From: Pilatotrama ljubarskyi
Lineage: Eukaryota; Basidiomycota; Agaricomycetes; Polyporales; Polyporaceae
DNA: 64,000 nucleotides
Reading direction: 5' to 3'
NCBI GenBank assembly: GCA_022385805.1
Contig: MU277713.1
Coordinates: 122,804-186,803, forward strand
Positions 1 to 64,000 of the stretch are shown in pieces. The notes beneath the pieces were generated by a model. It made no database searches, had not been told where the DNA came from, and was given only the letters and a program-made list of their open reading frames with translations. Each line of letters opens with the position of its first letter. Position 1 is the stretch's first letter. Position numbers and translations under genes: made by a program.

Positions 1-1486
1 ATCGCGCTGGTACAACGGGCCGTATATATACGGCCGCTTCTGTTCGGAGAGTTACGTTTGGGACGTGGAAATGTCCAGAGCGACACGTCTATCGGATATA
101 ATTCATAATGCCGCGAGGGCTTGTCAGCGGGGTCAGGGGGCGAGTGACGGGTGCGTATCGAGGAGCCTAACGGACACGTCTTGTCTGGTGGGGGCATTCA
201 TTGATGTGATGAGATGATCAGTAGATATGTTGGAAGGGCCAAGTGTACGGCGGAGCTGGTTGATGTACGTGTCGGCCTCGCCGATAGTGGGGAGCGATAG
301 AGTTAACGTTCCAAGACAAGTGAGAACACGAGACCGATGTACGTCCTGAGCTGGAACGCGGTGGACCGATGGAAGGTTCGGATTCCCGCAGAGAGCGGGG
401 CGGAGGCCCACGCCGGAGAGGGGCGAAGAGGCGACATGAGGAGCGCGATGCAGCGAGAGAACGACAGGGGGACAGCGAAGAGGAGCAGACGAGTACGTAC
501 GGAGGGGTGTGGACAAGCGAGGGACGCAGCAGACAGAGAAGATGGAGGGTTCGGTTAGCGCGGTGCGGGGAAAAGGCCGACGGGCTGCTGTGTAGGGGTG
601 GACGGGCGGGATCGCGGGAGTGAGATTGCCATGATGGTGGCCCTGGGCTGGGAGGAGGAGAGTCACACGTCTGGGCACGGCGAACGAAGGGGCATCGAAG
701 AGAGAGAAGACGGCCAGAAGGAGGAAGAGATGCCCCGGGACAGAGAGAGACGAGAGCTGAGAGGAGGGGAAGGCTGCAACGTGGGTCGGCGAGTGCAGGC
801 GCGTTTTCCAAAGACAACATACAATGTGACCATCTTGAGAGACACACAACACACGCCGGCGTCTCTCCCATGCCACCGACGTTTTCGATCAGCACAAAGG
901 CGCCCATCAGAGTTCCCCCTCTCGTCCCTCGTCTTCGCAGCCATCGCCCAGCCACAAAAAACACACCCAGCGCGCCCCGGAGGACGCGCAGGACGGCGTC
1001 GGCGGCGGTGCGCGAGGAGCGCAGCCACCGAGGGCAGGAGGGCGGCGGGCGGAGGGCGGCGGGGACGCGAGCACATGGATATGAATCAGGAGCAGTCCCC
1101 GATCAGGATGACGGACGTCCTCATTTGGGCTGATTTCAATTTCGCGCCTGGGAATGTTTTCTGTTTGTTTTCGATGGAATTTCTGCTATTCTGAATTCAA
1201 TGTTTTCGTTCGCTTCTCTGGCCTGAGCCCCCCATCTTATATCGCCCCTCCTCTCTTCCACGTCAATCCTCCCCTCCACCCCCGCGCCCCCACTCTGCGC
1301 AACCCCCCACCGCCCGCGCGCCCGGTCGGCCCACCCACGCGCACCCACTCCAAGACATGCGATGCAGGTAGAGTGAGTGCTACCACACTTTCCTACCTCG
1401 GCCATGTACTCACCGCGTCCACAGAAGGCACCCCGCCGCGTCTATAGCCTCCCTCATGGCATCCTCAGCCAGGTCATATTTCTTTC
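1..1486. other. Left-edge stretch with no recognised gene
   Basis: GC-rich, low-complexity sequence. Several overlapping open frames exist on both strands, mainly at 133-964 on the minus strand. They are rich in Arg, Pro and Ser, have no motif I recognise, and look like by-products of GC-rich non-coding DNA. The last few hundred bases (1200-1486) are pyrimidine-rich and probably hold the promoter and 5' leader of the zinc-finger gene that starts at 1487. Confidence 0.4.
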
Positions 1487-3530
1487 ATGTTCAATTCTTC
1501 GCGTCGTGCTCATCATATCCATAGCGTCCCGCAAAAGCGGAAGGAGCCGCCCGCAGAAAGCGCCGTCCGCCCCAGGCCTCCAGAGCGCGCCGATTCCCCA
1601 TCCGAGACAGACGCCGGCACCCAGAGCACCACCCCGACCGACGAGTACGGCAGCGGCCGCATCATCTGCGAGACCTGCGGCGACGCCATCTCCATCCGCG
1701 ACGAGGCCACCGGCGGCTTCACCGTCAAGCACTGGGACGCGCACCGCGTCACATGGCACGCGTCTCTCCATCCTCCTCCCAGCCGCTCTCCGTCCTGACT
1801 CACTCCACTTTGTAGCCAGAATGGTTCCCAGAACCCGGCCGAGGTCGCGCCCGATACGCCTGCCGCCCACCCCGACGCGTCGTCTCAGCCCGCCGCCAAG
1901 CGGCGCCGCGCGAAGCGAACAGAAGAGGAACGCATCGAGTACCTCCGTTCCGATCCATACGTCGCCAAGTTCGAGGCGTACCGCGTCCTCTGCGCGTCGT
2001 GCGACAAGTGGATCCGCCTCCGGCCGAACTCGACGTACTGCTCGATCCCGTGGGATGCGCACCGCAAAAGCTGTCTCGCAAAACGCGTGTGAGTGCCGTC
2101 TCCCGATCATGAGCGCAAGTAACACGTAGTGAGGCTCCGTCGTGTGCGTGATCAGTGCTAAGAACGCACACCCAGTCGACGACCGCAACGCCGCGTTCGC
2201 GTCAGACCCCAACGTCAAGCGGTTTGACAGTGAGCGCGTGTTGTGTCGGGTGTGCGAGAAGTGGATCCCGATCGTGGCAGAGAACAACGTGGCCGCCATC
2301 AACATCTGGATGCAGCATCGGTCTGCGTGCCAGCCGGTGTCTGCGCCTGGCCCTGGCGCTTCCACGTCGAAGTGAGCAGCGGGACTGACTGACTCACCAG
2401 TGTGGAGGCTGATGAGCAATAGGTTCAACATAGCGAACGTGCCGCCGCCGCCGAAGCATCTCCTGGCACTCGCGTCTTCGTCTTCGCTTCCGCCTCTGCC
2501 TACCGCATCCGCACGTGCAGCCGTAGCGCAGTCGATGTCGGCTAGTTCATCTCAACATTCGCCGTCTGCGCCACCATCAGCGACAGGAACCTTCACGACG
2601 GCGTTCAAGGAATACACCCCGAGCACCTTCCCGCAGGAGTCGCGCAGACGAAACGCCGATCAGCGAGCCGCAGCCCTGCGTGCCGATCCGCTCTTGGGCG
2701 AGGTCGAGCCGGGACGCGTCTTCTGCAAGCTCTGCCACAAGTGGGTGCAGCTCAGGCAGGACAGCACGTACTGCTCCTATCCATGGGAGCAGCACCGCGC
2801 CAAGTGTCTGCAGAGGCGGTGAGTATTCGATGCGAACGGTCCCTCCGTCGTCTTCTCGACTTCCGGAAGCTCACCCTGCACATGCCCAGCCAAAAAATCT
2901 CGGATCGAGAAGCAGCGGCTGCGGAGCTCCGTACAACGCGTGACGCCGCACTGGGGGACGAGTTCGTCTCGGACTACAGCGTCACGCCCGAGCCGGAGGA
3001 GGGCCCGGAGGGCGACGACGCGGACCGTGCGCAGATGAGGACCGAGCGGCGGCGCGCCAAGGCGTTCGCGAACGCGGAAGCGGGGACGGGGCGGCTGCGG
3101 TATCCGGAGGGCGTGAACGGCCGGTCGGCATCTGCGCCTTCGAGCGAGGACGATGACGCGATGTGGGACTACGTCGATGTCGACGTCGCGCGCCCGCCCA
3201 AGCTCGCCGACCTGGACTCTCCCGTCGGAAGGTGCGCATTCGATCCTCGTGCCGTAAGGTTCTGCGATCAGACTGTTGGCTGATTCGACGGGATGCGCTC
3301 TGTTGGACAGGCTCGAGTTCGTCGCGCGGTCGATCCGGCATCTGTATAGGGTGACGTACGAACGGTCGGACGAGTTGACGATCGCGACGCTCGTGACGTA
3401 CCTGAACGCGGCGCTGCCGCCTGACAAGCACGAGGACTTTGACACGGCGGAGGTGACGAAGGCGGCCACTGCGCTGCACGAGCGGCGCACCTTCATCTTC
3501 GAAGGGGACGTCATCCGCCTGCGGTCCTGA
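1487..3530 (+). CDS. Protein with four Cys2-His-Cys-like zinc-binding motifs (hypothetical)
   Basis: My model has six exons: 1487-1761, 1816-2088, 2156-2371, 2423-2818, 2890-3231 and 3311-3530, giving 573 residues. Every junction is GT-AG with matching phase, and introns are 51-79 nt. The protein carries four copies of a motif of the form R(V/I)xCxxC(x~20)(W/I)xxHRxxC, with CxxC pairs near residues 61/64, 151/154, 213/216 and 356/359. Copies 2-4 are each preceded by a DPxV-like spacer. In copy 1 the last Cys is replaced by Trp-His, which would make it Cys2-His-His. The linkers are rich in Pro, Ser and basic residues (for example AKRRRAKR near 118), which suggests a nuclear protein. The C-terminal part after residue 390 is acidic, then helical, and I cannot assign it. 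A DNA- or protein-binding role is inference only; I recognise no named family. Confidence 0.75.
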
Positions 3531-5354
3531 CCGCCGGCTGCCTCGTCCAGCTCTGGGCGACGGAAAACCAACGTTGTATATAAAAAACGGGGACTATGCC
3601 TCCCACCTCCAACGGGGCGAGGCGACCGACTGTACGTTCTAGGCTTGCTTGGTATGCTCGTAAGTGTATGTGTCCCGTACGTATGGCGGGGTCGGCTCCC
3701 CGAGAAGTAGTAGCGGACTCTTTCTTGGAAACTGGGTGGACGAAGGACCCTCGTACGTCGCGCATGCTGTCTGTCGTCGCTCTTGTGGTATTTATTAGCC
3801 CGTCGCGCCCGTCCCGAATTTCTCGAAGTCGAAGTAGAACGCGAGCGCTATGTAGTCGCGCATCAGGCGTATTTAATTTAACTTCCCGCCGTAAAGCTTC
3901 ATATGCGCTCCGAAATGTGCTATATGTCAATGTTCTCCGGGGCTTCCGCCTTCGACCGCGAGTGCATCCGGCGCGCAAGTCTCCCACTGGTCCAAGTCGC
4001 CGATCAGACCAGGCCCAGACGCGCTCCCATTCATCGGCGTTTCCACGGAGGCGCGAGGATACGGCGGCGGAGAACACCTGTCACGGACGCGTCCGGTAAC
4101 GCGTCAGTCACGCACGGGCGTCTCGCGTGACGTGCGTACTGCGACCGGAGCGGGAGCGGGGGCCGGAGCCTGGGGAGGAGCGGAGGGTCCGAGTGTCCGA
4201 GTGTCCGAGTGCGAGGCCGGAAGAGGAATGCCGGGTGGGCGAGGCAGCGGCAGAGCCCCCACAAACGATGCATCATCAACAACACTCGCTGGTGGCGGTG
4301 CCCGAGGCTGAGTGGCACACAGCACACGCACGCACGCTCGTGCACTGCTCCTCCGATGGGCCATCGCCCGCGAGTCGGACGCGGATGCAGATGCAGCGCG
4401 CGCGTTTTTTGATTACCGGAGTGCCTGGCCAGCCCGAGCGTGCGTCGGACCCAACGTGTGTGTTCCGCGAGGCTCGGAGATTGCGAGGCAGGCACATCCG
4501 GGTTAGGGCGGGGCCCGCGTCCGTACGTTGTGTGAGTAGGTGGGGCCACATATACGTTGACGACACGTCCAACGCGCGGATCCGGAGCAGCGGATGTGGT
4601 AGTACCTGGTGCGCGGTCGCGCTGCGCGCGATGATGTCGATGCGCGAGATGGGCGAAGGGCGGATTGCTGGGCGGTGCGCGCACGCGCGAGGTACTGACC
4701 CCGCTGTTGGGCGCGGTCGAGCGCTCTGGGGGACGCTTTGCGTGATGCGTTGTCAGAGTCCACAGGCAACCAACTTGGGTACTCATCTTCTATCGAGATT
4801 GGCGGGTTCAGCGTCACGTTCGCAGGCGTCAGGGAGGGGGTTTACCATTCGCCGCCGTTGCACGGTGCTCGAGTAGAAGCTGGAGAGGGCGGTATGGAGC
4901 TGGCGGAGTTTTTCCCTCCGGGTCCCGCGTATCGATTTCGGATAGTCCACGAAGCTACAGTTCGAGGTCAGCGCCCGGCAAGCGTGATCCCGATGATCTT
5001 TGGGAAGGATGCAGCACTTCAGGCCCGTTGCGGAGGTGCAAACCCTTGGTACTCGCTGCCATGCCGAAACTACCAGTACTTAGTAAGACGCTTGCGGACT
5101 TCAATGAGCCAAGAGCAGGCACCGCAGCCAGATAGGACGCTGACATGAGAAGCGTCTGACATTCGAAGCGTCCATGGATTCAGTATTATACACGGATAGA
5201 GCAGGAACCAGGCCAGCTCGGCCTACACGACGCAAAGCATGCGCGTCGTACCGTGAGCGTCGCTAACAGGACAGTACTGATATACCTTGAGGTCACCTCC
5301 TATTATAACCTTCTCCTTCGCGCGGCTGGCAACGAGCCCGAATGCCCGGTCGCA
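3531..5354. other. Intergenic region, no gene recognised
   Basis: About 1.8 kb without a supportable gene. Long frames at 4031-4876 on both strands are Arg/Pro/Ser-rich shadows without motifs. A short tandem repeat of the 8-mer GTGTCCGA lies near 4190-4212. A TATA-like AT-rich run (tatataaaaaa) lies just after the zinc-finger gene at 3576-3586; it may belong to that gene's 3' region. Confidence 0.4.
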
Positions 5355-8058
5355 TCAGTCTGCGACGTCTGATTCGTACTCGCTCGAGTCTGACGAGGAT
5401 CCGGAGTCGGACGGGTCGGACTCCACGTCCGAGCCCGCGACCTGGTCGGGCGGGATGTCAAGGCAACGCCCATGGTAATGGCCTTTCCACGGATGATGAT
5501 ACACCGTGCGGTCTTCGACAGCCTTTCGGGCATTGTCGATGTGGTGCCTACCCGATCGCGACTTTCAGTTGTCACGAACCGCGCAGTGATCGCTATCGAG
5601 ACTCACCACTTTGCGAGATGCACCTTCATAGCCTCGCCAGTTCCGGAAAACGACGGGCAGAGCGCGCAGCACCACTCGGTATCAGCCCCGGCGAGGGGGT
5701 TCTGCTGACTCTCAAAGGCACGGATGACCCACGCCGGCCTGTCGACGCGCCGCCACATGGTTTCGAAGAGGTCAACGTGCAGCGACGCAAGGCCGCAGTG
5801 CGCCCGCGTGTGCTCAAACTGGTCAAGCGCGGACGACAGCGATCAGCATGGGCCGCACCGGTGGAGGACGCTCGACTCACCGCTGCGATCCAATCGTACG
5901 AGCGGCACGGACGTTCGAGGTCGGTGCCGGGATCGACCGGGTCGCAGAAGCCGCATCGCAGCCTAGCCTCGCACCTCGACAGCTCGTCTATCGTCGTTCT
6001 GGCAGGATCCAGCCCGAGCGCCCTGAGGATCTGGCACATGAGCTCAACGTTCACGGCGCCTCTCCGCCCAACTTCGAGGATGCTGCTATCGAAGGGGACT
6101 TGGCCCGCGGCTTGGACTTCGCCCTGGCGTCGCTTCCAGGGGAACGCTTGGTCGGGGAAGTTCAAAGTCATGATCGCTCGCATGTACGCGTCTTTCCTTG
6201 CGCTGGGAATGATCTGCTTGGTGTTGGTGCTGAGGCGGAAGCTGCCGTGGCGCAGGATCGCTGGATACCGCAGGGCGTAGGCCCGCGGATCGAGCACGTA
6301 CGGAACTCCCGACTTGATGGTGAAGACGGCCGCGGCGAGTTCTAGGACATCGACCTTCGCGGGAACCTTTGGGAAGTACTGGCGCATATGGCGCGACAGT
6401 TGCTCCCGGACGTCTGACTCCCACCTGTCCGCCAACGAGGGGACGATGGCCGCGAAGGCAGCAACAGGAGCGACCTCGGACGTAGGCGCCTCCAGAAGAG
6501 CCCTGCACTCGGGTATGAGCGCAAAGTCGATGGCTGTGGGTCTGCACTCCATTCTCGGGGTGCGCGGGATGTCGACGTAATGAGCTTGGAGCAGCTCTTC
6601 GATAACATCGAAGCGCTGCCGCAGGACGCTTCGCAGTTCCGCGTCGAGTCTCTTGGCGCGTGCCTCGTACAGCAGCCTGCGCAGGGCCTTCATCACCTTC
6701 CGCCAGCCTACAAGATACAGTACAGGAAGGTCAGAGTAAGTGGTCATGCGTTCGAACGGGAATCACAGCACTCGCCCGCGTCGGTAAGCCTCTTTGGGCG
6801 GCATATGCAGGGATGCTGGGTGATCGTCTGCAGGCCTTCTTCTCCCATAAAAGCGAGTTCCTTCTCCCATCCGTTCTGGCGCAACCTTGCCAAGATGCTG
6901 GCAGAGCCGAGCGTTAGTGGGCAAAACTGGGCAACCGGAATGATTTACGCACTCGGAGACCCGCTGCTTCGTCCTTGCTTCGAGCTCGGCCACGCGCTCT
7001 TGCTCGAACCAACGTTCAATCTGTGCCGCGCACTGGTGAAGCACGAATGTCAGCTGCACCTGCGAGGGCCTCACTCAGGCTATGACGCACTCGTTTGCGC
7101 TGTGCGCGTTCCTTCATCACCTCCTCGACGAATGCCTTCCGAGATTCTTCAGTGATGGTGTCCCCGAGGGCTTTGTACTGCCTGATGAGTCTATCCAGTT
7201 CCGTCCTGAGGATACGGTTCTTGTTCTCATCGACTTGGTCTCTATGGATGGGCGGCAAAAAATGAGCATCAGGGGTTCCGAGTGCCGTAGGAGTATCTGA
7301 GAGAGTATACTAACGCCCATGATCCCTTCAGAAGGTGGAAGTAGACCGACACGTACTCGTGGCGGAAGATGATATCGCTGAGCTCGCTGTCGATGAGGCG
7401 TACCTCTTCCGCAGCCTGCACGTACCAGACCGTCCTGTAGTAACACTAGGTTAGCACGCGGAGCGGTCATCACGCCGTGGTTCACGTACGCGTTGTGGAC
7501 GCATTTCCTACAGATGCGCATCAGAGACGACCCAGAGATCCACCAAACGCTCGGATAACCGCAGAACTGTCATGTGGTTAATGTCGACGGCGTAGGGCCG
7601 GCGTCTGGATGACTTACATGGCAGGACGATGAGTACAAGAGATGCACATAGGCAGGCGCGCTCAGGAACAAGAGAGGCTCCTTGGGTATTCCCGGGGCGT
7701 TCCGCATTGCGGCATCCCACATCCGCTGTTGAGTCTGAGATAGGAAGAACGTGTGGAACATCTTGCACGATCGCGTCAGATTGTACAGGTCCCTCGGATG
7801 CAGCCGGCTGACAATCTGTCGCGAAAGAGTCGGTGTGTATCTCGCAGCCTGAACGAGCACGAACAATGTGGCGAAGAAGCTTACCTCGAGCACCGCTGCC
7901 AGGGGCAGGACGAGCAAGCCCCGCTGACCAGCATCACTTCGTCGGAGGGGAGCCCGGCAAATTACAGCTTGGTTGGTTGAGTCGGCAGAAGACGCGATGT
8001 CGCGCAGCGCGTCCGTCGGTACGTCGTTGTCGACCTTGACTCTCTTGGCTGGCTCCAT
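5355..8058 (-). CDS. F-box protein with C-terminal C2H2 zinc finger, paralog A
   Basis: Multi-exon minus-strand gene. The start (8058) opens with MEPAKRVKVDND, a basic, nuclear-type N-terminus. After an intron at about 7950-7880 the F-box reads LPLAAVLE|IVSRLHPRDLYNLTRSCKMF, the Skp1-binding helix pattern. The following HLLYSSSCHVS block matches paralogs B and C (HLLYSAYC, HLLYSPYC). The large middle exon (5900-6747) shares the blocks RP(T/Q/R)xIDFAxxPEC, ALGLDP(A/L/M)xTTxxEL and LRCGFC with both paralogs. The C-terminus has a C2H2 finger, CALC-x12-H-x4-H, split by an intron. The last exon starts at HHIDNARKAV and ends in an acidic Asp/Ser tail, stop at 5355. F-box proteins recruit substrates to SCF ubiquitin ligases; the finger may bind the substrate or DNA. 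The target is unknown. Confidence 0.75.
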
Positions 8059-8552
8059 GGTACAGCTGTTCGGGGTAGAAGCAGCAACACGGCGCGCACG
8101 GGAGGACTTCGAAGGAGTGAAAGAGATGGATGGTAGTGGTTCAGATCAACGAGGTTGCAAGTCCCATTAGCGCGCATTGGGCCAAGAGTCGAGGTTGGGG
8201 TGGCTATAACCATGAACAATAGCGTGACGAGCGGCTGAGACCGCAAGTGCATTGCGCCGCGGCAAAATATGAGTGCGATGAACCCTGCTGAGAGCAGGAG
8301 TCCGTCCGTATAGGTTCTCGTTCGCAGATGCGCACTTAGAAGCCAGTACCTGCTATTTCGACGACACCAAGCCGGAAAACCGACACAGATCGGCAGGTGG
8401 ATTGTGCCAAGTAAGTGTGACATTGTGGACATGCTACAAACTCTGCAAGACGTTCAGGTCAGCCCGATCATGAACATACGCAGCGACATCGAACTTACTG
8501 ATACGATGACAGCATTACACTGTGGAAGGCTTGATAGCATTCAAGCGCACAG

Positions 8553-9776
<1,224 letters not shown>

Positions 9777-11145
9777 ACCGCACAGAATACAGAAGTTGCA
9801 GCTTATAGAGGGATTTTGAAGAGATGTGTATGGAGGAGTTCGTCTGAATCTCCGATCTCAGCCTGCTGCACGCACTGGTATGCGCAAGGCGCGCATGGGC
9901 GCCAATGTCGGAAAAAGTTATTTTGCATCTGGAGGGCGCTACCCTCGAGACAGTCTCGGACCGCCCTCCCGGCCCTCCGCCAGGCTCCGGCTCGCTTAAC
10001 GGCGTGGCGAGGCTATGCGGAGGCTGGTGGAGGGTTGCCGGAGGGCTGCCCTCCCGAAGAAATATCCCACCTCCGGAAGGCTATCAACCTCGGAGCCTCC
10101 TAGCGCCTCCGGCGGCCTCGCGATGCGCGTGAGAAAAGTCCGACAAAAGTATATACAGTGCGAGCATGAGCGCTCAATGAAACCCATAGGTTCGTCTACG
10201 TATCCCTGCACATTGATGTTCGTGCTCACCTGTTATACACTCGTTTTCTGACCTGTCCTGCGAAACCTAGAGGATAGCGTTGTGAATGCGTACGACGAGC
10301 GTCGCTGTCACCAGCATCAGCCGACCTATCCGGATCCCTGGACGTCCAGCTGCGCAAAGGCCCGGAGGAGCAGTTCCAGGACTCGGATGAGCTCGCCGCC
10401 TGTGCCAGTGGTGGGGAGATGTTCCTCCCGCGTAAGCGTACGAAATAACCCACGAAACCGCGCAATTTTCCGTCATGCGTCAGCGCCGTCTGTGTGTGCA
10501 CCGCCCACCGGCCGGACGAGCTCGACGCCCGCGCTAGCGACCACTTCGCAGACCGCCGCGTCGACGCACAGCGGTGGCGGCAAATACTGTCGAGCGCCCA
10601 CTCGTTACTGACGGAGTACCTCTGGTTCTTTCCCTCCTCCGCCTCCATTTTCTAGCCGAAGTCAGCAGGTCCCGATGGATGCGTTCAGTTCGCGCTTCCC
10701 GGCGACAGCCTCCTTCTCTCCTCAAATGTTATCGGAGGAGTGTCTCCGCTGCAGCACCCGCACCTGTAGCCTCAGGCCACGAGCAGTCTCGCGGCAGTTT
10801 TGAACGCGCGACGGACGACTCGAAGACGGACCTGAACCCGGTCTTCTCAGTGGGCCCTGACATATCAAACAGCATCGCTCTCGCTCTGGGGATGCGCGGG
10901 CGAGCAGTGGGCGTCGCTCGCGCGCGAGGCGGGTATCTCGGGCGGGCAGGGCGACTTCAGGCAGGTGATTTCCATGACTGATGAATACGAACGAGGCAGA
11001 CAGGTAATACGGAGCCATCATGACAGGAAGTAATGTATGAGTTTACAACTAGGAGACGACTATGTCGATTATTATACGCAGTTGGAGTCTGAGTGTCCCA
11101 ATATGTGCAGGGACTCGGAGGGACGTGGAGTTGGCACGGTACACC
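9777..11145. other. Region between TGS1 and F-box paralog B, possible unassigned exon
   Basis: No gene recognised. A plus-strand open stretch after a possible acceptor at about 10849 reads QWALTYQTASLSLWGCAGEQW and ends near a GTGATT donor at about 10968. Its composition is protein-like, but I could not connect it to other exons. A 240-bp inverted-repeat segment (9906-10145) is listed separately. Confidence 0.3.
9906..10145. repeat. Possible small foldback element, imperfect inverted termini
   Basis: The ends are TGTCGGA and TCCGACA. The next 17 bases align only partly, meeting again at GCATC. Inside, CTCCGG/CCGGAG and GGAGGGC/GCCCTCC motifs recur in both orientations, so the segment could fold into a GC-rich hairpin. 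No clear target duplication is visible. It could be an old miniature element or simply local palindromic sequence. Confidence 0.3.
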
Positions 11146-11249
11146 TCAAGCAATCTCTGCCGCGGTTTCCTTCTCGCGTGTGCGCTCATAGAGGAAGACC
11201 CGGTTAGTGCAACCCGAACGCCCGTCCCAGGAAGGATGGACGTAGATAG
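11146..11249 (-). pseudogene. Severed 3' end of the last exon of F-box paralog B
   Basis: On the minus strand these bases read on from the transposon target site CTATCTA as VHPSWDGRSG...ERTREKE and reach a TGA at 11146-11148. In paralog C the matching stretch is GTIYVHPSSSPAEP. In B the GTIY half lies at 15444-15460, on the other side of the transposon. The fragment no longer has a start or splice site and would not be translated as part of B. Confidence 0.75.
11243..11249. repeat. 7-bp target site duplication TAGATAG, left copy
   Basis: TAGATAG lies immediately before the left terminal repeat and again immediately after the right one (15444-15450). The base beyond the duplication differs on the two sides, so its length is exactly seven. 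Confidence 0.9.
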
Positions 11250-11264
11250 TGGGGAGGGGCAATC
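11250..11264 (+). repeat. Left terminal inverted repeat, copy 1
   Basis: TGGGGAGGGGCAATC, an exact inverted match of 15429-15443. The next base differs (G on the left against C on the right), which ends the repeat. Confidence 0.92.
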
Positions 11265-11760
11265 GGAGGGGGAAATCAATTAGCGCGCGTCCTTTCCCAC
11301 CGTGTCCTCAGCCGAGCGTGCCTTCCTGATTAGGTGGTGTAATCGTTGCCGGTGGCTGAAGGTATGGTCGAGCAAAGTCTGCCACCGTACTTCATACCAT
11401 CCACCCCGATAAGCTTAGAATCATTTCAGATTGTCTATGAATGTATACTAAAGAAGACTCTTCAAGCCGGATTTCTTTCATTTCCGGTGAGGTGCATAGA
11501 CGCTCATGGAACCGTCCTCGAATGCATGTAATGCAGTCATGATTTAAAAAACAAGCTTGAAGGATATGTCGGTGCGCATATGAGGGATCATATGCCCGAG
11601 TTTCAGAAGAATCATGCGAGTGAGCAACAATTGAGGCACGAAGAACTTCGTTCTCATGGCTTGAATTTGGACATGTATAAGCGCTCATAGTAGCGCTCTT
11701 GTCATGTCCACCGGTCCGACTGAGCAACCGCCCTAGTACTACTTGAAAGCATTCGAGCGC

Positions 11761-14700
11761 ATGGCACGTACGGCATTGCAGAGGCTGCAGCTTGCAAAAA
11801 ATCATGCAAAATTACATGGGAAGCCTCCCTGTGTAGCTACCGCTACATCCAAGCCGCCTCGACCTCGGGACAAGGAGAACACAGCACCCGTGCCTCCTCA
11901 TGATCCTGCTGTACAAGGCCAACAGGGTGGACATGGCACATCAATGCAACGTCAGTGAATGTATAGACGGATATAATGAACGCTTACCTAATTCCACACA
12001 CATACATGACAGCCAAAACCCACTCTCAGGCTTGTAGCCTCACAGATACGAGCATGGCACACTTCCTGAATGGCAATGCTGCTGCCTCAGCAGTAGTCCC
12101 TCTGCCACCACCACGACTGGCCGCTACATCATCCAGCCTGCGGAGAAATCAGGCACAAAGCTATCGTCATGAGCTCGAGAAGGCCCGCCGACGTGAAAGA
12201 CGGATCCGCAAGGACAAAAATGTCCTGACAGAGAAGCTCCGCGCGCTGGAGGCTCGGGCGGCCGCCGAAGTCTCCACTCTGCAACGTCAGCTCGACGCTG
12301 CTATAGAGGAGAGCGGAAGGGCATGGGCGGAGACAGAGCAGTGGCGTACCCGAGATGCTCAGCTATTGGTTGCTATGACGGCCCTCCAGGATGAGAAGAG
12401 TGCCGTCGAGGTTGAGCTGGCCGCTACGGCGGCAGCATTTGTGGAGGCAAGCGAGTTCGCCTCCGCTACCATAGCGGCTCTCATCATTCAGAGTGCAGAG
12501 ACTCTGAATGAAGAGCAAAGGCTCACTACATGTGTGTCTGACAAGTTGCACTGTGAGTAGTACTGCTATACGCACACTTATCAGGTAGTCCTTACACGAT
12601 TGTCATGCAATAACTAGCCGCGAACACACAGCTTGAGGCTGTCCGAAGAAAGCTTCGTATCGAGAAGAAGCAAGCTGTCCTGCTGCGTCGCCAGGTCCTA
12701 CGCTTCCCCGGCCGCCTCGCAATCACAGCTAACCGCGCGTTGGAGAAGGCACTGGTCACTATCCGTATGGTGACAGCATTCCACCTAAAAGAGAATGGAG
12801 TCATCTCGGAGCGTGCTCGGCATATGATCAGGGAGCTTGTCAAGCTGAACGTACCCGTGAACAACGTGAGCGACGTCATCCTTGCCGTAGCGGAGGCGAT
12901 GGGTATGGATGTTCAGGGCAGCGTGCACAAGCGTTCTGTCAGCCGAATTGTACTGGAAGGATTAGTCGCTGCTAAGATCCAGATTGTGAGTGAACTCACG
13001 CATGCCGAAGGTCAGTGAGTTGTTCTATAGTTGGTCAGAACCATTCATAAAGCTTGGTAGCAGGCGTTACCATCAGTGGCGATGGGACAAACCACAAGAA
13101 TGTCAACTTCGAGTCCTGTAACCTCTACCTCAACTACGACGACACTCATGTCCGTCGCTTCCTCGGCATTCACTCTGCTCCAAACCATACTAGCGAGCAG
13201 CAGTTAGCCGGCTGGCAGGCACGGTTCCAGGACCTCTACGACACTTACAACCGAAGTCCGCAGGGCAAGGCCGTCCCTCGAGATGCCCGGGAGCTTCCTT
13301 GCATGGTGGTCGGAATGACTACAGACCATGCAAACGACCAGAAGAAGCTGCACAGGCTGATGAAGGAATGGAAGATGCGGTGTGATCGAGAGCTCAGGGG
13401 AGAGAGGGCGGTGATGCTGATGCTGCCAGAGGAACTCAGCAGCCTGCTGCATGAAACGTCGGTGAAGGCCATTACAGAGGCAGGTGATCAGACGAAGTGG
13501 GAGGCGACCGACGATGCCCGAAAGCAGGAATGGAGCCGTACGATCCTGCAGCAACTCGTTGATCACCTGGGCAAGGCGGAATACGACAACGTGCCTGAAG
13601 AGGAGAAACGGAGGGCAAGCCTCTTTGTCAGTGGGTTCTGCTGCATGCATAAAGAGCTCAACGCCGTGAAGGGGGGCAACGCACGCATGGTTGCTGCGTG
13701 GGCCAAGCTGGGTCTTACACCTCCATTGGTCCTCATGAACAAGGAGAATGCAGCAGCGGCTGAATGCGGACCTTCGGACGCCCAGGACCGGGCCATGGAG
13801 GTGTCCGACAGTGGTGGTGTCAAGACGACGAACCTCGCGGGTTTGATTTTCCGTCACAAGGATGATAAGAAGGGTCAGCAAGATACATTCCGGATCTTCT
13901 TTGAGGCATCCAGCGCGGTCGGAGCAGCCGTTCACTTCCCCGACACAAGCAATACCCGTTACCAGTCGCATTGCGAGGCGGCAGCTGAGCTTCTTGTCCA
14001 TCTCGATCTCTACATTGAGTTCCTGGCCTTCGTCCGAGACAAGAAGACCAAACGCACCTTCAACAACCTGGAGAACAATGTATATCGTGCACTGCATGAC
14101 ATCCCCACCCTCACCGAGCTCTGTGCCCTTACCCTGTACTCTCAATCAGTCAGCCACCCCTATCTTCGTCAGGTCCGCGGTCACAACGCCGAGTCCTCCA
14201 ATCACCTCGACTTGGGACCGCTGCATACCCGAGTCAAAGCTCACCTTACGCGCATCATCCAAGCTCCAGGACTACTGCTTGCCCCAGACGCGTCCTACGA
14301 GCACGGAACACTTGATGGAAAGCCCTGGGAGCGTCCCGAAGCATTCTACTCGGTCCACCGTCTGGCGCGACAACTCCCCGACCTCGAAGTTATCCTAGTC
14401 GAATTCTTTCGCGGTGCACTGGATACCTGGGAGCTCTTCGCAGCGGAATTCGCACCTGGAGGGCTAATCAGTACCCTGTCTTCTGCGGAGCGAAAACGTG
14501 CATGGATGCGAACCACAAATGACGACAACGAAGGGGCTTTGGGCGAGTTCCGTGTATGCGCGAGACGTGCTCCAAGCCTCACCCTTCATCAGCACAACGC
14601 TCGAAAGATGTATAAGGTGAATGGCACAGGTGACTTCATGAAGACTCACCTCTCGCCTGAGGGCCATTCGCATGTCAGAGCAGAGGCTCGTGTCCTAGAC

Positions 14701-15099
14701 AGCAGCGGACTCGAGCGCAAGCGGAAGTGGGAACAGGCGGAGGCGGACAAACGAGCGGTAGGGGAAAAGCGGCTCAAGGATCAGGAGAAGGTGAAGAAGG
14801 ACGCGGAGAAGCGCGAACGGCTTGACAAGCTGCCGCCACTGCCAGATACGGTGGATCTGTCAAAATTGAACGTCACCAACCTCGACCTCTACCTCGACTG
14901 GCATAGACAGTTCGACAGCTCCATTCCGATGAAGAGTAAACTCACAAGAAAGGCGGCAAAGGTCGAGGCATTGCACGAGGCGATCCAAAGGCATCGGGAT
15001 TCAGAGATGACGACCGATGGTAGCCAGATGGTGAGGATTGAAGCTTGTGGAGAATTTGACGACGCGGGTAGATCACTGGAGGCGGAATGCCTGGCATAG
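11761..15099 (+). CDS. Putative DDE transposase of the 4.2-kb element, copy 1
   Basis: Suggested exons are 11761-11950, 12013-12552, 12618-13010 and 13061-15099, about 1,053 residues, phases consistent. The second exon could also begin at 12046. The N-terminal part has a long basic coiled coil (ELEKARRRERRIRKDKN and following heptads). The third exon is a helical domain (VSDVILAVAEAMG, HKRSVSRIVLEG) that may bind DNA. The last exon holds the catalytic-looking core: SGDGTNHKN (Asp at residue 10 of the exon's frame), GMTTDHANDQKK (Asp 91), the CxxH motif CCMHKELNAVKGGN (196-199), and after a 290-residue helical insertion TNDDNEGALGEFR (Glu 493). A D-D-E triad with CxxH and a large insertion is typical of hAT-like transposases. 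The tail is a Lys/Arg/Glu-rich coiled coil. No stop codon or frameshift is visible, so it may be active. The exact start is uncertain. Confidence 0.75.
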
Positions 15100-15428
15100 A
15101 GTATTTATACCTGAGCTTCGTCGGGCGGATAAGTGAGAAGCACTCAGGGTTGGTGGGCATGTGCGTAGCGGGAAGCAGCCAATGGCACCGTCGTGATTCG
15201 CCTGGCAGAAGGCCCTCACAAAGCTTCAGTCCTCAAGCAGAATGCATGTTCTGGGATGCCTGTGACAACTAGGGCGGCCTCCCGGCATGTAGACAGTGCT
15301 CGAAGGGAGGGACCGTGAAGGATCCGCCACACCGACCATAGGATTGCAGTCTAAGCGAGGACGCGTATCAAAAATCTACAGAGATAAGATGCCAGATCTG
15401 TAGGCGCCCAGTACATTTCCGCTGGCGG

Positions 15429-15443
15429 GATTGCCCCTCCCCA
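15429..15443 (-). repeat. Right terminal inverted repeat, copy 1
   Basis: GATTGCCCCTCCCCA, the exact reverse complement of the left end at 11250-11264. Confidence 0.92.
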
Positions 15444-15450
15444 TAGATAG
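15444..15450. repeat. 7-bp target site duplication TAGATAG, right copy
   Basis: Repeats 11243-11249. It falls inside codons of F-box paralog B that encode Thr-Ile-Tyr. Confidence 0.9.
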
Positions 15451-18133
15451 TCCCGTCACTCTCCGCTTGCGCAAAATCCTCGATGCCGTGGCTATAGAGA
15501 GAACACGCGATCAGCACAACGTTTAAAATAGGACTCGACTTCGCGATGCTCACCTCTTCGCGAGATGGTCTATTATACCTCTGTGATTCCCTATGAACGT
15601 GGGACAAAGAGAACAAGACCAACGCAGGTAGTACGGGCGCCAGCGCCACTCGACAACCTTCCGCGATGCTTCCTCCACAGCAGCGTGAACCGTGACATAG
15701 TCTTCTTCGTCCACGTGGCGCCACTCCGCCCCACGTTGATGGTCGAAGTGGGAGTCGTGCTCGTACTGAAGAGACAGAAAGGAATGTCAGTAGCAGTCTT
15801 GGAAGCGAGGGCGGCTTCCTGTGCCCCACCCGAAGACTCACCGCTCCTCTCCACGAGTAGGCGTAGACCTGCTGACGCGGATTATAGCTCTTCAGCTCGC
15901 GTCTCTCGCATGTCTTGCAGCGCAGCCAGGTGTCACAACCCTCCAGTTCCTCGAACGTTGTTGTCAACGGATCCAAGCCGAGCGCTGAGACGATTTTGCC
16001 CATTCGAGCAACCGCGGACTCCACTACGTCCGGATGCGCTTGCAGCTCTACAAGGGTGAAAGGCACGAACGCCCGCACGTCGTGGTGAGGCTGTTCGAGG
16101 GCCTTGAAGGTGTGCTCCGACCAGTGAAGAGACTTGACGGTGCGTGTATACTGGTCGTCGTTCTCGAATTCCTCCTTCGTGATGCGACGTGAATGGAAGC
16201 AGTGCTGCCAGCATGTGTGGGCGAAGATCTTCGGGTACCGCATACATTCGATGAGAAAGGAGCAATCCGGCCCCCCATACGACTTTGGCAAGGTAAAGCA
16301 AGCGATTGCTAGTTCCAAGGGGTTCATACAAGCAGGGACATTGCCAAGGAATGGGCGGATGAACTCGGTCAGCTCTTTCTTGCGATCCACCTCCCACTTG
16401 GCAACCAGCGTCGGGATCACGGAGGCAAAGTCGGCGGCAGTGACGGTCTCGGAGGTCGGGAGGTCTATGATCGCCTTGCACTCAGGCGTATAGGCGAAGT
16501 CGATAGGCTGCGGCCGGCAGTCCATGCGGGCGGTGCGGGGGAGCGTGACGTAGCATGCAGCAATCGCCTCGTTGAGCGCGTCAAATCGCGCGCGGATGGC
16601 AGCTCGGTACTCTTTGTCCAGTCGGACAATCCGCGTCTCGTTCAGGTAGTTGTCGAGCGAGGCGAGTACCTTTTGCCATGCTGTGAAGTCGCATTGCTAG
16701 TGTGAGCCTGTGCACATGTGCCTGTGGTTGGGATTGCACTCACCTCCCTCCGTGAGCTTTGACGACTGCCGTACGACGGGAAAATTCGACATCTCCTCGA
16801 TGCCTTCCTCGCCCATGAAGTCGAGCTCTTTGTCCCACCCGCTCTCGCGCAACCGAAGAATGATCCTGACCAAAGGCAGAATGAGTGAAGTCCAACGGCA
16901 GCCTACATGTAGACGTGGGAACACATACTCTTCAAAACGTTGCTTTCTGGAGTCGCCCAGATTAGCCTTCCTCTCCTCCACACGTTCGCGTAGCCACTTG
17001 TGTATTGGTCTCGCATACTGGTGCGCGAACGTCAGAATTCGATGGGCACATCAACCTTGAACTCGGCTTACCTGCAGACGTTCACTGTACTGTTCTTGTA
17101 GCCTCGTCTTGAAGGCCTTGACAGCTTCACTCGTCAAAGGAGTCGGGAGCGCCTTGATCTGGCTGAAGATGTGGTCCACATGCTCCTTCAGCAGTCGGTT
17201 GCCCTTCTTTTCATAGGGACGGCTGCCAGGGAGGCAGAGGGAGTGCAGATTGAGCTTAGTATGTTCGGTCTAAGAACAGGCGTGGTAATGCTCACTGCGT
17301 TTCTTCGAGAAGAGGACAGTAGGAGCCCACATTGTGGTAGTCGAATATGAAGGAAAGAGAGAAATCGATCTTATACGCTGCCTCGACTGCGTCGCGGTAC
17401 CATACAGTCCTGTTCGGCAAAATTCACTTTGTTGAGCGCTAGGAAGAGCAAGCCAGAAATCTGACGTACCGTTCCGGGAGACATTTCGAACAGCACCGCA
17501 TGAAGCAGGCCGGGAGGATCTTGCGCACATTGGGACTGCCACAGTTCTACGTGGGATTCAGCGTCCGAAAACGCGGAGCGTGCTCTTATGACTCACGTAG
17601 CAATACGCCGAGTACAAGAGGTGAATGAACGCGGGCTCGCTCATGAACGGAGGCCGCGGAGGGAGGGCGTCGGTGTCCAGATTGCGACGAGCCTGCCGCC
17701 ACAAGGGCTCGTTGAGTTTGCGGTCGAGGAAGAAGGCGCGGAACTTCTTGCATGTGCGCGAAAGGTGCAAGAGATCCCGGGGCTCAAGGTAGCTATATAT
17801 CTGTGCATGGCAAGTGGCACGTCGGTTAGCCATATGAGAGGTTGAACGCGAAGTTCTTAATGGGCTTACTTCAAGTTGTATCTCCAAAGCGAAGTCTGGA
17901 AGCGACTGCAGGCGTCCTTTACGGACAATCCGCTTCGTAGCCTGCCCATTTGCATTGAAAGCTTCTTTGGCCGCTTTCTTTGCGGGAAGCCTCTGTCGAC
18001 GAGGATTAGACTGATGCTGCGCATTTGACTGGGCCCTCGTCGTTGCTCTAGTCATACGGCGAGTCGGAACAGCCGAGGTGGAGGCTGCTGGAGTGTCGTC
18101 TGCGGCTGTCTTCTGTTTCTTGCGAGGAGGCAT
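15444..18133 (-). pseudogene. F-box / C2H2 finger protein, paralog B, interrupted by the transposon
   Basis: The start at 18133 gives MPPRKKQKTAADD, close to paralog C's MPPRKRQKTDTDD. The F-box spans an intron: LPDFALEIQLE|IYSYLEPRDLLHLSRTC. Then come FMSEPAFIHLLYSAYC, the large middle exon (15880-16525) with RPQPIDFAYTPEC, ALGLDPLTTTFEEL and WLRCKTC, and a C2H2 finger CSLC-x12-H-x4-H split by an intron. After HGIEDFAQAESDGTIY the reading frame meets the transposon end at 15443. Translation would run on into the element for 24 residues and stop at 15368. The F-box and finger stay complete, so a truncated, chimeric but possibly functional protein is conceivable; loss of function is not proven. 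The normal tail remains at 11146-11249. Confidence 0.8.
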
Positions 18134-18896
18134 TGTCGCAGAGGAGAGGAGGCGAAGATGGTCGTGGTACGGAATGAAGATCACTGCAAGTTCGAGGCCG
18201 CCCCACGCGAGGGTGGCTACAAAGCCAGCCGGTGATGTTCACAGTTTGGCGCGTGTCGTTCTTCGCCCCAAATGGACGACAATATGGCCGCGGCGCGTAG
18301 CCACGGTCCCGTGATTTGTGATTTGTGACATCCGCGAATGCGTGACTTTCCGATGGCGCCAGGCCTGTACCGCGGGTACTCGTCGTAGGCCCAAGTTCAT
18401 CCGACTCCGAGTGAACAACTTCATCGTGATCGACGGTCTCGCTTGCTACGACATGCGAAGTCACGTCCCCGGAGAAAGAAGCTCACTTCACGTTGTATTC
18501 ATACCTTGAAGGGTTGAAATGTAGCTATCACGAACAAATACAGTATGTTCACTGGTACGACTCGGCGACTCTGTACCCCATGTGAACTGCGACCGATGTG
18601 AAGCATCACTCGTGTATCCGAGAGCCATCTAGTACTAGCGGTCATGGCGATTCTCTGTCGAACATATAGTGACCAAGCGTCACGCTAGAGTCGCCAGGTC
18701 TTGAATATGGAATACTCAAGGAACAGGAGTCACAAAATGAGATCATAGCTCGGGCTACCTTCCGAGAGCTACAGGAGGCTACAGGACGCCGCTCGGTCGG
18801 TAAATTACTACACAAGCTAGGGCGTACGACGCTTGTTCAAGAGCAGACGATTGATATGCGGACATGGAAGGCAGTGAGAGGGGACTCTATGCATTC
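18134..18896. other. Intergenic, between F-box paralogs B and C
   Basis: About 760 bp. It should contain the promoter of paralog B (near 18134-18300) and the 3' end of paralog C. The sequence just upstream of B resembles that upstream of C (both have a cgacaatacagccacg-like stretch and a 'cgtgactc/cgtgatttg' region), which supports duplication of gene plus promoter. No RNA gene or further ORF is recognised. Confidence 0.4.
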
Positions 18897-21659
18897 TGAG
18901 CCGCTTGGACACTCGCTCGCAGGCGGATGGTGCCGCCGCATGGCTCCGCGGGGCTGCTCGATGGATGGACATAGATCGTACCGTTGCGCTTCGCCTCTCC
19001 GAGATCGTGTATGCCGTGCCTATCACAAAACAAGCAATGTCAGTCCCACCGTACGCCGCACAACGCCCGACTCCGAAGAGTTCAGATACCGAGTGAGACT
19101 TACGTCTCCTCGAGATGCTCCGCCATTGAGGATTCCGTCTCAACGAATGTGGCACACAGCGAGCACGACCACCTGCAGGAACTCCGGATATGGCCCTGTG
19201 CGACCGACGCTTCCCATCGCGCGACCTTCGCGGCGCAAACCTTCATGTCCTCCTCATCCGTGCGCCGCCACTCCGGCCCTGCCGCCGTTGGATGCATGTA
19301 ATCGCGATGGCAATTCACATCATGTTTATACTGAGACACGCACAGCATGAGCGATTCATGTCAACACGTCCGGCTGCAATGGTCTATGCACTCACTGCTG
19401 CTGTCCACGAATAAGCGTAAACGGACTTCTTCGGATATACCGCTTCGCACGTCCCACAACGAAGCCATGTCTTGCAACACTCGAGCTCGTCAAGTGTTGT
19501 CCTCATCGGGTCCAGGCCGAGGGCACTGAGGATGCGGCGCATAGATTGCACCGGCCAAACCGCTTGATGCGGGAATTGCAGGTCACCAGTGTGGAATGGG
19601 GCTTGTACCTTGACCCAACCTATCCATTCGTTATTGAGGTCGACGAAGCATTGCTCGGGCCACTCGAGTGTCATCATCGCACGCGTATACGCGTCTTCTT
19701 CCGCAAACTTCGCCTTCGGCAGCGTACGTACATGGAAGCAATCGAAGCCTTGGGCGTGGCATTTGTGGGCCAATAGGTACGGGTAGCGCATGCGCTCGAC
19801 CGGCGCGCAGCCTGGCTGTCGGCACTCGAAGGTTGCAATGGCCAGTTGAAGCGGGTCGACGTCAGGTGCCACTTCGCCAAGGTGCGGGAGAATGTAGTCG
19901 GTTAGCTCCTTCTGCCGCTCGGCATGCCACCGCATAGCCAGCATTGGGACGACCGTCGCGAAGTCCGCCGCTGTGACGGTTTGAGAGGGAGCCACATCCA
20001 TGATTGACCGGCACTCGGGCATGAGCGCGAAGTCGATATACCGCGGACGACAATCCATCAGGGCATTCCGGGGGAGCGAGACGTGGTGCGCTGTGATTGC
20101 CTTGTCCAGCGCATCACAACGTAGGGGCAACGCGGCCCTGCGTTCTGAATCGAGTCGAGCCTCACGAACTTGGCCGAGGAATTTCTCGAGTGCAACGAGG
20201 ACCTTCTGCCATGCTGAAGGACAGGCAATGTTAGTCATGATACAACTGTGTGCTGCTCAAACGAGACGCGCCTCCGTCGGTGAGCTTCGAGGATTGGCGG
20301 ACGACGGGGAGGTCAGACATCGCCCGGAGGTCAGCTGCACTCATGAAAGCGATCTCCTTCTCCCAATCGCTTTTTCTCAGGCGGGAAACGATCCTATCCC
20401 CCTAATTAAATCTTGTGAGGACGTGTGGAAAATATAGGAACTCACTCCTCAAAGCGCCGCTCTTTGGCCGCCTCAAGAACCGCCAGCCTCTCACGCTCTC
20501 GCTCGTCTAGCCACTTTCGTATTTCATGGTCATACTAGATCAAAGTCAAATCGTCATCCATGAGGCGTTTGATGGAATAGGCTGCGCTGACTCACATTCA
20601 TGCGTTCGCTGTGATAGTCTCGCAACCTCCGCTCGTAGGCATAGAATGTCTCGTCACTGACTGGCTTCTGAAGTGCGTGGAATTCGTCAAGTACGCGTTC
20701 CATATCCTTCGGAAGTAGTCGGTTATACTTGGCGTTGCCAAAACGGCTGAGCATGTGCACGGGGAGTTTAGTACAATGGCGGCCATGTCAGTAGTCAAAC
20801 TGAGCACTTACCGCGATTTGGCAGCGATGCCGGGAAAGTACTTTCCCAAAATGCGATGATCGAAGATCATATGTAAGCGTTCGTCGACCTCGACTGCGTG
20901 TTTGTAGGCATCATAGAACCATACAGTTCTTTGGGATCAAGTTATTGGTATGGCCAATTGACAGGTAGCGATACCGCAACATACCGACGTTCCGACAGGC
21001 ACTTTGAACATAATCGGGTAAAGCAGCCCTCTACTAACCTGCGCACATTAGCGGCGCCGCAACTCTGGAGGAGGCGCAGTTTCCGTAAGAGTCAGCAGAC
21101 ATAGACGACGACAACTCGGAACGTACATGGCAGTAAGGCGAGTAGAGCAAATGGATGAACGCAGGCTCGCTCATAAACGGAGGGCGCGTAGGCAGGGCGG
21201 CGGTGCCCAGGTTGTTGCTTGCCTGCAGCCACAGTCTCTCGTTGAGCTTGCGGTCGAGGAAGAAGGTGCGGAACTTCTTGCACGTCTGCGAGAGGTGCAA
21301 GAGATCTTGGGACTCGAGATAGCTATAAATCTATGCACAGACGTTGGGTGGTTCGGTTTGCGGGCCGAGGCTACTCTGACTGAATGGCTTACCTCGAGCT
21401 GCACTTCCAAAGCAAGGTCGGGAAGCAATTGGAGGCGGCCTTTGCGAACAACCCTCTTCATGGGCGGTGCATCTGCATGCAAAGTATCGTTGATCACTTT
21501 CTTTGCTGCTGGCCTTGGTCGACGAGCACTACTCGTAGATTGCTGGTGCGCACTTGACAGGCCCCTCGCCGCTGCTCTGGTCACACGGCGAGTCGGAACA
21601 GAGGAGGTGGAGGCTGGAGTGTCGTCTGTGTCTGTCTTCTGTCTCTTGCGAGGAGGCAT
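18897..21659 (-). CDS. F-box protein with C-terminal C2H2 zinc finger, paralog C
   Basis: Start at 21659 (MPPRKRQKTDTDD), then a Ser/Arg-rich, basic segment and the F-box LPDLALEVQLE|IYSYLESQDLLHLSQTCKKF. The FMSEPAFIHLLYSPYC block follows. The main exon (19384-20238) contains MDCRPRYIDFALMPECRSIM, RILSALGLDPMRTTLDEL and WLRCGTCEAVYPKKSVYAYSW. The next exon gives a Trp-rich segment and CSLCATFVETESSMAEHLEE, which an intron separates from the final exon T-HGIHDLGEAKRNGTIYVHPS, stop TAG at 18897. Intron positions match paralog B. It appears intact and is the best guide to the unbroken form of B. It is a likely substrate adaptor of an SCF complex with unknown target; nuclear location is suggested by the basic N-terminus. 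Confidence 0.78.
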
Positions 21660-22043
21660 TGTCGAGTCCGGTTGGAATCGATAAGACGAAGATGGTCGTG
21701 GTTCGGGGTAAAGATGACTTCGAGCTCGACACCGCCCAACGCGACGGTCCCCGTGGCTATAAAGCAAGCCACTGGGTTTGGCGCGCGTCTTTCTTCGCCC
21801 ACAACTTGCCCAAAACGGACGACAATACAGCCACGATCCCGTGACTCGTGACATACGCGACACGGAACCGGCCTCTCGAATCTGCTTTCGAAATCTGAGT
21901 ACTAGTGCTGTATACTCGGCACCTGCGTGAAGTACCACAGAGAGCATGAGAGAGTTATCTAGACATAGTCAGAATGTCCGATCATGCTATTCGTTACGAT
22001 AGAACAACCTACGTTAACGATCGCGTATACGGCGCGGAGTGAT

Positions 22044-23946
22044 CTAAGCGTGACAACTCTCGATGACCTCGCCCACCCTCAGAACCAACTCATCCGAGCC
22101 CCACTGACCTACTACGCTCACGCCTATTGGCCACCCATCCGAGCCCTGCCCTGTAGGCACGCCGAGCGCCGGGAGACCTGCAAGCGATGCGGGGACGGTC
22201 AGAACGTCTTGCACGTATGCGTCAAGGGAGGCAGGCGCCGACGTCTCTGCGCCCGCATCACCAGGCAGTCGAGGAGCAGTCTGTATGGCAGATGGGTGTA
22301 TGATGACATCCACTCCCTGGTCGGGGCGATCAGTGTGTCGTGATGTAGGACTGCCTAGAGGGCTAGGGATGGAGAAGATGCGGTCGAAGTCGCTCTTGAT
22401 GAGGGTGCGTACTCGCTGAGCCTGGAGGAAGTAATTCTCGAAAGCGCTGTGGCAGGTAAACCGAGTAGGGAAGACTGAAGTGTATGTGAAACACGTACTC
22501 TGCGCATAAGGCATAGGTTCCCAAGAGCATCCGTCGTTGTACCTCCTTTCCGAATCCACTAGATCGAGTATGGGCGTACACGTTCGCAGTCTTGGTCAGG
22601 TTCGCACCGGGTGGAGGTTGAACGCGCGAGCCTGCCGAAGCGGTAAGTTGCCGAGTGTCAGGACAAGTGCAAGCAGAGATGAGTGCATACCGTACTCGAT
22701 GCCATCGTACCGTGCGAGGTTGCTGCTGGCTTCGGCGCTCGAGATAACATAGTACGCGCTCAGAGCGTACGGGGTGGAAGGCAATGACACGGGGATAATG
22801 GTAGCTCCTTCGGCACGAAGCTTTTCGAGCGCCCTACGTGCCGAATCGACGACACTGGGCTGCAACTCCGTTGGGAAGTATTCCTGAGGACGGACAAGGT
22901 TCGAACAGCCGGTCTCAGAAGAGGAATTAACGAAGGAATACCTGAGGGACACCTATCCGCAAGCCAGATAATCGACCATTGAGCTGCTGAAGGCGGCTGC
23001 TGCACGCTCGGGCTGCCCTTTTCCTGACATGAGGTGGAGCAGCGGTAGGGTCCTTCCTGTCATATGCGGAGATAGCGCCTATACCCTTCATGAGCATACG
23101 ATCCCGTTGCGCACGGTGATGGCTCACGGTAAACGCGCCTCACCGTCGGAACGTCCTTCCCAAGGACCCCGACACAATCAAGGCTATCAGCGAAAGAAAC
23201 TACGCCCCATCTACCGAGTCACTGGTCAGGCCATACGTGATTACCGGCCAGAGCACACGCACCTGCTGACAATGCCGTAGGATGGCTTGAACCCCACAAC
23301 ACCACAGTAGGAGGCGGGCAACCTCACAGATCCACCTGTGTCCGTACCTAGCGCACTGTCCTTCACGAATCTTCAGAAGAGGTCATCTTATAAACAGCCA
23401 CATGGCACGCACGCATCACAGAACCCAGCCGCAACAGCCGCAGCGCTACCTCCAGAGCTCCCTCCCGCAGACCTTCTTTCGACAGGACGCTGCTCATCCG
23501 AGGTTTCTCTCAGTCCAAACGGGTTCACTACCGGGCCGTGTACCGAGTGTATATTGAGGGATCTGAAGCTCGCTGAGAACGGCTGAGAAGTGGAAGGACA
23601 ATGCGGCTCACCCCATGCCAAATTCATCGCAATTCGCCTTGCCTATAACCTCAGCACCACCGTCCGAGAGGAGTGAGACGACGGTGGCATCAAATGGCGA
23701 GACAAAATTCTCCAGCATACGAGAGGAACATGTGGTTGGCAGCGACTTTGTGCAGATATTGTCCTTGACCGCAACTGTCATGCCCGAGAGAGGCCCCGAC
23801 TTTGACGCAGCTATGGCACCATCTTGGCCGGCGGAAGCGACTATGGCGTTCACAGTCGAGTTAAGGTTATAAAAAGAGGCAGCGCTCCGCGCAAAACGAG
23901 GAAAGCTAGAGAGCCTGCAGCATCGGGAGCGCGAACGAGAAAGCAT
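22044..23946 (-). CDS. GatA: Mitochondrial glutamyl-tRNA(Gln) amidotransferase subunit A
   Basis: The protein starts [21 protein letters not shown], an Arg/Ser-rich mitochondrial presequence. Amidase-signature motifs follow in order: [10 protein letters not shown] (catalytic Lys), [27 protein letters not shown], then after an intron the Ser-rich box [18 protein letters not shown], and after another intron [22 protein letters not shown], which carries the Ser residues of the Ser-cisSer-Lys triad. The C-terminus [14 protein letters not shown]...[24 protein letters not shown] is typical. With GatB and GatF-type partners the enzyme converts Glu-tRNA(Gln) to Gln-tRNA(Gln) in mitochondria, using glutamine as ammonia donor. 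It has several short introns. It is divergent from MAK11. Confidence 0.95.
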
Positions 23947-24098
23947 GTGGAGTCCGAGGCCAAGCTCAGCTCGTACTACGCAGTAGACGCTCAGGGGAGG
24001 TGTGACTTGGTAGAATGTGACAGGCGTGAGTAACCCTCCGTGATTTCCTGTTTCGGAAAATTTGTGCCGGCCGCCTTTGCTCTCCTACCCCGAACTCC
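23947..24098. promoter_or_regulatory. Bidirectional promoter, GatA / MAK11
   Basis: Only 152 bp separate the two divergent start codons, so the core promoters must share this space. I see no clear TATA box; both are housekeeping genes. Confidence 0.5.
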
Positions 24099-25743
24099 AT
24101 GTCCGCCCGCACGTCCTCCACGAAATGCCCAACCAAACCTATCCTGAAGAAGGCTAGGGTGGGCGCTGAATCACAGAAGTTGCTCAAGAAAGCCGTCTCT
24201 GTCCCCCACAAACCACGTCTTGATTCCAATGTACCGCCCAAAGCCTCCCTCAACAAGGCGAAAGGCAAGGAGCGGGAAACGCTAGCGGAAGCCAAGCCCA
24301 CAACAAAAAAGAAGGCGAAGTCTGCTACATCTGATCCGAGCTCGTCTACCTCTCTGCCTACCTCCTTCAAAGTCATCTGCGGGTCCTACGAAAAGCTCCT
24401 CTATGGCCTCCAAGGCACTGTCTCTTACGAGGGGTCTAAGCTCAGCTTCCACCTCAAACCCATCTTCATTTTCCCCGCCCACGTCTCCTGTATCAAGTCC
24501 GTGGCTGCGTCGCCTCAAGGTGGGAAGTGGTTGGCAACTGGAAGTGCGGACGAGATAATCAAGGTGTGGGATTTACGGAGGCGGAAGGAGATCGGTGGCC
24601 TCATGCACCACGAAGGTACGCTCGTCCGTTCTTCTGTTCTGGATGTCAGTCTAAGATGTCCTCCTTGTAAGGCTCAATCACGCACCTCGAGTTCCCCTCG
24701 AGATCATACCTGCTTTCAGCCTCGGAAGATGGGACGTTAGCTCTCTTCAGGGCGCGAGACTGGGCTGTTCTTCGCACTTTGAAGGGACACAAGGGCCGCG
24801 TGAACTCTCTGGCTGTACACCAATCTTGCAAGGTTGCTCTGAGCGTAGGAAAGGATAGGACGTTGCGTATGTGGGATTTGATGCGAGGGAAGGGGTCTGC
24901 GAGCACAAAGCTTGGCAAAGGCATGTATTATCTCTGGCCTCATGAGACCAATTGGCTCATTTCCTCACAGAGGCTGAATTGGTCCGGTGGTCGACGGACG
25001 GTTCCTTATTCGCTGTTCAAGCACAGAATACCATCGACATCTACTCCACCGTCAGTGCACACCTCTGACAATGCTCGTATTGGTTCTGCTGACCGTACAC
25101 ATCCTACAGGACATGGATTTGCTTCACTCCATCACGCATCCGGCTCGTCTGCAGGATGTCAAGTTCTGTAAACGCGTCGACGATGATGGGGAACTCCTCT
25201 TTGCAGGAGGGGAGGACAAAAAGCTCTCGGTGTACGACGTGCCCAAGGACCGTACGAAAGTGCCCACAATCATCGCCGAGATGGTCGGACACTCCAACCG
25301 GTTCGTTTCGTGCTTTTCTTCCCTGTACCATTGGGTCTGGCAGGCTTATCCTTGACTGTCCTAGAGTGAAGGCGGTGGACTCAATCCGGATCGCTCTTCC
25401 GGAGGGCTCGAGCCGTCGATACACTACTGTGGTTTGCACCATCTCATCTGACGGCAAGGTCCGTCTATTCGACCTCGCTGCACTGCCAACATCGTCAGAA
25501 GAGAAGGCGCAGCTGGAACCAGTAGCAGAATATGACACGAAGGGTACCCGCCTGACTTGCGTCGCGCTCGCTGATGGCGATCTGGACGCTAAGTCGGTCG
25601 TGAGCGGCAAGCGTAAGCGGGAGGACGGAGATGAAGATGAAGAGGAGGCGGAGAGCGACCAGGAAGCTGAGTGGGATCCTCAACATCAGGACGGCAGCGG
25701 AGAGGACGGGGCCGAAGAGGACGGTAGCGATGCAATGGAGTAG
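24099..25743 (+). CDS. MAK11: WD40 ribosome-biogenesis factor, MAK11 / PAK1IP1 type
   Basis: Five exons: 24099-24615, 24672-24920, 24971-25050, 25110-25300 and 25365-25743, 471 residues. The third junction only works as a GC-AG intron (24921-24970). A basic, Ser/Lys-rich N-terminus of about 95 residues precedes WD repeats: FKVICGSYEKLLYG, WLATGSADEIIKVWDLRRRKEIG, SYLLSASEDGTLALFRARDW, GHKGRVNSLAVHQ...KDRTLRMWDLMRGK, AELVRWSTDGSLFAVQAQ, and LFAGGEDKKLSVYD. The order and the GRVNSLAVH and VRWS blocks are those of MAK11/PAK1IP1, a nucleolar factor needed for 60S subunit assembly. The tail is strongly acidic (DGDEDEEEAESDQE), as in nucleolar proteins. Its stop lies 54 bp from the GPATCH1 stop on the other strand. 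Confidence 0.9.
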
Positions 25744-25797
25744 ATGTATAAAGCTACAATAGGTCGTACACTACAGCGTGGTGGTATGCTAGCAGTC

Positions 25798-28700
25798 CTA
25801 CATGAAGTCGATCGCCCGCTTCCGCCCTCTAGGTGGTCCAGCCTCGTTGTCGTTCGCTCCGTCGACGGATACCTCCTCTGATGGATCTGGAGGCAACGGA
25901 GGCGGCACTGATAGGCTCTTCACGATCTCTGGCGCAGGTTTCTCAACCCACATCCCGTCGTCGTCGTTCTCCTCCTGCTTGACCTTCCGCCTCTTCTTCC
26001 GCTCCGCATCCTTGTCCGTTGTTGGACCAAAGCTCGGTATGCTTCCGTCGTCCTCGACGTCAAAGGACATAAGCGACGTCTTCGGCTTCTTCTTCTCCTT
26101 GCTCTTCTTATCCTTTTTGCTCGAGCTCTTGTCCTTTCGAGACTCTCGCTCCGAGCGAGGAACGAAGGTCGGCTTGAATGTCGCAAGGTCCACTCTCTCC
26201 ATGGGTGCATTTGGCGGCGGTGGAGGCGTAGGCTCCGCCTCGGGCTTCACAGCAGGCTTCGCTACACTAGAAGCAGCGCCAGTGCCAAAGAAGTCGAGCG
26301 GGGCGGGTGAGGTCTCCTGCTTCTTCGGACCGTCATCGGGAGCCTCGTCGTCGCTGTCTTCGTCGTCGCTAGCGAAGATCGCCTTGAACACGTCCATGGC
26401 GGGCCGCTGATACGTGAGGATGTCCTGGCCCTGCGTCTCGTCCTCGCCCAACCCGACATTCGCGAGGTTCCGGGGGCCGCTACTCCGACCGCCACCTTCG
26501 CTGGAGGACGAGGCAGCGATCATCGCAGGCACAGTGCCCGAAGCACGGCCCGCAGCACTATCCGGGGTCGTGCCTCCTGCCTGCCAGTCATCCTTCTTCG
26601 CCGCGGTCGTTGCGAACTCGAAGTCTGCGGGCGCAGCGCCAGCGGGTCCTGTCATGTCCACCTCGGGCTCCTTCACGCCGAAACGCTTGCACAGCAGCCG
26701 CGCCGGGTGCCAGGGTTGCACCTCGCGCGTTAAGGGACCGTACATACCCAGCCGCACCGCACCCATCTTCGGGTCTTCTTCCTTCTTCTCTTCCGCGGCG
26801 CCGCTCTGCGACTCGTCACCCTTGTCGGATGGCTGCGGCTGATGCAGGCCCTCGACGGCCTGCGGTCCCATCTCGACGGTGACGGCGCTGCGGAAGCGAC
26901 CCGCCATAGCACCCGACAATGGTTTGAAGACCGTCGCGGACTTGGCGTAATCGTCGAGCTCCTTGTTGAAATCCTCCATGCTCTGACCAGGGAGAGGGCC
27001 AAACCCGATACTATCGACGGGCTCGCCAGAGGTATGATTGGCCTGGAATGTAAGGAACGCGGTGTATCGGGACTGCTTGACGGGATCGGCAGCGAAGGGC
27101 TGGAAACCTTGCAAGGCGGCTTTGGCTACTGAGGGATGTAGATTAGGGACACGGAGGCCACCGGGCTGAGGTGGAGGGGGACCGGGAGAAGGCGGACGAG
27201 AAGCGGGTGCGGCTGAGGGGTCGGATTTCGCCTTGCGTATGTTCTCGAGGCGCTCGCGATCCTTCTGAGACATGAACTCGAAGACAGAACGCGCCTTTGC
27301 GGGCAACGGTGTCTCGCCTAGTATAGACCCACGCTACAGATGCAAGGCGTCAATCGAAGTCATCCTCTACTCATCGCGACTTGTCACTGACCTCGTCCGC
27401 GGAAAGCTGACTGCTCTTCCACGCTGCATGAGACAACGCGGGCTGAGCGCCCGGGATTGGCTTGTCTTGACCGCTAGGGACATTCTCTTTGTTCTTTTCC
27501 TGCTGCCAAACCCGTCGTGGATTCGGCTTCCAACCGGGTGGCACCTCGGGAAAGGGAAACCTATGACATATTGGTACACACAACGAAGGGACGCTCAGCT
27601 GATGCACATACCACCTGTCCTCAGCCACTGGTTTGCCTGACAAGACGAAGCCTTTGAGTACGGGGGTGCCATCCATGAACGTTTGGGTGATTCCAGGGGG
27701 TATTCTCTTGCCGAAGCAGCGTCAGTACGCGATGTGACTACGGGATAGCGACTACCTACAGATTCACGCTCCGAAGCTCGACCTCGAGCGCTGGGACCGA
27801 TACTTATGCGGTTATCATCGTCGCCCAGGGTATCGTCGAAGGCCACTCGAGATCGACCCAAACCGGGGCCGCTATCGTAAATGTCGAGGTCGTCCTCGTC
27901 AGCATCGTTGAGAGCACCCAATCCGAAACCGGCTGTGCATGGCGTCAGAAACATACACCTCAAAGGCTCATGGACGCAGTCACCTGCTATCCTGGGCCCG
28001 CTTTTACCACCGTCCCTGTCACTCCCCTGGCCAACGCTCTCGCTGAGCCCCAGGCCAGGAGTATATCCCAATCCATGGAAGTTATCTTTGCGAGGAGCTG
28101 TGATAACGGGTATATCTCGCCTTGGATACAGGTGCTTCTTGGCCTCCTCGACGTCGTCTTCGTCGCCTTCGACCTCCTTGGACGGATCTAGGAACCCGGC
28201 GTCCTGCCGCTTGCGCTGCGCATATGTGAGGCGGGGGCCAATGCCCTGACCTGGTCGCCATCCCATCTTCTTCAGTATTTGCGCGCCGACTGAGTCTTTG
28301 GGAGGCGGCGCCAGCGTGGCGGCCAGCGCAGCAGTGATAGGACTAAGGACAATGGTAAGATTTCTGCCATGTACACTGTGCATGTCGACGTACTCCTGCT
28401 CTCCTGCTTCCGCTTGCTGCCTTTGCTTCTCGGCCGCTGTGCCACCGAAGTCCATCTCCTCATGTTCGTCGACGAGTTTCCGGCTCTCCCGCAACTCTGC
28501 CAGGTCTTCCTCGTCCATAAAGTCCTCCGGGCGCGCGGCCTTCTTCTTCGCCCGCTCGCTTCGTGAGGACACAAATGTTGACGGGGTCCATCCTGGACGG
28601 CAAATGTGAGCTTTCCATCCTGGGCGGACGGGAGTGCTTCCTGGATGCTCACCTTCCTTCGAACCGACGGTGTTGAAGTATCCTGCTGAGAAACCTCCTG

Positions 28701-29015
28701 TGAAAGCTCCATGCAACCTCCGTCGGCCTTTCTCATCCCTGACCTATCCGCAAGTCGACCTTAGGTTAATCTGAACGTCCAAGACCAGTCTGGGTCCGAC
28801 GCACCTCCTGCTTCCATAACGGCACGAACTCTCCGGTGTCCTTGGATTTCTCAAGAGGTGGCAGCGGCGTTCCGATCTAGCGTCCATTCAATCAGACGCA
28901 TGTCATATAACATGATAGCACCACGTAGACGTACCAGACAGAATGACTCGTTCGCCTTCGAGCTGGCAGTGTCCACCCCGAGATCGTTCAGCTTCCGCTT
29001 CAGCCGGCTTGTCAT
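25798..29015 (-). CDS. GPATCH1: G-patch domain protein, GPATCH1 type (RNA splicing)
   Basis: Eight exons: 29015-28935, 28876-28805, 28743-28653, 28592-27984, 27932-27760, 27706-27612, 27560-27392 and 27333-25798. They sum to 941 residues with every phase matching; the human protein is of similar length. The N-terminus has the family block [21 protein letters not shown], then [21 protein letters not shown]. The G-patch is [19 protein letters not shown], followed by [18 protein letters not shown] and [19 protein letters not shown], and [13 protein letters not shown] in the last exon. The C-terminal third is a charged Lys/Asp/Ser region with [16 protein letters not shown]-patch proteins of this kind associate with the spliceosome and activate DEAH helicases through the glycine-rich patch. 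Nuclear location is inferred. Confidence 0.93.
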
Positions 29016-30170
29016 CGCGACCGCAGGCGACCACAGTCAATGTGTTGCACGAGAACCGACCGCAGGCTATCCCAAGGAAACAGTCCAGAGCCAAACAGAT
29101 GCGCCAAGCGTGTGCCGCAGGTGTGGCAAGAGAGTGCAGCGTAGTCCGAGATTCCCGGTCAAGCTGACGGTGGACGTCACTTCGCAAGCGCAGTATGGGC
29201 GCTTAGCGATGTTAGACCGGTACTTAGACGCCCGTGTCGCCGCCAGGTGATTGGCGGAAGCGCCGGTGACTTCTGCACGTTCTAAAACAGTAACCTCCAG
29301 GTACATTCGCAGGGAATAAAGCCTTCACTACTGTATGCGATAGCATAAAGCTCGGACTCTCGTGATCACCGTGCCTTAAGGACGCCTACTATGATCAAAC
29401 TATGTCGCCTTCTCCAATGAGAAGTACGCACTAATCAGGCAGTCAGTGACCTTTCTACATCCTCCTCTTCTCACAAGATTTACGCCGCCGACTTATCGCA
29501 GAGTGTAGTGTATAGTCGAGGAGCCGGACGCGTCAAGGTGCTGCTCTTCAACTGACATGTGTAGAGCAGAGCCAGAGATAGACACCTGAAGTTCCGCCGT
29601 CTGCCGTGCGTCCTTCATACTGTGTACGCTGTAAACAACCAAGCAGCTATGAGACGGACATTCCGCTTGGGCATTCTCTCTCCCCCTCCAGCACCATGAA
29701 GCCACCATCGCAACGAGCCAGGACGCGCCCGATGTGCCAAGTGCGAACATACGCAGACTGCGCGTGCCAGCGTGTGATCATGATCTCTGCGAGCACGCAC
29801 ACCCGAAGGCAGTGGCACATGTCCACCCATAGCGCCCTGGAGCACGCTGGTATTCGCACTGGACATCCCATGCCGCCGATGCATCCGTCAAAGCGCAGAC
29901 ACTCGGACTCGGTCATTCTCACACGGCTGTTCTCAATGTCGGAGCTCTCCACCCCATGTGGACATGCCGCTACAACTAGGAAGCCCGGGACAGCGTTTCA
30001 TCACCCCCTTCGGAGGTCCCTTCCACGCGGTGCCCTCGTCTTCTCTGTCAGCGTGCGGCTGGGCGTGAAGCCCATCACAGTTCCGACCGCAGGGCGCTGT
30101 CGGTAATTTTTCATGACCGCTGGTGGACCCCCGGGACGCCTTCGCGTTCGGTCGCGCCCGTTCTCGCCCG
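29016..30170. other. Intergenic, no gene established
   Basis: The first part should carry the GPATCH1 promoter. Open frames at 29493-30106 on both strands are Cys/His-rich in places but have no recognisable domain or connecting splice sites. Confidence 0.35.
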
Positions 30171-30438
30171 TCACCTAACCCTCTGCTCCATCCGGTAGAC
30201 CAACGGACGGTGAGTGCGCAGCAGTTCTGTATCATGAATTCAAGTTTTCACTCACCTTCATCGAACGCCTGAGAGTGCTTGCACAGTTTACATCGGAGGG
30301 GCTTCGGTTTGTGTTGCGGTCGACGGTGGTATGGTTCGCAGCGAGGGTGATCTCACATACAAGCTTGAAGGCATCATCAAGGCGTCTCCCAATATTCGCC
30401 GTTGCGAGCAGAAAGGTGCACCCACTGACAGAAGGCAC
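30171..30438 (-). CDS. Possible gene fragment with a CxxC...H zinc-finger-like end
   Basis: On the minus strand an open stretch LATANIGRRLDDAFKL reaches a GTATGT donor. Joined to an acceptor before CCCCTCCGATGT it reads PLRCKLCKHSQAFDE. A GTGAGT donor and an acceptor at CATGATACAG then give ELLRTHRPLVYRMEQRVR and a TGA at 30171. The result is CxxC-x13-H with an intron inside the finger, the same layout as in the F-box/C2H2 family, but no F-box or upstream exons are found. It could be a remnant of that family, a short independent gene, or chance. Confidence 0.3.
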
Positions 30439-30776
30439 CGGGATTCAGAAGCGTCCTGGCGTATTGTTTGTCAGTGGGCAATGTTCGCGTCATCGCCCTA
30501 GACGTAGCCCAGATCTTCTGCGAAAAAATCAGATGGATCGTGAGGTATCTCGGCCTGCCTGAATTTGACAGCATGTCTGTAGGAGCTTATCTCGACGCAT
30601 GAAGATCAGTTGCATATCACCGTCGGACCTCGCCTTCAGCCCCTCCTCAGAAATTTGCTTGACTGCCTATGGACAGTTCGTCGACCTTGAGTGTTTCGTA
30701 CATCAGCCACTGTGAGAAATCCAGACGAATTTGTTCTCTGACTTTTCCTAGGCGATACCTCTCCCACAAGAACATT

Positions 30777-32159
30777 CACTGGGTGGAAGGACCTCGGAGT
30801 CGGAGGTGTAGTGGGTCAGAGTCGCTGATAGTAGATCCCGATTTCGGACTTCGAATGCGCAGAGAGCCCTCACCCTCGGGTGGCTGCGGGCTACCGTGGG
30901 TTTGTCTGGATTGGCCATGCACTCGAGGTTAGGGTGTGTGAGCCATCCGCGGGTCGGTATAGCTGCAAGTAGCTCTCCCACACCCATCTAGTCAACCATC
31001 GAGCTCGAGCCGTTATACAGGGTGCAGTAGGTGAGCATTCTCCAATTCAGAAATATTAAATTTTTGGGAATGCATACAGTAGTTATTGGGTGATTTGAAC
31101 AGATAGATTATATATTGCTGCCATAACATCCTACTATACATCGCACACGGCACCGGTACGTCGCCGACCCAGCATACGCTCACCGGAGCTGTATGTATTC
31201 CACCTCATCCCAGGTCTGACTCTGACATGCTTTGTATGTGATTCCGACGACCGCTTGAACATATGAACCTGTTACATAACCGCAGTTAAGAGCCGTTATC
31301 GAGCCATGACAATGCATATACTCACCTTCAATGTCCGTACTGACGAGGGCAACCTCTGTAAGCAATCCGCCCGACCTGTGTGCCCGCGAAACTATACTTT
31401 ATGGAAAGCTGATTACTATATTAGTAGTTGGTAGCGTGTTATGGGAACGTGGGGGCTTAGCGCATACCTCTTCATTGTCTGAAGTGTCCGTCCAGATCGG
31501 CAGCCTCTGCATCGTATAGGTAGTGCTGGCGAAAGTCGACAAATGTCGAGCTCAGCATATATGAAGGGGCGACTATGTAAAAGGCGACTTACACTCTGAG
31601 ATAGCCGACTATATGCGCCTTCAGTATGCAGAAGCGTCTTAGCAGCGGCTTAACGATGAGTAACATGAATGTACTGACCACTCACCTGTTAGCTATGTGC
31701 CGGTGGATCGTAGGAGGGACTGCAGCGGGAGAATGCCCAGGGAGCGGTAGGGAAGAGGTGAGGCGTGTCGTGGGCGGAAGCAAGGACTCGCGACAAGTTA
31801 CGCGACAGTTGGCCGTCCGAGCTTAAGAGAGCCGGCCGGAAAGCCCCTTGCCCAGGACTCGGCCGTGCTCCTCGGTAGTCCGCTGATACGTTAGGGAAAG
31901 TCTTGCAGTTGAAACTCAGAGTGGACGAGGTGGAGACATCTATTACGAGGGAGTCTGAGCTATTGCAGAGCGTAGAGCGGCGCGTCAAGTCCGGGCTTGA
32001 AGTGCCCGTGACCGCGTCGGGCTCTCACAGTTATTTGAGCTCCGCAATATGGCGTCTATTCTAACCCTTGCAATAGCTTAGAGTGGATGGGAATAGCTGA
32101 TTATCTGTGACTAGCTCGCGTTTATTCCCGCTGCGACTCCGAGGTCCTTCCACCCAGTG
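30777..32159. mobile_element. CACTA-like non-autonomous DNA transposon (1,383 bp)
   Basis: The left end begins CACTGGGTGGAAGG and continues as a perfect 26-bp repeat to 30802; the exact inverse is at 32134-32159, ending ...CACCCAGTG. The trinucleotide ATT directly flanks both ends (30774-30776 and 32160-32162). A CACTG terminus with a 3-bp duplication is the signature of the CACTA/EnSpm superfamily. No transposase frame is present, so it depends on an enzyme encoded elsewhere. Confidence 0.85.
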
Positions 32160-32162
32160 ATT

Positions 32163-32951
32163 GGTTGCAGATCCTCAGCACACTTCTAGGTACGGAAGCA
32201 GCCCGATGATTTTGAAGACTCGTCGCTTCTGATCTTCTGCACCCAGGACGATCCCTAGACCTGCAGCAGATTGGCGACGTACCTCATCGCTGTATTTGTG
32301 CAAGTCCGCTTGCTGCTGGTTCTTGCAGCTCACCTGCGCGTTCCCCCGCCGAATCGACGGTCCCGCGTAAGTACTTGGGCCTCAGGCCTCAGCAATGATC
32401 GAGACGAGACTGCACACATCCCGCCACAGTACCTGGTAGCCACTGATGGACTGTGTGCCAATAGTGTATCACGCTTTTACCGCTACGCTCTGCGCTGCTT
32501 CTTGATCTTGACGACTCGTGCGCCTGCGGGTCCTGCACCCCTGGGGCTGCACGAGCATGTTACGGAGGGTACTCCTTGGAGCCAGACTGACGTAGGGCCA
32601 TCGGAGAGACGAAGGGAGAGTGGATGAGCGCCACCTACCTACTAAGTGGTCGAAGTGATAAGGCCCACAGGGACACTGCGTATTATGGACGCGTTGCTCC
32701 TCCTCCACTGCTCCATCCGAGGATCCATCAGCTTAATTGCTCTATGAATCACGGAAGGACTGGCAGCCGAATACGCAGCCCTCCGCCGCGCTTTCTGGGC
32801 AATAAAGGTGAGTGGCGATGGGAAAGTTACAGCAGCTGTTGACTGAGACCTCGTGCTTCTCGGAGGTGAGGCCTTCGCACATTCGGGTCAACGCCTGCCA
32901 CAAGAGGTGACGAATGCATTGACCGTATAAGCTCTCACAGGACCAAGTACT
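32163..32951. other. Spacer between two mobile elements
   Basis: About 790 bp, with no recognised gene or repeat. A splice-donor-like GTAAGT occurs at 32368, but no convincing reading frame joins it. Confidence 0.35.
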
Positions 32952-33790
32952 AGCCCCCCTCAATTCTTTTTTTTATCGCTCATTTTATTTCCCACGATGA
33001 GCGAGCNNNNNNNNNNNNNNNNNNNNNNNNNNNNNNNNNNNNNNNNNNNNNNNNNNNNNNNNNNNNNNNNNNNNNNNNNNNNNNNNNNNNNNNNNNNNNN
33101 NNNNNNNNNNNNNNNNNNNNNNNNNNNNNNNNNNNNNNNNNNNNNNNNNNNNNNNNNNNNNNNNNNNNNNNNNNNNNNNNNNNNNNNNNNNNNNNNNNNN
33201 NNNNNNNNNNNNNNNNNNNNNNNNNNNNNNNNNNNNNNNNNNNNNNNNNNNNNNNNNNNNNNNNNNNNNNNNNNNNNNNNNNNNNNNNNNNNNNNNNNNN
33301 NNNNNNNNNNNNNNNNNNNNNNNNNNNNNNNNNNNNNNNNNNNNNNNNNNNNNNNNNNNNNNNNNNNNNNNNNNNNNNNNNNNNNNNNNNNNNNNNNNNN
33401 NNNNNNNNNNNNNNNNNNNNNNNNNNNNNNNNNNNNNNNNNNNNNNNNNNNNNNNNNNNNNNNNNNNNNNNNNNNNNNNNNNNNNNNNNNNNNNNNNNNN
33501 NNNNNNNNNNNNNNNNNNNNNNNNNNNNNNNNNNNNNNNNNNNNNNNNNNNNNNNNNNNNNNNNNNNNNNNNNNNNNNNNNNNNNNNNNNNNNNNNNNNN
33601 NNNNNNNNNNNNNNNNNNNNNNNNNNNNNNNNNNNNNNNNNNNNNNNNNNNNNNNNNNNNNNNNNNNNNNNNNNNNNNNNNNNNNNNNNNNNNNNNGACG
33701 CAACGGAGAGCGTCCTTTGCGTCACCCCGAGCTGCGCTCGCTCATCGTGGGAAATAAAATGAGCGATAAAAAAAAGAATTGAGGGGGGCT
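32952..33790. mobile_element. Element with long terminal inverted repeats, centre missing
   Basis: The left end, AGCCCCCCTCAATTC at 32952 through GAGCGAGC at 33006, is matched without mismatch by the reverse complement of 33736-33790: at least 55 bp of inverted repeat. The middle is an assembly gap. Flanks read gtACT|AGCCCC and GGGGCT|ACTgt, so the target duplication is either ACT, or TA if the element starts at GCCCCCC. The superfamily stays open (Tc1/mariner-like for TA). About 39 bases (33697-33735) of interior are visible on the right. Confidence 0.75.
33007..33696. other. Assembly gap (690 N)
   Basis: Run of unknown bases inside the inverted-repeat element. The long inverted repeats probably broke the assembly. 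All frames that cross it are meaningless. Confidence 1.
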
Positions 33791-33832
33791 ACTGTCATCG
33801 CAGTCAAATGAACGCCGTCTGGGGACCGTGAG

Positions 33833-33839
33833 TTGTTTT
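33833..33839. repeat. 7-bp target site duplication TTGTTTT, left copy
   Basis: TTGTTTT precedes copy 2 of the 4.2-kb transposon and recurs right after it at 38034-38040. It differs from the TAGATAG at copy 1, so the two insertions are independent events. Confidence 0.9.
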
Positions 33840-36800
33840 TGGGGAGGGGCAATCGGAGGGGGAAATCAATTAGCGCGCGTCCTTTCCCACCGTGTCCTCA
33901 GCCGAGCGTGCCTTCCTGATTAGGTGGTGTAATCGTTGCCGGTGGCTGAAGGTATGGTCGAGCAAAGTCTGCCACCGTACTTCATACCATCCACCCCGAT
34001 AAGCTTAGAATCATTTCAGATTGTCTATGAATGTATACTAAAGAAGACTCTTCAAGCCGGATTTCTTTCATTTCCGGTGAGGTGCATAGACGCTCATGGA
34101 ACCGTCCTCGAATGCATGTAATGCAGTCATGATTTAAAAAACAAGCTTGAAGGATATGTCGGTGCGCATATGAGGGATCATATGCCCGAGTTTCAGAAGA
34201 ATCATGCGAGTGAGCAACAATTGAGGCACGAAGAACTTCGTTCTCATGGCTTGAATTTGGACATGTATAAGCGCTCATAGTAGCGCTCTTGTCATGTCCA
34301 CCGGTCCGACTGAGCAACCGCCCTAGTACTACTTGAAAGCATTCGAGCGCATGGCACGTACGGCATTGCAGAGGCTGCAGCTTGCAAAAAATCATGCAAA
34401 ATTACATGGGAAGCCTCCCTGTGTAGCTACCGCTACATCCAAGCCGCCTCGACCTCGGGACAAGGAGAACACAGCACCCGTGCCTCCTCATGATCCTGCT
34501 GTACAAGGCCAACAGGGTGGACATGGCACATCAATGCAACGTCAGTGAATGTATAGACGGATATAATGAACGCTTACCTAATTCCACACACATACATGAC
34601 AGCCAAAACCCACTCTCAGGCTTGTAGCCTCACAGATACGAGCATGGCACACTTCCTGAATGGCAATGCTGCTGCCTCAGCAGTAGTCCCTCTGCCACCA
34701 CCACGACTGGCCGCTACATCATCCAGCCTGCGGAGAAATCAGGCACAAAGCTATCGTCATGAGCTCGAGAAGGCCCGCCGACGTGAAAGACGGATCCGCA
34801 AGGACAAAAATGTCCTGACAGAGAAGCTCCGCGCGCTGGAGGCTCGGGCGGCCGCCGAAGTCTCCACTCTGCAACGTCAGCTCGACGCTGCTATAGAGGA
34901 GAGCGGAAGGGCATGGGCGGAGACAGAGCAGTGGCGTACCCGAGATGCTCAGCTATTGGTTGCTATGACGGCCCTCCAGGATGAGAAGAGTGCCGTCGAG
35001 GTTGAGCTGGCCGCTACGGCGGCAGCATTTGTGGAGGCAAGCGAGTTCGCCTCCGCTACCATAGCGGCTCTCATCATTCAGAGTGCAGAGACTCTGAATG
35101 AAGAGCAAAGGCTCACTACATGTGTGTCTGACAAGTTGCACTGTGAGTAGTACTGCTATACGCACACTTATCAGGTAGTCCTTACACGATTGTCATGCAA
35201 TAACTAGCCGCGAACACACAGCTTGAGGCTGTCCGAAGAAAGCTTCGTATCGAGAAGAAGCAAGCTGTCCTGCTGCGTCGCCAGGTCCTACGCTTCCCCG
35301 GCCGCCTCGCAATCACAGCTAACCGCGCGTTGGAGAAGGCACTGGTCACTATCCGTATGGTGACAGCATTCCACCTAAAAGAGAATGGAGTCATCTCGGA
35401 GCGTGCTCGGCATATGATCAGGGAGCTTGTCAAGCTGAACGTACCCGTGAACAACGTGAGCGACGTCATCCTTGCCGTAGCGGAGGCGATGGGTATGGAT
35501 GTTCAGGGCAGCGTGCACAAGCGTTCTGTCAGCCGAATTGTACTGGAAGGATTAGTCGCTGCTAAGATCCAGATTGTGAGTGAACTCACGCATGCCGAAG
35601 GTCAGTGAGTTGTTCTATAGTTGGTCAGAACCATTCATAAAGCTTGGTAGCAGGCGTTACCATCAGTGGCGATGGGACAAACCACAAGAATGTCAACTTC
35701 GAGTCCTGTAACCTCTACCTCAACTACGACGACACTCATGTCCGTCGCTTCCTCGGCATTCACTCTGCTCCAAACCATACTAGCGAGCAGCAGTTAGCCG
35801 GCTGGCAGGCACGGTTCCAGGACCTCTACGACACTTACAACCGAAGTCCGCAGGGCAAGGCCGTCCCTCGAGATGCCCGGGAGCTTCCTTGCATGGTGGT
35901 CGGAATGACTACAGACCATGCAAACGACCAGAAGAAGCTGCACAGGCTGATGAAGGAATGGAAGATGCGGTGTGATCGAGAGCTCAGGGGAGAGAGGGCG
36001 GTGATGCTGATGCTGCCAGAGGAACTCAGCAGCCTGCTGCATGAAACGTCGGTGAAGGCCATTACAGAGGCAGGTGATCAGACGAAGTGGGAGGCGACCG
36101 ACGATGCCCGAAAGCAGGAATGGAGCCGTACGATCCTGCAGCAACTCGTTGATCACCTGGGCAAGGCGGAATACGACAACGTGCCTGAAGAGGAGAAACG
36201 GAGGGCAAGCCTCTTTGTCAGTGGGTTCTGCTGCATGCATAAAGAGCTCAACGCCGTGAAGGGGGGCAACGCACGCATGGTTGCTGCGTGGGCCAAGCTG
36301 GGTCTTACACCTCCATTGGTCCTCATGAACAAGGAGAATGCAGCAGCGGCTGAATGCGGACCTTCGGACGCCCAGGACCGGGCCATGGAGGTGTCCGACA
36401 GTGGTGGTGTCAAGACGACGAACCTCGCGGGTTTGATTTTCCGTCACAAGGATGATAAGAAGGGTCAGCAAGATACATTCCGGATCTTCTTTGAGGCATC
36501 CAGCGCGGTCGGAGCAGCCGTTCACTTCCCCGACACAAGCAATACCCGTTACCAGTCGCATTGCGAGGCGGCAGCTGAGCTTCTTGTCCATCTCGATCTC
36601 TACATTGAGTTCCTGGCCTTCGTCCGAGACAAGAAGACCAAACGCACCTTCAACAACCTGGAGAACAATGTATATCGTGCACTGCATGACATCCCCACCC
36701 TCACCGAGCTCTGTGCCCTTACCCTGTACTCTCAATCAGTCAGCCACCCCTATCTTCGTCAGGTCCGCGGTCACAACGCCGAGTCCTCCAATCACCTCGA

Positions 36801-38033
36801 CTTGGGACCGCTGCATACCCGAGTCAAAGCTCACCTTACGCGCATCATCCAAGCTCCAGGACTACTGCTTGCCCCAGACGCGTCCTACGAGCACGGAACA
36901 CTTGATGGAAAGCCCTGGGAGCGTCCCGAAGCATTCTACTCGGTCCACCGTCTGGCGCGACAACTCCCCGACCTCGAAGTTATCCTAGTCGAATTCTTTC
37001 GCGGTGCACTGGATACCTGGGAGCTCTTCGCAGCGGAATTCGCACCTGGAGGGCTAATCAGTACCCTGTCTTCTGCGGAGCGAAAACGTGCATGGATGCG
37101 AACCACAAATGACGACAACGAAGGGGCTTTGGGCGAGTTCCGTGTATGCGCGAGACGTGCTCCAAGCCTCACCCTTCATCAGCACAACGCTCGAAAGATG
37201 TATAAGGTGAATGGCACAGGTGACTTCATGAAGACTCACCTCTCGCCTGAGGGCCATTCGCATGTCAGAGCAGAGGCTCGTGTCCTAGACAGCAGCGGAC
37301 TCGAGCGCAAGCGGAAGTGGGAACAGGCGGAGGCGGACAAACGAGCGGTAGGGGAAAAGCGGCTCAAGGATCAGGAGAAGGTGAAGAAGGACGCGGAGAA
37401 GCGCGAACGGCTTGACAAGCTGCCGCCACTGCCAGATACGGTGGATCTGTCAAAATTGAACGTCACCAACCTCGACCTCTACCTCGACTGGCATAGACAG
37501 TTCGACAGCTCCATTCCGATGAAGAGTAAACTCACAAGAAAGGCGGCAAAGGTCGAGGCATTGCACGAGGCGATCCAAAGGCATCGGGATTCAGAGATGA
37601 CGACCGATGGTAGCCAGATGGTGAGGATTGAAGCTTGTGGAGAATTTGACGACGCGGGTAGATCACTGGAGGCGGAATGCCTGGCATAGAGTATTTATAC
37701 CTGAGCTTCGTCGGGCGGATAAGTGAGAAGCACTCAGGGTTGGTGGGCATGTGCGTAGCGGGAAGCAGCCAATGGCACCGTCGTGATTCGCCTGGCAGAA
37801 GGCCCTCACAAAGCTTCAGTCCTCAAGCAGAATGCATGTTCTGGGATGCCTGTGACAACTAGGGCGGCCTCCCGGCATGTAGACAGTGCTCGAAGGGAGG
37901 GACCGTGAAGGATCCGCCACACCGACCATAGGATTGCAGTCTAAGCGAGGACGCGTATCAAAAATCTACAGAGATAAGATGCCAGATCTGTAGGCGCCCA
38001 GTACATTTCCGCTGGCGGGATTGCCCCTCCCCA
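33840..38033 (+). mobile_element. Complete DDE-type DNA transposon, copy 2 (4,194 bp)
   Basis: Same length, orientation, 15-bp inverted repeats (33840-33854 and 38019-38033) and coding content as copy 1. Every base I compared is shifted by exactly 22,590 from copy 1, with no mismatch or indel noticed. It lies 50 bp from the inverted-repeat element and about 715 bp upstream of the amino-acid permease start codon. Confidence 0.92.
34351..37689 (+). CDS. Putative DDE transposase, copy 2
   Basis: Identical to copy 1 in all reading frames. Suggested exons are 34351-34540, 34603-35142, 35208-35600 and 35651-37689. The catalytic-type residues (Asp in SGDG, Asp in TTDH, CxxH, Glu in DNEGALG) and the coiled coils are intact. 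The last acceptor is a TAGCAG tandem, so two splice forms differing by one residue at the start of the catalytic exon are possible. Confidence 0.75.
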
Positions 38034-38040
38034 TTGTTTT
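38034..38040. repeat. 7-bp target site duplication TTGTTTT, right copy
   Basis: Matches 33833-33839. Confidence 0.9.
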
Positions 38041-38482
38041 CTTCAAGGGCGCGAACGTAGCTAGCGGTCGCACGGATGCCAACGCGTGCGTGCCGATCGG
38101 GCAGGATCTGATGGGATCGGAACTGCGATCGCGGGAGGCCCTGACTGGAAGGTGGGGGAGGACAGAAACGGCATGGCGGCAATCCCTGGTGCCTGGTCGT
38201 CGGTCCCCGACAACCCCACCCGCCATGGCGCGTGGCAATTTTGCACCAACAGTTTTGCCTCGAGCAGCTCCATTCCGAGATATCGCGAGCGGCGCTCGCT
38301 CAGCCCCGTTCGGCCGCAGCGGACCCGACGCGACGAATTGCCCGCTGGTATGTGGGTGGCCCTCGCGGAGACGTCTGTGCAACATGCTCGCACATGAGTG
38401 CGGTAGGGTGCACGAAAATGCTGGAGAATGGGATGCTGTTTCGAGCGATTGCTCAGTTTTCTTAGCACGATCAATCAAAAGG

Positions 38483-38588
38483 CTTATCTGTGGCGTCCAC
38501 AAGGTTCCCCGGGTCCTTATCTCTGCTATGCCTGTTTTGGCAATGGCGCGCCTGGCCGCTCCCGGGCCTGCTCGTCCGGCGGTATAAA
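38483..38588 (+). promoter_or_regulatory. Permease promoter: two GATA-factor sites and a TATA box
   Basis: CTTATCT, the reverse complement of AGATAAG, occurs at 38483-38489 and again at 38516-38522. A TATAAA lies at 38583-38588, about 160 bp before the ATG, followed by a pyrimidine-rich leader. Paired HGATAR sites are the known binding pattern of fungal AreA/NIT2 nitrogen regulators, which fits an amino-acid transporter. Binding is inference. Confidence 0.55.
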
Positions 38589-38748
38589 CCTCGCTATGGG
38601 TGTGGTGCCTTCCTGAGCTTCTTCTCTCCACGCCCACGCATTCTGAGGTCGGGCTCTCCGCCTCCGTTCTTTTACTCGTGCGCGTCCCCCCTTCCTGCGC
38701 CCCGCTCATACCCCCTCCTTCCTCCTTTCGCTCGCACCAGCTCAAACA

Positions 38749-41042
38749 ATGTCGCAGTCCAAGGACTACGACGAGAAAGACCAGACCAGCTCCTTGGAGA
38801 AGGGAGCTGTTCACGACTATGTCGTCCAGCACTCCGACAACCGTTACCACTTCGACGCGGCCGATCTTGACCGCGTCCAACGCAAGCTGAAGCAGCGACA
38901 TGTTCAGATGATCGCTGTGAGTTGCCTTCATGTCCTTGATGACTCGGTCGCCGACAATTTGCTGACCATCGTCAGATCGCTGGTACCTTGGGTACTGGTC
39001 TTTTCCTGGGTTCAGGTCATGCACTCCAAGCAGCAGGCCCACTAGGCGCTCTCATTGCCTACGCTGTTGTCGGCACGACCGCCTATGCGTCCCTCTGCGC
39101 TGTCGGAGAGATGACCTCCCACGCCCCCATCTCCGGTACCTTCCCTCACTTCGCGGCTCGGTGGGTTGACCCCGCGTTTGGTTTCGCTGTCGGGTGCGTC
39201 TTGGTGTGCTCTCATCGCGGGTGGGATCTAATCTGTATTCCAGCTGGAATTACTTCTACACCAACGCCATCTCTGTACCCGTCGAGATCACTGCCGCTGG
39301 TATCCTGCTCACCTTCTGGGACCCGAACGTGAGTGCACGCGTTCTCCATCTCTCTCAGCCGAGCTTAAAACTTTTCCTCCTATCTCCAGCCTGACCACCA
39401 GGCCGCGTACACTGCTGCGATATGCATATGCGCATGTGCTATCAACATCTTCGGTGTGAGGTGGTTTGGCGAGTCGGAGTTCGTCTTTTCGATCATCAAG
39501 CGTGAGTTCCCCCGCCCCACCGACCACTTTAGCGCCTTCTGACCATCTTTGGGCGATCCCCGCCACCGCAGTCCTGCTGATCACGATCCTCATCATCACT
39601 GGTCTGGTGATCGATCTTGGTGGTGGTCCGAACCACGAACGGCTCGGCTTCCGCGTGAGTGCCCAATGTCTTCGAAGGGAACGCGCCCGGCCGCATCCCG
39701 TGTACGCGGCGGGAACGCGTCGGGCGTCGGACCTCGGGAAAGTCGGCCAAGTGACTTACGCCTCATTTTCTTTTGACAGTACTGGAGGGACCCTGGTCCT
39801 ATCAATGGCGCAGGGCTCGAGCCCAAGCACCCGGATCTCGATCGGTTCCTTGGTATCCTGTCAGTGCTCGTGCAGGCCGCCTTCTCGTTCCAGGGTATGG
39901 AGCTCGTCGCGATGTAAGTTCCTTCCATGTCGTCGCTGGTGACATGTGACTGACAGCTCCTGCAGCGCCGCCTCAGAGACGATTAGCCCGCGCCGCAACA
40001 TCGCGAAGGCGGTCAGGCGTGTTTTCTGGCGTATCCTGATGTTCTACGTACGTTTCTCTGCTGGCTTCTTGATCGGCACGTCTGACCATGTGATTTACAG
40101 CTCCTTGGCGTCCTCGTCACCGGCATGCTCGTTCCGTACAACGACCCCAACTTGCTCAGCGACGCAGGGACCGCAGCCGAGTCTCCCTATGTCATTGCGA
40201 TGACCCGCGCCGGTGTCAAGGTCCTCCCGCACATCATCAACGCAGGCATCTTCACCTCCGCCTTTTCCGCCGGCAACTCGTTCCTCTTCTGCTCGTCCCG
40301 TGTGCTCTACGGTCTTGCGCTCCGTGGCCAGGCCCCGAAGATCTTCACGTACTGCACGAGGAACGGTCTTCCTCTAGCCGCTGTCCTCTTCACGAGCTGC
40401 TTCGCGTTCCTCTCGTTCATGAACGTGTCGAACGGTGCGGAGACCGTCTTCACATGGTTCGTCAACCTGTCCACCGTCGGCGGTTTCTTCGGCTGGTGGT
40501 CGATGAACTTGACCTACGTCTTCTTCTGTACGTCTTTCCTGCTGCCTTTGAACAGAGACACTGCTGACAAGTTACTCCCACAGACCGCGGGTTCCGTGCG
40601 CAGGGTCTCGACCGCACAAAACTCATCTACCACAGCAAGCTCCAGCCTTACCTCTCGTACTGGGGTCTCGGCTGGATCACGCTTTTCATCCTCATCAACG
40701 GCTTCGCAGTCTTCTGGGACTTCAACGCATCGGGCTTCCTCACAGCTTGTAAGTCCACACGGAACTCGAACCAGCCGAGTGCCGCGACTCACTGCACGCC
40801 CACAGACATCAACGTTCCGCTGTTCATCGCCTTGTACGCCGGCTTCAAGATCGTCAAGCGGACCAAGGTATGGAAGCCCCATGAAATGGACTTCGTCACC
40901 GTGAGTTCCTCGCTGCCTCCGCGCCCCGATACCAGCTCGTGCTCATGTCCATGCGCAGGGTATCCCCACTGTCGAGGAGACCGAGATTCCCGAAGAGCCT
41001 CCACGGACCTTCGGCGAGAAGGTGGCCGCGTTCCTCTTCTAA
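38749..41042 (+). CDS. Plasma-membrane amino-acid permease (APC / YAT family)
   Basis: Eleven exons: 38749-38916, 38976-39193, 39244-39328, 39390-39501, 39572-39654, 39780-39913, 39966-40047, 40101-40527, 40584-40748, 40806-40900 and 40959-41042. The product is 550 residues, the usual length of yeast-type amino-acid permeases. A hydrophilic N-terminus leads to QRHVQMIAIAGTLGTGLFLGSG, the hallmark first membrane segment. Later signatures are GEMTSHAPISGTFPHFA, WNYFYTNAISVPVE, FSFQGMELVAIAASETISPRR and FTSAFSAGNSFLFCSSRVLYGLA. About twelve hydrophobic segments are visible and the protein ends in a cytosolic tail. The general/basic amino-acid (CAN1/GAP1-like) group fits best; substrate cannot be fixed. 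The promoter has paired GATA sites, so nitrogen control is likely. Confidence 0.93.
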
Positions 41043-42126
41043 AGAAGCCTAGTGCTTGCGCTTCCTGCTGTTGTTGCTCGTGTTGTTGCTGCTGTTGTTT
41101 TGTGCCGTCGCGATGTCGTATGCTCATGTAATGACGTTGATGACTCCTCCCTCTACCTCCCCCTGTGCGTTACCTGTGTTGCTGTTGGCTGTCGGTCGCC
41201 TAGTGTATAATCTACGATATCCCTCAATACACATGCTTCATATCGCGCGTGGAGGGCATACCGGCCTCATATGCTGCTGCTATGCCTGTGGTAACTTGTC
41301 GAGGGTGGTTTGCACCGGCCGCCCCTCGTTCGCCTAAGTTACCCAGGGTTAGGGCTAGAACGCTCGTTGCCAGCAGAACCTTGCATAACATGTCACACTG
41401 CTCACGGCTCGTCGCTCCTCCCATACTTATGCTCCATGATGACCTTGAAGATCAATGGTAGTTGATCCAGGCGATTTTCCTGGTAAAGACGAGTGTCGTG
41501 TAGCTGGCCATAAGTAATATCTTCGATTCCTTTATGTCGAATATGGCCACCCGAGGTCGTCTTGAGCGCTAAGCCGCAGTGAGTCGGTATCACTTGCACC
41601 AATTCGGCATTGACCCTTCTCCATGGCCACGTCTGGCAATATCTGCACTCTATACAATCGTATGTGATGCACACTCCTGCGCTGGGCAATTGCGGCTTGG
41701 TGCCGAAAATCGAGGACATATTTGTGATCGGAGAGCGATGTGCGTCGTTCCAGGCGAAGAGACTGACTATCGTTATTCTCAGTGCTGACGCGTTTCGCTC
41801 GGCTTACATAGTCCCGGTAAATCACACCGGCGCCCTCAAACAGCTCCAATGCGATGAGATGCATAACACGAGAATTGTAGTAAAACAGAACAAAGGAAAG
41901 TACAATGCAGTCCGTAGGAGGTAACGATACACATCACTCGTAGTCCATAGCGAAGTCCGGTCCTTGTTCCCGTTCGGGAGTCAAGCATCCTATATCAATA
42001 TTAATGGTGAGCGTGCGATCGTGAAGTATCCTCCAGCCGCCTCAGAGCTCACTGCTGGTCCATCTCCATCATCCTCCTCTTCCTCCAGTGCTCCTGTACT
42101 TCGGCCGTGTCTCCGTCTTCGTGCTA
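41043..42126. other. Intergenic; one doubtful short ORF
   Basis: The first part is the permease 3' region, with TTG-rich sequence at 41070-41100. A 105-codon minus-strand frame (41719-41402) and a partly overlapping one (41864-41532) have balanced composition and a GTAAGC donor, but no motif I recognise. I do not call a gene. Confidence 0.35.
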
Positions 42127-42625
42127 TTAGGTAGGAGGCCAGGGATGGTCTCTCGTAAATCGGTTGGCGGCCATCGACGGCTGCGCCAACGCCGACATGC
42201 CTTCAGAGTCTGGCTGGAAGCTCCAAGGCTGGGTGAGGGTCAGCAAAGCAGGCCAGTCAGTAGCGTTGCTGAACGAACCACCCCGGGAGCCTTGAATGTG
42301 GGCACCCTGCCTCCCCCGCCACCCGCCCTCTTGCCCGCCACCTTGTCCACCTCGCCGTCCGCGTTGTCCGCGTCCATTTCCTCGTCCACGTCGTTTGTGT
42401 CGTTCTGGTCCGTCCTTGCGGGCTTGCCAAAAATATACTCGTACGCCTCTGGCCAATAGTGAAGGTCCTCGTACAGCTCCTCGTCCTCCTCTAACGTCGC
42501 CTCCAACTTCTTCAACTCATCCATCTCCTCGTCCATCTCTTCGTCCATCTCCTCGTCCATCTCCTCGTCCATCTCCTCGTCCACGTTCTCGTGCTCTTCG
42601 CCTTCATCCTCATCTTGTTCTTGTG

Positions 42626-42705
<80 letters not shown>

Positions 42706-43127
42706 TGTCCTTGTACTTGTTCTTCTTCATGCTCCCCTCGCTCTGCAACGCCCGTCATGTCGACATCAGAGCCATCCGATCATGTTTCGACAGAAGACGT
42801 ACCTCCCAGCAAATTCTGCCTCGTCTCGCCCTCGCCCTGCTCCTGGCGTTTGCGCTGAAGCTGAGGCACCGGATCAGGCCAGTACGGAACTCCGTCTCGA
42901 ATCGCTCTGTGGGCTGCAGCCTCCTCGTCCGCGCGCTTCTTGTACGGTCGCTTTTCATTTTCTGACATCTTGCGCCACAGCTCACCGGCTCTCGTCGACA
43001 GTTGCCCTTGGCGGAGGGAGCTGCCAGGGGCCGCTTTCTTCTCTTTGGCGACGAACTCCGAACGAAAGATCATGAACATGTTCGCCGATCTTTTGGTGTT
43101 GCCGTCTGACTGTTTGGTGGGCGGCAT
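42127..43127 (-). CDS. HMG-box protein with acidic EP and EEMD repeats
   Basis: Exons 43127-42803, 42742-42282 and 42228-42127 give 295 residues; the last junction is the least certain. Residues about 12-75 form an HMG box: KRSANMFMIFRSEF, LSTRAGELWRKMSENEKRPYKK, then ADEEAAAHR. It resembles fungal HMG-box DNA-binding regulators of the MATA-HMG type. Exon 2 encodes a run of Glu-Pro dipeptides (hexanucleotide TGGTTC repeat, about 42616-42705 on the plus strand) and five copies of Glu-Glu-Met-Asp (12-nt repeat, about 42525-42590). Such an acidic, flexible tail is common in chromatin factors. The repeat length is probably variable between strains. The target genes are unknown; no mating-type genes are seen nearby. 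Confidence 0.8.
42525..42710. repeat. Two coding microsatellites in the HMG-box gene
   Basis: A 12-nt unit (GTCCATCTCCTC type) is repeated about five times, next to a 6-nt unit (TGGTTC) repeated about fourteen times. Both keep the frame, giving EEMD and EP runs. Confidence 0.9.
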
Positions 43128-43251
43128 CGTGGAGTGCGACGAGGGTATGTCTGGTGATGAGTCCTCTCTCTCGCCAGCGGTCCTGCATAAATATGAAGGA
43201 GGAGGAGCCGCTTGGATGCGCACCCGCATAGTACACCGCTGCTCGCCCAAG

Positions 43252-43614
43252 CTACCATAGCTCTGTGTAGCGGGGTAACGCGTCGGGAGCGGGGACGGGG
43301 CGGTGGGAGGGGAGCGACCCAGCCAATCGCGCGTAGCGGTCCCGCATGGCGGCGAGCACGCTTGGGACGGTCAATGCACTGAAGTTGATGCCGTAAGGCT
43401 CCTCTTTGACTTGCACGGCGTGTTCGGCGGGGTCGTGGTCTTCAGGAATGTCCGACGAGCATTTAAGCGCCCGTCGGGAGGCGTTCCGCCCCTGCAGCGT
43501 GTTTCCCGAAGGCCGCTGGAGCCCAATCGAGCTTAGAAGTTGGCATTGCACCGTCCATGTGTCTGCGCACAATGAGCGATGTACTCTTGGTACCGGCCGG
43601 CCTGCGAGGTCCAC
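43252..43614 (-). CDS. Small hypothetical protein
   Basis: A 120-codon frame between the HMG-box gene and the methyltransferase, on the same strand. The C-terminal half, EDHDPAEHAVQVKEEPYGIN followed by a helical stretch, has normal protein composition. The first half is Arg/Pro-rich and may be mis-framed; an upstream exon from the neighbouring frame (43669-43463) is possible. No domain recognised. Confidence 0.4.
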   Translation of the reverse strand: MDLAGRPVPRVHRSLCADTWTVQCQLLSSIGLQRPSGNTLQGRNASRRALKCSSDIPEDHDPAEHAVQVKEEPYGINFSALTVPSVLAAMRDRYARLAGSLPSHRPVPAPDALPRYTELW

Positions 43615-43784
43615 TGCACTTTGCGGTCCGCAGTGGCACAGACCGCATCCGTCGTTGTCTCACGGGCACGCTGGGAGCGCCGGGATCCGCGCTGCAGTGC
43701 GAGACCTCGCTTGGAAGACTAAATCGCTACAGAATCTATTGGAACACTCAGTACAGCTTCTTCGTGTAAACGCCACTCGCCGGA

Positions 43785-45460
43785 CTATAGCTTCCTGAAC
43801 TTCCCCTGCATCCAGACCCTGTACATCTTCAGCTGCCGTTTCCTGTTCACGATGAGCCTGCGGTCGACGCCGAGCTGCTCTATCGAGAAGAGCGGGTGAC
43901 GGTCCTTGAGAGGGCAATCATGGATGAGGACGGGATGCACGGCGCCCGTCTTCTGTGGGGCGCGCTCGGATGCATCCATTGAGAGCGACGATAGCGATTT
44001 CTCCATTTCGGCAAGCGTAGGTGTCGCATGCCCCGGCGAAGAGTTTCTGGACATTTCTGGAGGAGTGAGGGGTGTTGACCGGGAGGTTGGGTCCGAGTCT
44101 GATTGGTGCTCGTCTGTCTCCTCGACTATGCGCACGGTATTGTTGGCTTTCGACCCTGCGGGAGCAGGAGAACCTGTGAAGAGCAATGCGAGCTCGTCTG
44201 CATTACATGAGTATGTCAACGCTCGCGACAGTGTGATGGAAGGATGCTTGATCGTACCTAGCTCGAAGAAATATACCCGGGTCTTGTCGCCGCGGATGTA
44301 GAAGTTGTCGTCAAGCAGGCGGCCTCCTTTGAACCTCAGCTGCGTCAAGTCGTAGCGGCCGTAATCTCGCATGAGCACCAAGCCGCCAGGTTTCAGAAGC
44401 TGCCTTAACACTTGAATATCAGGCTGAGGGAAGTGGGCAGGACGGACGGACCTTATGTATGTTCGAGACGGCGTGAGCCCATTCCTGTGGGTGCAGGGCG
44501 CTCATGACGAATACAAGGGTCAGAATGTCAACGCTTTCCGTGTCTAAGCCTGGAGGGAGCTCGGAGGACGTCAGGTCCCACACTGCGGCTTCGATCGTCC
44601 CGAGGGGCGGTGAGAGATATAGCGGATTATTCTGTAGTGTCGTCGGCAATCGATCCTGGCGGCTGGTGCACAGAGCCTACCTGGACAAGTTTGACTGCGT
44701 GCGATGAGTAATCGTACGCTTTGAGGCTCAAATGAGGATTTTGGTTGGCGGACAGCAATGGGAAGACTGCGTTCCCGGCCCCTATTGATTCGTGGTCCTG
44801 TGAGCGTCGTTCCGCAAGCGGCGTGTTCAATACTAACCGCAACCAATTTCTGCGATAACCATCGGTCCTGCCTGATACGTATCAGTGTTCCGATGCAGTC
44901 ATAACTAAATAAAGCGTACGTGAGGTTCCGCGGCTGCTTTCAGCTCTGGGAACTCGAGATGCAGCCTGTTCGAAGAACAAAGCTGAGTCAAGTATCACTC
45001 ATCCAATGGTCTGTCTTGTTGACTGACCATTTTCTATTGCGGAAGAAGTTGCTGGCATTCGCCTTGTAGAAGTTATCCCTAGACGACCAGTATGAATAAA
45101 CTTGTCTAGGGTAGGTAAAGAGCGACCTACCAATGCTTCGCCGGCTTCTCGTTGTACTTCTGTTTTTTTTCTTCAGGGACAGGTGCACTTTTCTGCCTGT
45201 TGAGTGCAGCAGAGATGACTTCGTCCTGATCTGTGGGAGGCGGGACGTGGTCCCAGGCATTCTGACTCCAGACGTCGGCTTCGTCTGTCAGAAATCTATA
45301 GAGAGCCGGTTCAACGGTTGGGAGATGTATAGATGCTTTTCATCACTGACCGTGAGCCAAAAGGCGGCTTCTCGGCGGTCACATCGTGAACTGACGATGC
45401 GGTCTTCGGAATCCTCGGTTTTGTGGATGCCTCCCCACTATGCTGCTCGTCTGAAGACAT
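43785..45460 (-). CDS. tRNA 3-methylcytidine methyltransferase (METTL2 / Trm140 type)
   Basis: At least seven exons. The start [13 protein letters not shown] is at 45460. After the first intron comes [20 protein letters not shown], then, spliced, [17 protein letters not shown] and [13 protein letters not shown], the exact order seen in METTL2/Trm140 enzymes. The SAM site is [16 protein letters not shown], again across an intron, followed by [29 protein letters not shown] and [17 protein letters not shown]. The C-terminus [17 protein letters not shown] is typical. A 60-residue Ser/Pro-rich insertion sits before it. These enzymes methylate C32 in the anticodon loop of tRNA-Thr and/or tRNA-Ser. 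Which tRNA is used cannot be told from sequence. Divergent from the Rho GEF gene. Confidence 0.92.
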
Positions 45461-45777
45461 TTTATGTATTCTGTCAGCTGTAGCGTGCGTTTTGAGTATC
45501 GTTGGCCTGATGCGAGCCTGGCAGGCCGCAGGAAATGTGCACTGAGGATGATGAACGAACTTGTTGAGATGTCTGATCTCGCAAAGTGGACCGGGGTGCC
45601 TGATTCCCCGGATGCCATATACGGCAAGCGGCCGGACTGGCCATCGAGTGATCACTGGCCGCAGCGCTCGCCGTACTCAAGCTCTCCGCTCGCTCACCAC
45701 CTCCTCGCCGTGCACCACATCCTCCAGCACCCAAATGTCTGGCTGAGCGACGTCTTGAACACTGTTTGCCGCGCGCG
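45461..45777. promoter_or_regulatory. Shared upstream region, m3C methyltransferase / Rho GEF
   Basis: 317 bp between divergent start codons. No TATA box is evident. Open frames through it are not supported by any motif. Confidence 0.4.
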
Positions 45778-48700
45778 ATGTCCTCTGTTGCTGCCATGTC
45801 CCAATCACTCCCACCTGGCGATGAAGATCTCGCTCAGCTCTACCACCAAGTCCTGGCTGGCTTCGCGGATGAGTCCCCCACGTCGGAGCAATCACTGCAC
45901 AGTATTCCGCCGCATGCACATGGAGATCGCGAGCTCGAGTCAATCTATGGCCAATATCAAGACGGCGAAGCAACGCCCACTGCGAACCGACTCCAGCCAT
46001 CGGTTCGGTCGGTTACGGCGTCCCACCGTGCGTCTCTCCTCTGCACCGCCAGTCGATTGTGATGCTGAACCCTCCCATAGATTCGCATTACGGCTTGCCT
46101 CCATCTCCTCGACCACCACAACCACCATCTCTCCCCCCAGCACCAGCACCTCCGACGCCGTCCAGCAACCCTCAGTCGCCGTCGCAGCGGGTGCCCAGAC
46201 CTCTCCCCCGAATTCCTGGTCAGGCGCCAGTCCCGCCTCCACCGCCCCCACCAATCATGTATGGAGCCATGCCTGAGGCTCGTCCGTATCATGCCGACGA
46301 TCGTGCAAGCCTGCGCCCGAAGCATTCCAGTTCAGAATCGTGCGTAACCCTTAGCTCATCTGATGTGGTAACGGAGCTGATGTGTACTCCGCTGCAGAGG
46401 TCGACGGCTCCCCCCTACCCCTGGTGAATACGCGGCCAGCAACGTGTCCAACGGATATCATGCAGTTGTCAACCCACCACCGAATTCTGCTATGCTGGGC
46501 CGATTGCCATCGCTGAACGGCTACTCTGAGTCCCGCCCTAGCTCCTCTGGAACGCGTCCCGGTTCCTCCGACAGCTCATACAGAGCACAATACTCCATGC
46601 CCATACCCGAGACAGGCGATGCATACAGTTGGCGTCCACCTGCCGCGGCGACCGACATGCGGCGACCCCCGCCTGGCGCACTGCCTCCGCAGGTACCTGG
46701 TTACAACAGCGTGTACGAAGATGAACGCCCGCCGAGCTCGCCGTCGGACGGTTATTCTGTCCGAGGAGATTCTACTGCGCGTCCTGGTCTGAGACCATAC
46801 TCCCCTTCGCAGCATTCTACGTCTTCATATGGTGCTGCGCAGCCCCTGCCTCATAGTCAAAGCTGTGCGTTGTGCGATTGTATCCGTACTCTACAAGTTG
46901 CAGACTGACACCCGGGTAGACCCTCAAGCTGCCCAAGGCTTGGGCCGTTCAACATCGTCCGGTTCTGTTGGCTCGTACCAGAATGGTCCGAACGGCATGG
47001 ATCGCAATTCGTCGTTCACGACGCGGACGACGATGTCCTCTACTTATCCCGAGAGCGACGTGGCTGTTCGTCCTAGTTCATCGCTGGCAACCTCCGTAGA
47101 CCGTGGCAACTCCACTGGCTCATACGTGTCGAAGAGCTCCGACGGCGGCTGGTCCACCACTTCGCCGCCATCTGTCGCTCCCACGTTCCAGCAAGTGCCG
47201 TCCCAGCAGCATTACTACTACCAGCAGGCACAGGATATGTACAGCGCCCCATCCCTGCAGGGACCCGTAGCTTCGTCCTCAGAGCGACGCGACCGCGATC
47301 CTTTGCGTCCCTACACAGACATCAAGCGACCGCTGGAGCTGCATGAGAACTACGACGACGAAGAGGACGACTTCTACGACGAGGACCCCTCGGAGGACGG
47401 TGACGACCGCTTCTTCAACCCTGCCCTCCTGAGCCACATTGCCGTGCGGCTGAGGGACAAGGTCCCGCGTGGGACCCACGTGAAGGGAAGCATACCGTAC
47501 CCTCGGGCCTTCACCGGCAAGGACATTGTGGTACGTGACTTTAAATAGCGGATAGCATACTGCTCGCTTCTGACGCGGCTGCAGTCCACCATCCAGTCCC
47601 AGATCCAGCGCGAGCTCCTGCTCACTCATGGAATCTCAACAAATGACCGGAGGGCAGCCCTACAGGTAGCCCGCAGCTTGCAGAGCCAGCTGTTCTTCTA
47701 CGAGGTTGAGTGGGGCGACCGTCCGCTGCAGGATGGCGTCGAGGACGTGTACATGTTCTGGGACGACCAGGAGGGTGCGTCGGACATGCGGATGGAGCGC
47801 AACGAGCTGCCCACGGCGGTGATTACGCTTTTGACGCGCTGCTATGCCTCGAGTTGCGACGAGGAGAACCCGTGTTACTCTTACACCTGTCCAAGACGGG
47901 TAGGTTTGCGTGCTTCTGCCTACAGTAGCCTATCTAACTCCTCTCTATCGCAGAGGAGTGCCCTTCCGCTCCTCAGCCCCTCGGAGAAGGAGGAAGAAGA
48001 GGATAAGGTGGGTAGTGCTTGCGTGGTTCCCGCGACTCGTGATGTCCAATGTTTGCGCGATAGGACGAGTGGACCCGGACGGTGCCACGAGAGCTGCTGG
48101 CGACGCTGCCGGAAAGTGAGATAAATCGGCAAACGTAGGTGGATTGAGCAGTAATGCTCGGCTCGTCTCACGCGACTATTGCAGCATCATCCACAAACTC
48201 ATCGTGAAGGAGAAGCAATATCTTCGTGACCTCGATACTGTCGAGACTGTAAGATTTTCAGCTTCGTCGACGTGGCAACGACTGACCTCATATTCCATAG
48301 CTCTTCATCCGCCCGCTTCGTTCCGCAAACCCGCCGGTCATCAGGTCAACGGAGATTGACGAGTTCATCGACGAGGTGTTCGGCAACATCCTGGACCTGC
48401 GCGAGTGCAATCGCCGTCTTCTCGAGATGATCTATGTGCGCCAGCGTGAGCAAGCTCCTGTCATTCAAGGCATCGGTGATATCTTCCTGGACGCTGCTAC
48501 CGAGTTCCGCGTGACATACCCCAATTACGTCGGTAACCTCCCTGTGGCGGAAAAGCGCATGAAGGACGAGCTAGACAAGAACGCTGAGTTCAAGCGTTTC
48601 GTCGAGGTCGGTCTCGTCTAATTGCGTCTCAGTCGGAGTGTGCTGATCGTATATAATAGCAATGCTCGAGACACCCGGATGCACACCGGCTCGACCTCAA

Positions 48701-51700
48701 GCATTTCTTGACCCGACCTTCGGAGCACCTACAGAAGTACCCAGTCCTGCTTGAGGCCATCTGCAATGAGACGACGGAGGGCAACCCGGATATCGATTTC
48801 TTGAAGGAGGCGATCAGCGCTATCAAGAAACTGCAGTCCGTCGCCCAACTGTGGACATGGCAGTCTGCCATGGGTAAGGGCCCGTCCGGGAAGCTGGAGT
48901 GGCACAACCTTGTCTCGGATGAGGTCAGGGCGTCGCTCTCGAAGCAAGAGGTCAAACGGCAGAAGTGAGTTTGATGCCCGGGTATGTTCAGAGACGCTTA
49001 CTAACGTCCATGGCAGCATCATCTTCGAGGTCATCAAGGGTGAGATGGACTACGTCCGCGATCTTGAGAACATCGAAGTGGTAAGCTACAGACACCCCAG
49101 AGTGGGCGACGGTATTCACGCTATCGAACTAGATGTACGTGGGCCCTTTGCGTGAAATGGACCCGCCCATCATTCCCCGCGATCGCCTGGAGCAGTTCAT
49201 CCAAGAGGTGTTCCACAACTACGCCGAGTTGCACGCGCATCACCGGAGGATGCTCAACAAGCTCCATGAGATCCAGCGCGAAGAGCACCCTGTCATCCAC
49301 AGTATCACAGAGGCGATCTACGACGCGGTTCTCAACTTCAGGGAGGCGTACATGGAGTACATTCCGAACTATCCCATCGCGGCGTACCGGATAGACGATG
49401 AGATGGCCAACAACCCTGCGTTCAAGTCTTTCGTCGATGTGCGTGTGTTGCCCAGATATGTCGGACATTTGGCTGAGTTCATCCTCTAGCAATGTACGAG
49501 GCATCCGGACGCCCATCGGCTCGACATGAAGAACTTCATTAATCGACCCATCCCTCGTCTCCTGCGATATGAGCTACTACTGAAGAACATCCTCGATGAG
49601 ACGCCTGAAGGCCACGAGGACCGAGACTACATCCCGCAAGTGCTTGAGGTCATCAAGGCGCTCGGCAAGGAAACGGAGCCCGGTGTCGTTTCGGCGAAGC
49701 AGAAGGTCGAAGTGTGGCGGTACAATTCGAACCTAGTCTTCAAGAGCGGCGAAGTCATTGTGAGTGCCAGTAGTTCCAGACATGGATGAGCGAGATACTG
49801 ATTGTGTGCATCAGGACATGGACCTGCTGAACGAGAACCGATCATTGATTCATACCGGCAAGCTCTTGCGACAGCCCGATACCGGTTTCGAATGGAATGG
49901 CTGGACTGAGCTTTTTGTCCTGTTGTTTGATAACTACCGTGGGTCCTCTGCCTGGGTAGGCAACCGGTCGGTGTTGCTGACTTCGTGCTGAATTGCAGTC
50001 GTGATGACCAAGCCGAAAGAGAAGGATGGCACCACCAAATACCATGTGTACCGACGGGTACGTCTCATTGTAGAAGTTCGACGGATCGCTCTTACCATAC
50101 CATGCAGCCGATACCCTTGGACTTGTTGACCTTGGCAAACTTCACCGATCCACCAACACAACGAGGAAACAGCATCCTCCGCCTGGGTCGATCAGAACGC
50201 CATGCCGGCGACGCGGGCACACCGACAGGCGCCCAGCAGTCCCCGGAGTCCTCCACCGATTCTCGACTAGTATACCCATGCACCATTCACCACAACGGAC
50301 GGCTTGGTGGACTATATACCGTCTTCGCGGAATCGGCGCAGGCGCGGAACGAGTGGAAGCAGAAACTCGAGGAGGCTATTGGGTTGCGCAAGGTCGTCCA
50401 GGACTCGAACAAGGTCTTCGAGATCGAGACGCTCAGCGCAGACACATTCCTGGTACCGGCGATGGGTCCGAGCTCAGGGACGTCATGGAACCATGAGAAC
50501 GCGTTTACGGGCAAGGTCACTTGCTCGGTGCCGTTCAGTAAGTAAAACCACCTGGTACAGTGAGAGGCTGTCCTGACTGTTTCCCTAGCCACTGCCGACG
50601 GCCGTGGGCTTGTCGCGATCGGCTGTGCCGAGGGTGTATGGATTGGCTTCAGACACGACTCGAGGTGTAAGTCTCTGGCATCTACTTCCAACGGGAGAAC
50701 CGTCGTTCTGAACCCTAAGCACAGCATTACGTCGTGTACTTCACTTGAAGATGGTGACACAATGCGCCATGCTGGAAGACTTCGGCATCTTCCTGGTTCT
50801 CGCAGACAAGGTGAGTTCATATAGCCGTGTGTAGGGTTTGTAGCCTTGCTCATGAACGCCTTGCAGTCATTGTTTGCGTATCACATCGAGGCCTTGGTCC
50901 CATCGTCCCCTCAAAGCGCACATACTTCACAGACGCCTCAGAAGCTCAGTGGGAACAAGGACGTGCACTTCTTCAGTGTAGGCAACCTCAACGGCCGGAC
51001 CCTGGTTATCTACATGAAGAAGAAAGGAGTGAGCTTGTTCTCGTTATTATGCTCAACTAGCCTACTGAATCATTCGCTAGTTGGACAGCGTCTTCCGCGT
51101 GCTAGAGCCCGTTGTCGGGAAGATCAATGAGCGGTCAAAGGCGCCGCAAACATTCGGATCGCGATTGGGCTTGCGCTCACAACGCTCTGAGTGGTTCCGA
51201 GTGTATAGGGTGAGTGCTGCCTTCCCGGAATGCGGAGGCTGCCTATTGACTTTGCAATACAGGACTTCTTCCTCCCGTCGGAAGCGTTCGACCTGATATT
51301 CTTGAAGGCCAAGATCGTCATCCTCTGTACGAAGGGCTTCGAGATCATGGACCTCACCGAGTATGTCCCGACATCATCTATCATGGGTCCGGTTGACTGA
51401 CTGTTTGTACAGCTTCAAGAGTGTCACCATCCCTCAACGTGATGATCCTCGGCTCGAGAAGCTGGCCAAGCGATGCGAGTCATGTCGGCCTATGGGCATG
51501 TTCCGATCCAGCAACGATGAGTTCTTGCTGTGCTACGACGGTAGGCACAGTGTCTGCCCCTTTCCCTCCCACCTTAACTCCCTCCCACAGAGTTCGGACT
51601 GTACGTCGACCGCCATGGTGACCCAAGCCGGTCCATTGGGACCATCGAATGGGAAGGGACCGCCGAGCACGTCGCCTGGCACCAGCCTTACGTGCTCCTC

Positions 51701-52090
51701 TTCGACTCACGCTTCATCGAGATCCGGCACGTCGAGACGGGCCGGCTCGCGCAAATCATTCCCGGCAACGACGTGCGCTGCATCTGGGACGGTCGTGGGG
51801 TGACAGGTGTCCCGCCCGCCCCCGCCGTGCCCGAAGGCTTCGGCCAGGAGATGATCTCGCAGGAGCCGCGCGTGCACGGCGTGATGAACGCCACGGACGG
51901 CGTCCAGCTTGGGCCGAACTCGCGCGTCGGACGGCCGATCGCGCAGCACGTGTTCGAGCTCATACCGACCATCCCGCTGTACCTCCCCGGGTCGCTCGCG
52001 TCGCCGTCCCAGTCGACGACGTACTTCTCCCAGAACAACTCGCCGCCGCACTCCCCCCGGCTTAACCCGGCGCTCTCATGGCGTTCATGA
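45778..52090 (+). CDS. Rho1 guanine nucleotide exchange factor, DEP-DH-DH-PH-CNH (ROM/TUS type)
   Basis: Large multi-exon gene. The first about 450 residues are Pro/Ser-rich and disordered (46060-47330). A DEP domain follows at about 47400-47900 (LRDKVPRGTHVKGSIPYPRAF, QLFFYEVEW). A first DH module spans 48150-48960: IIHKLIVKEKQYLRDLDTVE, VFGNILDLRECNRRLLEMI, RRHPDAHRLDL-like QCSRHPDAHRLDLKHFLTRP, YPVLLEAI. A second DH module spans 49010-49760: IIFEVIKGEMDYVRDLENIE, CTRHPDAHRLDMKNFINRP, YELLLKNILDETPEGHEDRD. PH follows (LIHTGKLLRQPD, WTELFVLLFDNY), then a CNH domain from about 50590 (GLVAIGCAEGVWIGF) to the end (FELIPTIPLYLPGSL). Yeast relatives activate Rho1 in the cell-wall integrity pathway at the plasma membrane. 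The duplicated DH is the odd feature. Exon limits inside are approximate. Confidence 0.88.
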
Positions 52091-52550
52091 GCGCGCGGCG
52101 CCTAGCGCCTTCGACGTGAAGACGTCGTTCCGCTTCCTGGCTATCGTTTCGCCTTCGTCCGTTGCGGCGCTCTCACTGCATGCATCCTTTGCCTGTTCAT
52201 CCGCGCGCTGGAAACGAGGTCGGACGCAGGCTTGGCCGTTTTCGCAAGTACAATATGTGCACATAGATCTCCCTTTGTAATCGTATCTTTCATCCGCAAT
52301 GTACTCGCTCTTTTTCTACTCTATTCGCTGATGATTCGCTGCGACCCCGTTCGCGTCAGGTTGACGCCCACGCGCAAAGCATAAAGTACAGATGCAACGC
52401 TACAAGACGAAACGCTCGCATTGCCAAGCGGCCACTGCGCCTTTCGAAAGCATCGCCGTATAAATGCAGGCAAGCGAGCCCAGCCGACACTGAGCGCCCT
52501 GCTTAACGTCTACAGCACATACTACCCGACCACCCGTCCGCTTGCCGAGA

Positions 52551-53255
52551 ATGAACGCGCCGCATTTGCACGGGAGCAGCACTGGAGAGCAATCCGTCGA
52601 CAGCCTGCGCGGCCCCCGTGCGGACGCGAGCACGCCTCTTCGCATCGTGCCCTGGAAGAACTGTCTGCAGGACGTCGGAGCTATGCCGCCCTGTGCAGGT
52701 GACACGGCGCAGCCCAAGCTGAAGCCAATTCCTGTGCCGAATGCGGAGGACAGGAACAAGGGGAAAGGCAAGGACGAGGGACCCAAGCCCGCGACGAGGA
52801 CCAGAACGACGAAGCCGATGAGGAAAGCGGGAAAAAGGAAGGGCAAGAAGGCGCGAGCGGACGAGCCCCAGACAGAGGGCATGAGCGGATTGCAGCCTGC
52901 GGCGGGCGAGCCGATCGCTGGAAGCAGCGCACAGCAGAGCCAGTCAGTTAAGACGCCGACATCGACAGCAGACGCCATACGACGAGGGGACAAGGCAGAC
53001 GAGGTACACGTAGCGTTCTTCCCAGGAGCGGCCACGGCCGCGATGGACGCGGCAAGGCGGGGCGAGCTAGTGGGCGTGCCCATGAGCCCAGCGCATGCGG
53101 AGCAGGCGCTGCAGAGCCTCTTGGGCAAGGACTCCCTCAAGAGCCTGTACGAATACCACGAGGAGCAGAAGGCTGCGATGGCGATTGAGCGACAGTACAG
53201 CCTTTGGGACGCGTTTGCGGGGTATTATGGTCTGGAAGAGGAGAGCTACTACTAG
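52551..53255 (+). CDS. Hypothetical Lys/Ala-rich protein
   Basis: Single-exon frame of 234 residues from the ATG at 52551. The middle is basic (RKAGKRKGKKARAD). The C-terminal 80 residues look folded: VHVAFFPGAATAAMDAARRG, SPAHAEQALQSLLGKDSLKS, and a Tyr-rich end GYYGLEEESYY. No known domain recognised. A nuclear signal is plausible. It lies 460 bp after the Rho GEF stop on the same strand. Confidence 0.55.
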   Translation: MNAPHLHGSSTGEQSVDSLRGPRADASTPLRIVPWKNCLQDVGAMPPCAGDTAQPKLKPIPVPNAEDRNKGKGKDEGPKPATRTRTTKPMRKAGKRKGKKARADEPQTEGMSGLQPAAGEPIAGSSAQQSQSVKTPTSTADAIRRGDKADEVHVAFFPGAATAAMDAARRGELVGVPMSPAHAEQALQSLLGKDSLKSLYEYHEEQKAAMAIERQYSLWDAFAGYYGLEEESYY

Positions 53256-53927
53256 TTCGAGTACGAGTACGAAGGTGCCCGGGCTCGCGGACGGGGACCA
53301 GCAGGTCTGGTTCGTGAACCCGCCTATTGACCGGCACGGGTGTGCCGCTGCAAGATGCGGACCGGGAATGGCGTTAGCGGGGCTTAGCTGACGATGGATT
53401 GCTCAACGGAACCTGCGTGGGTCTCCGTGAGTCTGTCTTCCAAGGTTGCGATCCATATGCACATACTTGTACAATCTAGCATAGACGAGGATGTTAGTAG
53501 TTGTGAGTCTTGAGGGATGTAATCCTCAGTCGGCTCGATGCACATACCTGGAAGAAACCAAAGGCGCAACACACAGTCTATCTTAGTCGATCGGAGGCAG
53601 CAGTTCCTCTGGCAAACGAGAGCAGGTTGTGGTGGATCGCACGTACTAGATGCGATAATAAGCTCCTGATCCAAGCCGATCCTCTTTCTGCAATGGCTTT
53701 GTTTTCACCCCAATGATCACTTCTTTTAACGCGCTCGTAGGGACTAAAATGCGGCTCGCAGTCGGCCTTGACGTCGAAGAGCGATTGCTGCAATATTCCC
53801 ATCCTCGAGTCAGTAGCTATAGCCTTGACAGCTGCCTTGTAGTCGTTCGTGGTACTTCTGCGTTCATTATCGATATCCGCCTCAGCCTTCTCCGGAGTCA
53901 GTGCTAAGTGCGCGATACGACACCCAG
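53256..53927. other. Intergenic, no gene recognised
   Basis: Short frames only, none with motifs. It probably holds the upstream region of the F-box gene remnant at 53928. Confidence 0.4.
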
Positions 53928-55669
53928 ATGGACCTGTTCTACCTCATTGAAGACGTGATCCGCTACATCTTCGCCCACCTCGATGGACGCGATGCGCTCT
54001 GGCTCTCACTCACCTGCAAGCGCGTGCACGACCTCGCCATCCCCCGCGTCGCCGCCGTGATCGTCTGCAGCAACGCGCACTCGCTTCGCCGCCTCCACGC
54101 CTACATGCTCAGCCGTGCTCTCTGCGCGTTCGCCAGCTCTCCCTCAGGCGCACACGCCGCCGCCCCACTGCCGCCGCTCCGAGCGCAGTTCATGGAACGC
54201 CTGTCCGTATCTGAGCCCGCCGTCGACCCCACATGATCACGGCCGTACCGCGGAGCGGACCCGAGCTTGAAGGGGATCTTCCACACGAACATCAAGCAGC
54301 AGTTCGACCTCCTCGTCGACCTCCTCGCGCACGCACCGAACCTGCGGCACCTCAGCCTGCCGAGTCTCCACCCCATGCTCGACTGCGAGCCGCGCCTCGC
54401 GGAGCCGCTCCGCGCCCTCCCGCGGCTGATATCGTTCAAAGGCGAGCCGGTCGGGGACACCGTCCTCGCGCTCTTTCACTCGTTCCCCGCGGCCCGGAAG
54501 GCGCGGCCGCGCTTGCTCCAGCTCTCGTATCACGGGCCCCGGATGTACGGCGCGTACCACGTCGAGGGCGAGCGGACGACGTGCAGTGGGGCCCGCTCCT
54601 GGACGTCCTGCGCGCCGACGCGTTCCCGGCTCTGCACGCGCTCAGGGTGCGGTTTTTCGATCCCGATGTGCCGCTGGCACGGTCCCCCTCCTCCGAGCCG
54701 CTGACGTGCGGGCAGCCTTGCGGCCCCTGCGCCCGTGGAACGTCGGCAGCGCGGCGGTAGACCTGGTACCGCTCTGCCCGAACGTCGAGTGGCTGTACCT
54801 GTCGATCCTGAAGCCGTACCTCGATCCGGTCGACCCGTGGGAGGCGGGCGGGCGGCGCCCCGCCCAAGACGCGCCGTGGGGGCCCTTGCGCCGGCTGGAG
54901 CTGGAGAGCATCGATGATGCGATGTAGGTTTGCGACCTGGTCGGGCCGGCAGAGTACCTGCGTATCGAGGAGTGTGTCAGTGTCGGGCCGATTGCGACCC
55001 TGGATGCACAAACGTATTCGGAGTGGGAGAGCCAAGAGCAGGGCGTGAACGTGGCGACGGTACTCGGGGTGGCCGGGCGCGCGCGTCCGGTCTCGATGCA
55101 CTATATCTCGCTCTCTTGGTCGGGGAGGAGGGTATGGGGTTCTGGAAGGAGGTTGCGTGCCTTGCGCCGGGGCTACGTGCCGATGGTGGAGGAATACTCG
55201 GGCTGGTTGGTGAGTCCCGTAGAAACCTGTGACAGCACAGCACGTTGTAAGTTGTTCGTTGAATCGCACATGTCGTAGGACAAACGCGCTCCGGTACCTC
55301 ACTTCGCTCGTCTCGCTGCGCATCCTCCTCCCGCGGATAGGGCACAGAGATCCACGGACGAGCCACGCGCTGGTCCGGCGGGTCGAAAGAGGGCGGGCGT
55401 GGAGCGCCGCAGCCCTCCCGAAGGGCCTCGTCGAGGCACTGCGCGGGCTGCGGTGTGTGGGGGTGTGCGAGGCGGGCAAGAGTGAGCTGTTCTCGTTTGA
55501 GGAGGAGGACAAAGGAGAGGATGGGGATGAGGAGGAGGCGGAAGCGGAGGGGGAAATGTTCGAGCTATTTGAGAGGGACCCAGAGGTGGATAATTGGGAG
55601 CGGGATGACTTTCGGGATATGGGGACGGTGAAGGACCCCAGGTGGTGGCAGAGGCTGAGAAGGGGCTGA
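53928..55669 (+). pseudogene. F-box protein gene with several frame breaks
   Basis: The start MDLFYLIEDVIRYIFAHLDG then DALWLSLTCKRVHDLAIPRV is a clear N-terminal F-box (53928-54060). The body resembles LRR-like basidiomycete F-box proteins: LLAHAPNLRHLSLPSLHPML, LCPNVEWLYLSILKPYL, LRYLTSLVSLRILLP. The frame, however, changes at about 54575 and about 54695 without splice signals. An in-frame TAG follows DDAM at about 54925, and another shift is needed before GFWKEVACLAPGLR at about 55135. The last part (55275-55669) ends in an acidic stretch. It is either a decaying gene or a region with sequencing errors; the C-rich runs at the break points make errors possible. It is not related in its body to paralogs A-C. 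Confidence 0.65.
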
Positions 55670-55869
55670 AGGAAATGTCGTGTGAGGAGGGTAAGCGAGT
55701 GGAGTACTATCTGGAGGAGGGAGACTGGGAGTCGACACTTGCTTTCCTGTCGTACTTAGTTGACAGTCTTGCCAAGCTTTGACTTGCGTAGCAGCGCTTG
55801 GAGTCTGCTACCCGCGAAGTGAGCAAAATGCAGAACTTCGTTGTACCACTACCCCCTCCTCAGGGAGCA

Positions 55870-55896
55870 GATGTCCCCTTCGGGGTGACATACGAA

Positions 55897-55927
<31 letters not shown>

Positions 55928-55992
55928 GGCCCCTGCACAAGGATGACACGCTTTCCCGGAGTGGTAGACCTACGGGTCTCAATATTTATTTT
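55870..55992 (+). ncRNA. U6: U6 spliceosomal snRNA
   Basis: The conserved core is intact: AATTGGAACGATACAGAG (55899-55916), containing the ACAGAGA box that pairs with the 5' splice site, then AGATTAGCATGGCC, and CCCCTGCACAAGGATGACAC, which carries the U4-pairing and internal stem-loop region (AGC triad in TTAGCATGG). A 5' hairpin with a TTCG loop (GTCCCCTTCGGGGTGAC) starts at about 55873. A 3' hairpin AGACC-TACG-GGTCT and a TTTT terminator (55989-55992) follow. TAGCATGGCC also acts as a pol III A box. Unlike some fungal U6 genes, no intron interrupts the core. The 5' end is approximate. Confidence 0.95.
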
Positions 55993-56113
55993 CTTCACCT
56001 CGTCCACGCGCGCCTACGCGTCGCGACGCGTCCGAGCTACAGTAAATGGTGGGAATCGTCCGACCTGTCCGCCGCTCACTCGCGCGTTCGTCGTCTTGCT
56101 CCGCTTTCTCGCA

Positions 56114-58844
56114 ATGGCAGCCTACGCGCCGCTCGACCTCCCCGCCTCTGGCAAGCTCCCCTTCACAGACTACTCCCGCTGGCGGCTCCGCGTCACCGAC
56201 GAGGGCGACCACCTCTGGCATTACCTCCGCACAGACGACCACCTCGCCGCCTGGCCTCAGAACGACTGCGACAAGTACTGGCTCGGCCTCCCGCTAGATC
56301 TCCCCCCTCTGCCAAACCCTACCAACGCGCTCGAGGCCGCGCGCAATGGCTACCGCTTCTTCCAGCACCTCCAGGCCGAGGACGGGCACTGGCCGGGCGA
56401 GTATGGCGGACCTATGTTCTTGATTCCCGGCCTCGTCATCGGCTCGTACGTGTCCGGCATGCCTTTCCAGCTCGAGGAACGGCTCGAGCTCATCCGCTAC
56501 CTCTTCAACCACGCGAACGAGGACGGCGGCTGGGGAATGTGAGTGTCCGTCCGTCTACTCATTCCAACTGACTCTGAGAGAATGAACCTACTCACATGTT
56601 TCCAGCCATACCGAAGGCCAGAGCACCGTATTCGGCACCGCGCTCAACTACTGCGCCATGCGCATCCTCGGCGTGAAAGCGGACCACCCCGTCGCCGTCA
56701 AGGCCCGCGGCTGCCTGCACAAGCTTGGCGGCGCAACCGGCGTGCCCTCCTGGGGCAAGTTCTGGCTCTCCATCCTCAACGTGTACGACTGGGAGGGCAA
56801 CCACCCTGTCCCCTCGGAGCTCTGGTACGTCCAGAAGCGGACACGCTGCTCTCAGGGACTCACGTACTGTTCGTTCAGGCTCCTCCCGGACTGGGTGCCC
56901 ATCCACCCGCACAAGTGGTGGATCCACACGCGCAACGTCTACATCCCGATGGGCTACCTCTACGGCATCCGCTACAAGATGGAGGAGAACGACCTCGTCC
57001 TCGCACTTCGCGAGGTCAGCGCCCGCTGCCCATCAGACTACGTATATAAACCTCTCACACTCTGCGGATTTCCAGGAAATCTATACGCAAAACTACTACT
57101 CCATAGACTGGCCCGCCCAACGGAGCAACGTCGCCCAAGTCGACCTCTACACGCCCCACTCCACCCTGCTCGAGCTCGTCTACAGCGTCCTCGGCGCGTA
57201 CGAACAATGCGCTCTCCCGCCCCTCCGCCGCGCCGCGCTCCAGCGCTGCTACGAGCTCGTCGTCATGGACGACGAGAACACGGACTACCAGACGCTCGGG
57301 CCCGTCTCCAAAATGATGAACCTCATCGTGCGCGCGCACGTCGACGGCCCCCAGAGCGAGGCGTACAAGCGCCACATGGCGCGCCGGCGCGACTTCATGT
57401 GGATGGGCGCCGAGGGCATGATGATGTGCGGCACGAACGGCTCGCAGCTGTGGGACATCGGCTTCACCGCGCAGGCGCTCGTTGAGACCGGGATCGCGCA
57501 GGAGGAGGAGTTTAGGGGGAGCGTGCTGAAGATGCTCGAGTGGCTGGATCGGTGCCAGATTCGGGAAAATCCAAGGCATCTGGAGAGGGCGTATAGGCAC
57601 CCGACCAAGGGCGCGTGGCCGTTCAGCACGCGCACGCAGGGATACACGGTGAGCGACTGTACGGGCGAGGGGTTGAAGGCGGTGTTGTACATCCAGGACC
57701 ACGTCGAGTGCGTTTCTCGGCTGCGGCGCGGTGCCTGCCTCTGCTGACCTGTCTAACTGCAGTGGCGCGCCGAAGCTGATATCGGAGAGGCGGCTCTGCG
57801 ACGCGGTCGACATCCTCCTCGGCATGCAGAACCCCGACGGCGGGTTCGCGAGCTACGAGCTCATCCGCGCCCCGCAGTGGCTCGAGTACCTGAACCCCGC
57901 CGAGGTCTTCGGTACGTCGCCCTGGTGCGCTTCTGTACTCTCTCAATGCGTTGTGCTGACGGGGGTGCGGCTACAGGAAACATCATGACCGAGTTCAACT
58001 ACCCGGAGTGCACGACGTCCGTCATCACCGCGCTCTCCATCTTCCGGAAGCACAACCCCGAGTACCGCTCGCGCGACATCGAGTGCGCCTCCCCCTCCCT
58101 ACTCTCCTCCTTCCTCTTGCAAACGCTTACCCGAGCCACCCCGCAGACGCGTGATCACCAAAGCGGTCGACTACCTGCACAAGGCGCAGCGGCCCGAGGG
58201 CGGCTGGTTCGGCTCGTGGGGGATCTGCTTCACGTACGCGACCCAGTTCGCGCTCGAGTCGCTCGCGCTCGTCGGCGAGACGTACGCGACCAGCGCCGCC
58301 GTTCGCCGCGCGTGCGACTTCCTCCTCGCCAGGCAGCGGGCCGACGGCGGCTGGGGAGAGAGCTACAAGGTCCGTCTTCTCCCTCCTCCCCTCCTCCCCT
58401 CGTCCCCTCCTCCTTCCCTTCGGGTTCTCGTCAAGACGCCGGAGCAGATGTGGCTGACGCGTGGTGCGGGAACGTAGACGTGCGAGACCGGACAGTGGGT
58501 CGAGCACGAGCAGACGCAGGTCGTGCAGACCTGTTGGGCGGCCATGGCGCTCATGTACGGCAAGTACCCGCACCCCGAGCCCATCGAGCGCGCCGTCCAG
58601 CTCGTCATGTCCCGCCAGCGGCCGGTACGTCCCCTTCCCCCGCATGCTCCGTCGGAAACCAAACGCAGTCCTGACCGGCGGGGTCGCGATGCTTGCGCAG
58701 GACGGCTCGTGGCCGCAGGAGGCGATCGAGGGCGTGTTCAACAAGAACGTCGCGATCTCCTACCCGAACTTCAAGTTCGCGTTCACGATCTGGATGCTCG
58801 GCCGCGCGCATCGCTACCTCGCGGAGCTGCGCAGAAAGGCGTGA
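56114..58844 (+). CDS. ERG7: Lanosterol synthase (oxidosqualene cyclase)
   Basis: Nine exons: 56114-56538, 56606-56824, 56879-57014, 57076-57707, 57763-57911, 57977-58082, 58147-58369, 58478-58624 and 58701-58844, 726 residues, the family's normal length. Repeated QW motifs are visible: [25 protein letters not shown] (preceded by GAWPFSTRT), [47 protein letters not shown]. The catalytic Asp is in SDCTGEGLK; yeast and animal enzymes have DCTAE here, so Gly replaces Ala. The [20 protein letters not shown] and [11 protein letters not shown] blocks complete the active site. The enzyme cyclises 2,3-oxidosqualene to lanosterol, the first cyclic ergosterol precursor, on ER or lipid-droplet membranes. 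The start codon lies about 120 bp after the U6 terminator. Confidence 0.95.
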
Positions 58845-59312
58845 GCGTCTTCCGGAGAAGAGCCGTCGGCGTGCATATCGTGGCTTCACGCTTAGCGCCG
58901 CTATCGGTCGTAGAGTGCTTACCCCGCTGTATCCTTGCAGCTGCTCTGTGCATTGGACTTGGTCGAGGATTGTGCTCGCTTATGCTTTCATAGGAGTGAG
59001 AGCGTGCGTGCTCTGAGACAGACTGATCTCCGCGTCCCTTGGCAGCAAGAGTCACACCACAGGGCGAAATGACGGAACGCAGAAAAAATGCATGGTAAGG
59101 CACTGCGGAATCCCTTGCAAGTTGCAACGCGCCGGCCTGATCAGCCGTCCTTTCTTTCCGACGCAAAACATACTCAGACGAGACAGGCATCGCACATGCT
59201 AGGTTCCACCATGGTGACATCTGCTCTGCCAATGCCTCCAAATACATGAGATAGTAATACCTTCCCATACTCCACTGACAACCCGAACCAGACCTCCACC
59301 ACACTCAGACAC
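58845..59312. other. Convergent intergenic region
   Basis: 468 bp between the ERG7 stop and the stop of the His-rich protein gene on the other strand. It holds the two 3' untranslated regions; nothing else is seen. Confidence 0.5.
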
Positions 59313-61903
59313 TCAGTCCAGGTCGGCTAGAGAGCCCTGCTGGAACATCCACTCGTAAGGCGCGGTGCTGACAGGCGTCATCGTCGACATTGGCGAGGAA
59401 CTAGTCGCCGAGTACGTGGTCGCCGCAGACGAGCCCAGGGATTCGGCATACGGATTGAAGACCTTTACCTCGAGCGCCGGAAGCGCAGTCGCCGAAGTGC
59501 TGGCAGTAGCGTCCGTCGCGGTCCCCATCGAGCTAGACGATGCCGAAGAGGTTGTTCCCGAGGCAGAGTCGGAAGAACTCGCAGTAACAACAGCCTCAAG
59601 AGCAGCCGCTGTAGAGGTAGCACTGGAAGAGATATCTGAAGTAGCGCTACTAGCCGTAGATGTCGACATCTCCGACGCTACATCGGTAGGTGTGGCCGAG
59701 ACAGCGCCGGAGGATGGGACCGCGACCTTCGCTTGAGGGGCCTGCGGTGGCATCTCAGGCATAGCAGGACTGAAGACGAGCGTTACATTCTGCGCACTAG
59801 AGAGAACCTCGGCTGAGAACTGCTTCAGAGAGGCCATCCGGGTAGGCGGTCGCGTTGCATCGCCGTATTGTTTGTCCAGGGCCTCTTGCTGGAAGCTCGT
59901 CACGCTGGCTACCTTGTCGCTAGTTGGAGTCATCGGGTCGACCGTGGTCGTATTGGTACCGGGCGACTGGTTGGTGCCGCCCTCATCGTCGTCGGACCCG
60001 TCGTCTTCTGAGGGGTCGTCCGCACCGGATCCTGTCGAGTCGTCGTCCTGGGTCCCATCGTCCTCACCCTCGTACCACATGGGCCTGATGACGCCCGTGC
60101 TAGGCTCGTATGCAAATACTTGGCTCTTGTGTTCGCCGGTCGAAGAGCCTTCCATGCAAGCCTCGACCGTCATCACAGCCGGAGCAGCGGGTCGAGGATC
60201 GAAAGTCGCACAGTAGGGCATCAGTTGGGCGCTGGCAGCGTTGAAGACGGGCATTTGTAGAGCCACCCTGAGGAATGACGCCGGTTCAACGGAGTCGGAC
60301 GAGGTGCTGTTGGATGAGGTGCTGTTGGACGGGGAGGGTCCATCGTCGGCGTTCGGTGCAGTGACCAGGTACATCTGGGTGCGATCGGTATCAGACGCAT
60401 TGAGCACGAAGGCGGAGCCCGTCAAGTTATTGGCAGTAGTCCCGTTGCTTGGAGCGGCTAGAACGAGGGAGGCTATCCGCTCGCCGACGGTAGAGTTCGC
60501 TACTTCGCTCTGTGGATAGACGATCATGAATGAATCGAACGAAAGCGCTCTGAAGCGAAGCTCACCATGATCGTAATGGACCCAGGCACTCCGCTGACCG
60601 TATTGCCGTCTCGCCGAAGGTTCAAGTTCATGTTGAGAATGCCCCCGGGGGAGGGGACCGTCTGCGGCGACTTATGGTGGACAAGGAACGCATTCCCTCC
60701 GTTTCCAGAAATGATGATGGGCTGGCGGTACGCATATCGTGGCGCTCTCCTCTCATGGACATTGACATGGTCGTTGTCGCCTTTCACTACCACCTTGTCA
60801 GCGTGAGGATGGTGGTGATGGTGATGGTGGCGAGGCTCCGGCGTCGGAGAACGGCCGGCGTGAACGTGCTGGTTGTCGCCTTTGACTATGATCTTGTCCT
60901 GGTGATGGTGATGGTGGGGTGCAGGCGAGCGACGGTGAACGTTGACGTGGTCGTGGTTGCCCTTCACCACAACTTTCTCGTGGTGATGATGATGGTGCGG
61001 CTCAGGTTCAGGAGACCTATGGAAATGGACGGAGTCGTGATCTCCCTTCACCACAACCTCGTCCTGATGGAGGTGGTGGTGATGATGATGGGGTGACGGC
61101 GAGCGACGAGCATGAACATGGTCGTTGTCGCCCTTCACGACTACGCGGTCATGCTTGTCGTGCTTGCCATGGTCATGGACGTGGACGTGATCGTTGTGAC
61201 CTTCGACGACGACACGGTCATGGTCATCCCGCGGTGCCCGCCCGGCTTGCGCCTGTGTTCTCGAACGACGGTGGACATCAACCTTGTCGTGGTCGCCGGT
61301 CACGATGACCTTCTCATGGTCGTGGTGGTCATGATGGTGATGGTTCCTCTTGTCGAGCCGAGGAGGGAGTGTCTCTTCATCGCGGGAGGAAAGGTCTCTG
61401 CCGCCTATCCAGTACCGCTCAATGCGTGAGACGGGATTCGTGGAGTCCCAGCTCGTTCGCTGAGGAAGACTCAATGAGATGCTCAAGAATGTAGACAGGA
61501 GACTCACCTTAGACTCGGCATGCTTCGACCCGTGTGAGCGCGAGCGTTCTCCACTACCAGCGGTGTGCTTCGTAGAGCCCTTCCGCCCGTGTTTCTGCGC
61601 TATACGAGCGGGAAGAGGAACGATCGGTTTCGGATGCCGTTGAGGCTGGTCGTCGGTGTTCTTCTCCGTCGCCTTCTTAGATGAAGAACTCTTCTTCGAG
61701 GACGACGAGGAGGAATGTTCATTGCTCGCATCCGCTCCCGCTGCGTGTCCATGCGAGGAATGACGCGCGACCACGGGATGATCGACGGAGTTCGCGTGCT
61801 GAACCTGAATGGCTGCAGCCTCGGCCGACGTCGGGCAAAGTGATATGGCCGCGATGGAAGAGAGGGTGGCGAGGAGGGTGAAACGACCGTTGAGGACGAC
61901 CAT
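59313..61903 (-). CDS. Secreted His-rich repeat protein with dibasic sites and a Ser/Thr-rich C-terminus
   Basis: Exons 61903-61508, 61459-60566 and 60509-59313 give 828 residues. The start MVVLNGRFTLLATLSSIAAIS...SAEA is a signal peptide. After a Ser/Lys-rich stretch comes LDKR, then seven diverged units of the form (D/E)(K/R)VVVKGDNDHVHVH separated by SPxPxxHHHHHH linkers (about 61370-60745). Several units end in RR (VHRR, HARR, VHERR), Kex2-type cleavage sites. The following ILNMNLNLRRDGNTVSGVPG and the third exon (VALQMPVFNAASAQLMPYCATFDP, SQVFAYEPSTGVIRPMWYEG) form a Cys-poor, N-glycosylation-rich domain, then a Ser/Thr/Ala-rich tail without a GPI signal. A metal-binding wall protein or a Kex2-processed repeat precursor are the two readings. 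The 48-nt first intron has no stop and keeps the frame if retained. Confidence 0.8.
60745..61370 (-). repeat. Coding tandem repeat, about 80-nt units (His-rich)
   Basis: Seven diverged copies of a unit encoding a VVVKGDNDHV core and a poly-His linker. Core positions are conserved better than the linkers, which vary in His number. Confidence 0.85.
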
Positions 61904-62359
61904 GATGGGCTGAGTGTTGGGAGGGTAGGATGTATGTGGGGTGGGTGTAGAAGGGAGGTGTGTACGACACAGTCGTAGTCTGAAAGCGGAGAAAGCGACG
62001 ACAGCAAAGACCACCCGGGCCTAGAAAGCGAAAATGAATGGGGGGTGGAAGAGAGGGAGGAATGGTGAAGACGAAGTTCGACGCTGCTTATATACCCCCT
62101 TCACCCCGGTCAGCCTCAACGTCACCGGCGCATTCGGAGGAGAAGAGGCTGGCGAGGCGGGCACAATGGACTATTCGGGCAACTCACCTTCCATTCTGGG
62201 ACGAGCACAATGTTCAAAGGAATCTCCGAAGGATGAGCGTAGCTCACGTTTCCGACGATGTCAGACACATAGACCTGAGGTCAATGGATATCACGCGTCG
62301 CTCGAACCAGTCAGTATTACATTCAAATGGAGCCCTGTACACCGGGTATCCCGATTGCT
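61904..62359. other. Intergenic, promoter of the His-rich protein gene
   Basis: 456 bp upstream of the His-rich gene and downstream of the GH5 gene. A TATA-like tatata occurs at about 62089-62094 (as GCTTATATACCC), roughly 190 bp before the His-rich start codon on the minus strand. Confidence 0.4.
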
Positions 62360-64000
62360 CTAAGAGCTGGAAGCGTTCACATAAGGTGCGCACACATTGG
62401 GATCGTGCACCTTGGACGGATCGACCGTGAGGTATCCTCGCTTGACACCCTCCAAGTATGACCTAAACAGATAGACATGAGCCCATAGGAGAACTAGCCA
62501 TCGCTGCGTACGCACCATTGCCGCGCAAGGTCTCCTGCTTGCTCAGAGATCTCGACCTTGAAGTTCCAGAACTACGGCGCAGCGATGAACGGATGGCGTA
62601 CGGTGACATCAGGCGAAAACTTACTATCCACCCCTTGCCCTTGCTATACGCGAGTTTCTGAGCATCGGCCCACTTGAAGAGAAAGTCGTCGGTCGCGTCG
62701 AACTGAGTCGGCAAGCCCCACTCGCCGAACCACAGCGGGCTGTTGCCGAGCGCAGCGTCGTTTTGTACGCGTTGGAGGTTGCAGATGCTCGTGAGGTACG
62801 CATCGGGATTAGCGTCGGCGACGCCCTGTGACTACGTCAGATGCGTCCAGAGGTGCCAGCGAAACATCCTTACGCCGAAGCTGTAGTAGAGATGGTTGTC
62901 GTAGCCCTGCGGACCAATCTGCGCGTCCGCCGGGTTCGCCGGGTTGTTGAATTGCCAGTTGATGTCCATGAAGCTAGCGCTCGGATGAGCCCAGTTCGTC
63001 TCACATAATGCCAGACCACTCACTTGGTGACGAGCGGCTGACGAGAGTTGTGCAAGGGTGCCGAGGCCATGTTGAAGTTGAAGATCGACGACACGGCCAA
63101 CTCGAATCCGAGCTCGACCAAGATCGGGACCGCTTCCGCGAGCGCAGACTTGACCTCGGAGTCGAAGATCTTGCTCGCGCTGACCGTGGCGGTGAGCGCG
63201 GACGTGAAGTTGGACGTGTGTACCTGGACGTCGAGCGAGAGTCCTGGCACGGGAATGCCCAGGATGAGTTCGACCGCCCGTATCACTTGCACGAAGTTCT
63301 TCTGAACTACAGGACGCAAGTGTGAAAGGTACAGACGTCTAAGCGGTATGGCTACTTACAGTCTCCATATCCCGGGGTCTGATTCGCGTCCATGATGGGT
63401 TCGTTGACCGCTTCGATAGCGAAGACGGAGCCGAAGCTAGGGTCCAAATGCGAGAGCGCAGTCATGACTGCCGTCCACACCAGCGCGCGATGGTAGTTAT
63501 ACTCGGTCTGAAGGGAGATCTCAGCATGCGGCGGAGGTGCAGAGAGTGTATCGCATGCATACGTAGAACTCAACATCCGACGTGCAGTGGCCCGTGAACG
63601 ACTGGTTCGGAGTTTGCACGCCAGGCGGCGCGTGGTGATCCAGGATGGCTTGTATGCCGGCGTCCTTGAGCATCTGCAAGCCCCTTTGCTGCATCGCAGA
63701 TGGAGGGTCAGAGCTCGCTAGATGCTTCGAAGTAGCTCCAGCGCACGTACAAGGTGCTTGATACCTCCGCGAGGGTAGAACTCCGTCTTGCGATCGACTA
63801 GCGCCTCGACAATCCAGTACCCAAGCTGGGGTTGGGTTCAGAATCTGCACGGCCGTATTCGACAGGAAGGATCAACTCACCGGTATCCGGACGGTGTTGA
63901 TCCCAGCAGCACGAAGCTGGTTCACATCGTCTTGGGTGAACCATGTCGACCTGAATGCATCTCAGTACGCCTCTCGAGTTATGCGGTTGGCCAAAACAGC
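62360..64000 (-). CDS. Glycoside hydrolase family 5, beta-glucanase-like (5' end outside window)
   Basis: The visible part runs from STWFTQDDVNQLRAAGINTVRIP at the right edge through QLGYWIVEALVDRKTEFYPR, GIQAILDHHAPPGVQ, VFAIEAVNEPIMDANQ and DNHLYYSFG to LWFGEWGLPTQFDATDDF, ending SYLEGVKRGYLTVDPSKVHD...VNASSS with TAG at 62360. The Glu in AVNEP is the GH5 acid/base and the Glu in FGEWG the nucleophile, so the catalytic pair is intact. Many short introns interrupt it. GH5 members of this exo-beta-1,3-glucanase-like kind act on fungal wall or plant glucans outside the cell; substrate is not certain. The signal peptide would be beyond position 64000. Confidence 0.88.

Follow-up and report, generated by a model that had tools for sequence, protein, structure and literature searches.

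The window, a stretch of 64,000 nucleotides within contig C44 of the Pilatotrama ljubarskyi assembly (33,117,029 bases, 33.1 Mb, in 173 contigs), contained two identical copies of a DNA transposon at separate sites, each with exact ends, 7-bp target site duplications (TSDs) and an open transposase gene with conserved residues. The element is very probably an autonomous cut-and-paste transposon with a 7-nt stagger and a transposase of Hermes-like predicted fold, and belongs to a sequence-distinct, apparently unnamed lineage that extends across the Agaricomycetes.

Two complete copies and their exact ends

The two copies and their terminal features were located as follows.

11243..11249, unstranded: left TSD of copy 1, TAGATAG, occurring once at each of two paralogous empty sites (TAGATTG / TAGATAG)
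11250..15443, + strand: copy 1, complete element of 4194 bp, delimited by terminal inverted repeats (TIRs), TSDs and paralogous empty sites
11250..11264, + strand: left TIR of copy 1, TGGGGAGGGGCAATC, 100% complementary to the right end
15429..15443, - strand: right TIR of copy 1, complement of TGGGGAGGGGCAATC, by inverted-repeat match
15444..15450, unstranded: right TSD of copy 1, TAGATAG, direct repeat
33833..33839, unstranded: left TSD of copy 2, TTGTTTT, direct repeat
33840..38033, + strand: copy 2, complete element of 4194 bp, identical to copy 1
33840..33854, + strand: left TIR of copy 2, TGGGGAGGGGCAATC, same as copy 1
38019..38033, - strand: right TIR of copy 2, complement of TGGGGAGGGGCAATC, same as copy 1
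38034..38040, unstranded: right TSD of copy 2, TTGTTTT, direct repeat

Pairwise comparison of the copies gave 0 mismatches over 4194 bp, and the 15-bp TIRs of both were perfect. At both sites a flanking repeat of 7 bp matched and repeats of 8-12 bp failed; a 7-bp match is expected by chance in about 1/16384 of insertions. A DNA search of the assembly found the full-length element twice, and the exact 15-bp TIR occurred at four places, namely the ends of copies 1 and 2 only. Because the flanks of the copies differ, they represent two insertions and not one duplicated segment; segmental duplication as their origin was ruled out by the differing flanks and TSDs, and both copies have moved recently. 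It is scarcely conceivable that the assembly placed a single element twice: the copies are 100% identical and a gap of 690 N lies 143 bp from copy 2, but each copy has a perfect TSD and flanks of its own, and copy 1 has paralogous empty sites.

These empty sites were recognized by joining the flanks of copy 1, which then matched across the junction at C44:104894-105257 (76%) and C16:37305-37765 (70%). The junctions read AAGGATGGACG-TAGATTG-TCCCGTCA and CAGGATGAACA-TAGATAG-TCCCGTCA, and the filled site reads TAGATAG, element, TAGATAG. Both loci, paralogous to the one that copy 1 interrupts, had the target once (one of the two with a base changed), and this single target fixed the ends of copy 1 and its 7-bp duplication independently of the TIRs. 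An empty site for copy 2, the left flank of which is repeated elsewhere, was sought in the genome and none was found.

Elements with the same ends in the host genome

With the distant homologue P0120 as query, one further locus was detected, C56:44972-45241 (E 4e-10), which resembled the N-terminal part only, at about 35% identity. A scan of a 9.9-kb stretch for inverted ends with flanking repeats yielded six candidates, from which that at 3937-6099 of the stretch was chosen because it encloses the relic and has a 14-bp TIR resembling the window TIR. This decayed relative, C56a, spans 2163 bp (C56:44436-46598) with the TIR TGGGGACTGGCAAC and the TSD TGTGCTG. The relic also lies within one other candidate, which has a 7-bp TIR and a 6-bp repeat, but in none of the remaining four.

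The pattern TGGGGANNGGCAA, common to the window element and C56a, matched the genome 48 times, compared with 9 times for the reversed pattern. Twenty-eight of these matches formed 14 convergent pairs with spans of 888 to 7904 bp; the other 20 were unpaired and were not read, so that the element count is a lower bound. An exact 7-bp TSD flanked 12 of the 14 pairs (chance expectation 14/16384 = 0.0009) and a longer repeat none; among the new pairs, leaving aside the window copies and C56a, the count was 9 of 11. The pairs without an intact TSD were C4 (3/7 mismatches) and C54 (5/7 mismatches), and the latter, which contains 1670 N, may perhaps represent two insertions joined. The TIRs of both window copies and of C56a started with TGGGG, as did those of the other 11 pairs, which were selected by that pattern, so that the invariance of the end bases derives partly from selection. 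The preliminary description had proposed a DNA transposon family with perfect 15-bp TIRs and exact 7-bp TSDs, and the two copies, the empty sites and the 12 pairs, all from one genome, that of P. ljubarskyi, agreed with it; as to the ends of other copies, on which it was to be judged, the TSD length recurred in this genome with the exception of the two pairs above.

Relatives without a full gene thus carry the same ends, and five of the 12 non-window elements retained relics of the same transposase. The relic in C56a corresponded to the N-terminal domain (E 1e-12), and those in C99, C21b, C4 and C56b to the C-terminal region (best E 8e-8 to 7e-7). No relic was detected by protein search in the other seven (C54, C63, C7, C21a, C35, C50, and C103); six of them resembled a relic carrier at the DNA level, and C7 resembled none at E 1e-5. 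The pairs C21b/C99, C4/C56b and C21a/C35 were 98-99.5% identical over their shared parts, which indicated that these short derivatives, too, moved recently. When 37 fungal hAT proteins were compared with all elements there was no match, and 120 KDZ proteins gave two weak matches only, both in the window element (E 0.004 and 0.009). It is improbable that the short elements were moved by some other transposase and are therefore uninformative on the ends of the family. Their subterminal sequences do not resemble the corresponding parts of the window copies, the genome yielded no intact autonomous partner for them, and seven of the 12 have no detectable relic; against this stand the family relics inside five elements of three lineages, the DNA similarity of six of the seven relic-less elements to relic carriers, and the lack of any match to the 37 hAT proteins.

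Transposase gene, active site and predicted fold

The following gene model was inferred for the element, and alternative splice choices are possible.

11761..11954, + strand: proposed exon 1, N-terminal tail with a KEN-like motif also present in several homologues (in-frame model and likeness to homologue N-termini)
12038..12552, + strand: proposed exon 2, coiled-coil-like segment
12618..13010, + strand: proposed exon 3 by the exon model; the NCBI-annotated protein P0001 begins within it at 12767
13061..15099, + strand: last exon, coding for the RNase H-like DDE catalytic domain (with CxxH) and a C-terminal basic tail
34351..37689, + strand: transposase gene of copy 2, the exon model of copy 1 shifted by 22590

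The exon model was in frame, encoded 1046 amino acids and contained the whole of P0001 (BV20DRAFT_949876 of P. ljubarskyi), the annotated protein of the element. All four motifs quoted in the preliminary description (SGDGTNHKN, TTDHANDQKK, TNDDNEGALG and one other) were located in the last exon. Its assertion that many mushroom-forming fungi encode similar 'hypothetical' proteins was also correct, as 760 proteins matched at E<=1e-3, among them proteins of Trametes cingulata, Lentinus tigrinus and Wolfiporia cocos. There was no Pfam domain of any kind among the 120 homologues listed of these 760, and the last exon had no Pfam match. In 47 members, scattered Pfam matches were each confined to one or two members (25 of 45 families seen), and P0001 matched neither Dimer_Tnp_hAT (PF05699) nor BED among the same 25 of 45 families; PF14372 and PF04937 matched nowhere, controls included, and were uninformative. 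A search of the PDB by sequence gave a best E of 0.81. Searches for relatives in IMG/VR and in prokaryote genomes returned 67 and 132 pattern stretches, respectively, none of which was confirmed.

The D-D-E plus CxxH pattern noted at the outset proved to be conserved in the family alignment (A2): D89 in 93/96, D170 in 117/117, C275 and H278 in 119/120, R381 in 110/116, Y/F382 in 116/117, and E572 in 117/119 sequences. The surrounding catalytic motifs were family-specific (GDGT, DHAxDQKK, CxMHKxLNxxKGG, NxRY/F, and NDxNEGxLG). In the predicted model, D89 lies in the first core strand and D170 directly follows a later one; C275-x-x-H278 comes behind a short strand, and a late helix carries E572. 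hAT transposases have their motifs in the same order (D, D, CxxH, R-aromatic, E), a correspondence of motif order and not a residue-level structural alignment. Of the features by which hAT transposases are recognized, the D, D, E and CxxH residues and an Arg followed by an aromatic one (in Hermes D180, D248, R318, E572, and H268) were all present, and the predicted model showed the Hermes-type (hAT-type) fold, in which a large helical insertion precedes the catalytic Glu of the RNase H core. When the model was compared with known structures, Hermes (PDB ID: 6dwz, 6dww, 4d1q, and 2bw3) scored well above all other families listed, where absence from the list does not exclude a family. Judged by the match ranges (46 to 135 and 604 to 605), D89 and E572 probably fall no more than two residues from D180 and E572 of Hermes. 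Compared with Hermes, the model probably has an extra helical stretch at about residues 202-270, which follows the helix behind the second Asp and precedes the strand leading to CxxH.

The position of Hermes Trp319 was occupied in the family by Tyr in 87, Phe in 29 and Ser in 1 of 117 sequences, with no Trp to match Hermes. Hermes D180, D248, R318, W319, and E572 are termed essential in one report (PMC6027215). For Kat1, a hAT-derived enzyme, another (PMC4763223) describes CxxH as critical for hairpins and the counterpart of W319 as not essential, so that Tyr or Phe at this position would be compatible with hairpin chemistry. The family may thus be a natural test of the essential Hermes residues, with the hairpin-linked Trp replaced by Tyr/Phe in 116/117 sequences and the two Asp, the Glu and CxxH kept.

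We propose that the transposase would bind the terminal repeats (TGGGGANNGGCAA ends) and nick at the TGGGG ends through its DDE/CxxH active site, and that hairpins would form on the flanking DNA. The free 3' ends would then be inserted 7 nt apart, and repair would produce the 7-bp duplication. Movement by these putative steps would be conservative rather than replicative.

Relation to hAT and to other groups with 7-bp duplications

The family would work like a hAT element and shares the predicted fold, but membership in hAT is not demonstrable by sequence. A profile of 24 fungal hAT proteins (A3) aligned with the family at an hhalign probability of 0.1, and the cores alone were no better; hmmsearch in both directions gave best E values of 0.3 and 0.53. 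As a control, the same fungal profile found Hermes, an insect hAT, at 1.4e-21. hAT elements prefer the target nTnnnnAn, which the TSDs of this genome resembled in a weak T2/A6 preference (11/24, uncorrected P 0.007, a weak hint only, as several positions were tested). The TIR, TGGGGA, has G and not A as its second base, and departs in this from the hAT consensus start [T/C]A[A/G]NG given in PMC6027215. The canonical hAT TSD is 8 bp (5, 6 or 7 in named subgroups), compared with 7 bp in 12 of the 14 pairs here.

The alternative with the best prospects is a very divergent hAT member, for example an Agaricomycete branch of hAT7, in which case the element should be filed as hAT; we consider this possible, although somewhat doubtful. 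The Hermes-like predicted fold, the active-site motifs in hAT order, the short TIRs and the T2/A6 hint are in line with it, as is hAT7 of rust fungi (Kojima 2025), for which PMC12730594 describes a 7-bp TSD, and which also has a basidiomycete host and a hAT-type enzyme. However, hAT7 was classed as hAT by transposase sequence similarity and, by the same description, through which alone it was compared, clusters with Ac/Tam3-type hATs and with hATs of fungi and plants; the present family has no match to a fungal hAT profile that reaches insects, nor a Pfam domain among the homologues listed, and its TIR has the deviating second base.

Whether the lineage instead constitutes an undescribed eukaryotic DNA transposon superfamily, Agaricomycete-wide, with its own motifs, TGGGGANNGGCAA ends and 7-bp TSDs, and with only the fold and active-site layout in common with hAT, is an evenly balanced question. 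The suggestion of a 'poorly described superfamily' was upheld for the sequence and not for the fold, which is probably the known hAT (Hermes) type; in the profile and structure comparisons proposed with it, the predicted structure led to hAT and the sequence profiles gave no such link. If the superfamily reading is true, the family would stand beside hAT as its sister, and the hairpin transposase fold of hAT type would be older than the hAT superfamily in its present definition. Many mushroom proteins annotated 'hypothetical' can be assigned to the transposases of a single lineage, and TGGGGANNGGCAA ends with 7-bp TSDs might serve to locate their elements, including short derivatives that protein searches miss (7/12 here).

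Among the papers listed in searches of the open-licence PMC literature, none described this transposase family in its title or the opening of its abstract, and the TIR string occurred only in unrelated papers. Passages on mushroom transposons in PMC9674265, PMC8290104 and PMC10051438 name hAT, KDZ, Plavaka and others, and nothing recognizable as this family. As judged from that literature and the model, this is a real lineage with a predicted hAT fold that apparently has no name.

Membership in KDZ, in particular Kyakuja, is very unlikely. KDZ elements are abundant in this genome (29 PF18758 matches by exon) and share mushroom hosts with the family, and 7-bp TSDs are described in PMC12730594 for the Kyakuja families of Laccaria, but Kyakuja has CA..TG termini without TIRs according to that source, unlike the TIRs with TGGGG ends found here. 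PF18758 matched neither P0001 nor any of the 120 homologues listed; comparison of the family with KDZ gave an hhalign probability of 1.0 in an alignment of 73 columns that lay outside the catalytic core, and a best hmmsearch E of 0.03. A predicted KDZ model had no Hermes row among its best 50, although this model was weaker and an absent row is no proof of another fold. KDZ identity was ruled out by profile and ends.

A Dada or P-type element is a similarly slight possibility. Galileo, of the P superfamily, has 7-bp TSDs with a few copies of 8 bp (PMC4168063), and Dada has TSDs of 6-7 bp and a D-D-E pattern; transposases with D/CxxH are described for both groups (PMC3706591). According to the latter source, Dada targets small RNA genes, and TIRs are lacking in Dada-U6 and Dada-U1; the window copies differ in both respects. 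The preliminary description had treated 7-bp duplications as exceptional, which was not sustained, as hAT7 and Kyakuja (PMC12730594), Galileo (PMC4168063) and Dada (6-7 bp; PMC3706591) also make them. Because several groups make 7 bp, the family strengthens the case that TSD length marks superfamilies poorly; what points to a new superfamily is the isolated sequence and not the length by itself. No tRNA was found in the window, and the sole Rfam match there, a U6 at 55873-55989, lies apart from both insertion sites.

Insertion site of copy 1 and C-terminal region of the transposase

A minus-strand ORF (window 15368-16696, -) crossed the insertion point of copy 1 (site 11243-11249), and uninterrupted paralogous loci were present at G000:C44:104894-105257, on the same contig, and at C16:37305-37765, on another contig of the assembly. 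On this evidence, copy 1 seems to have interrupted a gene belonging to a small family.

In alignments A1/A2 of the transposase P0001 and its homologues, residues 690-732 showed the pattern LDxQLxWHR...IPxKxxL...ALxxAVxRY. Among the five derivatives that carry transposase remnants, four have retained this C-terminal region as their relic; it may resemble a small SAP-like DNA-binding domain.

Other elements and probable elements with inverted repeats

G000:C63:28291-36194, L077, element with ends of the type found in element C21a; TSD GAAACAC
Window 30777-32159, a stretch of 1383 bp whose 26-bp inverted repeat is perfect and starts CACTGGGTGG; flanked by the 3-bp repeat ATT
Window 32952-33790, a 690-N assembly gap (33007-33696) between perfect 55-bp inverted repeats (AGCCCCCCTCAATTC...)

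Approximately 7 kb of other sequence sits between the ends of L077, and this extra sequence is probably a nested insertion. The 1383-bp stretch looks like a non-autonomous CACTA/EnSpm element, judged by the features of that family. The region of the 55-bp repeats, which lies to the left of copy 2 and is separated from it by 49 bp, is probably a further short element; part of the repeat arm was found again at a dozen other sites in the genome.

U6 RNA

Window 55873-55989, +, U6 spliceosomal RNA (87.1 bits; gathering score, 44)

The match covered all 105 model positions; since it spanned 117 bases, the sequence may contain a small insertion or intron.
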